A stretch of DNA of 64,000 bases from an uncultured Flavobacteriaceae bacterium (GTDB lineage Bacteria > Bacteroidota > Bacteroidia > Flavobacteriales > Flavobacteriaceae): positions 1-64,000 of the forward strand of contig CANKYF010000018.1 of the NCBI GenBank assembly GCA_947487895.1. The letters are read 5' to 3'. The notes beneath the pieces are model-generated. The model made no database searches and was not told where the DNA came from. It saw only the letters and a program-made list of their open reading frames with translations. Positions 1 to 64,000 of this stretch are shown here, piece after piece. The translations under genes were made by a program, and so were the position numbers. Within the stretch, counting starts at the first letter, position 1; each line of letters opens with the position of its first letter.

Positions 1-14
1 CAAACCATGGTTTG
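1..14. promoter_or_regulatory. 14-bp perfect palindrome CAAACCATGGTTTG
   Basis: The first 14 bases are a perfect palindrome. It lies downstream of the RhaT-like gene, which reads leftward and ends at 89. The AAACC..GGTTT core resembles operators of LacI-type repressors, but the gene it would control lies outside the window. It could equally be part of a transcript end. Positions 15-88 show nothing else that can be supported. Confidence 0.3.
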
Positions 15-88
15 TTCAGAGATTTAATATATTTAATCCTAGTTAAAACTGTAACGGTTATTTAGGACTAGTCAATTGTTATTAATTA

Positions 89-1105
89 TTATCCTAAAGT
101 ATTAGAGTAAGCAATAATTATTATACCTACAACCATACAAGACAGTCCCAGATATAAAAAGTTTTTAGCTTTGGATGATGCCTTCACCCATTCTTTAGTA
201 ATTAAACCACTTACTATTGCTGTTACAACACAAGCCGTATTAAAAATGGCATACCCTACACTTCCTCCTAGTTTTTGACCTAATCTAAAAGCTGCATAAG
301 CAAACGTTACCGAAGCTGCGAAGTTGAAAACACCCATAATTGTAGTCATTAATAGGTTATTCCCTAAATGAGGTGTTTTAAATTTACCCCATAATTTTTT
401 TGCTGTTAATTGCTGAGCAAAGTATAAAGCAATTGCAACGCCTCCTGCCATATAAATGATATACATGATTGCTATAGCACTTTTCCAAGACTCATTCCCT
501 TTAGCTACTACTGCTTCATTTATGATTTCTGCTCCTTCTGCATTAGCATAACTAAATCCTGTTGCTAAAAGACCTCCAACAATAGCAATAATGATCCCTG
601 TAACTACAGAGCCTCCTTTTTTATTTTCAGAGTCTTCTGATGCTTCATCTTTTTGACGAATAATCCCAGCTTTACCATTCGCTATTACTCCAACAAGCAC
701 CACTGCTAATCCTCCTAAAATAGTTAATAAAACATTTGTTGGAGGGAAACCTACTTTAATAAAAGGTAATAATGACCCTACTAGAATTATTGTTCCAATG
801 AAAATGGCAAATCCTAAAGACAATCCTATATGGTTAATTGCTTTACCCCACATCATAGCTCCAATTCCCCACAAAACACTAAAGACAATCATTTTCCATA
901 AAACGTCTCCAGGTATAGCACCTAAAACATCTGCAAAACCATCAATTAACAAAAAAGCTGCTACATTGGGCACAACAAATGTGTTGATAGCAAAGAACAT
1001 ACTCCATGTATTTTCAAACTCGTAATCTTTAGTAAACTTTTCAGGTAATGCGTATAAACCCAATAATAAACCTGCTAAAATGGCAAATAAAACACCTACA
1101 ATCAT
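89..1105 (-). CDS. RhaT-like sugar-proton symporter
   Basis: A 338-residue inner-membrane protein with about ten hydrophobic segments. It resembles the L-rhamnose-proton symporter RhaT family: a GxxWGIGxxxxGKAxxxIGxSLGxxIxxGxxxxVGSLLP block near residues 80-113 matches the RhaT pattern. A short charged loop near residues 148-166 separates two five-helix halves. It is the last visible gene of the leftward operon running from 8092, 37 bases after the mutarotase gene. In this context the cargo may be a monosaccharide released from algal galactan, such as anhydrogalactose or galactose, rather than rhamnose. Transport by this family is established; the substrate here is inference. Confidence 0.75.
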   Translation of the reverse strand: MIVGVLFAILAGLLLGLYALPEKFTKDYEFENTWSMFFAINTFVVPNVAAFLLIDGFADVLGAIPGDVLWKMIVFSVLWGIGAMMWGKAINHIGLSLGFAIFIGTIILVGSLLPFIKVGFPPTNVLLTILGGLAVVLVGVIANGKAGIIRQKDEASEDSENKKGGSVVTGIIIAIVGGLLATGFSYANAEGAEIINEAVVAKGNESWKSAIAIMYIIYMAGGVAIALYFAQQLTAKKLWGKFKTPHLGNNLLMTTIMGVFNFAASVTFAYAAFRLGQKLGGSVGYAIFNTACVVTAIVSGLITKEWVKASSKAKNFLYLGLSCMVVGIIIIAYSNTLG

Positions 1106-1142
1106 AATATTTAGTTTTTAGTTAGTATTAAATTAGTTCTTT

Positions 1143-2186
1143 TTATTTAAACTTAAAAATAGTAGTACTTTTAAAAGTCTCTCCTGCCTTGGTTATTGAC
1201 CCTGGAGAGTTTTCAATATTTGGTCCGTTAGGATAACGGTGTGTTTCACAACAAAAAGCTCTGTATTTTCCAAATGGAGTACCATCTTCACGCTTTAAAT
1301 CATCTGATGTATACTTACCCGTATATAGTAGCATACATGGTTCTGTTGAAAACACATTTAAACTCAAATCTCCTGATGGATTAGAAACAGAAGCTGTTTG
1401 TATTAACTCTGAATTAGGATTATCAAACACATAAAAATGTTCAAAGCCGTCATTCATAGCTTGATGTACATCTGCAATTCTTTTTCCAACTCTTAAATCG
1501 TCTGCTTTATCTTCAAGATTTAAAATAACACCTGTTGCTGCTCCAGTATCATCAGTCTCTAAACGCTTGTCTGTATTTACTTGAGCTGTATGATTTTCGA
1601 TACTTTCTGTAAAACCACTTAAGTTGAAATATGTATGGTTTGTTAAAGATAATGGCGTATCTGCGTCTGGTAACGCTTTATAGTTAATTTGAAGTTCATT
1701 CGCATTATTAATGCTAAATACTACAGAAACTTCAACATTACCAGGAAAGCCCTCTTCTAAACTTTTGCTAGCCAATGTCATTTTAAGTGCAGCAGAAGCG
1801 CCTTCAACAGTAACTTCTTCAGCACTCCATACTCTTTTATCATAACCCACAGCACCACCATGTAAATTGTTTGGTCCGCAATTATCTGCTAAATTATATT
1901 CTTTTCCGTTAAGTGTAAATTTAGCATCTTTTATTTGCGAACAATAACGTCCTACAGTACACCCAAAATAAGGTGAATTGTTTTTATAATCTTCACCAAA
2001 ATAACCATCTAAGGTATCAAAACCACAAGCAACTTCTCTAACTTCATCATCAACCGGTACTTTTATTGAAGTAATTGTGGCACCATAATTAGTTATTTTA
2101 ACAGACATTCCTTTATCATTTGATAAGGTATATAATTCTACTTTTTGATTATTAAAATCTCCAAAACTAGATTTAGTGGTACTCAT
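1143..2186 (-). CDS. galM: Aldose 1-epimerase (mutarotase), GalM family
   Basis: A 347-residue protein of normal length for galactose mutarotase, which interconverts the alpha and beta anomers of aldoses. Family marks are visible: NLHGG near residue 107, the NHTYFNLSG block with the catalytic His near 183, and CETHRYPNGPN with the catalytic Glu near 311. No signal peptide is seen, so it is probably cytoplasmic. It lies 25 bases after the cycloisomerase gene in the leftward operon. It probably feeds the correct anomer of galactose or another released sugar into catabolism. Confidence 0.88.
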   Translation of the reverse strand: MSTTKSSFGDFNNQKVELYTLSNDKGMSVKITNYGATITSIKVPVDDEVREVACGFDTLDGYFGEDYKNNSPYFGCTVGRYCSQIKDAKFTLNGKEYNLADNCGPNNLHGGAVGYDKRVWSAEEVTVEGASAALKMTLASKSLEEGFPGNVEVSVVFSINNANELQINYKALPDADTPLSLTNHTYFNLSGFTESIENHTAQVNTDKRLETDDTGAATGVILNLEDKADDLRVGKRIADVHQAMNDGFEHFYVFDNPNSELIQTASVSNPSGDLSLNVFSTEPCMLLYTGKYTSDDLKREDGTPFGKYRAFCCETHRYPNGPNIENSPGSITKAGETFKSTTIFKFK

Positions 2187-2211
2187 AAGTCTTATTTAGT
2201 TTAGTTAGTTT

Positions 2212-3300
2212 TTATTTTTCGAATGGTTGTAATTTTTCCCAGTTAAAAATCACGCCTACTCCTGGATAATCTGGAGCTACAGCTCTATAATTTTCAACAA
2301 CTAATGGTCTTGTTGTATATTCATCAATAGGGAAACTATGTACTTCTAACCAACCAGCATTAGGTTGTGCAGAAACTAAGCTTACATGTAATTCTTGCAT
2401 ACCATGTGAACATGCAGGAATACCATGTTTATCTGCTAATCTTGCTGCTGCTAACCAACCTGTAACACCTCCACAGTTAGAAGCATCTGGTTGTACAAAT
2501 GATAGTTTAGATTGCTCCATAGCATATTCAAACTCATGAATGGTATGTAGGTTCTCACCCATTGCTAATGGAAACCCTGTTCTATCAACTATCTCTCCAT
2601 ATCCTTTATAGTTATCTGGAATAATTGGCTCTTCAAACCAAGTAATATCATATTGCTTAAAACCTTCAATAGCTTTTATTGCTTTTTCAATATCCATTGA
2701 ATAGTTAGCATCTACCATAAAAGTAATATCTGGACCAACAAATTCACGTACCGCCTTAATTCTATCTAAATCTTCTTGAAGGTTCTCTCTTCCTATCTTA
2801 ATCTTAACCGCATTGTGACCTCTATCTAAATAATTTTGCATATTATTTAGAAGCTTTTCAATAGGGTACATTAAATCTATGCCTCCACAGTAAGCTTTAC
2901 AAGTATTATCTACGCCTCCAGCCATTTTCCAAAGTGGTTGACCTGCTTTTTTACAACGGATATCCCATAAAGCGATATCTACAGCCGAAATAGCAAAAGA
3001 AGCGATGCCTCCTCTACCCACATAGTGAATATGCCATTCAAGGAAATCATAAATGCCTTCTATATCTGTTCCATCTTTACCTTCTAGAACCTGAAAATCG
3101 TAATCTACCATTGCTTTAATGGCACGACCTCCTTTTCCTCCTGTATATGTGTAACCAGTACCCTCGGTTCCATCTTCGAGGGTAATAGTTACAGTGACTA
3201 ACTCAAAATGATAATGGTCTCCGTGCTTAGCATCAGACATTACCTCAGGTAAAGGCACCTCAAATAAACGTGCCTTTACTTTTGAAATTTTTGTACTCAT
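2212..3300 (-). CDS. Enolase-superfamily enzyme, probable 3,6-anhydro-L-galactonate cycloisomerase
   Basis: A 362-residue mandelate racemase/muconate lactonizing enzyme. It has the full active-site set: KxK (Lys166, Lys168), metal ligands Asp197, Glu223 and Glu249, Asp272 in QPDASNCGG, and His299 in CSHGMQELH. Enolase-fold cycloisomerases of about this size open 3,6-anhydro-L-galactonate to 2-keto-3-deoxy-L-galactonate in agar-degrading bacteria. The aldehyde dehydrogenase gene ends one base before this start, and both lie near a GH117 gene, which makes that reaction the best guess. A galactarate, fuconate or related acid-sugar dehydratase cannot be excluded from sequence alone. Confidence 0.75.
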
Positions 3301-3301
3301 A

Positions 3302-4756
3302 TTAAGCTTTATGTCTTACGTAAAACGTTTTCTTTTCTAAATACTGCTCAAATCCGTATTTTCCATCTTCACCACCAGAACCTGATAATTTGTATCCGTT
3401 ATGGAACCCTTGGTGTTGTTCACCATGACCTCTATTAACGTAAATCTCACCATATTCTAACTCATCGTTACACTTCATGATAGTGCTCATATCGTTTGTA
3501 AATACCATTGCTGCTAAACCATATTCGCAGTCATTAGCATATCCAATAACTTCCTCGAAAGTTTTGAATTTTAATACTGGTAATATTGGTCCGAAAGACT
3601 CTTCATGAACAATAGTCATATCTTGCGTAACACCTGTTAAAACAGTTGGTTCAAACCAATATCCTTTTTCGAATTCAGCACCTTCTGGACGTTTACCTCC
3701 TGCTGCAATAGTAGCACCTTCCTTAACAGAAACTTCTACTAAATGCTCCATATGCTTTAACTCATTGGCATTTACTTTTGGCCCCATATCTGTTTCCTCT
3801 AACATAGGGTCTCCAACTTTAATTTCTGCAACTTTAGCCAAGAATTTTTCCATGAATACGTCATAGATATCTTCGTGAACATACATACGCTCATTACATG
3901 TACAAACTTGTCCGCAATTATCAAAACGCGAATGTAATGCTGCATCTACTGCTGCATCAATATCTGCATCAGCAAAAGCTATAAAAGGAGCTTTACCTCC
4001 TAACTCTAACTGTACATGCGTTAAATTATTTGCCGCTGCACGAGCAATACTTTGCCCTACAGGAGTAGAACCAGTCATTGTAATCATATTTGTCATTGGG
4101 CTTTCCACTAAAGCGTTACCCATTGCTCTACCTGGTCCTGTTAAAATATTGATAACACCTTTAGGTATTCCTACTTTATTAGCTAAATCTCCTAATTCTA
4201 ATGTAGCAATAGGCGTTTCAGAAGTAGGTTTAATTACAATTGAATTTCCTGCTACTAATGCTGGACCTAATTTACGACCAGCTAATGCTAATGGGAAATT
4301 CCATGCTGTAATAGCTACTACTACTCCTTTAGGGATTTTTTGAATCCAGATTTGCTCGTTCGGATTATCTGAAGGTATAATATCTCCTTCAATTCTACGA
4401 GCGCCTTCTGCAGCATATCTAATAAAAGACGCTGTTACTGCGACCTCAAAACGAGCAACTTTTAAAAGTTTCCCTTGTTCTTTAGTTAATAATACCGCTA
4501 AACGCTCATTATTAGCATCAATTTCATCTGCCAATTTGTATAATAACTCACCTCGTTCTCTAGCTGGTACTTTTTTCCATTCTTTTTGTGCAGCCTGGGC
4601 AGCTTTTAAAGCTTCAATAGCTTCTTCAGCTGTACCATTTTGAACTTTTGCTACTACTTCTTCTGTAGACGGACTAATAATATCAATTGTCTCTCCAGAT
4701 GTTGATGTTTTCCACTCACCATTAATAAATAACTGGTATTCTTTTACTTGACCCAT
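3302..4756 (-). CDS. NAD(P)-dependent aldehyde dehydrogenase, probable 3,6-anhydro-L-galactose dehydrogenase
   Basis: A 484-residue aldehyde dehydrogenase with all key residues: Asn153 in WNFP, Glu251 in ELGGK and catalytic Cys285 in CGQVCTC. Length and motifs match the lactaldehyde/succinate-semialdehyde type. In agar catabolism an enzyme of this kind oxidises 3,6-anhydro-L-galactose to its acid. The cycloisomerase gene that would use the product starts one base after this stop, so translation may be coupled. A sulfatase gene lies just upstream. Family assignment is firm; substrate is inferred from neighbours. Confidence 0.82.
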
Positions 4757-4768
4757 AATTTTAGTTAA

Positions 4769-6184
4769 TTATTTTTTGATTTTTTGTTTTCTGTAGTTAT
4801 CCATTCTTAATGCAGCTTTACCTTCGTATGAACGTTTAAGTTGCCATAAAGGCCTTTCTAAGGTTAGCTCCCATTTGAATAACTTTTTATATAACCCTTT
4901 AACGAGTTTTGGTTTTTCTGAAGCCAAATTATTTACTTCAGAAATATCTTCTTCAATATTATAAAGTTCAGCAGGTCTATCTGGAAATCTAATAAGTTTC
5001 CATTCATTATGCCTTACAGCTGCCCTAGATTCCTTTTTCCAATATAATGTTTCATGAGGTTTACCTTTATTCTTTTTAGTTAAATAAGGCATTATGTTCA
5101 CCCCGTCTAAATCTTTTATTTTAGAAACATCTTCTCCTGCTACTGAAACAAATGTTGGTAACAAATCTAATGTTGAAACCACTTCTTTATATTCTGAATT
5201 TGGTTTAAGCTTACCTGACCAAGACATTAAAAAAGGAATTCTTATACCTCCTTCTAAATGATTTGCTTTTGTTCCACTTAATGGATCATTACAAGATTCA
5301 TTAGTATCAGAAGGCCCACCATTATCATTTGCAAAAACAATTAAGGTATTGTCAATTAAACCTAATTCTTTTATTTTATCAATAATACGACCACAAGCCC
5401 TATCTAAAGCTGTGGTCATTGCCGCCAAGGTTTTTCTTTTTCCTTTAAGATTAGAAGACACATTATTTAGATCTTCTTCTCTTGCTTCCATTGGCGTATG
5501 AACAGCGTTAAAAGATACATAGGCAAAAAACGGACGTTCTTTATTTCGTTCTATAAAAGCTACCGTTTCATTTGCTATACCATCTGTAAGATAAACTTCA
5601 GATTCTTTGTAACTAGCAAAACCTTTTTCTAATCTATCTTCTGGTTTTTTAAGCTTTTCGTCCTTAGAAAGCTCATAATAACTCCTAGCACCACCTCTAA
5701 AACCATAGAACTCATCAAAACCACGTTTTGTGGGGTGGTAACGATCTGCATTGCCTAAATGCCATTTACCAAAAATTGCTGTTCTATATCCTTTTCGTTT
5801 TAAGTAATCTGCAATAGTAGTTTGATTTAGAGGTAACCCCATATCATCACCACTTAGAGCCGAATTACTCATGTATCCTGGCACATTATTTTCTTCAAAA
5901 CCAAATCTTTGCTGATACTTTCCTGTTAAAATACCTGCTCTAGATGGTCCGCATACAGCAGCCGTTACATATGCTTGAGTAAACTTAACACCGCTTTTTG
6001 CTAAAGCATCTAAATGAGGTGTTTTAAAATCTTTACTCCCTTGAAAACCAAAATCTGCATATCCGGCATCATCTGATAAGATGAAGAGAATATTTGGCTG
6101 TCGTTGCGCTACCAGGTTAAAATGACCACAACAAGTGGTCATTAAAACCAGTAGTAATAGTTTATTTATTGTTTTGGTTTTCAT
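4769..6184 (-). CDS. Exported S1 sulfatase (Cys type)
   Basis: A 471-residue arylsulfatase-fold enzyme with a signal peptide (residues 1-26) and the formylglycine signature Cys78-Gly-Pro-Ser-Arg82, followed by [15 protein letters not shown]. Asp38 and Asp39 in LSDDAGYAD are expected calcium ligands. It should act in the periplasm or at the surface, removing sulfate esters from galactan oligosaccharides, after maturation by an FGE or anSME enzyme not seen here. It is placed inside an otherwise cytoplasmic operon, between the KduD-like reductase (15 bases upstream) and the aldehyde dehydrogenase (12 bases downstream). The motif resembles galactan sulfatases such as those of subfamily S1_19, but subfamily is not certain. 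Confidence 0.88.
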
Positions 6185-6199
6185 TAAACGTTTAGGAAA

Positions 6200-6970
6200 C
6201 TATCTTCCCATCCATCCACCGTCAACAAGAACGATAGAACCGCTCATGTAAGATGCAGCATCTGATGCTAAAAACACCGTAGGTCCTGCAAAATCTTCTG
6301 GATTACCCCAACGTCCTGCTGGAATTCTAGATAAAATAGATTCTGATCTTACTGGATCATTTCTTAAAGCTTCCGTATTATCTGTTGAAATATAACCCGG
6401 TGCTATAGCATTAACATTTACTCCTTTTCCTGCCCACTCATTAGCAAATGCCATAGTTAACTGACCAATAGCCCCTTTACTTGCTGCATATCCTGGAACT
6501 GTAATTCCACCTTGGAATGTTAATAATGATGCTGTGAAAATGATTTTTCCACTTTCTCTAGCTACCATTTCTTTTCCTATTTCTCTTGTTAAGATAAATT
6601 GCGCATTTTGGTTTACTTCAATCACTTTATCCCACATTTCATCTGGATGTTCTGCAGCTGGTGTTCTTAAAATTGTCCCTGCATTGTTTACCAAAATGTC
6701 TATTTGAGGATGATCTCCTTTTACAGCTTCAATAAAAGCATACAAAGATTTTCTATCTGAAAAATCACATTGGTAAGCACTAAATGTTTTTCCTTTTGCT
6801 TCTACTGCTTTTGAAACATCACTTCCTTCTAATTCTAAAGAAGCAGACACCCCTATAATATTAGCTCCTGCCTCAGCTAAACCTACTGCCATAGCTTTTC
6901 CAATTCCACGCTTACAACCTGTAACTAAAGCTGTTTTTCCTTCTAAACTAAATTTATTTAAAATACTCAT
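6200..6970 (-). CDS. KduD-like short-chain dehydrogenase, probable 5-keto reductase forming 2-keto-3-deoxygluconate
   Basis: A 256-residue classical short-chain dehydrogenase: TGCKRGIG cofactor loop (residues 17-24), NNAG (95-98), catalytic Ser148, Tyr161 and Lys165 in YAASK. It resembles KduD, the 2-dehydro-3-deoxy-D-gluconate 5-dehydrogenase. In the known L-anhydrogalactose route a zinc dehydrogenase oxidises 2-keto-3-deoxy-L-galactonate at C5 and a KduD-like enzyme reduces the 2,5-diketo acid to 2-keto-3-deoxy-D-gluconate. The zinc-type dehydrogenase gene lies directly upstream, which supports that role. The 105-base gap upstream holds GACTAAATA twice, 21 bases apart (7041 and 7062). Confidence 0.82.
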   Translation of the reverse strand: MSILNKFSLEGKTALVTGCKRGIGKAMAVGLAEAGANIIGVSASLELEGSDVSKAVEAKGKTFSAYQCDFSDRKSLYAFIEAVKGDHPQIDILVNNAGTILRTPAAEHPDEMWDKVIEVNQNAQFILTREIGKEMVARESGKIIFTASLLTFQGGITVPGYAASKGAIGQLTMAFANEWAGKGVNVNAIAPGYISTDNTEALRNDPVRSESILSRIPAGRWGNPEDFAGPTVFLASDAASYMSGSIVLVDGGWMGR

Positions 6971-7075
6971 TTTTTTATAGTTTTTAATTGTTAGCTATTA
7001 GTCTTTAGTAATTTAGACCTTAATTTTTTCATGAAACTTTGACTAAATACTAGTGACCAACGACTAAATAATTTA

Positions 7076-8092
7076 TTAAAGTTGACAATCCATTAAGACT
7101 TTCATACCGTCAGGATTATTATCTATATTTTCAAATACTTTTTGAATATTTGATAAAGGTTGTACGTCTGTTATCATATCTTCAAATGGTAATTCATTAG
7201 CAGTAATTAATGCTATAGACTTTTCATAATCTTCTTTTTCGTAAACACGTGCTCCAATTAATTTTAATTCTTTCCAGAAAAATTTAAATAAGTTTACTGG
7301 TTTTGGTTCACCATGTATTGCTACTACAACAATTCTTCCTCTAATCCCTGCAACTTCTGTCATAACATCTAAAGCTGGTTGTACACCTGCAACTTCAAAA
7401 ACAACATCTGCCAGTCTACCATCTGTTTTAGAACGCACATATTCTACTAAATCTGTATCAATAGGACTTACTGCTTCAAGCCCCATAGATTTAGCTTTTT
7501 CAATTCTTACTGGATTTACTTCAGAAATAATTACTTGCGCCCCTACTTCTTTAGCTACCATAGCCACTAAAAGACCAATTGGTCCTCCTCCAAGAACTAC
7601 TGCAGTTTCACCTGCTTGTAAGCCACTTAAGCGTACATCATGCGTAGCTACAGATAATGGCTCTATTAAAGCTGCTAATTTTAAATCTGTATTTTCTTTT
7701 AACTTGTGAAGAGTAAAAGCTGGCACATTCCAATATTGTTGCATAGAACCTGCACTATCAATACCAATAAAGTTAAGTTCTTCACAAATGTGATTAAACC
7801 CTTTGTCTGATGGTTTTGCTTTTCTATCATCTAATGGACGCACAACTACTTTGTCTCCTTCTGCAAAGCCTTCAACACCTTCACCAACGGCATCTATCAC
7901 ACCAGACATTTCATGTCCAATAGTTTGAGGCATTGCTACTCGCTTATCCATCATACCATGATAAATATGTACATCTGTACCACAAACCCCTGAGTAAGCT
8001 ACTTTGATTCTTACTTCTCCGTTACCAGGAGCTTCTACTTCCTTTTCTACAACCGAAAACGTCTTATTTCCTTCGTATTGTGTTGCTATCAT
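7076..8092 (-). CDS. Zinc-type alcohol dehydrogenase, probable 2-keto-3-deoxy-L-galactonate 5-dehydrogenase
   Basis: A 338-residue medium-chain dehydrogenase. Catalytic-zinc residues are Cys37, Asp40 and the His60-Glu61 pair; the dinucleotide loop GGGPIG is near 168-173, and a Glu at the end of the next strand (ISEVNP) suggests NAD. The usual structural-zinc loop with four cysteines is replaced by a stretch with a single Cys (HICEE), so that zinc is probably absent. It is the first gene of the leftward catabolic operon. The position beside a KduD-like gene and a GH117 gene points to oxidation of 2-keto-3-deoxy-L-galactonate at C5. The exact substrate is inference. Confidence 0.78.
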   Translation of the reverse strand: MIATQYEGNKTFSVVEKEVEAPGNGEVRIKVAYSGVCGTDVHIYHGMMDKRVAMPQTIGHEMSGVIDAVGEGVEGFAEGDKVVVRPLDDRKAKPSDKGFNHICEELNFIGIDSAGSMQQYWNVPAFTLHKLKENTDLKLAALIEPLSVATHDVRLSGLQAGETAVVLGGGPIGLLVAMVAKEVGAQVIISEVNPVRIEKAKSMGLEAVSPIDTDLVEYVRSKTDGRLADVVFEVAGVQPALDVMTEVAGIRGRIVVVAIHGEPKPVNLFKFFWKELKLIGARVYEKEDYEKSIALITANELPFEDMITDVQPLSNIQKVFENIDNNPDGMKVLMDCQL

Positions 8093-8144
8093 TTTTTGTT
8101 TAATTTAAACTGTTATTTATAATTTAAAGTGTAATTACACCAAA

Positions 8145-8192
8145 CAAATTTACGCCAATATTCTATTATTAGAATAGTGTTTTTATAAACAC
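8145..8192 (-). promoter_or_regulatory. Putative promoter with two adjacent inverted repeats upstream of the catabolic operon
   Basis: On the minus strand TAAATTTG (8152-8145) fits the Bacteroidetes -7 box, giving a leader of about 45 bases before the dehydrogenase start at 8092. Just upstream lie two perfect inverted repeats back to back: TATTCTA-TTAT-TAGAATA (8159-8176) and GTGTTT-TTAT-AAACAC (8177-8192). They cover the expected -33 region, as expected for an operator. The protein that binds them is not known from sequence. Confidence 0.5.
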
Positions 8193-8245
8193 TCTTTATT
8201 TCAATAAAAAAAACCTTAATTCCATGCAAAAAAGGCCTTAATTAA

Positions 8246-8279
8246 GTTTCATATAGGAAACAGGTTCAATATTTGAAAC
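8246..8279. promoter_or_regulatory. GTTTC/GAAAC inverted repeats, candidate IclR-type operator
   Basis: Two adjacent inverted repeats: GTTTC-ATATAG-GAAAC (8246-8261) and TTCAA-TAT-TTGAA (8265-8277, extending to GAAAC at 8279). They lie in the 339-base gap between the catabolic operon and the IclR gene. IclR-family proteins often bind imperfect TTTC/GAAA palindromes, so autoregulation or control of the operon is plausible. A palindromic CTTAATTAAG sits just to the left (8237-8246). The rest of the gap (8287-8431) is AT-rich with nothing recognisable. Confidence 0.35.
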
Positions 8280-8431
8280 AAATATACAATAAAATATTTT
8301 TACAAATATCTATAAATCACCTAAAAATAGCGTTAATAAGTTAAAGCTTACATTCGAAATTTAACATAAGTAGAGGTTAAAAAAAAGTTATTTTACCCAA
8401 AGTATTTAAATAAACTTTAAAACCCCTTATT

Positions 8432-9226
8432 TTAAGGTGCTACATACCCTAATTTAGAAGAAATTTCAAGCGCATATTTAGATATTATTTTACCCTTCTC
8501 ATCAAATTCTTCATGAGGCAATCTTCCATGTGGTGCCGTTATCCAGAGCGAAGCTACAGGATAGCCATATTCATTAAATATTGGCGCTCCTATACAGTGA
8601 ATACCTTGAATATCTTCTCCATTATCTATAGCAAATCCCTTTTCATGTACCTCTTTTAACTGGTCTCTTAACACCAACTTTGATGTTATGGTATTTTTTG
8701 TATACTTAGTTAACACCAATTGCTTTATAATACTATCTGTCTCTTCATCTGGTAAGAAAGCTAAGATTGATTTCCCTCCTACTGAACTATGCAAACTAAA
8801 CTGCGTACCACGTTCTACTGATAATTTCACTGGATAAGACGAAGACACTTGTTCTAATATGGTTCCTTTTTTAGACCCTAAAATAACACCAAGCATTACA
8901 GATTCTCTTAATTCATCTCTAAGCGCACGCATTACATCTATTGATAGCTCAACAATACTTTGCTCATTCATAGATGAGATTCCCAAAGTAAGCATCTTTC
9001 TAGAAAGTGTTATTTTTTTTGTGGTTTCGTTTTTTTGAAGATAATTTTTAAATACTAATGTATTCACGATACGAAATACACTTGTTTTAGATATATCAAG
9101 CGCTTCTATTATCTCTGAAAACGTTAGACCTTTAGGATGATTAGCCAATAGCTCTATAATTTGTAATCCGCGCTCTAAGTTTGGAACATTGTAGCTAGAC
9201 TTAACCTCGTTAGATTCTTTGCTCAT
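8432..9226 (-). CDS. IclR-family transcriptional regulator
   Basis: A 264-residue protein with an N-terminal winged helix (about residues 15-75, ERGLQIIELLANHPKGLTFSE onward) and a C-terminal IclR effector domain (about 80-260), which binds a small metabolite. Full length. It lies between the GH117 gene and the anhydrogalactose operon, all on the same strand, so it is the likely regulator of that operon, sensing a sugar acid or keto-deoxy acid intermediate. It is separated from GH117 by a strong terminator. A -7 box on the minus strand (TATTTTTG, 9253-9246) suggests its own promoter and a very short leader. Confidence 0.88.
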   Translation of the reverse strand: MSKESNEVKSSYNVPNLERGLQIIELLANHPKGLTFSEIIEALDISKTSVFRIVNTLVFKNYLQKNETTKKITLSRKMLTLGISSMNEQSIVELSIDVMRALRDELRESVMLGVILGSKKGTILEQVSSSYPVKLSVERGTQFSLHSSVGGKSILAFLPDEETDSIIKQLVLTKYTKNTITSKLVLRDQLKEVHEKGFAIDNGEDIQGIHCIGAPIFNEYGYPVASLWITAPHGRLPHEEFDEKGKIISKYALEISSKLGYVAP

Positions 9227-9271
9227 AATAACCTCTGTAGTTGAACAAAAATATAATTATTTAATAAATAG

Positions 9272-9304
9272 AAAAAAAAGACGGAAAGAGTAACTCTTTC
9301 CGTC
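9272..9304 (-). terminator. Rho-independent terminator of the GH117 gene
   Basis: A perfect 11-bp stem, GACGGAAAGAG with CTCTTTCCGTC and a three-base loop (9280-9304). On the minus strand it is followed by eight T residues (9279-9272). It begins 25 bases after the GH117 stop codon and isolates that gene from the IclR gene. Confidence 0.93.
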
Positions 9305-9328
9305 TATATATAATTTTAGAAGAATGAT

Positions 9329-10573
9329 TTATTCATCATCGTCTGTGCTTGAATCTTCACCTGGAGCTGCATGTACCGTTTTTCTTTTAGAAGAGAAACG
9401 CATAATACTTTGATAATGCCAGCTATTGTATACATGTGTTAATCCCCAACGTAAAATCTCAGTTGGATCTTTCTCAGTATCAGCAGTTCTGTTTAACCCT
9501 ATAGCATGTGCATTAACACCTTTTAAAACAGACTTGATCTCAAAGTTAATACCATCTGGTGACCACTGAATTGTATTCTTTTCAGGACCATCTGTAGTAA
9601 TTAAAGAAGCAACACCTCCGTTGTATGGCCACACACAAATTTCGTGTCCACTATTACTAATTGGGTTATAAGGAGATTTAACATAAGGACCTAATGGGTT
9701 GTCTGCAATTGCAACACCATGACGAATTTGACGTCCACCAAATGTAATTTCTTCCCCCATTTGCTCTCCTTTGTAGTATAAGTAAAATTTACCATTGTAA
9801 GGAAGAATACATGGGTCGTGTACTTTATGACTATCAAAATCACCTTTCTTTTCAACCATGAATCTGTTTTGCTTCGTACCTTTCCAAATACCGTTATCTG
9901 CAGGACTTAAAATTGGCTCTTCACTCTTAGTCCAAGGACCATCAGGAGAATCAGCCCATGCTAAACCAACTTGATTTTTAACTCTTACTGTGTAAGGTGA
10001 TTTTACCGTTTGATATGATAAATAGTATTTACCTTCATGCTCCATGATTTCAACAGTAAAAACTGAACGATCATCATAAGAACCTTTTGGGCCTCGCTCA
10101 ACCGCAGGACCTTCTTCTTTCCATGTCCAACCATCTTCTGAAGTAGCATACCAAATATCACATCTATCCCAAGGGAATACTTTTTCGTTCTCTATATCTC
10201 CAGCAAAACCTTGAGTTAAACCAGTACTTCTAGAGTACCATACATAATATTTACCATCATGTTTTATCATTGCACTAGGATCTCTTCTCACAACACCTTC
10301 CTCATACGCCAAATCACCTTTTAACGGTTGTAAATTTTCAAACTCAATAAACCAGTCATTGCCTAAATCTGTAGGCCATTTTAAGGCACGCTTAGAAGCA
10401 GCACTTAAATGATCTATGCTAGTGATTCCTAATTTATCTATTTGTGCATCGGTGGCCTCTACCTCTTGCGTTTCTTTTTTCTGTCCATTTTTATCACCAG
10501 AAGTACTTTGATTACATCCTGCCATGATTAACATCCCTAATAAAAAGGTTAATGACTTTACTGTTTTTTTCAT
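9329..10573 (-). CDS. GH117 lipoprotein, alpha-1,3-(3,6-anhydro)-L-galactosidase
   Basis: A 414-residue lipoprotein (lipobox LIMAGC, Cys20) closely resembling family GH117 exo-enzymes such as AhgA of Zobellia. These release 3,6-anhydro-L-galactose from the non-reducing end of neoagaro-oligosaccharides. Family blocks are all visible in order: [18 protein letters not shown] with the base Asp, [40 protein letters not shown] and [16 protein letters not shown] with the conserved His/Glu. The C-terminus ends in a short acidic tail (DDDE). It has its own promoter and terminator, next to the IclR gene. The product feeds the catabolic operon at 2212-8092. This is the best evidence for an agar-type substrate. 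Confidence 0.92.
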
Positions 10574-10998
10574 TTTGTTTACTTAAATAATTAGTTGACT
10601 TTTGTTTAATTGACGTTTGTCACAAATCTAAACATAGATACCTTAAAACAGCTTATTATAAACTTGACAAAAACTATACTTCAAAAAATACCATCGAATA
10701 AACTGAGTAGTAATAAATCAAAATCATTTTATCATCAGAATGCTCAAAAAAGAAAGAACTATGAGTTAAAAATACTCTTAATATACAATGAAAACACTAG
10801 CTCAATTTTGAGTTTTTTGAAAAACTCAAAAGTTTAGTAACGTAGTTCAAAAACAAAATAACTATTAAAATTCACTTACTCAAAGACATTTGTTTCAGCT
10901 ATTAAATCATTTGTCTTTGTAATTATTAATAACTATTACCAATTTAGCTTGTGAGAAAAAAACGCACATAACATAACTAAACACACAACAGTATACAC
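10574..10998. promoter_or_regulatory. Divergent promoter region of GH117 and the Cys-rich lipoprotein gene
   Basis: A 425-base AT-rich gap between divergent genes. A minus-strand -7 box, TAGATTTG (10630-10623), fits GH117 with a leader of about 45 bases. A near-perfect cruciform lies at 10806-10831 and a second inverted repeat, CAAAGACA...TGTCTTTG, at 10881-10919. The reading frame of 75 codons at 10610-10837 has no recognisable product and is not called as a gene. No clear -7 box was found for the rightward gene. Confidence 0.5.
10806..10831. repeat. 12-bp perfect inverted repeat with a 2-base centre
   Basis: TTTTGAGTTTTT and AAAAACTCAAAA are separated only by TG. The tiny centre makes a hairpin terminator unlikely, so this is more probably a protein-binding palindrome in the GH117/lipoprotein promoter region. 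Confidence 0.5.
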
Positions 10999-11853
10999 AT
11001 GAAATATTTCAAACAATTATTTGTTACCTTTTTATTTATATTGACCTTAATGTTTTCATGTTCAGGAAGTGATTCTGACCCTAAAGAAGAAGCTACTTGC
11101 ACCAAAATATGTTCAACAGGTTTTACATTAAATTCTTCTTCTTGCGAATGCGAACCTGAACCTTGTAATAAAACATGCGAAACAGGTTTCACATTAAATC
11201 AAGATGATTGTGAGTGTAATTGCACTAAAACATGTGATGCTGGATTCAATCTTAATACAGATACATGTGAATGTGAAGAAGTAGTAGCGTTTGTTCCCGA
11301 AATTATTGAGATTGAAACAGAAACAGCTACTCTTTCTGCTGATTGGAAAGAAAGAACTACTATAGAAGATTTTTCTGGTGATAGCTACATTGTCTGGGAG
11401 GGACCTGATCAATTTTGGAAAGGCGAAGCTAACATTGGAAATGCAGGTAGATTAACTTATAAAATCAACATTCAAAAAACAGGAACATACCAGTTTGAGT
11501 GGCGTTCATATATTGCTAAAGTTGCTCCAACTAACCCAAATACAGAGCATAATGATAGCTGGTTAAGATTCCCTGATGCTGAAGACTTTTACGCACAAAA
11601 GGGAACCAGTACAGTTTACCCTAAAGGATCTGGAAAATCACCAAACCCAGCTGGAGAAAATGGCAACGGTTTTTTCAAAATCTATATGAATACGGGAGGT
11701 GCATGGACTTGGACAAGCGGAACATTTGACAACAACTTTCATTCTATTTATGTAAGATTTGATGAAGCCAAAGAATATACTGTTGAAATTGCTGCTAGAT
11801 CATCATTTCATGCCATTGATAAATTTAGACTTACCGAACAAGAACCTCTATAA
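10999..11853 (+). CDS. Surface lipoprotein with three Cys modules and a probable glycan-binding domain
   Basis: A 284-residue lipoprotein (lipobox ending at Cys21). Residues 34-92 contain three copies of a small cysteine module, C-x3-C-x10-C-x-C, each with a GFxLN core (starting at Cys34, Cys56 and Cys75). They resemble half EGF-like knots and would form a disulfide-stiffened stalk. Residues 100-284 look like one beta-sandwich rich in exposed Trp/Tyr (YIVWEGPDQFWKG, YQFEWRSYIAK, GAWTWTSGTFD), as expected for carbohydrate binding. No catalytic motif is recognised. It diverges from GH117, so a role as a surface glycan-binding protein for the same galactan is likely but unproven. Confidence 0.65.
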   Translation: MKYFKQLFVTFLFILTLMFSCSGSDSDPKEEATCTKICSTGFTLNSSSCECEPEPCNKTCETGFTLNQDDCECNCTKTCDAGFNLNTDTCECEEVVAFVPEIIEIETETATLSADWKERTTIEDFSGDSYIVWEGPDQFWKGEANIGNAGRLTYKINIQKTGTYQFEWRSYIAKVAPTNPNTEHNDSWLRFPDAEDFYAQKGTSTVYPKGSGKSPNPAGENGNGFFKIYMNTGGAWTWTSGTFDNNFHSIYVRFDEAKEYTVEIAARSSFHAIDKFRLTEQEPL

Positions 11854-11856
11854 ATA

Positions 11857-13239
11857 TTATATACCCAAAATAAATTCTGGCGACTCATTCTCTAAATTAA
11901 GACTATCAATGTCTTTTTTAGAGATAGAGGTTCCCCAGATGTAAACCTTTTTAAGAGTAGGGATTTTTAGAAATGTTTTTAAACTTTCTTTAGTAACATT
12001 AGTTCCATATAAATTTAAGCTCTCTAATTCTAAACTTGAAATTTGAGACACTCCTGCATCTGAAATTGAGTTTTTGTTTAGCTTAAGTTTCTTTAAGTTT
12101 TTAAACTGGGTGACACCATTAAGATGCGCATCTGTTAACTGATTATCTTCTAAATACAACCAAAACACATTGTCTTTTATTTTTGATAAAAGCTCAAGTT
12201 TTTTATTTAATTCTGAACTATTTTCAGCTGTTATAGTTTTCGCAGGCAATTCTATTGAGTATATATTAGAATCGAACACTAATTCAGAAACCCTAAATCC
12301 TTCGGTCATCAATTCTTTTAATATACTATCATCAACCTCAGTTAAATTCGGAATTTTTCCTTTACCTGCTGAATGCCCTAAACCAAGCATCTCTGATGCT
12401 ATTTTAGAAATATTCTCAGGAGTTTCTACATCTCCTACTTTACTTGAAAAATCAGCAGAAGCACCATTTATCCAATATTTTAAAACATCAATTTCTTCTT
12501 CTGTTAATGGTGTTTTACCTTCTGGCGGCATAAAATCATCATGATGAGGATCTAGTAAAACTCTTTTAATCATTTCTGATTTAGCAGCATTTCCTGCTAT
12601 TAAAGCAGCTCCACCTTTTCCTCCTTTCATTATTGAAAGTGAATCAATTAAAGCTAAACCTCCTTTTTTCTTACTCTCATTATGACAACTAGTACATTTT
12701 GCATCTAAAACAGGCGCCACCAGGTAATCAAAAACTACCGCATCTTCAAGTTTTTCAATAGGGATCAATACTTTTTCCTCCTTTTTATTGAAAGGCAAAT
12801 ACTTAGTTAAGTAATCACTACCATGAGTTAAATTTCCACCATAATGACCTGTGATACTTAATAAAATTACTATGAGTGTAATTGCTGAAATATTCGCTTT
12901 TATTTTCAGCTTCTTTTTAAGCTTAATTTTTCCAATTCTAATTAACCAAGCTATTAAAACAATAATAGTGGTTGCTACTCCAAACCAAAAATGAATATCT
13001 AACATACCTTCGTCATAATCACCACTCATAGAAAGCATATAACCTAAAACACAAGCAATAAAAGCAGATGCAAACCCACTTAATAATGCTAACGGCACGG
13101 CATTAGTTAACGCTTCATACTTTTTCTTTCTACCAAGTACTTCTAATAAAAATGCAAAAAATAAAAATCCGATAGGAAGGTGTACCACTAAAGGATGAAA
13201 CCTTCCTAAAAACAAGACAAAGTCTGATGTATCACTCAT
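11857..13239 (-). CDS. Membrane protein: DUF2231-like helices, cytochrome c domain and leucine-rich repeats
   Basis: A 460-residue protein with four or five membrane helices in residues 1-135 (DUF2231-like, with HPLVVHLPIG near 15-24). A planctomycete-type cytochrome c domain follows at about 165-260, with heme site Cys182-Thr-Ser-Cys185-His186 and a later FMPPEGK that can supply the Met ligand. A leucine-rich-repeat domain occupies about 325-455 (LxxLxLNxNxISDAG pattern). It is last in the four-gene operon, 19 bases after the propeller gene, and its stop is 3 bases from that of the convergent lipoprotein gene. The likely role is membrane anchor and electron acceptor for the operon; no function is established. 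Confidence 0.78.
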   Translation of the reverse strand: MSDTSDFVLFLGRFHPLVVHLPIGFLFFAFLLEVLGRKKKYEALTNAVPLALLSGFASAFIACVLGYMLSMSGDYDEGMLDIHFWFGVATTIIVLIAWLIRIGKIKLKKKLKIKANISAITLIVILLSITGHYGGNLTHGSDYLTKYLPFNKKEEKVLIPIEKLEDAVVFDYLVAPVLDAKCTSCHNESKKKGGLALIDSLSIMKGGKGGAALIAGNAAKSEMIKRVLLDPHHDDFMPPEGKTPLTEEEIDVLKYWINGASADFSSKVGDVETPENISKIASEMLGLGHSAGKGKIPNLTEVDDSILKELMTEGFRVSELVFDSNIYSIELPAKTITAENSSELNKKLELLSKIKDNVFWLYLEDNQLTDAHLNGVTQFKNLKKLKLNKNSISDAGVSQISSLELESLNLYGTNVTKESLKTFLKIPTLKKVYIWGTSISKKDIDSLNLENESPEFILGI

Positions 13240-13258
13240 AAAATAATTGGTAAATTCT

Positions 13259-14389
13259 TTATATACGTGTTAGTTTGTAAGGAGCAGAATGGTTAGCATT
13301 CCACTGGCAAACGTAAATATTCTTATCTTCATCAATACACACATCATGACCATGTAAGATAGGTTTCTCATCTATTTGATAAGACTTTTGAAGCGCTCCA
13401 TCTTTATAAATTGGCGCTGTACCACCAGGATTAGAAACCACTTTATCCCCTTCCATTATAGTAACAAAACCTGTGTGATCTTTCCAATTGGTTTTTCCAT
13501 CTTTTGGTTGTGACCAACATACTCCAGCATATAAATTGCTATCATCAAAAACTGCTCTACACACCTGCATATTAGGCATTTTAACGGTTTTGACATACTT
13601 ACCATCTAAAGTAAAATATTTAAAACATTCTTCTGATCTTGACGTACAAACAACCATTGGATTACCTTTCTCCCTGTAATCTATAGCCACACCATGAGCG
13701 CTCACTAATTTATAATTTGGATCTGGGTTATCGAGCCCTCCCCAATGACGAATATATCTTCCATTAGAATCGTATTGAAGAATTCTACTTTGCCCATAAC
13801 CATCAGCTACGTATATATCTCCATTAGGACCTATAGCTGTTTCTGTTGGACAAAAAGCCTCATCTGGTTTATAGACACCTATGGTTACAGGATGCCCTAT
13901 ATCAAAAACGACTCTACCATCTAATCTGGTTTTAGTGATTCTTCCATTATGTTTTGTCCACTTCCCTACTTTATTCAAATACCACCCTGAATCTGCTAAA
14001 AACAAAAATTCTTCATCACCTTCATCAGAAATTGTTAAACCATGCCCCCCTGGATATGCCGTTCCCCAATAATCAAGTAATTTCCCTGATTTATCAAAAA
14101 TCAAGACATTATTTTGCGGATGATCACCAATCATAATCAATCTACCTTTCTTATCCATTTGCATTTCATGACAATTAAGCAATGGAATTTTAGTAGAACT
14201 TATTTGTGCCCAATTTTTTGTGAGCTTATACTTGTAATCTCCATGTCCCAGAATAGTATTGGTTTCATTAAGTAAATGACTAGAACTTTCTTTTTTTGTT
14301 ATGATTGTAGCTCCAAAAGCTGATGAAGATGCAGCTATTGCTGCACTTGCCAATCCTGTTTTCTTTATAAAGTTTCTTCTTGTAGACAA
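13259..14389 (-). CDS. Exported NHL-type beta-propeller protein with Tat-like signal
   Basis: A 376-residue protein beginning with a twin-arginine-like leader (STRRNFIKKTGLASAAIAASSS). The rest resembles NHL-repeat six-bladed propellers of the peptidyl-amidating lyase type (repeated GHGLTISDEG, GPNGDIYVADGYGQSRILQYD, AHGVAIDYREKG, HGHDVCIDEDKNIYVCQW blocks). The start must be TTG: no in-frame ATG lies before the leader, and the next Met is about 70 codons in. It is 11 bases after the DUF1501 gene in the four-gene operon. It may be a lyase or a substrate-binding partner; the reaction is unknown. Confidence 0.78.
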   Translation of the reverse strand: MSTRRNFIKKTGLASAAIAASSSAFGATIITKKESSSHLLNETNTILGHGDYKYKLTKNWAQISSTKIPLLNCHEMQMDKKGRLIMIGDHPQNNVLIFDKSGKLLDYWGTAYPGGHGLTISDEGDEEFLFLADSGWYLNKVGKWTKHNGRITKTRLDGRVVFDIGHPVTIGVYKPDEAFCPTETAIGPNGDIYVADGYGQSRILQYDSNGRYIRHWGGLDNPDPNYKLVSAHGVAIDYREKGNPMVVCTSRSEECFKYFTLDGKYVKTVKMPNMQVCRAVFDDSNLYAGVCWSQPKDGKTNWKDHTGFVTIMEGDKVVSNPGGTAPIYKDGALQKSYQIDEKPILHGHDVCIDEDKNIYVCQWNANHSAPYKLTRI

Positions 14390-14400
14390 TGTTTTATGTT

Positions 14401-15906
14401 TTAAGTTAGGATATCTTTTGCGACATGACCATGTACATCTGTAAGCCTGAAACGCCTACCTTGATGTTTAAAGGTTAATCTTTCGTGATCAATTCCAAAT
14501 AAATGTAATAAAGTCGCGTGAAAATCATGTACATGCAAAGGATCTTTTACTACATTATAACTAAAATCATCAGTTTCTCCATAAGTAAATCCTGGCTTCA
14601 CTCCTGCCCCTGCCATCCACATTGTAAATGCTTTTGGATGATGATCTCTTCCGTAATTTGTTTTAGTTAATTGCCCTTGAGAATATACGGTTCTACCAAA
14701 CTCTCCTCCCCAAACTACAAGGGTATCATCTAACATACCACGTTGCTTTAAATCTTTTATTAAAGCTGCTGTAGCTTGATCTGTCTGTTTTGCTTTAAAT
14801 TTCACCCCATTAGGACAACCAATATGTTGATCCCAACCTTGGTGGTATAACTGCACAAACTTAACTCCTTTTTCTAGTAGTTTTCTTGCCATTAAACAGT
14901 TTGCTGCATATGTTCCAGGGTCTCTACTATCTTTTCCGTATAAATTAAAAATATGCTCAGGCTCATCAGAAGTATCTGTAACTTCAGGAATAGACGTTTG
15001 CATTCTAAATGCCATTTCATACTGAGACATTCTAGCCTGAATTTCTGGATCTCCATAAGCATCATGTTGAATAGAATTTAAATCCCCCAAATATTCTAAC
15101 ATTCTTTTTCGATCTGCCCCATCATAATTATCTGGATTATTTAAGTATAATACAGGATCTTTTCCTGAACGGAATTGAACACCCTGATGTTCTGTTGGTA
15201 AAAATCCATTACCCCATAAACTTGCTTTTAGCGGTTGACCTTTTCCATTTTTTGAAACCAAAGTAATAAAGGTTGGTAAGTTTTCATTATCAGATCCTAA
15301 ACCATAACTCAGCCATGACCCTATTGATGGTCTACCAGGAAGTTGATGTCCTGTCTGAAAAAATGTTATAGCTGGTGTATGATTAATTTGATCTGTTTGC
15401 ATACCCTTCATAAAGCATAAATCATCTACTACTTCAGCTGTGTAAGGCATCAATTCACTCACCCAAGCTCTAGACTCTCCATATTGCTTAAAATTAAATA
15501 TAGATGGCGCTACTGGTAATGTGCTTTGACTACCACTCATTCCTGTAAGTCGCTGACCTTGCATAACAGATTCTGGTAAATCTTTACCAAACATATCTAC
15601 TAACTTAGGTTTGTAATCAAATAAATCTAATTGAGATGGACCACCACTTTGGAATAAGTAGATAATACGCTTTGCCTTTGGCAAATGATGCGGCAACCCT
15701 AACTTATTTCTTGTGAAAGCATTAACAGATGCATTATCTGAATTACCAATAGACGCCCAAGTCTTTTCTGTATTAAGTAGGCTACCCAGAGCTAAAGCTC
15801 CAATTCCCAAAGAGGTCTTTTTTAAGAAATGCCTTCTGTCTAATTGTTTTTCAACACTTTGCAGATCTTTATTATTTGATTTTAATCTATCATGATGATC
15901 ACACAT
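14401..15906 (-). CDS. DUF1501 exported protein with Tat signal
   Basis: A 501-residue protein with twin-arginine leader DRRHFLKKTSLGIGALALGSLL near residues 23-44 and a DUF1501 body, a sulfatase/phosphatase-like alpha-beta fold. Typical features are YLFQSGGPSQLDLFDYKP, PFMKGMQTDQINHTPA-like text, FVQLYHQGWDQH, WGGEFGRTVYSQG and GRDHHPKAFTMWMAGAGVKPG. It lies 12 bases after the large cytochrome gene. In Planctomycetes and some Bacteroidetes DUF1501 genes are regularly paired with DUF1549/DUF1553 genes, exactly as here. The enzymatic role is not established. Confidence 0.85.
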   Translation of the reverse strand: MCDHHDRLKSNNKDLQSVEKQLDRRHFLKKTSLGIGALALGSLLNTEKTWASIGNSDNASVNAFTRNKLGLPHHLPKAKRIIYLFQSGGPSQLDLFDYKPKLVDMFGKDLPESVMQGQRLTGMSGSQSTLPVAPSIFNFKQYGESRAWVSELMPYTAEVVDDLCFMKGMQTDQINHTPAITFFQTGHQLPGRPSIGSWLSYGLGSDNENLPTFITLVSKNGKGQPLKASLWGNGFLPTEHQGVQFRSGKDPVLYLNNPDNYDGADRKRMLEYLGDLNSIQHDAYGDPEIQARMSQYEMAFRMQTSIPEVTDTSDEPEHIFNLYGKDSRDPGTYAANCLMARKLLEKGVKFVQLYHQGWDQHIGCPNGVKFKAKQTDQATAALIKDLKQRGMLDDTLVVWGGEFGRTVYSQGQLTKTNYGRDHHPKAFTMWMAGAGVKPGFTYGETDDFSYNVVKDPLHVHDFHATLLHLFGIDHERLTFKHQGRRFRLTDVHGHVAKDILT

Positions 15907-15918
15907 AATGAACTCTTT

Positions 15919-18900
15919 TTATCGTTTAGTTATAAAAGCATCAGAATTAATAATTGTAGATGCTACCACGGCATTTGCAGCTACTAAGGCTATGTCATCC
16001 TTTGGGTCTACTTTATGTTCCCCAATACTAATCCAGCCTTGTGCTTTTGCTTTATTATTTTTGAACTTCTCAAATTCTGTTTTTTGTAATTTAGTAAGCA
16101 CTTCCAATTCTTTAGGCTTTATAGACCTTCCTGTTAACTTCATATAAGTTTTTGAAATACCTTCGTCTATACTATCATAAGTTATCATTTTTTTACCTAA
16201 CACTCTTGCCGCTTCAACAAATGTTGGATCATTTAAAAGTACTAAAGCTTGTAAAGGTGTATTGGTTTCTTGCCTTCTGGTAGTACACAAATCTCTTGTA
16301 GGCGCATCAAACGTTGCTATTGTAGGGTGCGGTACTGTACGTTTCCATACGGTATACATACTTCTTCTATAGAGCTCTTCACCAGTACCTTGTTTATAGG
16401 TATCTCCATTAACACGCCATAATCCTGGTGGTTGATAAGGACTTACACTTTTACCTCCAATAGTTTCTTTTAATAAGCCGGAAGCAAACAACGCATTATC
16501 TCTTAACATTTCTCCAGATAAACGTTTTGAAGGGCCTCTGGCCAACAGTTTATTTTCGCCATCTATTTCCATTAATTCTTTGGTTGCTAAACTACTTTGC
16601 TGATAAGTGTTTGACATCATGATTAACTTATGCAGCGCTTTAACATCCCAATCAGATTCTACAAACTTTATAGCTAACCAATCTAATAACTTTGGATGTG
16701 TTGGTAACTCGCCTTGGTTTCCAAAATCTTCAGCAGTCTTCACAATACCTCTCCCAAATAAATTTTGCCAATAACGATTCACAGTAACTCTTGCTGTTAA
16801 AGGATTATCTGGATTTGTAATCCATTTTGATAAACCTATTCTATTTTTTTCGTAACCCTCTGGGAATGCAAATATTTCTTCTGGTGTATTTGGAAATACA
16901 GAATCTGTTGGTGAATCATATTGCCCCCTATCTAAAACATAAGCTTGTCTCGGGGTTTTTCGTTCTTTCATCACCATGATCTGCTGAACAATATCCATAC
17001 TATCAACCAAAGCTAACCTGTCTTTCTCTAGCTTTTTAAGTGCTTTATTCACATTTTTAGAATTAGCTGATAAATAGTACTCTATTAATTTTTCTTTTTC
17101 AATATTTGTTAAATCTGTATGAGATTTTTTCTTAATGTTTTCTATAGCTTTAGCATTAGATATTTGTAAAACTTCAACATCACTTAATTTTTTATTGAAA
17201 ACCAATAAATTATCTACTGTTGCCCCACGAATACCTTTTCCTCTCCACACAGCTCCAATACGTAAGCCTGGTTCTAATTTAGGACTCTCAGGACCATACA
17301 TTTGTAAATCATGAAAGATGATGTCTTTATAAAGATTATCAAAAATTGTTTCTGTTTCCAGTTTTTCGCCGTTCATATAAATACTTACACCGCTTGCTTT
17401 ACTAGAACCATCATAAGTCATTGTGAGTTGTACCCACTTTTCTTTTGGTATTTCTTTTAAAGACTCTATTACAATAGCATTGTCTGGATATACATGTGCT
17501 AACAATGCCTCAATCTTATTCTCTTTTATTTTTAAATGATACCCTCTAAAACTATGTAATTCTGGACTATTCATTTTATGAAAAATAACCCCAGTTTCTA
17601 AATCTTTAGGCACATAAACTTGAATACCTATTGAAAAAGGTTGATTTCTTTGATAGAGACCAATTTTATCAAGATCTAACCATGTATCACCATCCATATA
17701 AAGCCCTTTTCCTATTGCTCCTTTTTTATAGATTGGTTTTTCATAATCTGCGAATTGTTGACGCATTCTTATTTTATTCTTGCCATTTCTTCCTGCTAGA
17801 TTAGTAAGGTTTCCATTATCAAAATTAAGTGCAGCTACCAGACCTTTTGGTTTCTTGTTTACCGAAATTGATTTGTAACCCTGTGCAGCGATCCATTTTT
17901 CTGCTTTTACACTTTCAGTCTTTGCCGTTGTTTCAAGTTCTTTTTCTGTATCATCAACAAGTGTTTCTAAATACGCTAAAACTTTCTCTTCTTCTTCAGT
18001 AGGCAACATCATTGCAGGTACTGCCATTGCTTTATCCCATGGAATTAATCCTGTTTCATCTACATTATTGAAGAAACTATACATTTCGTAATAATTTTTT
18101 TGAGAAATAGGATCGTACTTATGATCATGACATTTGGCACATTCTAAGGTTAAGCCTAAAAAACCCTGCCCCATTACTGCTGTTCTATCGGACACATATT
18201 CAGAGCGAAATTCTTCATCAATAATTCCTCCTTCTAAATTTTGAGGATGTAACCTATTAAAAGTGGTAGCCAATTTTTGCTCTTTAGTAGAGTTAGGTAG
18301 CATATCACCTGCCATTTGCCAAAGTATAAACTCGTCATATGGCATATTTTCATTGAATGATTTAATGACCCAATCTCTCCAAGGCGATACATCTCTAAAC
18401 CAATCTACACTATACCCATGAGTATCAGCATATCTTGCTAAGTCCATCCAATCTAAAGTTCTCTGTTCCCCATATTTTTCTGAAGCTAATAAACGATCTA
18501 TCTGTTTTTCAAAAGCATTAGAGGAGTCGTCATTTAAAAAATCTTTAATTTCTTGAATTGTTGGAGGTAGACCTGTTAAATCTAAAGAAGCTCTGCGTAG
18601 TAACGTTTCTTTATCTGCTTTGGATGAAAACTTCAAATTAGCATACTCTAATTCTTCTAAAACGAAATTATCTATAGGATTCGCTACTAAGTCTTTATTT
18701 TTCACTTTTGGAATCTCGTGATTCTCCGGCTTAATAAATGCCCAATGATCTTTATATTCTGCGCCATCTTCTATCCACTTAATTAAAACCGCTTTTTCAT
18801 AATCTGATAAGGTTAAATGAGAACTTGGTTCTGGCATTATGAACTTAGGGTCCTCAGTCATAATTCTATGAAAAAATTCACTTTTTTCTAAACTCTTAGG

Positions 18901-19170
18901 TTTTATAGCTACTTTTCCAGGACTTTCAGGTAGTTCTGCATATGCAAATTCTGCAGAATGTAATTGCAATCCTCCTTTAATATTTCCCTTATCAGGACCA
19001 TGACACAAATAACATTTATCCGATAATATTGGTTTTACATGCTGATTAAAATCTAATTGCTTTGGAAGTTTATCATACTCCACTGCAACAGTTTCCGGTA
19101 AATCAGGACCACATGAAAGTGCAAAAACACCAATAAATAATAGAAGGATATATTTTAAATTATTCCACAT
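15919..19170 (-). CDS. Large lipoprotein with PSCyt1, DUF1549, LamG-like and DUF1553 domains
   Basis: A 1083-residue lipoprotein (Cys20). A planctomycete-type cytochrome domain lies at about 40-140 (heme site Cys53-Tyr-Leu-Cys56-His57). DUF1549 follows at about 160-365 and contains a second CxxCH in [13 protein letters not shown]. A concanavalin/LamG-like domain at about 430-640 is a candidate glycan-binding region. DUF1553 lies at about 790-1050 ([27 protein letters not shown]). It is first in the four-gene operon and diverges from an AraC gene in a locus with sulfatases. The two heme sites suggest oxidation or electron transfer in the periplasm on a polysaccharide-derived substrate, but no reaction is known. 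Confidence 0.85.
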   Translation of the reverse strand: [1083 protein letters not shown]

Positions 19171-19285
19171 ACATCATAGCTTTTTATAGAACGAACCATT
19201 CATTGAATTCAAAATAAACTATTTAAAAATCTTTATAGAGAAACAAATAGCTCAAATTAAGAAACAAATAATCAAATGATTTGTG

Positions 19286-19293
19286 CAAATATA
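19286..19293 (-). promoter_or_regulatory. Putative -7 box for the DUF1549/DUF1553 operon
   Basis: TATATTTG on the minus strand fits the Bacteroidetes -7 consensus and lies 116 bases upstream of the start at 19170. Next to it, AAACAAATAATCAAATGATTTG (19263-19283) forms an imperfect inverted repeat that may bind the AraC protein. No good -33 box was found. Confidence 0.4.
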
Positions 19294-19371
19294 AATTCTA
19301 AGTATAAAAATGTTAATACTCAAATCAGTCTATAAATTGTACATTTCCGATATTTTTATTTATTTCATTAT

Positions 19372-19379
19372 TATATTTG
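19372..19379 (+). promoter_or_regulatory. Putative -7 box for the AraC gene
   Basis: TATATTTG matches the Bacteroidetes TAnnTTTG consensus and lies 41 bases upstream of the AraC start codon at 19421. A matching -33 element is not clear. Confidence 0.5.
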
Positions 19380-19420
19380 TGTTTAATAAATGATTAAATA
19401 CTATCAAAAGCAGTTATTAA

Positions 19421-20290
19421 ATGTTTAAAGAAGGGACCCCAGTAAAACTTGATTTGTTACATATTGGTTATGCTAAATTAGATAAAAAATGGAACTACAA
19501 CAACGTGATTAGCCCTTTCACTCGTTTGTTTTATGTAACCACAGGTGAAGCTATAGCCTACCACTCTTCTCAAGAATTCAATTTACGCCCTGGGTATATG
19601 TATCTTATACCAAGCTATACTTATAATAGATACAAATGCGACAAATATCATGAGCAGTATTACACTGGTTTTTTTGAACAAACTACCGAAGGACTCTCAA
19701 TATACAACTTACAAAGCTTTAAATATCAGGTTAAAGCATCACTTACTGATGCTCAACTTTTTAAGAGGCTTTTAGATATTAACCCTGACATGGCGGTTAC
19801 TAATAGTGATCCAAAAGGACATGTTAATAAACCACTATTATATAACCTCAACAAACAAAACAAAACCAATGATCAAGGTAAATATCTTGAAACACAAGGT
19901 ATTTTATCTATTTTACTGTCTAGATTTATAGATAACAGCTCTTATAACAAAGAAAAAAATAGCACTAAAACGAAACTAGAAAAGGTTCTTATTTATATAG
20001 CTGAACATTTACATGAGGAGTTATCTGTTCAAAATCTAGCAAATTACTGTCATTTTAGTCCAGATCATTTTTCTAGAATTTTTAATCAAAGTTTTGGTAT
20101 GAGGCCTTTAAAATACATTCAAACAAAACGAATTGAAAGAGCTCAATTACTATTACTTACAACCAACAATTCACTACAAGAAATAGCAGGAAAAACAGGA
20201 TTTCATAATATCTCTTATTTTTCAAGATTATTTAAAAAAACTACAGGAAAAACACCTGGAAAATTTAGAAAAGAGCAGCTCAATACATAA
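19421..20290 (+). CDS. AraC-family transcriptional regulator
   Basis: A 289-residue regulator with an N-terminal cupin-type sugar-sensing domain (about 20-120) and two C-terminal helix-turn-helix motifs (about 188-285: LSVQNLANYCHFSPDHFSRIFNQ and SLQEIAGKTGFHNISYFSRLFKKTTGKTP). The N-terminal half resembles AraC sensors that bind monosaccharides. It diverges from the DUF1549/DUF1553 operon and precedes two sulfatases and a GH28 gene on its own strand, so it probably controls one or both groups. The ligand is unknown. Confidence 0.9.
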   Translation: MFKEGTPVKLDLLHIGYAKLDKKWNYNNVISPFTRLFYVTTGEAIAYHSSQEFNLRPGYMYLIPSYTYNRYKCDKYHEQYYTGFFEQTTEGLSIYNLQSFKYQVKASLTDAQLFKRLLDINPDMAVTNSDPKGHVNKPLLYNLNKQNKTNDQGKYLETQGILSILLSRFIDNSSYNKEKNSTKTKLEKVLIYIAEHLHEELSVQNLANYCHFSPDHFSRIFNQSFGMRPLKYIQTKRIERAQLLLLTTNNSLQEIAGKTGFHNISYFSRLFKKTTGKTPGKFRKEQLNT

Positions 20291-20419
20291 TCAATTTTTA
20301 AAATAGCCTAGACTTTACAAAACCATTTGTGATGTAGTTCTGCTTAAAATTAACTTTGTAATGTTTATTTAGCCCTTAAATTTGTAATCATTGTAGTTGA
20401 ATTAAACAACTCAAATAGT

Positions 20420-21841
20420 ATGACACATAGATTACAAAAAATATATCTGCTGGCAATTATGCTTTTGGTATTTGGTTGCAGTAATAATCCTGAAAAGTAT
20501 AATTATAAAGAAGAAACGACAGCAAAACCCAATGTAATAATTGTATTAACAGACGATCAAGGATGGGCAGATGTAGGATTTAATGGCGCAACAGACATAC
20601 CAACTTCAAACTTAGACCGCATTGCTAAAGAAGGCGTTATTTTTTCTAACGGTTATGTATCACATCCTTATTGCAGTCCTTCTAGGGCAGGTTTATTAAC
20701 TGGTAGATATCAAGCTCGTTTTGGTCATGATTGCAATTTACCTTACTTGGAAGAAAATGATGCTTCTATTGGCACACCTCTTTCAGAAAAAATGATTTCT
20801 GAAGCTTTAAAAGAACAAGGCTATAGAACTGCTGCTATAGGTAAATGGCATGTAGGGGATCATCCTGAATTACACCCAAATGCCCAAGGTTTTGATCACT
20901 GGTTTGGATTTGCTGGTGGAAACATGAACTTTTGGGGATATCCACAAACTCCATTAAAAACAATTTTAAGAAATGGAAAACCGGTGCCTCAAAACGAATT
21001 AAGCTATTTAACAGATGATTTTACTGATGAAGCGATTCGTTTTATAAATAAAAATGATGACAAACCCTTTTTTATTTATTTAGCATATAATGCGCCTCAC
21101 GCTCCAGATCATGCCACAGAAAAATATTTAGAACGCACAAAACATATTGAATACGGTAGAAGAAGCGTCTATGCTGCCATGGTAAACGCAGTAGATGAAG
21201 GTGTAAACAGAATTGATTCAACTTTAGTTGCTAATAATATTAAAGATAATACCATTATAGTATTTTTAAGTGATAACGGAGGCAGAAAAGAACATGCAGA
21301 CAATCGTCCTAATAGAGGGCATAAAGGTATGCTGTTTGAAGGTGGAATTAAAGTACCATTTTTTATATCATGGCCAAATGGTTTAAAAGAAAATAGGAGA
21401 TATGAAAACCCTGTAAGTTCTTTAGATTTGTTTCCAACTATTTTAGATGCCGCTGGAGGTAATTCAAATGAAGAACCTCAATTAGATGGTGTTAATTTAT
21501 TACCTTACCTTAAAGACAAAACCACTAAAAAGCCTCATAAAAGTCTATTTTGGCGTTCAGTTGGCGGGTTTGAATATGCTGTAAGAGTTGATGACTATAA
21601 ACTTTACAAAAGCGCCTATAAAGGCAAAACTCTACTTTTTAATTTAAATACAGACCCTTTTGAAAAACATAATATTGCTGATGAACATCCAAATATAATT
21701 AACCAGTTAGAAAAAACGTATGCTCAATGGGATTCTAAAAATATAGAACCTGGTTGGGTTGACCCACACCCAGAAAATGTTATTAAAGAAGAACAGTATT
21801 TCAGAGCCATAAGAAACAAATCATTAAAGAAGAAAAAGTAA
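20420..21841 (+). CDS. S1 sulfatase lipoprotein
   Basis: A 473-residue lipoprotein (LLVFGC, Cys20) of the arylsulfatase fold. The formylglycine signature is Cys85-Ser-Pro-Ser-Arg89 followed by AGLLTGRYQARFGHD; LTDDQGWADVG (43-53) holds calcium-binding Asp residues and FLSDNGG is also present. It should remove sulfate from algal galactan oligosaccharides at the cell surface or in the periplasm once matured. Its stop codon is directly followed by the start codon of the next sulfatase, so the two are co-translated. The gene is 129 bases after the AraC gene. Subfamily and regiospecificity cannot be fixed by eye. Confidence 0.9.
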   Translation: MTHRLQKIYLLAIMLLVFGCSNNPEKYNYKEETTAKPNVIIVLTDDQGWADVGFNGATDIPTSNLDRIAKEGVIFSNGYVSHPYCSPSRAGLLTGRYQARFGHDCNLPYLEENDASIGTPLSEKMISEALKEQGYRTAAIGKWHVGDHPELHPNAQGFDHWFGFAGGNMNFWGYPQTPLKTILRNGKPVPQNELSYLTDDFTDEAIRFINKNDDKPFFIYLAYNAPHAPDHATEKYLERTKHIEYGRRSVYAAMVNAVDEGVNRIDSTLVANNIKDNTIIVFLSDNGGRKEHADNRPNRGHKGMLFEGGIKVPFFISWPNGLKENRRYENPVSSLDLFPTILDAAGGNSNEEPQLDGVNLLPYLKDKTTKKPHKSLFWRSVGGFEYAVRVDDYKLYKSAYKGKTLLFNLNTDPFEKHNIADEHPNIINQLEKTYAQWDSKNIEPGWVDPHPENVIKEEQYFRAIRNKSLKKKK

Positions 21842-23512
21842 ATGAACACGAAACTTCTATACATATTAGTTTTTACACTCTTTATTTTAAGCTTTACTAA
21901 AACTCAATCTCAAGAGCGCCCTAACTTCATCTTTATTTTAACAGATGATCAGTCTTATGGCATGATGGGATGTACTGGTAATGATATTGTTAAAACCCCA
22001 AATCTAGACAAATTAGCTAGTGATGGTATTTTATTTAATAATGCTCACATTACAAGTGCCATTTGCACACCAAGTAGAATCTCTATTTTATTAAGTCAAT
22101 ACGAAAGAAAACATGGAGTTAATTTTAATTCAGGCACTAGCGTATCAAATGAGGCTTGGGCAAAATCATATCCAGTAGTTATGCGAAACGCTGGTTATTA
22201 TACAGGGTGGATTGGTAAAAACCATGCTCCTATTGGCAAAAGTGGATATAATAGTGGCCTCATGGAAAAAAGTTTTGATTATTGGTACTCTGGTCATGGT
22301 CATATAAGGTTCTATCCAAAAGAAGTACACAAGATTTTTAATGATGCAATAGCAGATACTCAAGTTGAAATTATTACTGAAGGGGTTAATGATTTTCTAG
22401 ATCCTAATAAACGAAAATTAAAAGGCGCTATTAAGTTTTTAGACAACAGACCTTCTAATAAGCCTTTTATGCTTTCAATTAACTTTAATCTACCACACAG
22501 CGCAGGCACAAGCTCTATGAAAATGCGCAACACAGATGATGACATTTATAAAAGTTTATATCGTGATATAGACATTCCTTTACCTTTAAATTATATTGCT
22601 AAAAAAGACATTAAAACTCCAAAACTTCCTATTGATGTTTTAAAAGTTGAAGACCGACAAACTGGTTATAATTATGTAGATAAACCAGAGACCTACACAG
22701 AACGCTATATACGTCAACTTCAAACCATGACAGGTATAGATAGAATGATTGGTAATCTTAGAAATAAACTAAAACAACTTAAATTAGATAAAAATACTGT
22801 TATTATTTTCACTTCAGACCACGGTTTGTTTATGGGAGAACAAGGTTTAGGCGGTAAAGCTTTATGTTATGAAAAAACCACTCACGTACCATTAATTATT
22901 TTTAATCCTCACTCAAAGAAAAAACAGCGTAATAAAACCAGTAATGCATTAGTACAGAGTATTGATGTGGCTCCTACAATGTTATCTTTAGCGGGTATTG
23001 AAACACCTAAGGAATTTCAAGGAAAAGATATTTCTAGCTTAGTTAATGGCAATAGCACTGAAGTTAGAGAGTATGTTTACACGGAAAACTTATGGGCTAC
23101 CCAGTTTGGGAATCCTAAAATTGAAGCTGTTCAAAATAAAGAATGGAAATATATTAGGTATTACAAAAACACAAGCTTCCCAGCGTCAAAAAAAATTGCA
23201 ATAGCAAAACAATTAGAGTTAAACTTAAATGATATGCTTTACAAAGTGCATGATACTGATATAGCTATTTATAGAGCGCTTTCAGATGGTTCTTTAGAAG
23301 GTGAAACTCCTATTTATGAAGAACTCTACAATTTAAAAAATGATCCTGAAGAGCTTAACAACTTAGCTAAAGATTCAAAATATGCTTCAATACTAAATGA
23401 TTTAAAAAATGTTTGGAAAACCGAAATCACAAAAGCGCGTGGAGAAGGCAATCCAAAAGTTTACAGATATACAGTTGACAGCGAATCCATTTCAAATTAT
23501 AAAAGTAAATAA
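21842..23512 (+). CDS. Exported S1 sulfatase
   Basis: A 556-residue sulfatase with a cleavable signal peptide (about residues 1-24), formylglycine signature Cys75-Thr-Pro-Ser-Arg79, an ILTDDQSYGMMG metal block and FTSDHGLFMGEQGLGGK near 325-341. The long insert and the DHGLFMGEQG block differ from the neighbouring sulfatase, so it belongs to another S1 subfamily and probably cuts another position. It starts on the base after the stop of the upstream sulfatase and ends two bases before GH28, which makes a three-gene operon. Confidence 0.9.
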   Translation: MNTKLLYILVFTLFILSFTKTQSQERPNFIFILTDDQSYGMMGCTGNDIVKTPNLDKLASDGILFNNAHITSAICTPSRISILLSQYERKHGVNFNSGTSVSNEAWAKSYPVVMRNAGYYTGWIGKNHAPIGKSGYNSGLMEKSFDYWYSGHGHIRFYPKEVHKIFNDAIADTQVEIITEGVNDFLDPNKRKLKGAIKFLDNRPSNKPFMLSINFNLPHSAGTSSMKMRNTDDDIYKSLYRDIDIPLPLNYIAKKDIKTPKLPIDVLKVEDRQTGYNYVDKPETYTERYIRQLQTMTGIDRMIGNLRNKLKQLKLDKNTVIIFTSDHGLFMGEQGLGGKALCYEKTTHVPLIIFNPHSKKKQRNKTSNALVQSIDVAPTMLSLAGIETPKEFQGKDISSLVNGNSTEVREYVYTENLWATQFGNPKIEAVQNKEWKYIRYYKNTSFPASKKIAIAKQLELNLNDMLYKVHDTDIAIYRALSDGSLEGETPIYEELYNLKNDPEELNNLAKDSKYASILNDLKNVWKTEITKARGEGNPKVYRYTVDSESISNYKSK

Positions 23513-23514
23513 CA

Positions 23515-24882
23515 ATGAGAAAAACCATAGTAATCTGCCTAATGTTAGTTCAAACTTTAGTCTTCGCAACAGACTTTAATGTATTAGATTATGGTGCTAA
23601 AGCCAATGGCGTAACAAAAGACACTAAAGCAGTTCAAGCAGCTATAAATGCTTGCACAGAAAATGGTGGTGGTAAGGTTGTTATTCCTGCTGGTAAAACA
23701 GTGGTTATAGGAACGATCTATTTAAAAGATTATGTCACATTATATTTAGAAAATGGTGCCGTTTTACTAGGAAGTCCAGATATAGCAGACTATACAACAG
23801 ATACACACAAAAACATGTATAAAAACGAACCACATATGGATCGTTGTTTAATCTTTGCGAAAGATGCTAAATCTTTTAGTATTAAAGGCGAAGGAACTAT
23901 AGACGGAAATGGTCATACCAAAAACTTTACTAGAGAGAAAGGTGGACGCCCTATGATGATTCGTTTTTTAAGATGTAATGATATTTATATTGAAGGAGTT
24001 GCTCTAATAAACCCTGCCGCTTGGACCTCAGCTTGGTTGTATTGTAATGAAATTGTAGTTGAAGGCATTAAAATTGTTAGTAGAGTCAATAACAATGGTG
24101 ATGGTTTAGATTTTGATGGTTGCACTAATGTTAGAGTTAGCAATAGTTCTTTTGATACTAGTGATGATTCTATTTGCTTACAAACATCCCATCCTGATTT
24201 TCCATGTAAAGATATAGTAGTAACTAACTGTGTTTTCACTAGCAAATGGGCAGGTTTACGTATTGGATTATCTTCTAGAGGAGATTTTGAATCTGTTACC
24301 GTTTCTAATTGCACCTTTCATGACATTCAAGATTCTGGCTTAAAAATTCAAATGAATGAAGGCGGTGAAATGAAAAATATGGCATTTTCAAATCTAGTAA
24401 TGAAAAATGTACCAAGACCTGTTTTTATGACTTTCTGCCAACAAAGAGCAGGCGTTGATGCTCCATTGGAAATGTTACCAATGAAAGCAATGCATGGCTT
24501 TTTGTTTTCAGATTTTATAATTGACAACCGTGAGCTGGATAAAAATTCGGCTTTTTTTATTACAGGCATGCCCAATCATTATATTGAAGACATCCATATA
24601 AACAACATACAAATGACAGTTTCTGGAGGAGGCACTACTGAAGACACCAACAAAACCATTAAAGAATACACCTTAGAAACTTTAGGTGATTGGTGGCCAG
24701 AATTTCATCTTGTTGGCACATTGCCTGCACATGGTATTTATGCACGTCATATAAAGGGATTACTAATCAACAATGTTAATGTAAATACCGTTTCAAAAGA
24801 TGAAAGACCTACCGTTGTTTTTGATGATGTGATTGATGGAACTCTGTTAAATATTTTTTCCAATAGAAAGAAAATTCATTAA
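23515..24882 (+). CDS. GH28-family glycoside hydrolase with altered active-site motifs
   Basis: A 455-residue exported right-handed beta-helix protein (signal peptide about 1-18; FNVLDYGAKANGVTKDTKAVQAA entry block of the polygalacturonase family). Acidic residues typical of GH28 are present in NGDGLDFDGC (194-203) and SDDSI (216-220). The usual G-H-G and R-I-K motifs are replaced by RIGLSSRGDF (249-258) and SGLKIQ (274-279). Such divergence occurs in GH28 members acting on substrates other than plain pectin. It is last of an operon with two sulfatases, so the substrate may be a uronic acid or other sugar of a sulfated algal glycan. The 89-base gap to the convergent GH43 gene has no clear terminator. 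Confidence 0.8.
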   Translation: MRKTIVICLMLVQTLVFATDFNVLDYGAKANGVTKDTKAVQAAINACTENGGGKVVIPAGKTVVIGTIYLKDYVTLYLENGAVLLGSPDIADYTTDTHKNMYKNEPHMDRCLIFAKDAKSFSIKGEGTIDGNGHTKNFTREKGGRPMMIRFLRCNDIYIEGVALINPAAWTSAWLYCNEIVVEGIKIVSRVNNNGDGLDFDGCTNVRVSNSSFDTSDDSICLQTSHPDFPCKDIVVTNCVFTSKWAGLRIGLSSRGDFESVTVSNCTFHDIQDSGLKIQMNEGGEMKNMAFSNLVMKNVPRPVFMTFCQQRAGVDAPLEMLPMKAMHGFLFSDFIIDNRELDKNSAFFITGMPNHYIEDIHINNIQMTVSGGGTTEDTNKTIKEYTLETLGDWWPEFHLVGTLPAHGIYARHIKGLLINNVNVNTVSKDERPTVVFDDVIDGTLLNIFSNRKKIH

Positions 24883-24971
24883 ACTCTTAACTCACAAATT
24901 TATCTTTTCAAATCTTACCTTTTTCTCTTGGGGTAATATTATTTTTAACTAGTTTATAGATTAGAATTATA

Positions 24972-26579
24972 TTATTTATACTCAAACCAATCGAAAACAG
25001 CTTTCGCTTTGGAAGGCACTCCATTACTAGTTGCATACATGCCTACATAAAGCCCATTAAACCTTAAAGAAATCTCATCTGCTAAATTGGAAAGGTCTTG
25101 CTCGTTTCCAATAGTTTTAAAATCAGTTCCGTTTGTACTAAAACTGAAAGTAGCTTTATTATGTTCTTGAGTGCTAATTTTAAATACCACAGATCTTTTA
25201 TCGCATAATTCTCTTGCAACAATCTTTTTGCCATTAATAGTCGTCTTTATCAACTGTATTTCATTAGTATTCTTTAAGAGTTGATAGTGCGAATCATGTG
25301 TTCTATAAAGTACTAACCCAACTTTTTCATTAGGTTTTAACTTACCAGAAGTAAACGAAGTTGATGCTGTAAAAACATGATCTAATACCCGCTTTGCAAT
25401 AAAACTTGGTTGTTCCTTTTTCTCAATAACATCTGGTCTAATGTCAATAACTAATTTACTATCCCTCAGTTTATACCATTTTTGAGTGGGCGTTTTTAAA
25501 AAATTCCATTCTAACCCCAAACTAGTCCCATTAAAATCATCATTTACAGGGTTTTTAGACTGGGGTATCCAAAATAAATTAGGTCGTTTTTGTTCTTTTT
25601 TTAAAATCTCAAAACCAGGATTGAACACAGGTGTCATATCTTGAAATGTAATAGGAACTAAATAAGTTTCTCTAGCCAAAATGGAATATCCATCTACCTG
25701 TTTTTTGGCATGTAAGACAGCCCACCAATTGCCTTTTTGAGTTTGAACCAAATCGGTATGTCCTACTGCCCAAATAGGGTATTCTTTTCCTAAATGTCTA
25801 TGTGTAAAAACAGGATTGGCATCATCAGGAACATAAGGCCCCCATATATTATCACTATGAAACACTGTTGTTGCGTGATAAAAAGACGTTCCGCCTTCTG
25901 CTACCATAAGTAGATATTTACCGTTTATTTTATATAAATGAGGCCCTTCTGTCCATTTAGCATTAGAAGCATGACCAAAAGTTAATACTTTTCTTTTCCC
26001 AACTAATTTTCCTGTTTTTAAATCTAATTCTTGAAGCCAGATAAAAGATTCTCCAATCCATTTTTTACCTTCTTTGACATTTTCATTCCCTGTATAATAG
26101 CATGTGCCATCGTCATCCCAAAATAAGGAAGGGTCTATTCCTGGAGCATTTTCTAACCAAACAGGATCAGACCAAGGTCCTGCAGGATTTGTGGCTGTAA
26201 TATAAAAATTACCTCCACATTCTACACAGGTATTAATGATATAAAAAACACCATCATAATAACGAATTGTAGGGGCATAAACGCCTCTAGAATCATTAAC
26301 TTCTTTCGGTATATTTACTTGATCTGGACGTGTGATACCATAGCCTATTAATTTCCAATTTACTAAATCTTTACTATGATGAATAGGGATACCTGGAAAC
26401 CATTCAAATGATGAGTTTACTAAATAGAAATCATCTCCAACACTACATATACTGGGGTCTGGATAAAACCCTGGCAAAATTGGATTGGTATATTTTTCAG
26501 GAATTGTTTGTGCTATTAAACTTTTAAAAAAAAATAGTGTTAGTATACCCCCTAATGATATTTTATGTTTAAATTTCAT
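24972..26579 (-). CDS. Exported GH43-family glycosidase (xylosidase/arabinofuranosidase type)
   Basis: A 535-residue protein with a signal peptide (about 1-23) and a five-bladed GH43 propeller. The catalytic triad is visible: base Asp41 in FYPDPS, Asp149 in GIDPS and acid Glu211 in WTEGPH. The FYLVNSSFEWFPGIPIHHSKDLVNW block matches beta-xylosidase-like subfamilies. The C-terminal part (about 345-535) is a second beta-sandwich of the GH43 C-terminal type. It is 149 bases after the sulfatase of the SusCD group and reads in the same direction. Substrate is inferred to be a xylose, arabinose or galactose side branch of an algal glycan. Confidence 0.88.
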   Translation of the reverse strand: MKFKHKISLGGILTLFFFKSLIAQTIPEKYTNPILPGFYPDPSICSVGDDFYLVNSSFEWFPGIPIHHSKDLVNWKLIGYGITRPDQVNIPKEVNDSRGVYAPTIRYYDGVFYIINTCVECGGNFYITATNPAGPWSDPVWLENAPGIDPSLFWDDDGTCYYTGNENVKEGKKWIGESFIWLQELDLKTGKLVGKRKVLTFGHASNAKWTEGPHLYKINGKYLLMVAEGGTSFYHATTVFHSDNIWGPYVPDDANPVFTHRHLGKEYPIWAVGHTDLVQTQKGNWWAVLHAKKQVDGYSILARETYLVPITFQDMTPVFNPGFEILKKEQKRPNLFWIPQSKNPVNDDFNGTSLGLEWNFLKTPTQKWYKLRDSKLVIDIRPDVIEKKEQPSFIAKRVLDHVFTASTSFTSGKLKPNEKVGLVLYRTHDSHYQLLKNTNEIQLIKTTINGKKIVARELCDKRSVVFKISTQEHNKATFSFSTNGTDFKTIGNEQDLSNLADEISLRFNGLYVGMYATSNGVPSKAKAVFDWFEYK

Positions 26580-26654
26580 AGCATGTCTTATACTTTAAAC
26601 GAATTGAAATTACTGTAGAATAAACAAGAAATAGTATAACTCTTTTAATAAGAT

Positions 26655-26688
26655 TATAGAGAATGAAGTTTTACCTCCATTCCCTATA
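26655..26688 (-). terminator. Imperfect hairpin after the SusCD-linked sulfatase
   Basis: TATAGAGAATG and CATTCCCTATA (one G-U type mismatch) can pair around a 12-base loop, 41 bases after the stop of the sulfatase that ends at 26729. There is no strong T run, so it could be a weak terminator or an mRNA-stabilising hairpin. Confidence 0.45.
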
Positions 26689-26728
26689 AAATACTCTAAA
26701 ACTAAACTAACTTGGTTTTTAAAATGTT

Positions 26729-28186
26729 TTAATCTAAATTCTTTTGAGGAACTTTTACATGCAAATTATTACTCATTTTGACTAACTCATTTTTTAACTC
26801 ATTAACTTTTTCTGGATTTTCGCTTACCAAATTATCTGCTTCAGATATATCTTCTTTTAAATTATAAAGCTCATAGGTTTCGGTTTCATAGAAATAGATT
26901 AATTTCCAATCACCTTTTCTTATGGCTTGCCCTGGTGTCCATCCACTAGTATGATAATGTGGATAATCCCAAAATAAGACTTCATGAACTGAATTTTGAT
27001 TACCCTCTAATAATGGTTTTAAACTAACACCATCTTTATGCTGTTCTGGCAGTTTTGGCAAATCTAGTACATCTAATATAGTAGGAAACAAATCCATGCT
27101 TATTACTGGAGCATCAATTTTCTCTCCAACATTTTCATTAGGTTTTTTTATAATTAGAGGTACTTTTATTCCACCTTCATATGCCCAACCTTTACCAGCT
27201 CTTAAAGGCTTCACACTTGTTGGAGGTATCCAATTGGATTCTGTTGTTGACAAGCCTCCATTGTCTGAAGTAAAAACAATAAGTGTATTTTTATCAAGCC
27301 CTAAAACGTTTATTTTATCTAAGAGCCTTCCAACATTTTCATCTAAAGCGTATACCATGGAGGCATATTCATCACTGTACTGATTTTGTACCGTTATTGA
27401 GTTGCCTTCAACTTTTGTAATTGGTAAACTATCTATTAATAGTTTTCTTTTTTCTTTAAATTTAGCTATGTGTTTTTTACTAGCTTCAATAGGTGTGTGA
27501 ACTGTATAATAAGCCAAGTACAACAAAAACGGATTGTTTTTATTTTCTTCTATAAAGTTAATAGATGCATCGGTTAATCTATCCGTTAGGTATTCACCAT
27601 CTGGACCATCTGCAAGTTTAGGATTTTTATATGGCGCATAATAACCACCAGGTGGTTGCCCCATATGATGCCCTCCTATATTAATATCAAAGCCTTGGTC
27701 TTCTGGAAAAAAACCAACATCACCTAAATGCCATTTTCCAGCAAAAAAAGTTTTGTATTTATGTTCTTTTAAAGCTTCTGCAATGGTAACTTCTTCTAAA
27801 GGCAATTGATTTAAATCTGTGACACCTAATAATTTTTTATTGTTTAGATCATGACCAGGTATCCAATCGGTTATCCCAACTCTTGAGGGATATTTCCCCG
27901 TAATAAGAGCTGCTCTTGTTGGTGAACAAACTGGGCTTGGCGTATAAGCATTTGTGAAAACATGACTTTCTGATGCAAATTTATCAATGTTAGGCGTTTC
28001 GTAAAAACTACTACCGTAACATCCTAAATCTGTCCATCCTAGATCGTCAACTAATATAAAAACGATATTCTTATGAGGCACCTCATCAAATGTGTTTTTG
28101 TTTTCAGTATTTATTTTTTTATCAGATTTACATCCAATACTAAAAACAAGCATAAAATTGATTAAAACCCAAGTTATTTTTTTCAT
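26729..28186 (-). CDS. S1 sulfatase lipoprotein
   Basis: A 485-residue lipoprotein (SIGC, Cys19) with an arylsulfatase fold. The formylglycine signature is Cys87-Ser-Pro-Thr-Arg91, then AALITGKYPSRVGITDWIPGHD; FILVDDLGWTDLGC (43-56) and FTSDNGG carry metal ligands. The CSPTR form and the TDWIPG block set it apart from the other three sulfatases of the window, so it probably removes sulfate from a different position. It is the third gene after SusC and SusD on the same strand and shares their regulation through FecR/sigma. The start is 84 bases downstream of the SusD stop, across a strong hairpin. Confidence 0.9.
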   Translation of the reverse strand: MKKITWVLINFMLVFSIGCKSDKKINTENKNTFDEVPHKNIVFILVDDLGWTDLGCYGSSFYETPNIDKFASESHVFTNAYTPSPVCSPTRAALITGKYPSRVGITDWIPGHDLNNKKLLGVTDLNQLPLEEVTIAEALKEHKYKTFFAGKWHLGDVGFFPEDQGFDINIGGHHMGQPPGGYYAPYKNPKLADGPDGEYLTDRLTDASINFIEENKNNPFLLYLAYYTVHTPIEASKKHIAKFKEKRKLLIDSLPITKVEGNSITVQNQYSDEYASMVYALDENVGRLLDKINVLGLDKNTLIVFTSDNGGLSTTESNWIPPTSVKPLRAGKGWAYEGGIKVPLIIKKPNENVGEKIDAPVISMDLFPTILDVLDLPKLPEQHKDGVSLKPLLEGNQNSVHEVLFWDYPHYHTSGWTPGQAIRKGDWKLIYFYETETYELYNLKEDISEADNLVSENPEKVNELKNELVKMSNNLHVKVPQKNLD

Positions 28187-28234
28187 GTTTAAATTCTGTT
28201 TGAGATGATCTCGTTTTTATAACTTCTAACAAAT

Positions 28235-28261
28235 AACTCCTCTACACTATGTAGAGGAGTT
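28235..28261 (-). terminator. Strong hairpin after the SusD gene
   Basis: AACTCCTCTACA and TGTAGAGGAGTT form a perfect 12-bp stem with a three-base loop, 10 bases after the SusD stop codon. On the minus strand the following bases are ATTTGTTAG, a poor T run. It may therefore be a partial terminator or a 3' stabiliser that keeps SusCD levels above those of the downstream sulfatase. Confidence 0.7.
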
Positions 28262-28270
28262 ACATTTTAG

Positions 28271-29737
28271 TTATTCTGGATATCCTGTGTTTTGATCTAA
28301 ATTAGGGTTGTTGTCTCTTTGCGCTTGAGGTATTGGATATAGAACTTGATGTGATTGAGCCGCTTTCCCTCTACTAATAGCACTTTGTATAAATTTACCA
28401 TGTCTTATTAGGTCTTCTCTCCTTAATCCTTCTATACTCAATTCACGACCTCTTTCTGCCAGTATAAAATCCCTTAAAGCTTCTTTAGATGCAAAATCTG
28501 TCAATAATACATCAGGTATACCAGCTCTATCTCTAATAGCATTAATTAAATCTATGCTGGGTTGGGTTGGTCCATCTAATTCATTTATTGCTTCAGCTCT
28601 TGCTAAAATAATATCTGCCAACCTCACAAACGGGACATCATTTCCATGATTATTTCCAGAGGCATTTGGGTCTGGGGTGTATTTAAAACTGCGAATATCA
28701 TCTAAAGCTGCACCACCCGAATCTCTGTCTAGCGGTGTTAAAACACCAGTTGTAGTTGGTGTATACTCTGTAATGAAATGATCTCTTCTAAGATCACCTG
28801 ACTCATAAGTTTCGTAAAAAGCTGTATACGTTCTAAATTGCGCTCCAAAATTAGACCAATTAGATTGTATTGGATAATTGGGAGGAAACGCATGTGGCAT
28901 ATAAACATTGTTTTGATTAGAGCCAACTAAGCTTTCAAAAGTATAAATAAACTCATTATTATCTTCACCTTCTACAGAGAAGAGTTTTGTTATATCGCCA
29001 TATAGTTCATACCCTAAACCTATGACCTCTTGTGCTGCATCTGCTGCTTTTTGCCATTCTTTATTATTCAAATAAAACTTTGTTAAAAGCGCATAAGCAC
29101 TTCCTTTGTTTGCTCTACTAGAAACGCCTCCTGCATCTAAATTATCTGCTGCAAACATAAAATCTGCTTCTACATAGTTTCTATATTCTTGTTCTGTGGG
29201 TCTCGGGGTTTCTTTACCAATCGCTTCAATTTCATCTAGTGATGCACCATCTGGAATTTCAATAATTGGTGTAGGCCCAAATGAATTATGAAGAATATAA
29301 TAAGACATGCTTCTAATAAACCTTGCTTCTGCTATTATTTTATTAGATGCAGCCTCATCAAGACCATCTAAACCATTTACAACAGATATTACATTGTTTG
29401 CTGCTGCTATGGCCTCATAAAACCTGTTATACTGATTGTTAAAATAAGCTACCGAAGGATCCCATGTAAAATTTATGATTGGTAACACTCGGCCGTTAAG
29501 CCCTCCCCCAGTTTCCCATGTCTCATCTGTAGGCAACTGTGTTAGTACAAAATAATCAATAGCCTCAAAATTTGTTAAAATCAATTCGCTATATGCACCC
29601 GTTAACAAAGCATCAATACCTGCTTGGTCTTGTAGAAAAACACCTGGATCATATTCTGTAAAAACTTCTTCTTCTAAAAAATTCTCACAATTCGTTAATG
29701 TAAAAATTACTATTATGCTAAATATATATTTTTTCAT
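28271..29737 (-). CDS. SusD/RagB-family surface glycan-binding lipoprotein
   Basis: A 488-residue lipoprotein when started at the internal ATG at 29737, which gives a proper signal MKKYIFSIIVIFTLTNC (lipid Cys17). An upstream ATG at 29761 overlaps the SusC end and would add eight residues before the signal. SusD marks include YYFNQYNRFYEAIAAANNVI, ARFIRSMSYYILHNSFGPTPI and the C-terminal FILAERGRELSIEGLRREDLIRHG. It forms the lid on its SusC partner and captures oligosaccharide at the outer membrane. The substrate is probably a sulfated galactan fragment, judged from neighbouring enzymes. Confidence 0.93.
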   Translation of the reverse strand: MKKYIFSIIVIFTLTNCENFLEEEVFTEYDPGVFLQDQAGIDALLTGAYSELILTNFEAIDYFVLTQLPTDETWETGGGLNGRVLPIINFTWDPSVAYFNNQYNRFYEAIAAANNVISVVNGLDGLDEAASNKIIAEARFIRSMSYYILHNSFGPTPIIEIPDGASLDEIEAIGKETPRPTEQEYRNYVEADFMFAADNLDAGGVSSRANKGSAYALLTKFYLNNKEWQKAADAAQEVIGLGYELYGDITKLFSVEGEDNNEFIYTFESLVGSNQNNVYMPHAFPPNYPIQSNWSNFGAQFRTYTAFYETYESGDLRRDHFITEYTPTTTGVLTPLDRDSGGAALDDIRSFKYTPDPNASGNNHGNDVPFVRLADIILARAEAINELDGPTQPSIDLINAIRDRAGIPDVLLTDFASKEALRDFILAERGRELSIEGLRREDLIRHGKFIQSAISRGKAAQSHQVLYPIPQAQRDNNPNLDQNTGYPE

Positions 29738-29747
29738 TGCCTTATTT

Positions 29748-32700
29748 TTAAAATTTAACATCTAAACCAATTCTAACCGTTTTTGCTAGAGGGTAGCTAT
29801 TGTAACTACTTCTTGTAACTCCAGTCCCTTCAGCACTAGCATCTGGATCGTATCCTTCAAAATCTGTTATAGTGAATACGTTATCAGCTGCAACAAAGAG
29901 ATTTAACGAAGTAATCCCCCAATACCCTTTTACAGGTACATTATAACCAAGAGTTATATTTTTTAATCTTATGAAAGAAGCATCTACAACTGTTAATGAA
30001 TTTATTTTACGTGCACCACCATAAACATCTGAATTCTCTCCTGATGGTAAACTGTTTGATGGGTTAGATGTTGTCCATCTGTCTTGGTAGTATTGAGATA
30101 TAGAATTTCTAGCTGAATTGGTTGGATATAATGATTCGGTAACGTTTGCATCTAGAGATTCGATACCTTGTACGCCTTGTAAAAAGATTTCAAGAGAGAA
30201 ATTTTTATATTTAAAATTGTTGTTAAAACCAAATGTTAAATCTGGAAATGGATCACCTAATACTACTCTATCATTGGCATCTACATCACCATCCATATCT
30301 TGGTCAACAAAACGCGGCATTCCTGGTGAAAACGTTGGAGTTGCTGAATTAGCAATATCATCACCTGTTTGAAAAATACCATCTATTTCATAACCGTAAA
30401 ATGCCTGAAGCGGAGAACCTTCTCTAACAATAGTATATTGGGTTATAAAAGTACCAATTTCACCTCCTATAATTTCTTCAGTAAAGTCGGGTAACTCTAT
30501 GACTTCATTTTTTAAGAATGATAGATTTAAATTAGTTGTCCATTTAAAATCTTCTTTATCGATATTGATACTTCTTAGGCTGAAATCTAAACCCTTATTT
30601 TGTACTTCTCCTAAATTGATTCGTACACTATTAAACCCAACAACTGAAGGCAAGGGTTTATTAAAAAGTTGATCTGATGTCTTTCTATTAAAATAATCAA
30701 TAGAACCAGTAATCCTATTGTTTATTAGCCCGTAATCAATACCAACATTTATCTCTTTAGTGGTTTCCCATTTTAAATCTGGATTTGGTAATCTTGCAGC
30801 CACAACTCCTTGTGCTATATTACCTCCAAAAACGGCATTATTACCACCAGAGACTAATGTTTGTCTGGTCTCAAAATTCTCAATACCCTGATTACCTAAT
30901 TCTCCGTAACCAATTCTAAGTTTAAGATTGTTAATGGTTTTATTATCGTTTAAAAAGGGCTCTTCACTTATTTTCCATCCAACTGATGCTGAAGGAAAGA
31001 AAGCATATTTATTATTTTCGGCAAATCTAGAAGAACCATCTACTCTAAAAGATGCTGTTAATAGATATTTACCTTTATAATCATAAGTTGTACGACCAAT
31101 AAAACCATTTAATTGATTTTTAATTTTAGAACTTGAAATGGCATCATTTAAATCCCCATTTCCACTTTGCAATAAATTGGTTCCTGTAGCATCAGAAAGA
31201 AAACCTGCGCCACTAGCACCAACTTCACGTATTAAAAACTCTTCTAAGGTAACACCTCCAAAAATGGAAAAATTATGATCTTCATTAAACGTATTACTGT
31301 ATTTTAATAAAGCCTCTACCAACCAATGCGAGCCTTCAAGAGAGTTTACTTCAGCAATACCACCTTGTGCTAAACCATTATTGGTTACTCGGCTATTGTA
31401 AAGATCTGTACGCGAATTATTTGTATCTGCCCCCAAACGTAGTGTCGCGGTAACATTTTCTACAATTTCATAATTCGCATTTAACGAAGCATAAAACCTA
31501 TTTATAACGGTTTGATTGTCTATACCATCTATTAATGCTAATGGATTATCTAATGCTATAGAAGCATTTCTAAAATAACGCCCATTATTATCAAAACCCG
31601 AGGAAAGTGTTGGGTCAAATTGAATGGCTGAATTAATAGGACCCGCTCCTTCATTGGCATCATTAGAGAATAAAATATTGTTGTTGGTTTGTCTCGTATA
31701 ATTTGCATTCACTGAAACCAATAAGTTTTCTAAAGGTCTGGTTTGCATATTCAATCTAATATTGTATTTCTGACTAGAGGAACTTTTCACAATACCCTCT
31801 TGGTCAAAATAATTAAGACCTAAATAATAATTTCCTTTATCATTTCCACCAGACATGGATATTTGATGATTTTGAACTGTAGCATTTTGAAAAATCTCGT
31901 TTTGCCAATTAGTTCCAGCTCCAAAAGAAGCTATATCTGCAGCCGAATAAGTTCCAGGGGTTCTAAGATTTACTAGATTTGCATAGTCTTGAGCGCCTAA
32001 TACATCCAAATCTTTAGCTACAGATTGAAATCCAGTATACGCACTATATGATAATGTTGTTTTACCAACCCGTCCTTTTTTAGTGGTAATCAATACCACA
32101 CCGTTTGAGGCTCGTGTACCATAAATAGCAGCTGATGAAGCGTCTTTTAAAACATCTATAGATTCTATATCTCCAGGACTCAATGATGATGGGTCTACGC
32201 CTGGTAATCCATCTACAACAAAAAGCACAGAATTATCACTATTTATAGAACCTGCACCACGAATTTGCACTTTCAACCCAGCTCCAGGTGCTGAACTTAC
32301 CTGACTTACATTAACACCAGATGCCGCACCATTAAGTAATTGAACCGCATCATAATTTGCACCTTGGGTAAAATCTTCTGATTTTACTGAGGCTATGGCA
32401 CCTGTAAGATCTGTTCTCCTTTGTATACCATACCCAACAACTACAACTTCGTCTAAAGCAGCAGCATCTTCCTCTAAAACGACATTAATTTCTGTTCTAT
32501 TATCAACAAAAATCTCCTGAGTTTTATATCCGATATAGGAGAAAACTAAAACTGCGTTTTCATCTTTTAGTGTTAAGGTGAAATTTCCATCAAAATCCGT
32601 TTGGGCACCATTAATAGTTCCTTTTTCCAGAATATTAGCTCCAGATAAAGGCTGACCTGTATCATCTGTGACTACTCCAGACACCTGGTATTCTTGCTTA

Positions 32701-33086
32701 TTAATAATTGGTCTTGGGTGTTGTTCTTTTATAAGTATAGCATTATTAGCCGTTACTGTAATATTAAGATTCCCCTGTGATAAGCTACGTTTTAGCAATT
32801 TATTTGTACTTATAACACCTCTTTTAAGATGTACCTTAGGAAAATTTTCAAATAGACCTTCTTCGTAAAAAAATCTATAGTCTGTCTGATTCTTGATAAG
32901 TTTGAATACTTCATCAACTGTTAACGTTTTATCTTCTTCTACTTTAATTTTAGAATTTTGCGACACTATATTAGTAGGCGTTAATGCAAAAATAGTTGTG
33001 CAGAATAAGAAAATAAATGTCCTCATAATAATCATTAAGAGCCATTTTCTGGATAGAAAACGGACATCAGTTAATTTAATTTCCAT
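29748..33086 (-). CDS. SusC/RagA TonB-dependent transporter with N-terminal signalling domain
   Basis: A 1112-residue outer-membrane transporter. After an exported leader (about 1-43) come a secretin/TonB N-terminal (STN) signalling domain (about 47-115), a carboxypeptidase-like beta-sandwich (about 130-212), a plug starting near VVVVGYGIQRRTDLTGAI (214 onward) and a large beta-barrel to the end. The STN domain marks transporters that signal to an anti-sigma factor; FecR and an ECF sigma gene lie directly upstream. Together with SusD it imports oligosaccharides with TonB energy. The region 33087-33298 upstream is AT-rich with no clear promoter found. Confidence 0.94.
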   Translation of the reverse strand: MEIKLTDVRFLSRKWLLMIIMRTFIFLFCTTIFALTPTNIVSQNSKIKVEEDKTLTVDEVFKLIKNQTDYRFFYEEGLFENFPKVHLKRGVISTNKLLKRSLSQGNLNITVTANNAILIKEQHPRPIINKQEYQVSGVVTDDTGQPLSGANILEKGTINGAQTDFDGNFTLTLKDENAVLVFSYIGYKTQEIFVDNRTEINVVLEEDAAALDEVVVVGYGIQRRTDLTGAIASVKSEDFTQGANYDAVQLLNGAASGVNVSQVSSAPGAGLKVQIRGAGSINSDNSVLFVVDGLPGVDPSSLSPGDIESIDVLKDASSAAIYGTRASNGVVLITTKKGRVGKTTLSYSAYTGFQSVAKDLDVLGAQDYANLVNLRTPGTYSAADIASFGAGTNWQNEIFQNATVQNHQISMSGGNDKGNYYLGLNYFDQEGIVKSSSSQKYNIRLNMQTRPLENLLVSVNANYTRQTNNNILFSNDANEGAGPINSAIQFDPTLSSGFDNNGRYFRNASIALDNPLALIDGIDNQTVINRFYASLNANYEIVENVTATLRLGADTNNSRTDLYNSRVTNNGLAQGGIAEVNSLEGSHWLVEALLKYSNTFNEDHNFSIFGGVTLEEFLIREVGASGAGFLSDATGTNLLQSGNGDLNDAISSSKIKNQLNGFIGRTTYDYKGKYLLTASFRVDGSSRFAENNKYAFFPSASVGWKISEEPFLNDNKTINNLKLRIGYGELGNQGIENFETRQTLVSGGNNAVFGGNIAQGVVAARLPNPDLKWETTKEINVGIDYGLINNRITGSIDYFNRKTSDQLFNKPLPSVVGFNSVRINLGEVQNKGLDFSLRSINIDKEDFKWTTNLNLSFLKNEVIELPDFTEEIIGGEIGTFITQYTIVREGSPLQAFYGYEIDGIFQTGDDIANSATPTFSPGMPRFVDQDMDGDVDANDRVVLGDPFPDLTFGFNNNFKYKNFSLEIFLQGVQGIESLDANVTESLYPTNSARNSISQYYQDRWTTSNPSNSLPSGENSDVYGGARKINSLTVVDASFIRLKNITLGYNVPVKGYWGITSLNLFVAADNVFTITDFEGYDPDASAEGTGVTRSSYNSYPLAKTVRIGLDVKF

Positions 33087-33298
33087 AAATTTGTGTATTA
33101 TTTAGTTAGTTAAATACTTTTAATTAATTGATAATAATTCTAAGGGGATAGAGCTTTTTACTTTTGCCGGTTAAACTTTATCCTCGTTTTTGTTCTAGTT
33201 ATTTTATGTCATAGGCTAAAAATTTTAGATGCTTTAATATTTAGTTTAAATTATTTAAGAGGTTTATATACTTAACTTACCTCGCTATAACTCATTTT

Positions 33299-34468
33299 TT
33301 ATTTTAGTTTTATTATTTTGTTATCTATTTCGTAATTATTTATTGAACTAGATTTCATGATTAATAAAATTTCTTCTATACTTTGACGCTTATCTAAAAC
33401 ACCATTAAATTTCACCGATTTTAAATCTGTATTTTCAAAAACAATATCAACATCATACCATCTTGATAGTACTTTCATAATGTCTTTTAATGATTTGCCT
33501 TCAAAACTAAAAACGCCTCTTTTCCATGAAATCTCTCCTTCTACATCAACATTAGCTACTTTAATAGTATTATTTTCAGTATTTAAATTTGATTGTTGAT
33601 TTGGACTTAGGTTTTGCTTTAAATCGCCATTTGCAATTGCTACTTTACCTTCAACCAATGTGGTTAGAATATTTGTCTCATCCTTATAAGCTTTTATGTT
33701 AAATTCTGTTCCTATTACTTCAACTTCCTGAAATTGATTCCAAACTTTAAATTTCGAACCTTTATGTGCAGTACTGGGGGATACTTCAAAATAGGCTTCA
33801 CCATAAACAAGTTCTACTTGGCGCGTAGCTCCATCAATAAATGATACTGGATATTTTAGTTGAGATTCAGAATTTAGCCATATTTCAGTGCCGTCTGATA
33901 AAATAATATGAAATTGACCGCCTCTAGGTATGGTTAAATAATTATATGTAATCGCTGATGATTTTTGTTTGCCTTGATTATATACTATTTGTTCGTCATT
34001 ACTAATGGTCGTTTTTGTTTGGTAGGTATTCCCACTTCCTAATGCTATATTAGAACCATCTTCTAAAGTTAAGATTGCTTTATCTGTACCTGGTTCAATA
34101 TTATTTGGTGTTATGGAAATATCATTTACTATTGGGTTAGTATCTGTAGAATTATCGAAGTTGTTACTCCTAAAGAAATAACTGGCGGCAAAAATCCCTA
34201 TAAATACTGCCGCCGCCGTATAACGCCAAACAAGAGTTTTCTTTTTTAATAATTTATTCTCTTGTTGTTCTGCAATCTCTAGGATATTATCATGAATGCG
34301 GTTGGCAACATGCTCTTCCATTTCAGGATATTCATCTAGTAGTTTATAGACCTCGTGAATATGTGGGATTTCAGATAAATCTTTTGAGGTTTTTAAATAG
34401 GTTATGATTTGCTGCACTTCGGCTTGTGAGCATTCACGCTTTATAAATTTTATAAAAAGTTCTTCCAT
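33299..34468 (-). CDS. FecR-family anti-sigma factor
   Basis: A 389-residue inner-membrane protein. The N-terminal cytoplasmic part (1-80) contacts sigma, one membrane helix follows (about 86-104, VWRYTAAAVFIGIFAASYFF), then a periplasmic FecR domain (IPRGGQFHIILSDGTEIWLNSESQLKYP) and the C-terminal DUF4974 region. The ATG at 34468 is preferred because FecR proteins usually begin with the MEELFIKFIKRE-type sigma-binding helix; a GTG at 34516 would add 16 unlikely residues. It should relay occupancy of the SusC transporter to the ECF sigma factor encoded 285 bases upstream. Confidence 0.92.
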   Translation of the reverse strand: MEELFIKFIKRECSQAEVQQIITYLKTSKDLSEIPHIHEVYKLLDEYPEMEEHVANRIHDNILEIAEQQENKLLKKKTLVWRYTAAAVFIGIFAASYFFRSNNFDNSTDTNPIVNDISITPNNIEPGTDKAILTLEDGSNIALGSGNTYQTKTTISNDEQIVYNQGKQKSSAITYNYLTIPRGGQFHIILSDGTEIWLNSESQLKYPVSFIDGATRQVELVYGEAYFEVSPSTAHKGSKFKVWNQFQEVEVIGTEFNIKAYKDETNILTTLVEGKVAIANGDLKQNLSPNQQSNLNTENNTIKVANVDVEGEISWKRGVFSFEGKSLKDIMKVLSRWYDVDIVFENTDLKSVKFNGVLDKRQSIEEILLIMKSSSINNYEIDNKIIKLK

Positions 34469-34753
34469 TAGTTTTTTAACCTCTTTACTTTTATGATACA
34501 CTATGCTACTATACACTTATAATACTCCTGAGACACTTTAGAGTACCATCCTATTTTTCATTTTTTAAATAAAAAAACCTCATACTCAATGAATACAAGG
34601 CTTAAGCGATTTCATTTATATCAAAAAACAGCTTGATTTTTGTAAAATTGAATTATATTTTCTTTGGGAGAAATAGAAAATATAAGTATAGTTTGAGTTT
34701 TATTATTGATATAGATTATATGAAATAGAAACGAATTTAATCGCTTATTTTAA

Positions 34754-35353
34754 TTACATCCAATTACTTGAAAACAGAAGTAGTGCTAATGCCACATCGT
34801 GGTTATTTAATAAAAAATTACGAAGGGTTTCTAAAGCCATACTCATTTGATTGCGAACAGTATTTTGAGATATCCCTAATTCTTTCGCTATTTCAGCATA
34901 ATTTTTACCATCGTTACGAGACATCTCGAAAATTAATCGTCTTCGGGGAGGTAATAGGTTTAGTGCCGATTGTTTTATTATTTCTAATTCTGCTTCACGA
35001 ATGTATTTTTCTGTTGAATTAGCTGTTTTTTGACTCTCGTAAAAAATCTCCTCTCTCAGTTTTCTATTATTTGCAGCCTTTTTTAGAAAAGATATATTTT
35101 TATTTCGTGTAATGGTAAATAGATATGATTTAATAGATAAATCTGAATTTAGAGTCTCTCTTTTAACCCATACTTTAAAAAATACATCTTGAACAATCTC
35201 TTCAGCATAGTCTTTAGAAATTACCATGCTCAAACTAAATCTATATAAATCGTTTCTGTAGGTATCAAACAGTTTGCGGAAGGCTTTTTCATTCCCTTCC
35301 TTTATCTGCTCAATTAATAGCTTTTCAATATGTTTAGTCTTATTATTTTCCAT
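34754..35353 (-). CDS. ECF-type RNA polymerase sigma factor
   Basis: A 199-residue sigma-70 family protein with region 2 (about 22-90, AFRKLFDTYRNDLYRFSLSMV and AEEIVQDVFFKVWVKRE) and region 4 (about 130-185, LPPRRRLIFEMSRNDGKNYAEIAKELGISQNTVRNQMSMAL). It is the Bacteroidetes ECF type paired with FecR. Gene order sigma, FecR, SusC, SusD, sulfatase on one strand fits trans-envelope signalling, in which SusC binding its glycan releases this sigma factor to activate the locus. Confidence 0.94.
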   Translation of the reverse strand: MENNKTKHIEKLLIEQIKEGNEKAFRKLFDTYRNDLYRFSLSMVISKDYAEEIVQDVFFKVWVKRETLNSDLSIKSYLFTITRNKNISFLKKAANNRKLREEIFYESQKTANSTEKYIREAELEIIKQSALNLLPPRRRLIFEMSRNDGKNYAEIAKELGISQNTVRNQMSMALETLRNFLLNNHDVALALLLFSSNWM

Positions 35354-35662
35354 TATTATATGAAATGGAAAGTTGGTTGTTTTTAGATTTTATCTTAGTT
35401 AGTAATAGATTTTTTAATTAAAACCCTATTCAATATTAAACAAATTTTATTGATATTTAATCAAAAAACTAATGAATTACACTAAAAAAACACGAACAAA
35501 TTGTATTATTTGTATTTTTTGAATGATTTTTTTGATAATTTTTAAAAAAACAATAGTATTCAATAACCAAATAAATATTACAATTTTGCTTGTTTTTAAA
35601 TCTACTAACTTTCAATAAAAAGACCTAACAGATCGGGTATCGTTAATAAAAACATCTTAAAA
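35354..35662. other. 309-base intergenic region upstream of the sigma gene
   Basis: Very AT-rich gap between the ECF sigma gene and the end of the Oar-like receptor gene. It holds one clean inverted repeat, ACAAAT-TGTATT-ATTTGT (35496-35513), which could be an operator. No convincing -7 box or terminator was found on either strand. Confidence 0.4.
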
Positions 35663-38600
35663 TTAAAAGTTATACTTAACTCCTAATTGAGCACGCCATC
35701 TAGAATTAAACAAATCTGTTACATAAGGCTCTGTCCCTTCAGGGATATTGAATTGAAATTGAGGCTCGTTGTTTTCAATTCCTCTAAAATTTAAAAGGCT
35801 AAAACTAGAATTCACCACATTAGGCACAAAAACTAAGCGCCCCCAATCTTTATTAATAAAGTTAAATACATTAAGCATATCAAAAGAAAACAAAACTGCA
35901 TCTCCATTTTTAAGTTTAAGTCCATATTCTAAATGCATATCTAACTCATGATTCCAAGGAGTTCGCGCTCCATTACGTTCAGCTAATTGTCCTCTTCTAT
36001 CTCTTAGATAAGGGTCTTTTTCTATAAAAGCATTTAGACGTTGCCATTGTTCTGCGGCACTAAATGTTACATTTCCGTTAATATCTACAATGTCGATAAG
36101 ATTAATTTCAGAGGCATCTCTGGGGACATAAAGAATATCATTTCTAGAAGATCCGTCTCGGTTTAAATCGCCTTGATATACATATGAAAAAGGGCTCCCC
36201 GCTCTACCATTATACAAGAAAGAAATAAATGCTTCTCCTTTTTTTCCAATGTTAAAATTATACGAATGACTACTTACAAACTTATGTCTGAGATCAAAAT
36301 TTGAAAAAGATAAAGATGGATTGTTTCCAAATAAAGCTTGGTTCCATTCAAAATTAGCAGCAGGAGAGCTTCTTACTGTACTTGATATATCTTTGCTCTT
36401 AGCATAAGTATAGCCTAAATAACCACTATAATTTCCTGCTTGCTTGCTGAGCCCTAGGGTAAGATTATATCTAAATCCTTTATTCGTATTAGTTAACAAA
36501 AACACATTAGTAAAGTTTGAGTTAATTTTAATAGCATCTCCTGTTTCCAAAAAATAAGCGCGATTATCAGCCCCACTAAAACTCCCTAAATTATCTCTTC
36601 TATTTATAGATTGAAATAGTAACCCATTCACTACTTCTGTATAAGTTCCTTCAAAATCAATAGTCCATTTACTTGGTAATTTAGCTTTAAAAGCTATGTT
36701 GGTTTTCCAGTCTCGAGGCAAGCTAAAATTAGGATCCAATAAATTAATTTCTGTTAAATTAGATTGCACATTTCTAAGATCTTCTAAATTTTCGGTAAGC
36801 CGAACAGCTTCGTTAGGTCTAATATCAATATTAAAGTAATCTGTTCCCGAAATATACTCGGCATAAGCAAACCATAAATATGGGATTCTACCTGAGAAAA
36901 GTCCAGTACCCCCTCTAAGTGTAAATTTCCCAGCATCATCTATTTTATAATTAAACCCTAATCTTGGATTTAACTGTGGTTCTTTTGATATTCTATTATC
37001 AAAATGAGCAAACTCTGGAGTATTTCGAACTTCTTCACTAACTGGTAAACGTTTGGTAAGATATTGACCATCAAGCCTAACCCCAGCTGTTATTTCTAGT
37101 TTTTCGTTTATACGAACATTGTCTTGAAAAAAAGCGGCACCTTCAAAAACACCTATAGTTGCCGAAGGGCGGTTACTTACAAAATCAAAATCATTGTTAT
37201 TCACATTATAAACGCCTCTTATACGTGCTGGTCTATCATTTAAAAAGTCATTTAGAGAACGATACTCCCATCTCCCATTCCAGGCAGAAAGAAACCCATA
37301 ATCCACATTATGTAATTGCCCAAATACACCAGCAGTAAAATGATGATTACCAACATCAAAAGTGTATGTATCTGCTACCTGTAGTGTTGAAAAATCGGTA
37401 TTGTACACCGAAGCTTCTCTATATGTTCCTGCAAATATTCTACTAGCAGACGAAGTAGCAATCTGAATATGAGGAAATACACGCCCTTTAAAATCACGAT
37501 CTTCCTTTACTATATTATACCCAATAGACAGTTTATTAGTATGTCCTGTTTTAAAATTTGATTTTAATTCTACAGCAAGACTATTTGCAACACTATTATG
37601 TCTATATCCTTGATTTCCGAAATTAAAGAAGGTACTATTCCATTCTAAATTATCGGCAAAACTATTAACATAATTATTACGAAACGTAAGTTTATGTACT
37701 TCTGATAGATTGTAATCTAGTCTAGTAAATAATTTTGTACTAGCTGTTTGTAAATCTGCATTTTGAAAAGCCCCAGGATCATAATTATAATCATTTAACA
37801 ATCTTTCTCTAACCGCTGTAACATCTTCTATAGAAATATTTGATGTACTACTTCCAGGTGCATTTAGCACAGGAAAATTAGACAAAGCTTGCTCAAAGTT
37901 TACGTAATAAAACAACTTATCTTTTATAATAGCCCCACCAATACCTGCTCCAAATTGAACATCATAAAAAGATGACACTTCTTGTTCTGCACCACCAGCA
38001 AACTCACCAATAAGGTTTTGGTTGTTTCCATAGCCATACAATTCTCTTTTTGTTGTATTTGTTCCATTTTTTGTAACTAAATTAATGCTGGCTCCATTAA
38101 AATTACCAATACTCACATCAAAAGGAGATAGTTTTACACTTACTTGTTTAACCGCCCCTAAACCAATGGGTTGACTTCGTGAAAGGCTCCCAGGTGTTCC
38201 ATTAGCAGAAGAACCTGAAGCTCCACTAGCAGGTTCTTGAAATCCGATAATATCGTTATTAGCAACACCATCTATATTTAAATTATTAAATCTATTGCTA
38301 GCACCTCCAAAAGAGTTTAAATTATTTTCGGGTAAGTTTTTCGTAAGATCTTGAATGCTTCTATTTATTGTGGGGGTTCTTTTTATCACTTTACTATTGA
38401 GCAAAGTCTCATTTCCACTCTTTTTAGGATTAGATGCTCCTATTATTACTACTTCTTCTAGAGACGTATTCTGTTCAATTAATATAAAATCTTTTATTGT
38501 AGCACTTCCAAGATTTATAATTATGTTTTTCTCTTGAATGGTTTTATAACCTAAAAAAGACACTTTTACATCGTAGTTATTTCCTGGTGGAATATTATTA

Positions 38601-38797
38601 AACCTATAAAAACCATTTTCTTGCGAAATTGCGCCATAAGCAAAACTTGTTTCTATATCTATTAAAACAATATTAGCAAATGGTATTGGTTTGTTATTAA
38701 TATCTTTTAAGCTGCCCTGTAGGCTTCCTGTTGTTTCTTGAGCGCTAAGAATTATACTAAATGTTAGTAAAAAAAGAGTATTTAGAATATATTTCAT
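35663..38797 (-). CDS. Oar-like TonB-dependent outer-membrane receptor
   Basis: A 1044-residue outer-membrane protein: signal peptide (about 1-19), carboxypeptidase-like regulatory domain (about 25-112, GSLKDINNKPIPFANIVL to GYKTIQEKN), TonB plug (about 120-240) and a long beta-barrel. It lacks the SusC plug signature and a SusD partner and resembles Oar-type receptors of Bacteroidetes and Myxococcus, which function in protein or peptide uptake and adhesion. It is upstream of the sigma gene on the same strand but separated by a 309-base gap, so it is probably independent of the polysaccharide locus. Confidence 0.85.
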   Translation of the reverse strand: MKYILNTLFLLTFSIILSAQETTGSLQGSLKDINNKPIPFANIVLIDIETSFAYGAISQENGFYRFNNIPPGNNYDVKVSFLGYKTIQEKNIIINLGSATIKDFILIEQNTSLEEVVIIGASNPKKSGNETLLNSKVIKRTPTINRSIQDLTKNLPENNLNSFGGASNRFNNLNIDGVANNDIIGFQEPASGASGSSANGTPGSLSRSQPIGLGAVKQVSVKLSPFDVSIGNFNGASINLVTKNGTNTTKRELYGYGNNQNLIGEFAGGAEQEVSSFYDVQFGAGIGGAIIKDKLFYYVNFEQALSNFPVLNAPGSSTSNISIEDVTAVRERLLNDYNYDPGAFQNADLQTASTKLFTRLDYNLSEVHKLTFRNNYVNSFADNLEWNSTFFNFGNQGYRHNSVANSLAVELKSNFKTGHTNKLSIGYNIVKEDRDFKGRVFPHIQIATSSASRIFAGTYREASVYNTDFSTLQVADTYTFDVGNHHFTAGVFGQLHNVDYGFLSAWNGRWEYRSLNDFLNDRPARIRGVYNVNNNDFDFVSNRPSATIGVFEGAAFFQDNVRINEKLEITAGVRLDGQYLTKRLPVSEEVRNTPEFAHFDNRISKEPQLNPRLGFNYKIDDAGKFTLRGGTGLFSGRIPYLWFAYAEYISGTDYFNIDIRPNEAVRLTENLEDLRNVQSNLTEINLLDPNFSLPRDWKTNIAFKAKLPSKWTIDFEGTYTEVVNGLLFQSINRRDNLGSFSGADNRAYFLETGDAIKINSNFTNVFLLTNTNKGFRYNLTLGLSKQAGNYSGYLGYTYAKSKDISSTVRSSPAANFEWNQALFGNNPSLSFSNFDLRHKFVSSHSYNFNIGKKGEAFISFLYNGRAGSPFSYVYQGDLNRDGSSRNDILYVPRDASEINLIDIVDINGNVTFSAAEQWQRLNAFIEKDPYLRDRRGQLAERNGARTPWNHELDMHLEYGLKLKNGDAVLFSFDMLNVFNFINKDWGRLVFVPNVVNSSFSLLNFRGIENNEPQFQFNIPEGTEPYVTDLFNSRWRAQLGVKYNF

Positions 38798-38900
38798 TAT
38801 ATATAATGAATTGATGCTTTTAAATACAAGGAATGCTTATACTTAAAGTAAATTTTTAAATTTTAAATGGATAAAACTGAGTATTTATACAGACAAAGTA

Positions 38901-39590
38901 TTACTCTGTTCTTATTTGGATAGTAGATGGAATATTTGGTGATCCTTTGTTTAAAATAATATCCCTTAGAAATTGTAGTCTATTTAAATTATTATTAAAA
39001 AAGATTTTGACATTTATCTTTTGAATAGACTGGATAACACCTCTAAGCACTTTATTGAAGATTGTCTTAAGGGAAAATAGCTGTATATCTGAATAATAAT
39101 CAACATCCCTAAGCCTCTGAAGAGTTACACTATTGGAAAGGCTACTTGATATTTCATTAAACAACGTGTCCTTATTCCAATTGAAGTTTAGAAATGTATT
39201 ATAGTTAAAATTATCTTTTGAAATTCCCAACAAATAAAAGCCTCCATCATTGGTTGGACCAATAACTGTATTATCATTCAATAAGGCTTTTTTGGCTTGT
39301 ACAATATGCTTACGTTCTAGTTGAGGACAATCATTACCAATCACAATAATATTATCATATCCTTCTCTATAAATATTTTGTAAAGCATTTGAGAATCTAG
39401 CACCAAAGTCTTTTCCTAATTGTTTAGTTTCATCATAAAAGATGATAGGCAAACCACTCTCCTTTGCTATATTGGTAGTATGAATTTGTAATATTGATGC
39501 CAAAGATTTTTGAGCTAAAAAAGGCTTATATTTCAGCTCTTCTTCAACAGAACGAGCAAAAACTAATAGCGCTATTTTTTTATTTGGCAT
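38901..39590 (-). CDS. DUF2064 glycosyltransferase-like protein
   Basis: A 229-residue cytoplasmic protein resembling the DUF2064 (TIGR04282) family, which has a GT-A-type nucleotide-binding fold. Supporting blocks are IALLVFARSVEEELKYKPF, QLGKDFGARFSNAL, IVIGNDCPQL with the probable metal-binding acidic residue, and GPTNDGGFYLLGIS. The last 60 residues are less conserved and basic. It stands alone, with a 103-base gap to the Oar-like gene. The molecular role is not established; nucleotide-sugar or phosphosugar transfer has been suggested for the family. Confidence 0.75.
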   Translation of the reverse strand: MPNKKIALLVFARSVEEELKYKPFLAQKSLASILQIHTTNIAKESGLPIIFYDETKQLGKDFGARFSNALQNIYREGYDNIIVIGNDCPQLERKHIVQAKKALLNDNTVIGPTNDGGFYLLGISKDNFNYNTFLNFNWNKDTLFNEISSSLSNSVTLQRLRDVDYYSDIQLFSLKTIFNKVLRGVIQSIQKINVKIFFNNNLNRLQFLRDIILNKGSPNIPSTIQIRTE

Positions 39591-39717
39591 TGTATGTTTA
39601 CGGAGTTTAATTTAATAGAAAAATAAGTCGTTCTACTTATTTATAAATTACAGAATAGATGCAATTAATGCAAAAGAAAGTAGGTTGTAATTGTATTAAA
39701 ATAAAACACTACTCGTT

Positions 39718-39925
39718 AATTCAAGAAAAAAATGAATCAAGTATTATTATAATTAACTGATTTATTAGGGATTGAATATCCCTCAAAGCTCCGCTTTGAA
39801 AATAAAAAAACTCTGTTTACAAATTCAAGAAAAGATGAATCAAGTATTATTTATAATTGCTCGGCTTATTAGGGATTGAATATCCCTCAAAGCTCCGCTT
39901 TGAAAATAAAAAAACTAAGCTTACA
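39718..39925. repeat. Tandem repeat, two 104-base units plus a partial third
   Basis: Units start with AATTCAAG at 39718, 39822 and 39926 (exact 104-base spacing); the third breaks off after a few bases. Each full unit contains two hairpins: AGGGAT-TGAAT-ATCCCT followed by TCAAAGC-TCC-GCTTTGA (39767-39799 and 39871-39903). The units differ by scattered changes, mainly in the middle. There is no open frame. Together with the bare stretch 39591-39717 this fills the gap between DUF2064 and the tRNA. It may be a locally amplified structured element. Confidence 0.85.
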
Positions 39926-39961
39926 AATTCAAGCGAGCTTGATTTGATACTTAGTTTTTTT
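39908..39961 (-). terminator. Long hairpin after tRNA-Arg
   Basis: AAAAAAACTAAG (39908-39919) pairs with CTTAGTTTTTTT (39950-39961), with an inner CAAGC-GA-GCTTG stem (39930-39941). The A and T runs on both sides allow it to work in both directions. It begins ten bases beyond the tRNA 3' end and is the likely tRNA terminator. Confidence 0.7.
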
Positions 39962-39970
39962 ATTTATTCG

Positions 39971-40044
39971 TGACCCCGGAGGGATTCAAACCCCCAACCC
40001 TCAGAGCCGAAATCTGATGCGCTATTCAGTTGCGCCACGAGGCC
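39971..40044 (-). tRNA. tRNA-Arg, anticodon TCG
   Basis: On the minus strand, a full cloverleaf: acceptor GGCCTCG with CGGGGTC (two G-U pairs), D stem GCGC/GCGC, anticodon stem TCAGA/TCTGA with loop TTTCGGC (anticodon TCG, reading CGA and related Arg codons), T arm GGGGG-TTTGAAT-CCCTC, discriminator A at 39971. CCA is not encoded. The 5' end lies one base after the stop codon of the GIY-YIG gene, so no room for a separate promoter is visible and it is probably transcribed through that gene. Confidence 0.95.
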
Positions 40045-40045
40045 A

Positions 40046-40282
40046 TTATATTAGTGTTTTAGTAAATTCTCTACCTATACCACTTTTTAAATACTTTTCT
40101 CTTATTCTAGCTTCATTTCTTGTTTCAAATAATTCTTTATGAATAACTCTCCAAGGAACATAAGCTTTAGTTGACCTATTTTGTCTCGAATTATGCTCAT
40201 ACAACCTTCTTTCAAGGTTATTGGTCATCCCTACATAAAACCTTGTAAAATCATCACTATAAAGAACATATACTATATACAT
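40046..40282 (-). CDS. Small GIY-YIG nuclease-domain protein
   Basis: A 78-residue single-domain protein of the GIY-YIG superfamily. Visible are the N-terminal YIVYVLYS strand, Y16-V17-G18, Arg25/Arg26 in ERRLYEHN, and the Glu57/Glu62 region in NEARIREKYLKSGIGREF with the expected catalytic Glu, so the nuclease appears intact. It lies exactly between a degenerate 5' half of tRNA-Arg (40293-40350) and the complete tRNA-Arg (39971-40044): its start is 10 bases from the first and its stop one base from the second. Homing-type behaviour directed at tRNA genes is plausible; a housekeeping DNA-repair role is the alternative. Confidence 0.88.
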   Translation of the reverse strand: MYIVYVLYSDDFTRFYVGMTNNLERRLYEHNSRQNRSTKAYVPWRVIHKELFETRNEARIREKYLKSGIGREFTKTLI

Positions 40283-40292
40283 CTTATTCTTA

Positions 40293-40350
40293 CCGAAACC
40301 TGCCTGCCGGCAGGCAGGTCTGATATTCTATTCAGTTGCGCCACGAGGCC
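40293..40350 (-). pseudogene. Degenerate 5' half of tRNA-Arg(TCG)
   Basis: Read leftward from 40350, 23 bases are identical to the start of the intact tRNA-Arg (40044-40022). Three changed bases destroy one side of the D stem, the next six match again, a 20-base palindrome follows, and then TTTCGG of the anticodon loop is present. In total 35 of 38 tRNA bases are shared (intact copy 40007-40044). Nothing of the 3' half remains. It cannot form a tRNA and appears to be the remnant or donor of a tRNA duplication that involves the GIY-YIG gene. Confidence 0.88.
40299..40318. repeat. 20-bp GC-rich perfect palindrome within the tRNA remnant
   Basis: CCTGCCTGCCGGCAGGCAGG is a perfect 20-base palindrome, strikingly GC-rich against the AT-rich surroundings. 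It splits the tRNA-Arg remnant between the anticodon stem (TCAGA) and the anticodon loop (TTTCGG). Its compactness suggests a REP-like mobile palindrome; copy number in the genome is unknown from this window, where it occurs once. Confidence 0.8.
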
Positions 40351-40385
40351 CTAAATCCCAGACTAAAGGAATTCATTTTATAAAT

Positions 40386-40835
40386 CTATGCTAATTTGGC
40401 TTTTACAATATTAGAAATGGTTTTACCATCTGCTTGTCCAGCAAGTTGTTTACTTACAAGCCCCATTACTTTACCCATATCTTTCATTCCTTCTGCACCT
40501 ACTTGATCTATGGTAGCAACTACTACTTTTTCAATTTCTTCTTCAGATAAAGCTTCTGGTAAAAACTGGCTAATAACTTCTGCTTCTGCTAATTCTGGAG
40601 CAGCTAAATCTTCTCTACTCTGCTCTATAAATAATGCTGCACTATCTTTGCGTTGCTTCACTTGTTTTTGCAATAGTTTAAGCTCTTGTTCCTCTGTCAA
40701 CTCATCTCCCGCTCCACTTTCTGTCTTAGCTAATAATATTGCCGATTTTACAGCTCTTAAAGCTGTTAAAGCAGTTTGATCTTTAGCTTTCATTGCTTCT
40801 TTTAAAGCTGTCATTACTTCTTGCTGTAAACTCAT
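40386..40835 (-). CDS. GatB/YqeY domain protein
   Basis: A 149-residue cytoplasmic protein of the YqeY family, related to the tail domain of the GatB amidotransferase subunit. Typical blocks are LKEAMKAKDQTALTALRAVKSAI near the start, QFLPEALSEEEIE, and MGKVMGLVSKQLAGQADGKTIS near the end. Family proteins are thought to contact tRNA-like partners, but the function is not established. It follows the ftsZ gene on the same strand with about 255 bases between, an arrangement common in flavobacteria. The gap holds a terminator, two repeats and a palindrome. Confidence 0.9.
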   Translation of the reverse strand: MSLQQEVMTALKEAMKAKDQTALTALRAVKSAILLAKTESGAGDELTEEQELKLLQKQVKQRKDSAALFIEQSREDLAAPELAEAEVISQFLPEALSEEEIEKVVVATIDQVGAEGMKDMGKVMGLVSKQLAGQADGKTISNIVKAKLA

Positions 40836-40850
40836 AGTTTTAAATTTTAG

Positions 40851-40868
40851 TCCCGATAGTTATCGGGA
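40851..40868. repeat. Palindromic repeat TCCCGATA-GT-TATCGGGA
   Basis: A perfect 8-bp inverted repeat with a 2-base centre, 15 bases upstream of the YqeY-like start codon. It resembles short palindromes scattered in flavobacterial intergenic DNA; only one copy lies in this window. Confidence 0.6.
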
Positions 40869-40909
40869 TGCGAAGATAAGAAATAGATACATAAAACAGC
40901 TTGTTTGAG

Positions 40910-40977
40910 ATTCCTGTTTTCACTTCGACTCCGCACTTCGGCAAGCTCAGTGTGACACTCAGTGGCCACACAGGAAT
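40910..40977. repeat. Dispersed repeat with core CACTTCGACTCCGC, copy 1
   Basis: ATTCCTGT (40910-40917) and ACAGGAAT (40970-40977) form an outer stem around a GC-richer interior with CACTTCGACTCCGC (40921-40934) and AAGCTCAGTGTGAC. Related copies lie at 52011-52058 and 55914-55929, all in gaps of the division cluster region. A further small stem CCTCGAG/CTCGAGG follows at 40995-41016. Confidence 0.75.
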
Positions 40978-41032
40978 GACTGTTTCAAAGGTACCCTCGA
41001 GTTTATAGGCTCGAGGAATTATTTTCAAAATT

Positions 41033-41067
41033 AAAAACCCGAAAAGCTAATTGAAACTTTTCGGGTT
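41033..41067 (-). terminator. Terminator of the ftsZ gene and division cluster
   Basis: AACCCGAAAAG (41036-41046) and CTTTTCGGGTT (41057-41067) form a perfect 11-bp stem with a 10-base loop, 23 bases after the ftsZ stop. On the minus strand it is followed by a T run (TTTTTAATTTT). It closes the long leftward division and cell-wall operon. Confidence 0.92.
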
Positions 41068-41090
41068 AAAAAATTAAATATTCATTAGTG

Positions 41091-43100
41091 TTAATCTACA
41101 TTGTCATGTAAAAATGAATTATTACTTCTTAATTGAATATCATCGTTATCATCTAAACCAACGCTTGTTCTAGATATATCGTTTTCAGATGGTTTTTTAT
41201 CACTTAAATCTACACCTTGACGTTTATAAGCTGGCACTTTTTCTATATCATCAATTTTAGCATTATTAAATTTATAGTTAAAGTCCTTCATTTTACGTCT
41301 ACGTTCTTCTGCCCTCTCTTTCAATAATTCAGAAATTGGTGTATTCATTGGATCTATTTCCTCTGTTGCTTCTTCATCAGCAACATTTTCGCGAATCACT
41401 TTTCTTTCAAAAACCACATCATTATCTACCTCCTCTAAAACTTCTGAAGACTTCGTCTGATTCATAGAAGATTCCACCTCAGCGTAATCATCTAATACAT
41501 GACGAATATCTCCTTCTTCGTTTGTCTCAGTAACCGTAATTAACTCTGTATAGTCATTTACTTTAATATCCTTAATTTCGGAATCATCCAAACTATAAGA
41601 AACTATTTCTTCTTCCTTTTCTTCGTTTACTTCTTCAGTTCTATTGGTTATAGGTAAATCGAAAGTTAACGTAATTTGTTGCTCTTCTTCAACCGTTTCA
41701 GATATAACATCTATATTTCTAATATCATCTACTTCGTTACCCATTTTGGTTACAGGTTTAATGATAAAATCTTCATCTTCTACGACATCTGGATCTGGAT
41801 CTGAATTCACCTCTTCGTAAACTACGCCCATGTTTTTTATAATTTCAGAAGTAGGAATCAAATCCAATCCTTTTTCCTCTGGTTTGGGCTGTACTTTATT
41901 TGCAAATTCCTTTTTTCTAGCCACTGGCTTTTCTTCCTCTTCCGTTTCTAAATCTAACGTATGACGAACAACAACTGGCGGTTCTTCTTTCTTCTCTAAT
42001 TCTATTACTGGCGCAATAATTACAGGTTCTTTTTCTTCTGAAGTTAAATCTTGTTCTTCTGAAGTTAAAGAATGAACTACTTTTTTAGTTTCCGTATTTG
42101 TTATTTCATCTTGCTGTTCTATATTAAAACCAGTTGCTATAATAGTTACTGCAATTGATTCTTCTAAAGATTCATCTTCTCCAACACCCATGATGATATT
42201 GGCCCCATAACCAGCTTCATCCTGAATATGATCATTAATTTCTCCAATCTCATCAATTGTAATTTCATCACTTCCAGAAACTATAAGCAGCAATACATTT
42301 TTAGCTCCGGTTATTTTATTATCGTTTAACAAAGGTGAATCTAACGCTTTTCTAATAGCATCTTGTGCTCTGTTTTGACCAGATGCAATTGCAGACCCCA
42401 TAATAGCCGTACCACTATTACTTAATACTGTTTTAGCATCACGTAAATCTATATTTTGTGTATAGTGATGTGTAATTACTTCTGCTATACCACGAGCGGC
42501 CGTAGATAACACTTCATCTGCTTTAGAAAACCCTGCTTTAAACCCAAGGTTTCCATAAACTTCTCTAAGTTTATTATTATTGATAACGATTAAAGAGTCG
42601 ACAACATTTCTTATTTTTTCTATCCCCTTTTGAGATTGCTCTAAACGCATCCTACCTTCAAACTGAAAAGGCATTGTTACAATACCTACTGTTAAAATGT
42701 CTAGATCTTTAGCCATTTTAGCAATAATAGGTGCTGCTCCAGTACCAGTACCACCTCCCATTCCGGCTGTAATAAATACCATTTTAGTGTTTGAGTCTAG
42801 CATTCTAGAGATTTCCTCAAAACTTTCAACAGCAGATTGCTCTCCTATATCAGGGTTAGCTCCCGCTCCTAATCCTTCTGTTAAGTTAATACCTAACTGA
42901 ATTTTATTAGGCACACCACTATTTTGTAGTGCTTGCGCATCGGTATTACAGATATAAAAGTCTACACCTTTTATACCTTGTTGGAACATATGGTTTATGG
43001 CATTACTACCACCACCACCAACACCGATAACTTTAATAACATTTGATTGATTTTTGGGTAAATCAAATGCAATACTTTCGAATTCTTTGTTGCCGCTCAT
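41091..43100 (-). CDS. ftsZ: Cell-division GTPase FtsZ with long acidic C-terminal linker
   Basis: A 669-residue FtsZ, nearly twice the length of E. coli FtsZ. The tubulin-like GTPase is residues 1-330, with GGGGSNAINHM (28-38) and the GTP loop GGGTGTG (115-121). Residues about 335-600 are a low-complexity linker rich in Glu and Val, and the conserved C-terminal peptide VPAYKRQGVDL is near 622-632, followed by about 38 extra residues. It polymerises into the Z ring that organises septal wall synthesis. The ftsA gene is 53 bases upstream. The long linker is a known trait of Bacteroidetes FtsZ. Confidence 0.98.
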   Translation of the reverse strand: MSGNKEFESIAFDLPKNQSNVIKVIGVGGGGSNAINHMFQQGIKGVDFYICNTDAQALQNSGVPNKIQLGINLTEGLGAGANPDIGEQSAVESFEEISRMLDSNTKMVFITAGMGGGTGTGAAPIIAKMAKDLDILTVGIVTMPFQFEGRMRLEQSQKGIEKIRNVVDSLIVINNNKLREVYGNLGFKAGFSKADEVLSTAARGIAEVITHHYTQNIDLRDAKTVLSNSGTAIMGSAIASGQNRAQDAIRKALDSPLLNDNKITGAKNVLLLIVSGSDEITIDEIGEINDHIQDEAGYGANIIMGVGEDESLEESIAVTIIATGFNIEQQDEITNTETKKVVHSLTSEEQDLTSEEKEPVIIAPVIELEKKEEPPVVVRHTLDLETEEEEKPVARKKEFANKVQPKPEEKGLDLIPTSEIIKNMGVVYEEVNSDPDPDVVEDEDFIIKPVTKMGNEVDDIRNIDVISETVEEEQQITLTFDLPITNRTEEVNEEKEEEIVSYSLDDSEIKDIKVNDYTELITVTETNEEGDIRHVLDDYAEVESSMNQTKSSEVLEEVDNDVVFERKVIRENVADEEATEEIDPMNTPISELLKERAEERRRKMKDFNYKFNNAKIDDIEKVPAYKRQGVDLSDKKPSENDISRTSVGLDDNDDIQLRSNNSFLHDNVD

Positions 43101-43153
43101 AAATTCTTTTTTTCTGGGGTTTTGTACTTACTTTTTTTGTTCAATGGTTTATT

Positions 43154-44467
43154 TTATTCTGCGTTATCTAGAAAATCTTTAACCCTTTCAGTTAATTTAT
43201 CCAGAAACGATTTGCGTTCTTTTTTAGGTTCTTCAACTACAACATCTTCAGGTGTTTCATCGGCTTCATCAACCTGAATGGTTGTTTCTAATTCTACTTT
43301 TTTTCTGTCTTGACGTTTTAATCCATCTAAAACTAAACCTACCGCAGTAGCAAATAATGGGCTGGTTATATCTTCATCACTATCTCCCGCTAAATGCTCG
43401 TTAGGATACCCTATTCTGGTATCCATTCCTGTAATATATTCAACCAATTGCTTAAGGTGTTTTAATTGACTCCCACCTCCTGTTAAAACAATACCTGCAA
43501 TTAGTTTCTTTTTTTGTTCTTCATGCCCGTAATTTTTAATTTCAACATAGACCTGTTCAATTATTTCAACTACACGCGCATGAATTATTTTAGACAAATT
43601 CTTGAGGGTAATTTCTTTTGGCTCTCTACCACGCAAACCTGGTATAGATACAATTTCATTGTCTTTATTTTCACCTGGCCACGCAGAGCCAAATTTTATT
43701 TTTAAAAGTTCAGCTTGTTTTTCTATAATAGAACAGCCTTCTTTAATATCTTCTGTTATCACATTTCCTCCAAAAGGAATTACGGCGGTATGACGAATGA
43801 TACCATCTCTAAAAATGGCTAAATCCGTAGTTCCACCACCTATATCAATTAACGCTACACCAGCTTCTTTTTCTTCTTGACTTAACACAGCGTTTGCAGA
43901 AGCTAATGGTTCTAGGGTAATACCTTCAAGGTTTAGCCCTGAACTCTGCACACATCTTCCTATATTTCTGATTGATGACGCCTGACCAACAACCACATGA
44001 AAATTGGCTTCCAAACGTCCGCCATACATCCCTATTGGTTCTTTTATTTCAGCTTGTCCATCAACCTTATATTCTTGAGGCAACACATGAATGATTTCTT
44101 CTCCTGGTAACATAACCAATTTATGAACTTGGTTAATTAACCTATCAATATCATCATCATCTATAACACTATCTGAATTTGGTCTGGTTATATAATCACT
44201 ATGTTGTAAACTTCTAATATGCTGTCCTGCAATACCAACAGTAACATCTTCAATCTTCATATCTGCAGCAGCTTCTGCTTCTTGTACAGCTTGCTGAATA
44301 GACTGAATAGTTTGTGTAATATTATTAACCACACCACGATGCACACCTAAACTTTTAGATTTACCAATACCTAAAATCTCAAGTTTACCGTAATCGTTCT
44401 TTCGACCAATCATGGCTACAATTTTTGTGGTTCCTATGTCTAATCCTACTGCTAAATTATGTTCCAT
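43154..44467 (-). CDS. ftsA: Cell-division protein FtsA
   Basis: A 437-residue actin-like ATPase that anchors FtsZ to the membrane. Phosphate loops DIGTTK (10-15) and LIDIGGGTTDLAIF (about 207-220) and the late VLTGGGSQLKHL block are visible, and the protein ends in a basic amphipathic helix (SFLDKLTERVKDFLDNAE) for membrane binding. It lies between ftsQ (94-base gap) and ftsZ in the standard order. Confidence 0.97.
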   Translation of the reverse strand: MEHNLAVGLDIGTTKIVAMIGRKNDYGKLEILGIGKSKSLGVHRGVVNNITQTIQSIQQAVQEAEAAADMKIEDVTVGIAGQHIRSLQHSDYITRPNSDSVIDDDDIDRLINQVHKLVMLPGEEIIHVLPQEYKVDGQAEIKEPIGMYGGRLEANFHVVVGQASSIRNIGRCVQSSGLNLEGITLEPLASANAVLSQEEKEAGVALIDIGGGTTDLAIFRDGIIRHTAVIPFGGNVITEDIKEGCSIIEKQAELLKIKFGSAWPGENKDNEIVSIPGLRGREPKEITLKNLSKIIHARVVEIIEQVYVEIKNYGHEEQKKKLIAGIVLTGGGSQLKHLKQLVEYITGMDTRIGYPNEHLAGDSDEDITSPLFATAVGLVLDGLKRQDRKKVELETTIQVDEADETPEDVVVEEPKKERKSFLDKLTERVKDFLDNAE

Positions 44468-44561
44468 AGTCTAAATTTTACTCAATATATTGAGATTTAA
44501 AACTTCAATATTTATTCAGCTTTGCTATATTTTTTACTTTTAAATGTATTAGAAACAATTA

Positions 44562-45284
44562 TTAACTTTGTTTACTGCACACTACTTGGTTATCAAACTG
44601 TAAATTCACCTTCGTATAATCATTCAGCGTGTTTTCTTTTAAACTCTTTATGTAAAACGCTTTTAGATTATTAATTTTCTTATCTAATAATTTTATATCT
44701 CCTAATTTCACCAAAAAATTGCACTGTCTGAGTCTTAAAAACAATGCTTTATCTCTACTTTGATGTATTTCTACTACATGCTTTTTTAAAAATTCATCAT
44801 TTTGAATTTTTTTGGCAACAGTAAAGATGTTTTTTAAATTGTTTTTCTCTACAGAACCTGTAACCAATGGTACCCTAGCTGAATAATTAGGCGACAAAGG
44901 CATAAATGAACCTTCATCATCAACGTAATACGAAGCATTTGTACTCACTCTTGCAATAGGTGTTTTTTGCTCTATTTTAGCATTAAGTATACCATTTACA
45001 GCAACATACACCTCCGCAGATTTAATCATCGGATTAGACTTTAGAGAATTCTCTAATTCATTCAAATCTAAAATTTCTTTTGGCACGTTTTTCACGCCTT
45101 GGTAATTTTGTATTAACAATTTACTAACATTGTCATGCGTTATAAAAGGTTTATTTTCTCCGATAAACATCACATTAGGGCTTGAAATTTCCCTAATTCC
45201 ATTTTTGCGCGACGCAAATGCATATAGAAATACTATAAGCCCCAATAAGACTATCATTTTTATGTAATTCCAATTAACTCGCAA
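44562..45284 (-). CDS. ftsQ: Cell-division protein FtsQ/DivIB
   Basis: A 240-residue bitopic protein with a short cytoplasmic end, one membrane helix (about 10-26, MIVLLGLIVFLYAFA), a POTRA-type domain (about 40-110) and an FtsQ beta domain. It links early and late divisome proteins. The start is probably TTG at 45284, overlapping the murC end by 11 bases; it keeps the NWNYIK residues before the helix. The first in-frame ATG at 45257 would begin inside the hydrophobic segment. Confidence 0.88.
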   Translation of the reverse strand: MRVNWNYIKMIVLLGLIVFLYAFASRKNGIREISSPNVMFIGENKPFITHDNVSKLLIQNYQGVKNVPKEILDLNELENSLKSNPMIKSAEVYVAVNGILNAKIEQKTPIARVSTNASYYVDDEGSFMPLSPNYSARVPLVTGSVEKNNLKNIFTVAKKIQNDEFLKKHVVEIHQSRDKALFLRLRQCNFLVKLGDIKLLDKKINNLKAFYIKSLKENTLNDYTKVNLQFDNQVVCSKQS

Positions 45285-46626
45285 CGCTTAATCCTTTTTT
45301 TATTCGTTTTACTTCTTCTCCTATATCTCCAGCTCCAATGGTTAAAATTACCTGAGCTTCACTCTCTTGAATTTTATTAACCAGAGCCTCTTTTTCAACC
45401 AATTGTTTATTATTGTTTTCTATTTTCCCTAACAACCATGAAGACGTCACCCCTTCTATTGGCAACTCTCTAGCTGGATAAATGTCTAATAGTAAGATTT
45501 CATCAAACTGAGATAAACTTTCAGCAAATTCATCTGCAAAATCTTTTGTCCTACTGAATAGATGCGGCTGAAAAATAGCCAATACACTTTTTGCAGGGTA
45601 CATTTCTCTAACCGCTTGATGTACTGCATTAATTTCTTCTGGATGATGTGCATAATCATCAATAAACACCAATTCTTCGGTTTTTATTTGGTATGTAAAC
45701 CTTCTTTTTACACCTTTAAATGATGCTAAAGCTTTGGCGAGCTGCTGGTGAGGGCAACCATACTCTACAGCCATCGCCAAGGCTATTAATGCATTAGACA
45801 AATTATGTCTACCTGGTAGGTCAAATCTTATATTTTCTATGGTTGTTACGGGTGTTTTTACATCAAAAACATAACTACCATTTTCTATTTTTATATTTTT
45901 TGCAGAATAATCTGAATCATCCTCAATACCATATGTAATCCCACTAATTGGCAAACCGTTTCTAACAAATAATTTCCCACTAGGTTTGATACGTTTTGTA
46001 AACTCTACAAACGATTCTTTTAAAGCATCAGCTTCTCCATAAATATCTAGATGATCTGCATCCATTGATGTTATGCAAGCTAAATTTGGAGATAATGTTA
46101 AAAAAGACCTATCAAACTCATCAGCCTCTACCACAGATACATCTGTTCCTTTTAAAATTAAATTAGAATTATAATTCTCTGTAACACCACCTAAAAAAGC
46201 CGTTACCTCAACATCACATTCATGCAATAAATGCCCCAAAATACTAGACGTGGTAGTCTTTCCATGTGTTCCTGCAACAGCTAAACAAAACGTGTTTTCA
46301 GTAATCAAACCTAATACTTGAGAACGTTTTAATACAGTATAGTTATTATCTCTAAAATAAGTTAACTCCTTATGATTATTAGGTATTGCAGGTGTATAAA
46401 CCACCAATGTGTTTTCTGGATTTAAAAAATCACCCGAAACATTATCAATTGCATCATCAAAATGAACATTTATACCCAAGCTACCTAACGCATCAGTAAT
46501 TTCGGTTGGCGTTTTATCATAACCTGCTACTTGCTTATTATTCGCCTTAAAATACCTAGCCAAAGCACTCATACCAATGCCGCCAACACCTACAAAATAT
46601 ATGTTATGTATATTATTTAAATTCAT
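45274..46626 (-). CDS. murC: UDP-N-acetylmuramate--L-alanine ligase
   Basis: A 450-residue Mur ligase adding L-alanine to UDP-MurNAc in peptidoglycan precursor synthesis. An N-terminal Rossmann loop [13 protein letters not shown] (11-23), the ATP loop GTHGKTTT (119-126), DEFDRSFL and YAHHPEEI blocks identify MurC. Length is normal. The ATG overlaps the stop of murG by four bases (ATGA arrangement), and its own end overlaps the ftsQ start, so these genes are translationally coupled. Confidence 0.98.
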
Positions 46627-47732
46627 GCTTTATTTAAAAGTTTCTCAACTTCGTCTGCTATATCTTTTGTAGCATTTACCAATGCTAGTTTTTTAATATT
46701 TTCTCCCAATACCTTTTGTCTATCTGATGATGCTATTAATTGCGAAAATTTATTCTCAAAATCGGCATCTAAATCTTCTTCTTTAATAATCATAGCCGCA
46801 TCATTCTCTACAATGGACATGGCATTTTTGGTTTGATGATCTTCCGCCACATTTGGAGATGGCACAAAAATCACAGGTTTTCCAACAATACATAATTCAG
46901 ACACAGAACTTGCTCCTGCTCTTGAAATCACTATATCTGCTGCTGCATACGCACTTGCCATATCATTTAAAAACTCATACACCTGTACATTTTTTGTATT
47001 ACCATAAATTTTATATTGCTGATAATATAACTTACCACACTGCCATATTATTTGAACATTTTGAGTATCAAAAAAGTCCAATTCTTTTTCTATTAATTGA
47101 TTAACACGTCTCGCTCCTTGACTACCCCCTAAAACTAATAATGTATACTTTCCATGTTTTAAGTCGAATTGATTTTTCGCATCAACAGCTTTCGAACTTA
47201 CATCTAATAGGTCTTGGCGCACCGGATTTCCCGTTTTTATAATTTTACCTTTCGGAAAAAAACGTTCTAAATCATCATAGGCTACACATATTTTTTGTGC
47301 TTTTTTCGCCAATAATTTATTCGTGATACCTGGATACGAATTCTGTTCTTGTATTAATGTTGGAATATTCTTTGAATTTGCAACATATAATAAAGGACCA
47401 CTAGCAAATCCTCCAGTGCCTATAGCAACATCAGGCTTAAAAGACTTAATAATTTTTCTAGATTTAAGTACACTACTCAAAACTTTAAAAGGAAACATTA
47501 AATTCTTCAAAGTTAATTTTCGTTGAATTCCTGAAATCCAAAGCCCCTTAATTTCATATCCTGCTTGTGGCACTTTTTCCATTTCCATTCTATCTTCTGC
47601 ACCTACAAACAAAAATTCGGCATTAGGGTAACGAGATTTCAACTCATTAGCAATAGCTATTGCTGGATAAATATGCCCTCCTGTTCCTCCTCCGGATAAT
47701 ATGATTTTATATATATTTGATTTACGATTCAC
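46623..47732 (-). CDS. murG: Undecaprenyl-PP-MurNAc-pentapeptide-UDP-GlcNAc GlcNAc transferase
   Basis: A 369-residue GT28 glycosyltransferase forming lipid II from lipid I at the inner membrane. GGGTGGH (14-20), [11 protein letters not shown] (about 202-212) and [11 protein letters not shown] (about 272-282) are the family signatures. The start is GTG at 47732; no ATG lies between it and the GGGTGGH loop. The four-helix-bundle gene that precedes it ends only three bases upstream. Confidence 0.97.
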
Positions 47733-47735
47733 AAT

Positions 47736-48089
47736 TTATGATTTGCGATTTCTCATCGTTTTTATTGACGCTACTACTATTGATAATAATTCATTAGCTT
47801 CCGAGTGAAGTCTTTCAATTTCTTCTTTCTCTTTACCTCCAATTTCTAACAACAATTCTAGAAAATACATACTCTCATCCGCCTCTTCTTCGACTATTTT
47901 TAATTTATTTATAAAATCAGCAGTAGATTTCGCTCTACATGCTGCCCTATAATTTGCCCCAACAGAACTAGAACATCTTATTAATTGATTGCAATACGCA
48001 TTAAATTCTCTTGAGATAGGAAATTTTGAACACAGCCTCCAACAATCAATTGCAAATCTTTTTGTTCTACTTTTAATTTTTTCTTTCAT
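47736..48089 (-). CDS. Four-helix-bundle (S23/IVP-type) protein inserted in the division cluster
   Basis: A 117-residue protein of the 23S-rRNA-intervening-sequence/four-helix-bundle family (TIGR02436). Marks are helix 1 with FAIDCWRLCSKFP, CNQLIRCSSSVGANYRAACRAKSTADFINKLKIVEEEADESMYFLELL, and a final ELLSIVVASIKTMR helix. Members are scattered through Bacteroidetes genomes and resemble the Avd accessory protein of diversity-generating retroelements, but no RT or variable repeat is present here. It lies between ftsW and murG, where no gene is normally found, and is bounded by CGTAATTC/ACGATT-type repeat sequence. The function is unknown. Confidence 0.85.
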   Translation of the reverse strand: MKEKIKSRTKRFAIDCWRLCSKFPISREFNAYCNQLIRCSSSVGANYRAACRAKSTADFINKLKIVEEEADESMYFLELLLEIGGKEKEEIERLHSEANELLSIVVASIKTMRNRKS

Positions 48090-48095
48090 ATCTAT

Positions 48096-48121
48096 CGTAA
48101 TTCAAAAATCGTATTTCGTAA
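48096..48121. repeat. Dispersed repeat of CGTAATTC/ATCGTA words, copy 1
   Basis: CGTAATTCAAAAATCGTATTTCGTAATT lies directly upstream of the four-helix-bundle gene. A close relative, CGTAATTC-TAAAATCGTAATTCG, lies at 50723-50745 between mraY and murD, and a weaker version (TTACGATTCACAATTTATGATTTGCGATTT) covers the junction at 47722-47751 on the other side of the gene. Presumably an interspersed element. Confidence 0.55.
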
Positions 48122-48124
48122 TTA

Positions 48125-49318
48125 TCAAATAGTTTCTGATAGAATTTCTAACGGATTTTCCTCTACTCGTTCTTGTTCTTTTATTTCTTCTCTTTTTGCA
48201 CTTACACTTAGAATAATTCCAATTGCTAAACAAGTCATCCAAATTGATGTTCCTCCGCTACTTATTAAAGGCAACGTTTGTCCCGTTACCGGAAATAACT
48301 CTACAGCTACAGCCATATTAATTAACGCTTGAAACACAATAGGCAACCCCACTCCCAACACCAATAGTTTACCAAAAATAGTATCTGCCTTTTGAGAAGC
48401 TATTACAATCCTAAATAATAACCACATGTATAAAATCATTATAAGCATGCCACCTAACAAACCATACTCTTCAATTATTATAGCGAAAATGAAATCTGAT
48501 GATGATTGTGGTAAAAAGTTTTTCTGCCTACTTTTTCCTGGCCCTAAACCCCAAATTTCACCAGATGCTATTGCTACTTTTGCCTTTTCTATTTGATAAT
48601 CTGCTTCAGTAACTTCATCATTTGAGAAATTCTCAATTCTACTCACCCAAGTATCAACTCTATTTGGCATCGCATCTGGAAATGCTTTAGCTATTAAGAC
48701 AAATAAAGTTAACATAAGCAACCCTGACCCTATTATCACTACTAAGTACCTTAATGGATAACCTCCCAAAAAAGACAACACAACTACCATTAAAAAAATG
48801 ATTGCTGTTGTTGAAAAATTTGAAGGCAATATTAGCCCAAGTATCAAAAACACTGGTAGCCAAAGCGGCAAAATAGATTCTTTGAATGTTATTTTTTTGT
48901 CTTTAATTTTAGACATGTATCTAGCCACATAAACCATTAACACCACCGATGCCAACGTTGATGTTTGAAAAGACATACCAACTATTGGTATTCTAATCCA
49001 CCTACTAGCATTAGCACCTTCAATAACAGTTCCCTGTAACACGGTTACTCCCAATAATAGCAATATAACAGGTATCATGATAAGCGATAACCCTTTAAAG
49101 TACCTATAAGGGATTTTATGCACACCATACATAATAGTAAATCCTAAAAACAAGTGCATAAAATGCTTCACAAAAAATGCAAAGGTATTACTACCCCCTC
49201 CTTTGTATGCAAGATTACTTGCAGCACTATACACAGGCAAAAATGAAAGTATAGCCAACAACGCCACTATTGCCCAAATTAAACGATCTCCTTTTATGTT
49301 TTTAAATAGTGTTTGCAC
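48125..49318 (-). CDS. ftsW: Septal peptidoglycan polymerase FtsW (SEDS family)
   Basis: A 397-residue inner-membrane protein with about ten helices of the FtsW/RodA family, the glycosyltransferase that works with FtsI at the septum. Visible blocks include NASRWIRIPIVGMSFQTSTLASV, IASGEIWGLGPGKSRQKNFLPQSSSDFIFAIIIEEYG, and TGQTLPLISSGGTS near 350. The start is GTG at 49318, four bases after the murD stop. The C-terminal 30 residues are charged and cytoplasmic. Confidence 0.97.
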   Translation of the reverse strand: MQTLFKNIKGDRLIWAIVALLAILSFLPVYSAASNLAYKGGGSNTFAFFVKHFMHLFLGFTIMYGVHKIPYRYFKGLSLIMIPVILLLLGVTVLQGTVIEGANASRWIRIPIVGMSFQTSTLASVVLMVYVARYMSKIKDKKITFKESILPLWLPVFLILGLILPSNFSTTAIIFLMVVVLSFLGGYPLRYLVVIIGSGLLMLTLFVLIAKAFPDAMPNRVDTWVSRIENFSNDEVTEADYQIEKAKVAIASGEIWGLGPGKSRQKNFLPQSSSDFIFAIIIEEYGLLGGMLIMILYMWLLFRIVIASQKADTIFGKLLVLGVGLPIVFQALINMAVAVELFPVTGQTLPLISSGGTSIWMTCLAIGIILSVSAKREEIKEQERVEENPLEILSETI

Positions 49319-49322
49319 TTAC

Positions 49323-50654
49323 TTATAAATTACGTACTGCATCCTTAAATTGACGCCCTCTATCCTCATAATTTTCAAATAAATCAAAACTTGCACAAGC
49401 TGGTGACAACAATACATTATCTCCAGAGTCTGCAACTTTGTAAGCTATCTTTACCGCTTCACTCATATATTGAGTTTCAACAATAATATCTACCATATTT
49501 CCAAAAGTGTTCATTAACTTTTCGTTATCAACACCTAAACAAATAATTGCTTTTACTTTTTCGTTTACAAATGGAAATAATTCATCATAGTTATTCCCCT
49601 TATCAACACCACCAACAATCCAGACTGTTGGCGCATCCATACTTTCTAAAGCAAAGTAGGTTGCATTTACATTGGTAGCTTTAGAATCGTTTATGTACTG
49701 AACTTTATTTATTTTCAATACACTCTCTAAACGATGTTCTACTCCTTGAAAGTTTTCTAAACTCTCCCTAATTGTTTGTTTACGTATTTTTAGCAAATGC
49801 GCTACGGTTGTAGCCGCCATTGCATTCTTTACGTTATGTTTTCCTTCTAATGTTAAACTTGTTGTTGGCATAGTAAATTCTTTATTATCTATATTTAGTT
49901 TTATGTTATTTCCTTCTAAATAGGTTCCGTTTTCAATTTTCTTTTCTAATGAAAATGGCAGTAATGTAGATTGAACTGGATTATTTTTAAGATGACTAGT
50001 AATCACCTCATCATCGGCATCATAAATCAAGTAATCCTCCTTGGTTTGATTTTCAGCAATTCTGAATTTAGATTTTATATAATTTTCAAATTGATAATCA
50101 TATCTATCTAAATGATCTGGTGTGATATTAGTTATAACAGCTATATGCGGCTTAAAGCTCATAATGTCATCTAACTGAAAACTACTTATCTCCAAAACAT
50201 AGTTTTGATAGTTTTCTTCTAAAAGCTGTTTAGCAAAACTGTCACCAATGTTACCTGCTAGTCCTACGTTTAATTCTTGTTTTAGAATATGGTGTGTTAA
50301 ACTTGCCGTGGTTGTTTTACCATTACTCCCTGTAATTCCAACCACTATAGCATTAGTAAACATTGAAGCAAATTCGATTTCTGAAACCACTGTAATTCCT
50401 TTTTCTCTAATTTGTTGTATCAATGGTACTTTATCAGGAATTCCAGGGCTCTTCATCACAATATCTGCATCTAGAATTTTTTCTTCGGAATGCATTTTAT
50501 CTTCCCACTCAATCTCATTATGTACAAGAACCTCTTTGTATTTTTCTTTTATTTCGCCTTTATCTGAAACAAACACCTCATACCCTTTTTCCTTTGCTAA
50601 AAGTGCTGTTCCTACACCACTTTCTCCGCCGCCTAACACAACTAAAAGCCCCAT
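49323..50654 (-). CDS. murD: UDP-N-acetylmuramoylalanine--D-glutamate ligase
   Basis: A 443-residue Mur ligase adding D-glutamate to UDP-MurNAc-L-Ala. GITGSNGKTT (107-116) is the ATP loop; LEISSFQLD, NITPDHLDRY and NDSKATNVNAT are further MurD marks. Standard ATG start. It precedes ftsW and follows mraY by 91 bases, a gap that holds a dispersed repeat. Confidence 0.98.
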   Translation of the reverse strand: MGLLVVLGGGESGVGTALLAKEKGYEVFVSDKGEIKEKYKEVLVHNEIEWEDKMHSEEKILDADIVMKSPGIPDKVPLIQQIREKGITVVSEIEFASMFTNAIVVGITGSNGKTTTASLTHHILKQELNVGLAGNIGDSFAKQLLEENYQNYVLEISSFQLDDIMSFKPHIAVITNITPDHLDRYDYQFENYIKSKFRIAENQTKEDYLIYDADDEVITSHLKNNPVQSTLLPFSLEKKIENGTYLEGNNIKLNIDNKEFTMPTTSLTLEGKHNVKNAMAATTVAHLLKIRKQTIRESLENFQGVEHRLESVLKINKVQYINDSKATNVNATYFALESMDAPTVWIVGGVDKGNNYDELFPFVNEKVKAIICLGVDNEKLMNTFGNMVDIIVETQYMSEAVKIAYKVADSGDNVLLSPACASFDLFENYEDRGRQFKDAVRNL

Positions 50655-50722
50655 CCTAAATCCTTCCCCAAAGGGTAAGGACTTACCACTCTGCTTTTAT
50701 TTGTTTTAACCTCTTTCATAAA

Positions 50723-50745
50723 CGTAATTCTAAAATCGTAATTCG
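50723..50745. repeat. Dispersed repeat of CGTAATTC/ATCGTA words, copy 2
   Basis: CGTAATTCTAAAATCGTAATTCG in the mraY-murD gap, closely related to the copy at 48096-48121. Both copies follow a CTTTCATA sequence, so the shared stretch may extend a few bases to the left. Confidence 0.5.
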
Positions 50746-51987
50746 TTATCGTATCTTTAATGTTACTATTGATAGAATTGCTAGCAGTATGCCCACAATC
50801 CAAAAACGGGTTACAATTTTACTTTCGTGATATCCTAATTTCTGATAATGGTGATGCAACGGTGACATTTTAAAAATGCGACGCCCTTCACCATACTTCT
50901 TCTTGGTATATTTAAACCAACTCACTTGCATGACTACCGATAAATTTTCCGCTAAAAAAATACCACACAATACTGGAATTAGCCACTCTTTACGTACCGC
51001 TATAGCTATAACCGCAATGATTCCTCCTATGGTTAAACTCCCTGTATCTCCCATAAAAACTTGAGCTGGATACGTATTATACCATAGAAAACCAATAAGC
51101 GCACCAACAAAAGCAGCTATATAAATAGTAATCTCTTCTACTTTGGGGATGTACATTATATTTAAATAATCAGAGAAAATAATGTTACCTGATACCCATG
51201 CAAAAATTCCGAGTGTAAGCGCTATAATTACTGAAGTACCTGCTGCTAAACCATCAATACCATCGGTTAGATTTGCCCCATTTGAAACGGCTGTGATAAT
51301 AAAAATGGCAGCAATTATAAAAACGATCAACGTATAATTTGCTAGATCTGGATGAATCCAAGTCACTAAATCTGAATAATTAAATTCATTTTTCTTAACA
51401 AACGGAATAGTTGTTTTGGTAGATTTTTCTTCAGCTTTAAAAAATGCTGATTCCACAGCATTAGGATCTGCTTCTCTTATTTGTTCCTGTTCCTCTATTG
51501 GTAATTTCTCCTTAATTACCACATCTTGATGAAAATACATAGTAGCCCCAACAATAATCCCTAGCACCACTTGCCCAAGCACCTTAAACCTTCCTTTTAA
51601 GCCTTCTTTATCATTTTTAAACTTCTTGATATAATCATCTAAAAACCCAATAGCTCCCATCCATAATGTAGTAATAATCAACAGGATGATATAAATATTC
51701 TCTAGTTTAGACAATAACAGGACAGGGATAAGTGTTGCCAATATTATAATGACGCCTCCCATAGTAGGCGTTCCTGCCTTTTCAGCTTGCCCCGCTAATC
51801 CTAAATCACGAATAGTTTCACCCATTTGCTTCTTTTGAAGAAAACGGATAATTCGTTTACCGTAAATTGTAGAAATAAGTAAAGACAAAATCATAGCTAA
51901 GGCTGCCCTAAAGGTTATAAACCCAAAGAGTGTTGCTCCTGGAAATTGAAATTGCTTTTCTAAATATTCAAATAGGTAGTATAACAT
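50746..51987 (-). CDS. mraY: Phospho-N-acetylmuramoyl-pentapeptide-transferase
   Basis: A 413-residue integral membrane enzyme that makes lipid I from UDP-MurNAc-pentapeptide. Catalytic and binding motifs are [15 protein letters not shown] (Asp-Asp pair near residue 117), [19 protein letters not shown] and HHHYQKLG. Compared with E. coli MraY it has an extra loop of about 50 residues near 160-215. ATG at 51987 gives the natural MLYYLFEYL start. An upstream ATG at 52044 would add 19 residues translated from the dispersed repeat and is rejected. Confidence 0.96.
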
Positions 51988-52010
51988 TTTTTTCTTCTTG
52001 AGATTCTTCC

Positions 52011-52058
52011 ACTTCGACTCCGCATTTCGACAATACTTCGACAAGCTCAGTATGACAT
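52011..52058. repeat. Dispersed repeat with core ACTTCGACTCCGC, copy 2
   Basis: ACTTCGACTCCGC (52011-52023) followed by a second CTTCGACAAGCTCAGTATGACA (52037-52058) and CAGTGCGACATTCAGTG. It fills the murE-mraY gap and is related to copies at 40910-40977 and 55914-55929. It runs into the rejected N-terminal extension of mraY. Confidence 0.75.
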
Positions 52059-52088
52059 CTCAGTGCGACATTCAGTGTCTGAATGACT

Positions 52089-53552
52089 TTATTTCTGTAA
52101 CTGTTTTAAATATTCTTGTACTGTTTTATAATCATCAAAATCAAAACGTTCACCTTTTATTTCTTGATAGGTTTCATGCCCCTTTCCTGCTATTAATATG
52201 ATATCATTAGGTTGTGCCAACTGACACGCTGTTTTTATTGCCTGCGCCCTATCTGAAATGGTTAAAGACTTTTTAAAGTTTTGTGGTTCTACACCATTTT
52301 CAATATCTCTTAAAATATCTTCTGGGTCCTCGCTTCTCGGATTATCACTTGTAAAAATCACTTTGGTACTTAACGATGTAGCGATATGTCCCATTTTAGG
52401 ACGCTTTGTTTTATCTCTATCACCTCCACAACCAACAACAGTAATTAGTTCTTCATTTTTTGTTCTAATACTATTAATAGTTTTTAATACATTTTTAAGA
52501 GCATCTGGTGTATGTGCGTAATCAACAATAGCCGTTATTTTTTCATCTGAAATTAAATACTGAAAACGCCCACTCACGCTTTCTAATTCTGAAATCAACC
52601 TCAAAATTTCAAACTTTTCAAGCCCTAATAATTCCGCGGTAGCGTAAATTGCTAAAACATTGTATGCATTAAAGTTTCCTATTAGCTTAGTCCAGACCTC
52701 ATTATCATTCAACTTTAAAAGCAAACCACTTAATTGATTTTCTAGAATTTGAGCTTTATAATCGGCATAACTTTTTAAAGCATACGTTTGCTTTCTGGCT
52801 TTTGTATTTTGAAGCATTATGAGCCCATTTTTGTCATCAACATTCACTAAAGCAAATGCTTTATTTGAAAGTCCGTCGAAAAACAGTTTTTTTACATCTC
52901 TATATTCTGCAAATGAATTATGATAGTCTAGATGATCATGCGATAGATTAGTAAAGACACCTCCTTCAAAAGTTAAACCCTCTGTTCTACATTGATGAAT
53001 ACCATGAGAGCTTACTTCCATAAAACAAAATTCAACACCTTCATCATTCATTTCCTTTAAATAATTATTAATGGTTAATGAATCTGGTGTAGTGTGAGTT
53101 GCTTTATACTCTTTATTATCTACCAATATTTTTACGGTTGATAATAAACCAACTTTATATCCTGCATTTTTAAACAACTGATACAACAAACTAGCCACCG
53201 TAGTTTTTCCGTTTGTACCAGTTACACCAACAAGTTTTAAATTTTCTGAAGGTGAACCGTAATAGTTAGAAGCCAAAATAGCCAACGCCTTATTAGAACT
53301 ATCTACCTGCACATAAACCACTCCTTCTATTAAAATTTCAGGCATTTTTTCGCAGACAATTACTGTTGCGCCAAGATCAATTGCTTTTTCAATATAATCA
53401 TGCCCATCAACTACAGTTCCACTAATAGCTACAAATACATCATTGTTTGTGATTTTTCTAGAATCAAAATGAATTGCATTAATAGACACACTTGTATCTC
53501 CTACAACTGCATTTATTGAAACCTTATACAATATGTCTTTTAATATTTTCAC
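52089..53552 (-). CDS. murE: UDP-MurNAc-tripeptide synthetase, meso-diaminopimelate type
   Basis: A 487-residue Mur ligase. The ATP loop is TGTNGKTT (111-118). The DNPR motif (in TSDNPRSEDP) marks enzymes that add meso-diaminopimelate rather than lysine, so the cell wall is of the DAP type. HDHLDYH and DYAHTPDAL are further family blocks. The start is GTG at 53552; its GTGA overlaps the ftsI stop TGA, indicating coupled translation. Confidence 0.97.
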   Translation of the reverse strand: MKILKDILYKVSINAVVGDTSVSINAIHFDSRKITNNDVFVAISGTVVDGHDYIEKAIDLGATVIVCEKMPEILIEGVVYVQVDSSNKALAILASNYYGSPSENLKLVGVTGTNGKTTVASLLYQLFKNAGYKVGLLSTVKILVDNKEYKATHTTPDSLTINNYLKEMNDEGVEFCFMEVSSHGIHQCRTEGLTFEGGVFTNLSHDHLDYHNSFAEYRDVKKLFFDGLSNKAFALVNVDDKNGLIMLQNTKARKQTYALKSYADYKAQILENQLSGLLLKLNDNEVWTKLIGNFNAYNVLAIYATAELLGLEKFEILRLISELESVSGRFQYLISDEKITAIVDYAHTPDALKNVLKTINSIRTKNEELITVVGCGGDRDKTKRPKMGHIATSLSTKVIFTSDNPRSEDPEDILRDIENGVEPQNFKKSLTISDRAQAIKTACQLAQPNDIILIAGKGHETYQEIKGERFDFDDYKTVQEYLKQLQK

Positions 53553-55573
53553 GATGCTATTAAAACAATGGTTTGATTATCTTTTAACTTAATATTCTTA
53601 TCTATGGATTGTTTTTTAATAGTTCCACTACCTTGTATTTTCACTTTTACATTAACATTCATGTTTTCTAAAAGCGATAACGCATCCATAGCAGGCAACC
53701 CAATAACACTAGGCATAATAGTCTTATAGGTTTGTGCTGTTTTATAGTAAGCTTCATATTCTTTCTCAACAGATGCTTTTTTCACGCTCAACGTTCCTAT
53801 TTCATCAACTAAAGGCGTATCTGTATATATTTTTTGAGCAATTCTTTTAAACACAGGTCCTGACACATCAGCTCCATAATACCCAACACTTGTATCTGGC
53901 TTATGAATAACTACAATACATGAGTATTTAGGATTCTCTGCAGGAAAATAGCCTGTAAAAGAAGAGATATATCGCTTATCCTTACTCCAGTCTTTCATCC
54001 AGTATTCTGTTTGAGCAGTACCTGTTTTACCTGCCATAGAAAAGTTCTTAGAATACAATCTATTTCCTGTACCATGCTTTTTCTCTACCACGTTTTTAAG
54101 CAATTGCTGTAACTTATTAACCGTTTCCTGAGAGCACACTTGCTTATTAATTACATCTTTATCAAAACTTTCTATGATTTTGCCAAATTCCTTGACTTCC
54201 TTTAAAAATCTAGGCCTCACCATTTCTCCATTATTAGCTATAGCATTATAAAAAGTAAGCGCCTGTAAAGGGGTTAATCTTACATTATACCCATAAGACA
54301 TCCATTGCAAAGCAATACCACTCCATTTTCCATTTTTAATTCTAGGGTCTGGAATAACAGGCTTTCCTTCTCCAATAATTGGTATTTGAAGCGTGTCATC
54401 CAAATTCATAGCGTACAACCTATCAACAAATTTCTCTGGCTTTCCTTTGTAAGCATTATAAATAGCTTTTACAATACCAGTATTTGAGGACACTTCAAAT
54501 GCTTCAGACACAGAAATCCTACCATAACCTCCCCATTTAGAATCTCTTACTTTTTTACCGTAGTATGTTAAAACACCTTTCTCTGTATCTACTACATCAC
54601 TTGTATCTATTAATTTATCCTCAAGTGCAGCAGCAACAGCCATTAACTTAAAAGTGGAACCTGGTTCATGAGATTCCCAAACAGCATAATTTCTTTTTTC
54701 ATAATAATACCCTTTACTACTTCTACCTAAATTAGAAATAGCCTTTATCTCACCTGTTTTGGTTTCCATAACCACCACACAACCGTGATCTGCTTTGTAT
54801 TTCTCTAGCTGCTCCAAAAGTGAATGATGCGCTATATCTTGAATATTTACATCGATAGTTGTGTACACATCATACCCGTCTTTAGGCTCTATTTCATTAG
54901 CATCATTTAAAGGTTTCCATTGCCCTTTACCTATGCGTTGTTTTTTTCTTTGTCCGTCAACACCTCGCAAAAACTTAACTCCAAACGCTCCATCAATTCC
55001 TGGGCGCGTCACATTACCCTGCTCGTCCACACGCTCATAACCAATAGTTCTTTGCGCAATTCCCCCCATTGGGTGCTCACGTTTAGTAGATTGCTCTACG
55101 ATTAATCCGCCTTTAAAAGCACCCAATTCTAACAAAGGAAAGTTTCTGATTCTTATATAATCAGAATACCCAATGTTTCTAGCCAAGAGATAATATCTAT
55201 TTTTATTATCTCTAGCCTTCTTCAATTCGTGTTGATAATAGCTCGACGACTTTCCTTTGAAATTTGAGAGAGAATCTGAGAGAGGTTTTAAATATTTTTC
55301 GAAGTTTTTTGATGATGATGTTACAGCATCTAATCTTATATCATATTTTGTTATAGATGTAGCTAGCAAATTTCCGTTAGCAGAATACACATTACCTCTA
55401 TTAGCTGGAATTACTACATCTTTCACCACACGCTTTTCTGCTAAAGCCTTATATTTTTCTCCATGCAAAAACTGAATACTAAATAACTTAAACACCACTG
55501 CAAGTCCGAAGACAAACATACACCCTGATATAAAATACAAACGGTTTAATATGTTTTTTTCGTTAACTGCCAA
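53549..55573 (-). CDS. ftsI: Class B penicillin-binding protein FtsI (PBP3) with PASTA domain
   Basis: A 674-residue septal transpeptidase: short cytoplasmic end, one membrane helix (about 11-31), a dimerisation/pedestal domain, then the transpeptidase with STFK (306-309, nucleophile Ser306), SSN (362-364) and KTGT (516-519). A C-terminal PASTA-like domain follows at about 615-674 (KTIMPSVIGLPAMDALSLLENMNVNV). The start is probably TTG at 55573, six bases after the ftsL stop; no ATG precedes the membrane helix. Confidence 0.96.
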   Translation of the reverse strand: MAVNEKNILNRLYFISGCMFVFGLAVVFKLFSIQFLHGEKYKALAEKRVVKDVVIPANRGNVYSANGNLLATSITKYDIRLDAVTSSSKNFEKYLKPLSDSLSNFKGKSSSYYQHELKKARDNKNRYYLLARNIGYSDYIRIRNFPLLELGAFKGGLIVEQSTKREHPMGGIAQRTIGYERVDEQGNVTRPGIDGAFGVKFLRGVDGQRKKQRIGKGQWKPLNDANEIEPKDGYDVYTTIDVNIQDIAHHSLLEQLEKYKADHGCVVVMETKTGEIKAISNLGRSSKGYYYEKRNYAVWESHEPGSTFKLMAVAAALEDKLIDTSDVVDTEKGVLTYYGKKVRDSKWGGYGRISVSEAFEVSSNTGIVKAIYNAYKGKPEKFVDRLYAMNLDDTLQIPIIGEGKPVIPDPRIKNGKWSGIALQWMSYGYNVRLTPLQALTFYNAIANNGEMVRPRFLKEVKEFGKIIESFDKDVINKQVCSQETVNKLQQLLKNVVEKKHGTGNRLYSKNFSMAGKTGTAQTEYWMKDWSKDKRYISSFTGYFPAENPKYSCIVVIHKPDTSVGYYGADVSGPVFKRIAQKIYTDTPLVDEIGTLSVKKASVEKEYEAYYKTAQTYKTIMPSVIGLPAMDALSLLENMNVNVKVKIQGSGTIKKQSIDKNIKLKDNQTIVLIAS

Positions 55574-55579
55574 TGGTCT

Positions 55580-55897
55580 CTAATTTGTAGATTTTACTTT
55601 TATTTTTTTTGGTGGAATTACAGATGGTGTAATTCCTTTTTCTTTCATTTTACTTATAATATTCGATTCCATTTTAAGCCGCATTAGCTTGGTGCGCCCC
55701 TCTAAAAAAGTGGCTCGAATTTCTTTAACCTCGTTTTTCAACCTAGCTATCTCATATACCTTTTTATCTGCACTGTGCGAGCTTGCTATCATTATAATTG
55801 CTAACACCGAAATAAATATGATGAACCTCCAATTTTTAAAGGAATCATCACTCACCAAAAAGGTACCTTTTAATATGTTATAAATGTTTTTCTTCAT
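55580..55897 (-). CDS. ftsL: FtsL-like divisome protein
   Basis: A 105-residue bitopic protein: about 22 cytoplasmic residues, one membrane helix (about 25-43, WRFIIFISVLAIIMIASS), then a coiled-coil stretch (YEIARLKNEVKEIRATFLEGRTKLMRLKME) and a basic Pro-rich tail. Sequence identity to E. coli FtsL is not evident, but size, topology and position between rsmH and ftsI fit FtsL, which stabilises the FtsQ-FtsW-FtsI complex. Confidence 0.88.
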   Translation of the reverse strand: MKKNIYNILKGTFLVSDDSFKNWRFIIFISVLAIIMIASSHSADKKVYEIARLKNEVKEIRATFLEGRTKLMRLKMESNIISKMKEKGITPSVIPPKKIKVKSTN

Positions 55898-55913
55898 TTC
55901 TAATTCTCAGTAA

Positions 55914-55929
55914 CTTCGACTCCGCTCAG
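55914..55929. repeat. Dispersed repeat with core ACTTCGACTCCGC, copy 3
   Basis: ACTTCGACTCCGCTCAG in the 65-base ftsL-rsmH gap, followed by a second CCGCTCAG (55936-55943). It is the shortest of three related copies in the division-cluster region. Confidence 0.65.
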
Positions 55930-55962
55930 CAATCACCGCTCAGTCACTGGAAAATATTTTTT

Positions 55963-56871
55963 TTATAATTTTTCTGCTATTCGCAGTTTTGCACTTCTTG
56001 CTCTATTATTTATTTTTATTTCTTCTTCAGACGGAACAATAAGTCCGTTTACTTTTTTAAGCGGCACTTCAAAATTCCCAAACACATCACGCTCAGGCTC
56101 ACCTTCAAACAATCCGTTTCTAATAAAGCGCTTCACCAATCTATCTTCCAAAGAGTGATAAGAAATAAAACTCAACCTTCCACTTTCAACTAAAAGCTCT
56201 GGCATTTGCAACAAAAACTCTTTTAACACCTCAATCTCCTGATTCACCTCAATTCGTATAGCCTGATAAATTTGTGCTAACACCTTATTCTCATGTCTTA
56301 GAGGCAAAAATTTCCTCAACACAGTTTTTAACTGTTCACTAGTTTTAATTAGCTCATTTTGCCTGTGAGCTATAATCAACCTAGCCATTGCTGGCGCTGG
56401 TCGTAATTCCCCATACTGAGCAAACACCTGTCTTAACTGTTCTTCCTCATATTCATTTACTACATGAAAAGCAGATAGTTTACTTTTTTGATTCATGCGC
56501 ATATCTAGATTCGCCTCAAAACGCGTAGAAAATCCTCGCTCAGCAACATCAAATTGATGAGACGATACTCCAAAATCTGCCAAAACACCATCTACTTGCT
56601 TAACCCCATGTAATCTCAAAAAACGCTTTACATATCTAAAGTTTTCATTTATTAGCGTAAATCGACTATCATCAATTATATTTTCAAGAGCATCTTCATC
56701 TTGATCAAACGCAAATAATCTTCCGTTTTCACCAAGCCTACTTAAAATTTCTTTACTGTGACCACCCCCACCAAAGGTCACATCTACATAAACACCATCT
56801 GGCTTAATATTTAAACCATCAACGGTTTCTTTCAGCAAAACTGGATTATGATATTCCATCGTTGTCATCAT
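55963..56871 (-). CDS. rsmH: 16S rRNA (cytosine1402-N4)-methyltransferase
   Basis: A 302-residue SAM-dependent methyltransferase that modifies 16S rRNA C1402, usual second gene of the cluster. VDVTFGGGGHS (29-39) is the SAM loop; DGVLADFGVSSHQFD and ISYHSLEDRLVKRF are family signatures. The start may be 56871, 56868 or 56859, the last giving the common MEYHNPVLL beginning. All overlap the mraZ end, by 14 to 26 bases. Confidence 0.97.
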   Translation of the reverse strand: MMTTMEYHNPVLLKETVDGLNIKPDGVYVDVTFGGGGHSKEILSRLGENGRLFAFDQDEDALENIIDDSRFTLINENFRYVKRFLRLHGVKQVDGVLADFGVSSHQFDVAERGFSTRFEANLDMRMNQKSKLSAFHVVNEYEEEQLRQVFAQYGELRPAPAMARLIIAHRQNELIKTSEQLKTVLRKFLPLRHENKVLAQIYQAIRIEVNQEIEVLKEFLLQMPELLVESGRLSFISYHSLEDRLVKRFIRNGLFEGEPERDVFGNFEVPLKKVNGLIVPSEEEIKINNRARSAKLRIAEKL

Positions 56872-57316
56872 CTTGTCCCATTACCTCTTCAGCTAAATCT
56901 GCAAAATCTAATGCAGCATCATCAATAGCTTGCTCATATAAATCTTTATCCCATATTTCAATAATATTGACCGCCGAAGCCACAACTATATTTTTTGAAA
57001 TACTCGCAAACACTGTTAAATCTTTAGGAATTAACAAACGCCCATTTACATCCACCTCAACCATTTTCACTCCCGCCGTAAACCTTCTAATAAAATCGTT
57101 GTTCTTTTTTTTAAACCTATTAAGCTTATTCATTTTCTGCATTAAAACTTGCCACTCCGCCATTGGATACAACTCTAAACACTTTTGAAAAACAGATCTA
57201 CGCAACACAAAACCATCTGCTAATATCGCAGACATCTGTTTTTTTAAAGGAGCTGGCATCATCAACCTTCCCTTAACATCAACTTTGCATTCGTATGTTC
57301 CTGTTAAAAAGCTCAA
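56846..57316 (-). CDS. mraZ: Transcriptional regulator MraZ
   Basis: A 156-residue protein with two AbrB-like repeats (GTYECKVDVKGRLMMPAPLKK near 6-26 and FTAGVKMVEVDVNGRLLIPKDL near 79-100). MraZ forms a ring that binds direct repeats upstream of its own gene and controls the division cluster. The start is probably TTG at 57316: no in-frame ATG lies upstream and the next Met (22) would cut the first repeat. Operator boxes lie at 57367-57416. Confidence 0.96.
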   Translation of the reverse strand: MSFLTGTYECKVDVKGRLMMPAPLKKQMSAILADGFVLRRSVFQKCLELYPMAEWQVLMQKMNKLNRFKKKNNDFIRRFTAGVKMVEVDVNGRLLIPKDLTVFASISKNIVVASAVNIIEIWDKDLYEQAIDDAALDFADLAEEVMGQDDDNDGIS

Positions 57317-57348
57317 TACAGATTTTATAGGTTATAACATTTAAAAAT

Positions 57349-57356
57349 CAAATATA
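57349..57356 (-). promoter_or_regulatory. Putative -7 box of the division cluster
   Basis: TATATTTG on the minus strand, 33 bases upstream of the mraZ start. The MraZ boxes begin 11 bases further upstream and would cover the -33 region, consistent with repression by MraZ. Confidence 0.6.
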
Positions 57357-57366
57357 TTGAAAATTT

Positions 57367-57416
57367 TACCACATTTTACCACTTCTTACCACTTTGTTGA
57401 TAAGTTTTACCACAAA
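57367..57416 (-). promoter_or_regulatory. MraZ operator: four phased GTGGTAA boxes
   Basis: Read on the minus strand, GTGGTAA occurs four times; the + strand starts TTACCAC at 57367, 57377, 57387 and 57407. Three are in tandem with a 10-base period and the fourth is exactly two periods away. Known MraZ sites are runs of GTG-containing boxes with about 4-base spacers, so this is a strong match just upstream of mraZ. Confidence 0.88.
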
Positions 57417-57576
57417 TACCTATTTCTTCATTAAATCTTTCACACAAAACACTGTAAACTCTAGCACTCAAACCTTTATAAACAAATCAAGCTATCCCAA
57501 AATATTCTCATAACTATAATTCAAATCATTTATTTTTAGTAAGCAATTATCATAGGTGAAATATGAATGAAATAAC

Positions 57577-57584
57577 TATATTTG
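57577..57584 (+). promoter_or_regulatory. Putative -7 box for the alpha/beta hydrolase gene
   Basis: TATATTTG lies 25 bases before the ATG at 57610 and fits the Bacteroidetes consensus. It is divergent from the mraZ promoter. Confidence 0.55.
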
Positions 57585-57609
57585 TTTTTGTGAACAGACT
57601 AAATAATTG

Positions 57610-58374
57610 ATGACGCACAGTTTAAAAAAAGAAGGCAATTACAGCTATATTGAAGTTGGCGAAGGCACTCCAATTATAGTGCTTCACGGGTTGATGGGAG
57701 GATTGAGTAACTTTGATGCTGTAACACAGTATTTTAGTAAAAATGGCTATAAGGTAATTATTCCAGAACTGCCTATTTATACCATGTCTCTATTAAAAAC
57801 CAACGTAAAAAGTTTTGCAAATTACTTGCACGATTTTATAGATTTTAAAGGCTTAAACAAGGTTGTTTTATTAGGAAACTCTCTTGGTGGTCACATTGGC
57901 TTGTATCACACAAAATTATTCTCTGAGAAAGTAAAAGCGCTTATCATTACAGGAAGCTCTGGACTTTACGAAAGTGCCATGGGTGGCGGTTACACTAAAC
58001 GCAGCGATTATGAGGTTATTAAAAAGAAAGCTCAAGAGGTGTTTTATGATCCTGAAATTGCTACTAAGGAAATTGTTGACGAAGTTTACGCAACCGTTAA
58101 CGATAGAAAAAAACTTGTTAAAACATTAGCAATTGCAAAAAGTGCCATTAGACACAATATGGCTAAAGATTTACCTAAAATGGATACACCAACCTGTATT
58201 ATTTGGGGTAAAAATGATAACGTAACACCTCCTGAAGTTGCTGAGGAATTTCACGATTTATTACCTGATTCTGATTTATTTTGGATTGACAAGTGTGGAC
58301 ACGCTGCTATGATGGAGCATCCAAACGAATTCAATAACATCATGGAGAAATGGTTAAATGATAGAGGTTTTTAG
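57610..58374 (+). CDS. Alpha/beta hydrolase
   Basis: A 254-residue cytoplasmic hydrolase. HGLMGG (26-31) forms the oxyanion region, the nucleophile is Ser91 in GNSLGGH (89-95), with the acid Asp in WGKNDNVTPP (about 204) and His in CGHAAMMEHP (about 234). The ATG at 57610 is preferred to a TTG one codon earlier. It diverges from mraZ and precedes engB by 40 bases, an order often seen in flavobacteria. The substrate is unknown; esterase or lactonase activity is possible. Confidence 0.9.
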   Translation: MTHSLKKEGNYSYIEVGEGTPIIVLHGLMGGLSNFDAVTQYFSKNGYKVIIPELPIYTMSLLKTNVKSFANYLHDFIDFKGLNKVVLLGNSLGGHIGLYHTKLFSEKVKALIITGSSGLYESAMGGGYTKRSDYEVIKKKAQEVFYDPEIATKEIVDEVYATVNDRKKLVKTLAIAKSAIRHNMAKDLPKMDTPTCIIWGKNDNVTPPEVAEEFHDLLPDSDLFWIDKCGHAAMMEHPNEFNNIMEKWLNDRGF

Positions 58375-58414
58375 TTAAATTTCTTAACACTAAAACTCTT
58401 AAATACCCAATAAC

Positions 58415-59017
58415 ATGAAAATTAAATCTGCTGAATTTGTAGTGAGTAATTCTGATGTTGATAAATGCCCTAAAAGCATGTTACCTGAATACGCTTTTAT
58501 AGGCAGGAGTAACGTGGGCAAATCTTCTCTTATCAACATGCTGACTAGCAGAAAAAGTTTAGCCAAAACTTCTGGAAGACCTGGAAAAACGCAACTTATA
58601 AACCATTTTTTAATTAATAAAAATTGGCATTTAGTAGATTTGCCCGGTTACGGATATGCTCGCGTATCTAAAACTTCTAAAAAAACATTTCAAAAGTTTA
58701 TCACTCAATATTTTAGCAAACGCATGCAATTAGTTTGTGCTTTTGTTTTGGTAGATATAAGACACAACCCCCAAAATATTGACTTAGAGTTTATGCAATG
58801 GCTTGGTGAAAATGGAATACCTTTTTCCATTATTTTCACAAAAGCAGACAAGTTAAAACCCAATGCTATTGAAAGACATGTTTTAGACTACAAAACCATT
58901 CTTTTAGAAACTTGGGAAGACATGCCAAACTACTTTATTACTTCTTCATCTAAAGACATTGGAAAAGACGATGTTTTGGGTTATATAGATTCTTTAAACA
59001 AGAATATGGAAGAATAA
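58415..59017 (+). CDS. engB: Ribosome-biogenesis GTPase EngB (YihA/YsxC)
   Basis: A 200-residue single-domain GTPase needed for late large-subunit ribosome assembly. G1 GRSNVGKS (30-37), G3 DLPGYG (about 75-80) and G4 TKAD (about 142-145) are all present, and length is normal. It is probably in one operon with the alpha/beta hydrolase. Confidence 0.97.
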   Translation: MKIKSAEFVVSNSDVDKCPKSMLPEYAFIGRSNVGKSSLINMLTSRKSLAKTSGRPGKTQLINHFLINKNWHLVDLPGYGYARVSKTSKKTFQKFITQYFSKRMQLVCAFVLVDIRHNPQNIDLEFMQWLGENGIPFSIIFTKADKLKPNAIERHVLDYKTILLETWEDMPNYFITSSSKDIGKDDVLGYIDSLNKNMEE

Positions 59018-59057
59018 AACCTTATACTATCTTACATTTTTATTAAGTTTATTCTTA

Positions 59058-59065
59058 TATATTTG
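59058..59065 (+). promoter_or_regulatory. Putative -7 box for the gene at 59090
   Basis: TATATTTG, 24 bases before the ATG at 59090. No good -33 match was found. Confidence 0.5.
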
Positions 59066-59089
59066 CTTCTATAATTAATTAAAGCTTTT

Positions 59090-60337
59090 ATGAAACAATT
59101 TCTTTCTGTTATAGTCTTGTTATGCTTTTATCTTAACTCAAATGCTCAAATATCTTTTGAAAAAGGTTATTTTATAAATAATGTTGGACAAAAAAAGGAA
59201 TGTCTAATAAACAATAAAGACTGGAAAAACAACCCTAAGACTTTCACATACAAATTCTCAGAAGATGGGGTAGAAAAAACTATGTATATGGTAAATGCAA
59301 AAGAGTTTGGTATTTATAATTTTTCTAAATATATAAGAACCGAAGTTGATGTAGATTTATCAAGCCCTTATGTAGATAAAATGAGCTCAAAAAGAGAACC
59401 AGAATATAAGAGAGGAACTGTGTATTTAAAAACTCTTATAGAAGGAAATTCTAATTTATATTACTACGAAACTGGTAATTTATCACGCTACTTTTTCTGT
59501 ACTGAAAATAAAAGCATTACCCCTTTAACTTATAAAATCTATGAAGCAGAAAACATTGTGGCTGTAAAATATAATAACGATTTTAGAAATCAATTATTCA
59601 CCTCACTTAAATGTGATCATTTAACCTCCAAAGATTTTGAATCTTTAAAATATGATCAAAAAGACTTAGAAAAAGTCATTATCAAATACAATAATTGCAA
59701 AGACCCTAGTAATAAAGAACAAAAAATAAGAAAAAATGACAATATAGAACAAGTCCACTTAATAGCTAAAGGTGGTATAAGAAGATCTCAATTTAAAGCT
59801 ACTGAAAACCCTGAATTTCTGTTTATCCAAGAAAGAAACCTTGATTTGGGGTACAATACAAGCCTTACTTTAGGCGTTGAACTAGAATATTTTTTTAATT
59901 TTGCTAAAAATAAATGGGCTGTAAGTATAGAACCTATTTTTCAATCTTACAGTGGCAGCGCTACTCTTGAAGTAAGAAACCCAATAGCCAACAGCATTAA
60001 TATAGAAAATTATAGTTTAGACTACAAATCTCTAGAAACAAGTCTAGGTTTAAAACACTACATGTTTTTAAATAACAACTCTAAACTATTTTTAAATTTC
60101 AACTTTGTAATTGACACTGAATTCAATTACACATTTAATGCTCAAAGAAATTCAAGAAATTATAATGTCGATGAAAACAGGAAGTTAGAAAGTACATTTT
60201 CCTTAGGGACTGGTTACAGATATTTAAACAAATATAGCTTAGAATTGAGATACCTTATAGATAGAGGAAAGCTTGTTGCTCCTTGGAAATCAGATTTTTC
60301 AGGAGTTTCATTAATGTTTGGATACACTATTTTCTAG
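59090..60337 (+). CDS. Exported protein with probable C-terminal beta-barrel, function unknown
   Basis: A 415-residue protein with a signal peptide (about 1-19, ending NSNAQ). Residues 20-210 look like a small periplasmic or surface domain (FEKGYFINNVGQKKECLINNKDWKNNP). Residues about 225-415 show alternating hydrophobic strands and end in an aromatic residue (LMFGYTIF), as in outer-membrane barrels. Similar proteins of this length are common and uncharacterised in Flavobacteriaceae. It has its own promoter and ends 22 bases from the convergent permease gene. Confidence 0.65.
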   Translation: MKQFLSVIVLLCFYLNSNAQISFEKGYFINNVGQKKECLINNKDWKNNPKTFTYKFSEDGVEKTMYMVNAKEFGIYNFSKYIRTEVDVDLSSPYVDKMSSKREPEYKRGTVYLKTLIEGNSNLYYYETGNLSRYFFCTENKSITPLTYKIYEAENIVAVKYNNDFRNQLFTSLKCDHLTSKDFESLKYDQKDLEKVIIKYNNCKDPSNKEQKIRKNDNIEQVHLIAKGGIRRSQFKATENPEFLFIQERNLDLGYNTSLTLGVELEYFFNFAKNKWAVSIEPIFQSYSGSATLEVRNPIANSINIENYSLDYKSLETSLGLKHYMFLNNNSKLFLNFNFVIDTEFNYTFNAQRNSRNYNVDENRKLESTFSLGTGYRYLNKYSLELRYLIDRGKLVAPWKSDFSGVSLMFGYTIF

Positions 60338-60359
60338 CTAATAGCAATTTAATATATGT

Positions 60360-61454
60360 TTATTGCTTAACATCAAATGCATCTCTAAGCGCATTACCAA
60401 TAAGCATAAACGCCATAACTAGACTCATTATACATACTCCGGGTATAATAGCCAAGTAAGGCTTTCCAAGAATGATATAATTGTAATGATCTTTAATCAT
60501 GGCACCCCAGCTAGCCATAGGTGGTTGAGCACCTATACCTAGAAAACTTAGTCCGCTTTCAATTAAAATAGCTCCAGCAAAATTTGCAGCAGCAATTACT
60601 ATAACAGGCGCCATTATATTTGGTAAAATATGCTTAACTATAATTCTATAATCATTAAAACCTAGTGCTTTTGCGGCAGTCACATATTGCATTTCTTTAG
60701 CGCTAATTATTTGCCCACGCACTACTCTTGCTACTTCTACCCACATAGTTAAACCAACAGCTATAAACACTTGCCAAAATCCTTTTCCTAAAGCTAAGGT
60801 TATTGCTATTACCAAAAGTAATGTTGGAATTGACCATGTAACATTAATCAACCACATAATAACGGCATCAATTTTACCTCCAAAATAACCAGCAATACTC
60901 CCCATAAAAACACCTATTAAAAGCGATATAAAAACAGCCACAAAACCTATAAAAAAAGAAATTCTAGCCCCTACCAGCACCCTACTTAAAAGATCTCTAC
61001 CATACTTATCTGTACCAAAAAGAAACGTTTTATTTTCAATATAATCGCTAACTTCAGCATTTGAAAACCTATTAATATTTATAGCTTTTTCAACTCCAGC
61101 AATACCATCAGAAGCATACTCAGTATATGTTAGTGTTTCATTTTCTATAGAAAAATCTGAAATTGGTACTTCTGTATCAGAATTTTTTCTTCCAAAGAAC
61201 CATTTTTCAATACTATTTTGATCTGAACTAAACTGAGAAGGAATCGTTAGCATAGCCACCTTAAAACCTGGCTCCTTTGAATGAATAGATAAATGCATTT
61301 GATTGGCGTACATAGAATTATCTGGCGCTATCAAATAAGCAAAAACTGAAATCAAGCCTATTAAAACTAAAAAATAAAAACTGAAAACGCCCCAAAAATT
61401 CTTTTTAAACTTTTGGAGCGCTAATTGTTTTAATGAGTTAGATACACCACTCAT
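60360..61454 (-). CDS. ABC transporter permease, OppC/DppC type
   Basis: A 364-residue inner-membrane permease. One N-terminal helix (about 20-42) is followed by a large periplasmic segment (about 45-145) and the BPD_transp_1 domain with about five helices. The EAA loop is EMQYVTAAKALGFNDYRIIVKHILPN. The family imports oligopeptides or similar solutes. No partner permease, binding protein or ATPase is adjacent, which is usual for flavobacterial orphan OppC genes. It lies 7 bases after the protease gene on the same strand. Confidence 0.9.
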   Translation of the reverse strand: MSGVSNSLKQLALQKFKKNFWGVFSFYFLVLIGLISVFAYLIAPDNSMYANQMHLSIHSKEPGFKVAMLTIPSQFSSDQNSIEKWFFGRKNSDTEVPISDFSIENETLTYTEYASDGIAGVEKAININRFSNAEVSDYIENKTFLFGTDKYGRDLLSRVLVGARISFFIGFVAVFISLLIGVFMGSIAGYFGGKIDAVIMWLINVTWSIPTLLLVIAITLALGKGFWQVFIAVGLTMWVEVARVVRGQIISAKEMQYVTAAKALGFNDYRIIVKHILPNIMAPVIVIAAANFAGAILIESGLSFLGIGAQPPMASWGAMIKDHYNYIILGKPYLAIIPGVCIMSLVMAFMLIGNALRDAFDVKQ

Positions 61455-61461
61455 ATATACA

Positions 61462-63612
61462 TTAATTCTTTACTTTATTACGTTTGTTTAAAGCTACCTT
61501 TTTAACAGGATAAGACATTTTTAAATCTTCTAATACATTTATAGCTTCTTCTACATAAACATCTTTAACTAAGTTCTCATGCCAACGTTCTCTTTTTTCT
61601 TGTAAATCTGTGGTATCTTGAGTAAACAAATTCTTCTCATAACCATGAGATCTAAATGTTAAATTAGTATTATACTTAGAGATAGCATTAAACTTTTTAC
61701 CTTCCTCATCGTTTTTCTCTAAATCTTGTTTGTACATTTTATAATTTAAAGACACTTCTGTTTCATCTATTTTACTTTTAACCCATTTAGCATTTTCTTC
61801 AATAAGTTTCAATTGCTCATTAGCACTCATACGTTCCTTACTTTTTTTAATGGTTTTATCATAATCAAAGTAATACTCCCAAGGCTTATAATCTGCCGCA
61901 GTAATTTCATCATATGGTAGCGGATTATCTTTTTCTTTTTCCCCTACTTCAATAAAGCTAAAACGTCCTGGGACTTCTACATCACTTTGCACCCCTTCTA
62001 ACTGTACTGAACCTCCATTGATTCTATAATATTTTTGTGTAGTAAAAGCTAAAGCGCCTAAATCTCCACTTGTACTGTTTCTTACTAAATCATTTAAATT
62101 ATAAACATTTTGTACAGTACCTTTTCCATACGTTTGCTTACTTCCAATAACAATTGCTCTTTTATAATCTTGCATTGCAGCCGCCATTATTTCTGAAGCT
62201 GAAGCTGATAATTCGTTTACCAAAATAACTAAAGGACCATCCCAAGAAATAGATTCATCCATATCTTCTAAAACTTCCTTTTTTTCTCCTGTTGATCGTA
62301 CTTGAACAATTGGTCCTTCTTTTATAAATAAACCAGCCATATCAACAACAGTTGGTAAAGACCCTCCACCATTATTTCTTAAATCTAGAACAAGACCTTC
62401 TATACCTTCCTCCTTTAAACGTTCAATTTCTTTTTTGACATCTTGTGCAGCATTTACGTTCTTATAATCATTAAAATCTACATAAAACTTAGGAAGATTA
62501 ATAAGACCAAATGTTTTCCCTTCTTTTTCAACTACTGATGATTTTGCATAGGTTTCACCTAATTCTACAACATCTCTTGTGATGACAACATCTTTAATAG
62601 TGCCATCAACTTTTTTAATAGTTAATGTTACTTTAGTTCCTTTAGGGCCTTTGATATATTTAATGGCATCATTAATTCTCATACCTACTATATCTATAGG
62701 GAACTCCTCATCTTCTTGCTTCACTTTAAGAATGATATCTTCAACATCTAACTCTTTGCTTCTCCAAGCTGGACCACCAGAAATTAATTCTACTATTTTT
62801 ATATAATCCATTCTTTTTTGAAGCCTAGCTCCAATACCTTCTAACTTACCAGACATATCCATATCAAAAGCTTCTTTATTTCTAGGAGCCAAGTAATAAG
62901 TATGCGGATCAAATTCTTCAACAATAGCATTCACATAAATAGAAAACCATTCCTCCCTTTTTAAATCATCTATATTATCATTAAAATAAATATTTAAAGA
63001 CTTTAGAGTAGCTTCTCGAGCTTCTTTCTCTATTTCAGTTTCTGTTTTAGAAATATAAGAAGCATCTCTTTCCTTTGTTTGTTCTTCTTCTATGTGTATA
63101 TCATCATAATTTGACAACGTCGAAAATTTCAATTGTTTTCTCCAACGTTCTTTTAACAGTTTTTTATTTCTAGCATACTCATCTTTGTCATAATCTGTGT
63201 TAAAAGTTTCATCTATAGTATAATCAAAAGGAGTAGATAAAACCTCTGCATAAATTTCTTTAGCCTCAGAAATTCTTTGAAGCAAACGACTGTACGTTAC
63301 ATTAAAAAAAGTAACATCTGTTGCTTTTAATTGATCGTCTAGTTCAAGTTTATACCTTGAAAATTCCTTTATATCAGATTCAAGAAAATAGCGCTTGAAT
63401 GGATCTAATGTTTCTATGTAATCTTTATATAATTCTTCTGAAAAAGTATCATCCATAGCAATAGGATCAAAATGCCCGCGCTCTAAAACAAATGTGATAA
63501 TTTGCACAAGTAATTTATCCTTATCTGGGTTATCAAATGTCTTAGTGGTAAAACTGCATGATGCAAAAGCTAAAAGCAGCAATAAGGATAGAACTTTATA
63601 ATTCCTTTTCAT
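61462..63612 (-). CDS. C-terminal processing protease (S41, Tsp/Prc type)
   Basis: A 716-residue lipoprotein-like protease (signal MKRNYKVLSLLLLLAFASC when started at 63612; an ATG at 63624 adds four residues). An N-terminal helical part is followed by a PDZ domain (about 245-350) and the S41 protease with the SASASE block (Ser near 471) and the Lys of YGKGTVQ (near 497). A C-terminal DUF3340-like region follows. It degrades or trims periplasmic proteins from their C-termini. It diverges from surE. Confidence 0.93.
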   Translation of the reverse strand: MKRNYKVLSLLLLLAFASCSFTTKTFDNPDKDKLLVQIITFVLERGHFDPIAMDDTFSEELYKDYIETLDPFKRYFLESDIKEFSRYKLELDDQLKATDVTFFNVTYSRLLQRISEAKEIYAEVLSTPFDYTIDETFNTDYDKDEYARNKKLLKERWRKQLKFSTLSNYDDIHIEEEQTKERDASYISKTETEIEKEAREATLKSLNIYFNDNIDDLKREEWFSIYVNAIVEEFDPHTYYLAPRNKEAFDMDMSGKLEGIGARLQKRMDYIKIVELISGGPAWRSKELDVEDIILKVKQEDEEFPIDIVGMRINDAIKYIKGPKGTKVTLTIKKVDGTIKDVVITRDVVELGETYAKSSVVEKEGKTFGLINLPKFYVDFNDYKNVNAAQDVKKEIERLKEEGIEGLVLDLRNNGGGSLPTVVDMAGLFIKEGPIVQVRSTGEKKEVLEDMDESISWDGPLVILVNELSASASEIMAAAMQDYKRAIVIGSKQTYGKGTVQNVYNLNDLVRNSTSGDLGALAFTTQKYYRINGGSVQLEGVQSDVEVPGRFSFIEVGEKEKDNPLPYDEITAADYKPWEYYFDYDKTIKKSKERMSANEQLKLIEENAKWVKSKIDETEVSLNYKMYKQDLEKNDEEGKKFNAISKYNTNLTFRSHGYEKNLFTQDTTDLQEKRERWHENLVKDVYVEEAINVLEDLKMSYPVKKVALNKRNKVKN

Positions 63613-63790
63613 AATTTTTCTCATCAGTTATTTTTTAAGAGTTCTATTAAAAAAATAGTAATAGTTTACTAAAATAAAGAAAAAACTATGCCAATAACTG
63701 CAAATAGGGCTAATTTTTTGTAAAACCAAAGAAAATAAGCTTTTACTAATGAAATTATGTATTTTAGCGATGATTTTATCTACTAAACCC

Positions 63791-64000
63791 ATGTCAAAAA
63801 AACCCCTTATACTTGTTACCAATGATGATGGTATAAATGCACCTGGTATTAGAACATTAATTAGTATTATGAATACTATAGGGGATGTTGTTGTAGTTGC
63901 TCCAGATAGTCCGCAAAGCGGAATGGGACATGCCATAACTGTAAATGCTACGCTTTATGTTAACAAGGTTCAAGTTGATGATGGTCCTCAAAAAGAATAT
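63791..64000 (+). CDS. surE: 5'/3'-nucleotidase SurE (N-terminal part, cut by window end)
   Basis: The first 70 codons of SurE, a metal-dependent nucleoside monophosphatase. It starts with the typical KPLILVTNDDGINAPGI; the NDDG Asp residues bind the metal, and VVVVAPDSPQSGMGHAIT follows. The ATG at 63791 fits family starts; one seven codons upstream (63770) is possible. The frame stays open to the window edge. Confidence 0.96.
   Translation, partial: MSKKPLILVTNDDGINAPGIRTLISIMNTIGDVVVVAPDSPQSGMGHAITVNATLYVNKVQVDDGPQKEY

Follow-up and report, generated by a model that had tools for sequence, protein, structure and literature searches.

Among the described systems that come closest to the element reported here are the mORFs of fungal mitochondria and the phage enzyme SegB. 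In the accessible portion of the report on them, mORFs form hybrid genes in fungal mitochondria (atp6, atp9, cox2, and nad3 of Glomus; atp6 of Allomyces); insertion brings in an endonuclease ORF and a presumably foreign part that takes over from the native one, which stays alongside as an orphan, and the atp9 case is of the GIY-YIG type (PMC3630166). SegB, a free-standing GIY-YIG homing endonuclease, cuts in tRNA genes, co-localises with phage tRNAs, and drives tandem amplification of a unit made up of a tRNA and segB, as far as the available text goes (PMC13096335). Prokaryotic relatives of Slx1 are described, in the part of the source at hand, as minimal domains without extra parts (PMC1564403). 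GIY-YIG genes accompanied by partial tRNA copies in bacterial chromosomes are undescribed among the literature matches listed, a search that covered titles and abstract openings, with subscription papers mostly outside its coverage. Homing enzymes of the I-TevI/Seg type have a separate sequence-specific DNA-binding region behind the GIY-YIG domain, and SegB is larger than the nuclease treated below; RAYTs are HUH tyrosine transposases; and Ssn of Neisseria is a single-strand-specific GIY-YIG nuclease. To our knowledge, UPF0213 members have not been described as mobile units associated with tRNAs.

The locus studied here lies in a stretch of 64,000 nucleotides, called the window throughout (contig CANKYF010000018.1 of assembly GCA_947487895.1, an uncultured Flavobacteriaceae bacterium). 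Read on the minus strand from 40350 to 39970, with yqeY upstream (40386..40835, minus strand), it holds a dead 5' copy of tRNA-Arg, a GIY-YIG ORF of 78 aa (40046..40282, minus strand), and an intact tRNA-Arg(TCG) (39970..40044, minus strand; called by ARAGORN and by Rfam RF00005 at 55.9 bits). Ten bases separate the dead copy from the ORF and one base separates the ORF from the intact tRNA, a layout that an earlier note on this DNA had described exactly to the base. The dead, or orphan, copy comprises tRNA positions 1-32 (40319..40350, minus strand; 29/32 identical to the intact tRNA), is then split at the anticodon stem/loop border by a 20-bp perfect palindrome, CCTGCCTGCCGGCAGGCAGG (40299..40318), a feature absent from that note, and resumes with positions 33-38 (TTTCGG; 40293..40298, minus strand). 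Altogether 35 of 38 positions are alike in the dead and the intact tRNA, the same count on realignment as had been given before, and the alignment scores 27 versus 10 for the reversed or reverse-complemented tRNA used as control. A DNA search of the genome with tRNA-Arg(TCG) gave three matches, namely itself, a tRNA-Arg(ACG), and the dead fragment, so that no second tRNA-Arg(TCG) was found in this genome. Downstream, a 16-nt perfect inverted repeat with a 30-nt loop (39904..39965, minus strand) may act as a terminator 3' of the tRNA. The Rfam scan of 39500-41000 with E up to 0.1 picked up the tRNA and a single further match, which scored under its gathering threshold, and no group I intron. 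Between tRNA-Arg and a DUF2064 gene there is also an 83-nt repeat in two copies that are 89% identical (window 39747-39933), which includes AGGGATTGAATATCCCT and an A-run.

The GIY-YIG domain of the ORF covers residues 1-67 (PF01541, 55.6 bits against a cut-off of 22.6). Residues Y5, Y16, G18, R26, and E62, which we take to be the catalytic positions of the family, are invariant across an alignment of 20 rows (the 78-aa protein and 19 relatives), and the protein has the domain with catalytic Tyr, Arg, and Glu that marks the GIY-YIG superfamily. A profile built from 20 proteins at tRNAs or tRNA-like repeats, and chosen for that position, has as its nearest solved structures the UPF0213 proteins 1zg2 and 1ywl (E 5e-15 and 3e-13), followed by SLX1 (best E 8e-8), with a marginal match to I-TevI (E 0.028). 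By its closest relatives (solved structures being those compared) and its single minimal domain, the nuclease belongs with the stand-alone UPF0213/Slx1-like proteins. The Seg-type model TIGR01453 scores 20 bits against a cut-off of 56.05, and no separate DNA-binding region of the I-TevI/Seg type is found; 78 aa leave no space for a DNA-binding domain beyond GIY-YIG, which counts against a homing reading and makes the isoacceptor specificity described below hard to account for. The nuclease of this clade is under purifying selection. The median dN/dS is 0.145 and all 44 of 44 close ORF pairs lie below 1 (Nei-Gojobori; pairs not independent, ORFs containing stops left out), and hence the clade nuclease is, or was recently, functional. 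Stop codons interrupt some of the copies found in the family and phylum profile searches.

The six congeners have an empty site at the tRNA-Arg locus: in 6/6, tRNA-Arg(TCG) begins 6-47 bp after yqeY, a gap too short for a nuclease gene, and the locus contains no GIY-YIG match. The genome under study holds a second element, in which a GIY-YIG gene is flanked by two palindrome-bearing 5' copies of tRNA-Met and followed by an intact tRNA-Met, and this site too is empty in all six congeners. Here the first dead copy starts within 3 bases of the tRNA start in the congeners and has a promoter-like TATATTTGC ahead of it; 381-385 bp further downstream comes the intact tRNA, which is identical to the tRNA-Met of the congeners. 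What was originally the region upstream of the tRNA now leads into the dead copy and the nuclease gene, and the intact tRNA adjoins the nuclease. In two elements of this genome, a partial tRNA copy and a small GIY-YIG gene thus form a unit inserted where the congeners have an uninterrupted tRNA gene. An endonuclease ORF in a gene that is uninterrupted in relatives, as in the mORFs, is accordingly seen at two sites, against six of six congeners each. The earlier note had proposed comparing the locus in nuclease-free relatives and had reasoned that a partial tRNA found in them would make the link coincidental; at tRNA-Arg as at tRNA-Met, the six congeners carry neither nuclease nor fragment.

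In two of the congeners (G005 and G006; loci L021 and L023), the tRNA-Arg(TCG) behind yqeY differs in the D arm and the anticodon stem from that of the other four. With no nuclease beside it, this divergent tRNA is a possible trace of an earlier replacement.

The association with tRNA genes extends over a whole clade. In the first GIY-YIG tree, 27/34 rows on one side were tRNA-associated and 0/58 on the other (41 genomes, among the matches listed; matches weaker than 1e-15 or shorter than 55 aa left out; midpoint root, weak central fork, tRNA labels assigned by hand). One of the 58 rows labelled non-tRNA, L081, is 116 bp from a tRNA-Ser, and no partial tRNA copy was found at that locus. The 20-protein profile has some match in at least 236 of the 299 family genomes searched, and in the phylum search at least 197 of 296 Bacteroidota genomes have some match, the non-tRNA clade included. 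The first, family, and phylum lists that supplied loci hold the best rows among the matches, and the 80 named loci of the closer alignment are the best 80 of 547. We count as an array all clade matches on one strand of one fetched locus, with clade membership placed at 85 bits or more to the 20-protein profile, a threshold set after the scores were seen; array counts cover loci L001-L315 (17 of them fetched via the palindrome), with L316-L318 left out. Arrays were de-duplicated by the letters around the first and last ORF, and the remaining rows are phylogenetically related. With these definitions, of the 174 de-duplicated clade arrays, 158 are within 200 bp of a tRNA on their own strand and none is that close to one on the opposite strand. 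The other small GIY arrays (below 85 bits) have a tRNA within 200 bp in 8 of 67 cases, which overstates the background because at least four of the eight (L116, L119, L149, and L201) are clade members interrupted by an internal stop, scoring 95-113 bits when read through. An intact neighbouring tRNA is lacking from the fetched stretch in 18 of the 174 arrays, 15 of which show tRNA-like fragments scoring 8 or more above control. In a phylum-wide sample, 26/28 loci are tRNA-linked, or 22/24 new loci after removal of four (L320, L322, L326, and L330) that repeat earlier ones.

The targets in 155 arrays are led by tRNA-Arg (75: TCG 41, ACG 18, TCT 13, CCT 3), with Ala and Pro at 16 each, Met 12, Val 11, Leu 10, Asn 8, Asp 4, Phe 2, and Ser 1. 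Named hosts include Lutimonas, Mesonia, Maribacter, Arenibacter, Aequorivita, Ekhidna, Echinicola, and Pedobacter; further hosts are MAGs labelled Saprospiraceae, Chlorobiota, Nitrospirae, and Saccharibacteria, labels that may err, and in the last of these the tRNA-like stretch continues into masked bases.

Of the 155 tested arrays, 137 include a partial copy of the same tRNA that outscores its control, the tRNA reversed or reverse-complemented, by 4 or more, and in 128 of these the margin is 8 or more; in the remaining 18 of the 155 no partial copy clears the margin of 4, and in 2 the control scores higher. An orphaned part of the target beside the ORF, another feature of the mORFs, is present in the window and in these 137 arrays. 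The search for small GIY-YIG genes near tRNAs that the earlier note suggested has in this way yielded both proximity (158/174 arrays within 200 bp) and partial copies (137/155), and GIY-YIG neighbours of tRNAs that never show duplications, which the note would have taken as a sign of coincidence, are not what these 137 arrays show.

Two arrangements occur. In the 5' type (124/155), a dead 5' part of the tRNA is followed by the ORF and the intact tRNA; in the 3' type (31/155), the intact tRNA comes first, followed by the ORF and a dead 3' part, and the 3'-type arrays displayed have a terminator-like stretch between intact tRNA and ORF. The duplication of the 5' part that had been noted in the window is the majority class, and 3' copies occur as well. 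The least decayed dead copies are near-complete, reaching to about tRNA position 61-74, with the palindrome as their main lesion (L223, L264, L276, and L280). The idea of a minimal tRNA-targeting unit that leaves an orphan part is strongly supported by the empty sites and the clade-wide link; insertion exactly at the anticodon loop is not borne out, because these copies reach that far and because the palindromes, in our view the likeliest sign of a cut site, lie more often at the 3' border of the D-loop (44/99) than at an anticodon-loop border (14/99). Two to four units are contained in 29 of 174 arrays, single-gene units repeat at a spacing of about 300-450 bp, and among the matches listed three genomes (G586, G528, and G465) have five or six equally spaced nuclease copies. 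Some 5'-type ORFs run into the tRNA, which supplies their stop codon, their tails being encoded within it (NIRPRGATE in tRNA-Arg, NLAR in tRNA-Met). In annotation the dead copies are open to miscalling, as in some arrays where ARAGORN gives tRNA-SeC and tRNA-Stop.

Set beside the known systems, the clade resembles the fungal mORFs in having an endonuclease ORF in an essential gene with an orphaned native part alongside. As far as the accessible text describes them, the mORFs concern mitochondrial protein genes and longer LAGLIDADG or GIY-YIG ORFs, with no palindrome mentioned there, whereas the present clade combines bacterial chromosomal tRNA genes, a minimal nuclease, both 5' and 3' orphans, and tandem arrays. 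With SegB, on the same partial basis, it shares the GIY-YIG domain, the association with tRNA genes, and the tandem units of tRNA and nuclease. SegB is phage-borne, and the portion of the text available reports no isotype preference and describes no orphan tRNA halves or palindromes; the present clade, in contrast, is found on chromosomes, follows tRNA isoacceptors, and stands closer to UPF0213/SLX1. Like the stand-alone UPF0213/Slx1 proteins, which supply its closest solved-structure matches, it has a single minimal GIY-YIG domain. In our best reading, the logic of the element would be that of the fungal mORFs and of SegB, in a minimal UPF0213/Slx1-like form on bacterial chromosomes.

At least one clean palindromic insertion is present in 86 of the 137 orphans, and none clean in 51 (insertions shorter than 12 nt, with a stem below 6, with a deletion, or with fewer than 5 aligned bases on either side were left out). 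In all, 77 of 99 insertions lie exactly at a stem/loop border of the cloverleaf, against 26% by chance: 44 of the 99 at the 3' border of the D-loop, 14 before the D stem, 14 at the borders of the anticodon loop (12 on its 5' side, 2 on its 3' side), and the rest elsewhere. Reduced to 35 classes of isoacceptor and position, which are not fully independent, 19 are at borders (p 7e-4); for CC...GG palindromes, a class defined after looking, the figure is 19 of 24 (p 6e-7). By eye, many palindrome borders also read A|G, so that a sequence preference is possible. Palindromes related to that of the window occur in the same place at eleven further loci (L092, L123, L223, L224, L228, L229, L237, L257, L265, L274, and L298). 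The palindrome is not confined to tRNA-element loci, as we had considered: the exact 20-mer is found in 17/100 family genomes, and most copies examined are intergenic and away from tRNAs. Nor does it appear to help the tRNA to fold, since the predicted pairing of the intact tRNA in joint transcripts of 78 5'-type arrays is unchanged by it (mean 0.289 with the palindrome, 0.290 without, and 0.281 shuffled; Wilcoxon p 0.93 and 0.42). In the orphan it probably marks and blocks a putative cut site. At two loci (L308, about 1470-1663, and L309, about 1359-1545), tRNA-Thr-like 3' fragments near an intact tRNA-Thr(GGT) are split by the same palindrome with no clade GIY-YIG match within 700 bp; these are possibly arrays that lost their nuclease.

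Nuclease lineages track tRNA isoacceptors. On a clade tree of 115 proteins from many genera (rows below 90 bits left out; few columns, many forks unresolved), the isoacceptor label changes 19 times, with 11 as the minimum, against a mean of 72.2 in shuffles, none of 200 being as low; vertical inheritance in place may add to this clustering. Within each of the Asn, Pro(TGG), and Arg(TCG) lineages there are both 5' and 3' types, which would follow if the target were set by the nuclease and the side of the orphan were free to vary.

The evidence on the origin of the working tRNA differs from site to site. The intact tRNA-Arg(TCG) of the window is 74/75 identical to that of element-bearing Mesonia and Arenibacter loci and 61-64/75 to the same-locus tRNA of the congeners, in a comparison that covered the tRNAs of fetched loci, mostly element-bearing. 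Over positions 23-38, the dead copy matches four of the six congeners at 16/16, and the intact tRNA matches these four at 13/16; for the other two congeners (L021 and L023) the figures are 11/16 for the dead copy and 12/16 for the intact tRNA. From 16/16 versus 13/16 and 74/75 versus 61-64/75, the dead copy looks resident and the working copy looks imported. Counting against import, the dead copy agrees over positions 1-22 with the intact tRNA-Arg and not with the congeners, and later gene conversion would be needed to reconcile the two. Behind a yqeY-like 3' end at L219, the orphan is, by eye, of one type and the intact tRNA of another. A foreign working copy is thus suggested at the tRNA-Arg of this genome and at L219, and not at its tRNA-Met or at L100/L124. 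That the rescue tRNA is recoded and resistant to cutting found no support as a general rule: the tRNA-Met equals that of the congeners, and the tRNA-Arg of L100/L124 is identical to that of the element-free genome G001 (L020).

We consider it likely that these loci are free-standing homing-type elements that target tRNA genes and leave or bring a working tRNA, and their recurrence at many tRNA genes points to an overlooked family of minimal selfish elements living on them. The nuclease would cut or nick an element-free tRNA gene within the tRNA body, and repair from an element-bearing copy would import the unit, leaving one working tRNA, partly or wholly of donor sequence, and an orphaned piece of the resident one, in which the palindrome would probably mark and block the cut site. 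The tandem arrays could arise when, in a chromosome that already bears the element, the working tRNA is now and then cut and repaired from the sister. In the 5' type, a host that stopped transcribing the nuclease gene would presumably lose the tRNA with it.

Several other explanations compete with this one. The nuclease might mainly mobilise dispersed REP-like palindromes, comparable to RAYT with REP, so that the hairpin-forming single strand of the tRNA would be a landing site and the tRNA copies by-products. We hold this to be unlikely, although a good part of the palindrome data would suit it: the clean insertions in 86/137 orphans, their placement (77/99 at borders; 19/35 classes, p 7e-4), and the closeness to UPF0213 and to the structure-specific SLX1. 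RAYT/REP, as far as the accessible sources go, also joins a small nuclease gene to palindromic repeats; the present nuclease is, unlike a RAYT, GIY-YIG, and its partner is the tRNA gene. Among seven other-clade GIY-YIG loci examined in the same genome, three (L003, L006, and L012) are flanked on both sides by REP-like direct repeats, but L002, L007, and L008 are without them and L005 has a weak pair on one side. Against a mobiliser of palindromes stand the 51/137 orphans without a clean insertion and the rarity of the exact 20-mer (17/100 family genomes, versus a nuclease-profile match in at least 236/299), and such a mobiliser does not predict isoacceptor tracking. Decidedly unlikely, in our view, is a domesticated nuclease that serves the host and is coupled to tRNA supply, through tRNA dosage, a stress response, or attack on invading DNA that bears tRNAs. 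The purifying selection, the spread across Bacteroidota (some match in at least 197/296 genomes, the non-tRNA clade included), and the position on the strand of the tRNA in 158/158 arrays with a tRNA within 200 bp would suit such a service, but the empty sites in six congeners at both loci, the tandem arrays, the stop-interrupted copies, and the many tRNA targets are more in keeping with a selfish element.

Since tRNA genes are classical att sites, the locus could also be the remnant of a tRNA-integrated prophage, ICE, or genomic island reduced to one gene. This we regard as very improbable: in the window the GIY-YIG ORF is the only one between the tRNA copies, no integrase gene lies there, and the duplicated part is the 5' one; across the clade 5' copies exceed 3' copies (124 versus 31), and single-gene units recur at about 300-450 bp. 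A phage or plasmid vector was rejected as well, the phage search giving two weak matches, to Listeria phages, and the plasmid search none. Short tRNA repeats can form by slippage or unequal exchange, and an unrelated small nuclease might merely have come to lie beside a locally duplicated tRNA. The chance of such a coincidence is close to nil; the congeners have neither nuclease nor fragment at both sites, and the clade-wide pattern (a tRNA within 200 bp in 158/174 clade arrays versus 8/67 other small GIY arrays) already refutes it.

The homing-type element that we favour could be specified further, and here we are tentative, with doubt outweighing belief. The nuclease, about 80 aa long and of structure-specific Slx1/UPF0213 stock, would act as a minimal natural gene drive on tRNA genes, one of a widespread class. 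Its target would be the cloverleaf fold that the gene of one isoacceptor adopts when its DNA is exposed as a single strand. Cutting would take place where a stem meets a loop, repair would spread the nuclease along with a functional copy of that tRNA, and a captured hairpin would keep the nuclease from cutting the resident copy left behind. Such an element would amount to natural cleave-and-rescue acting on essential RNA genes. The homing-type reading, if right, would account for the position of one small GIY-YIG clade at tRNA genes in Bacteroidota, would mean that bacterial chromosomes can harbour selfish nucleases aimed at particular essential RNA genes, and would suggest how foreign tRNA genes come to replace native ones or to form chimeras with them. 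The substrates of minimal UPF0213/Slx1-like GIY-YIG proteins, and the means by which some 80 residues might select a target, would likewise become accessible to testing.

A similar layout was seen on a protein gene. At two loci from family genomes (L044 and L074), a related GIY-YIG gene lies 5' of a nucleotide-sugar epimerase-like gene and is preceded by a short copy of the 5' end of a gene of that kind, which stops at the conserved TGGAGF motif (33/42 bases alike at L074), the same arrangement as in the tRNA elements. At L042, too, a GIY-YIG gene has an epimerase-like gene behind it.
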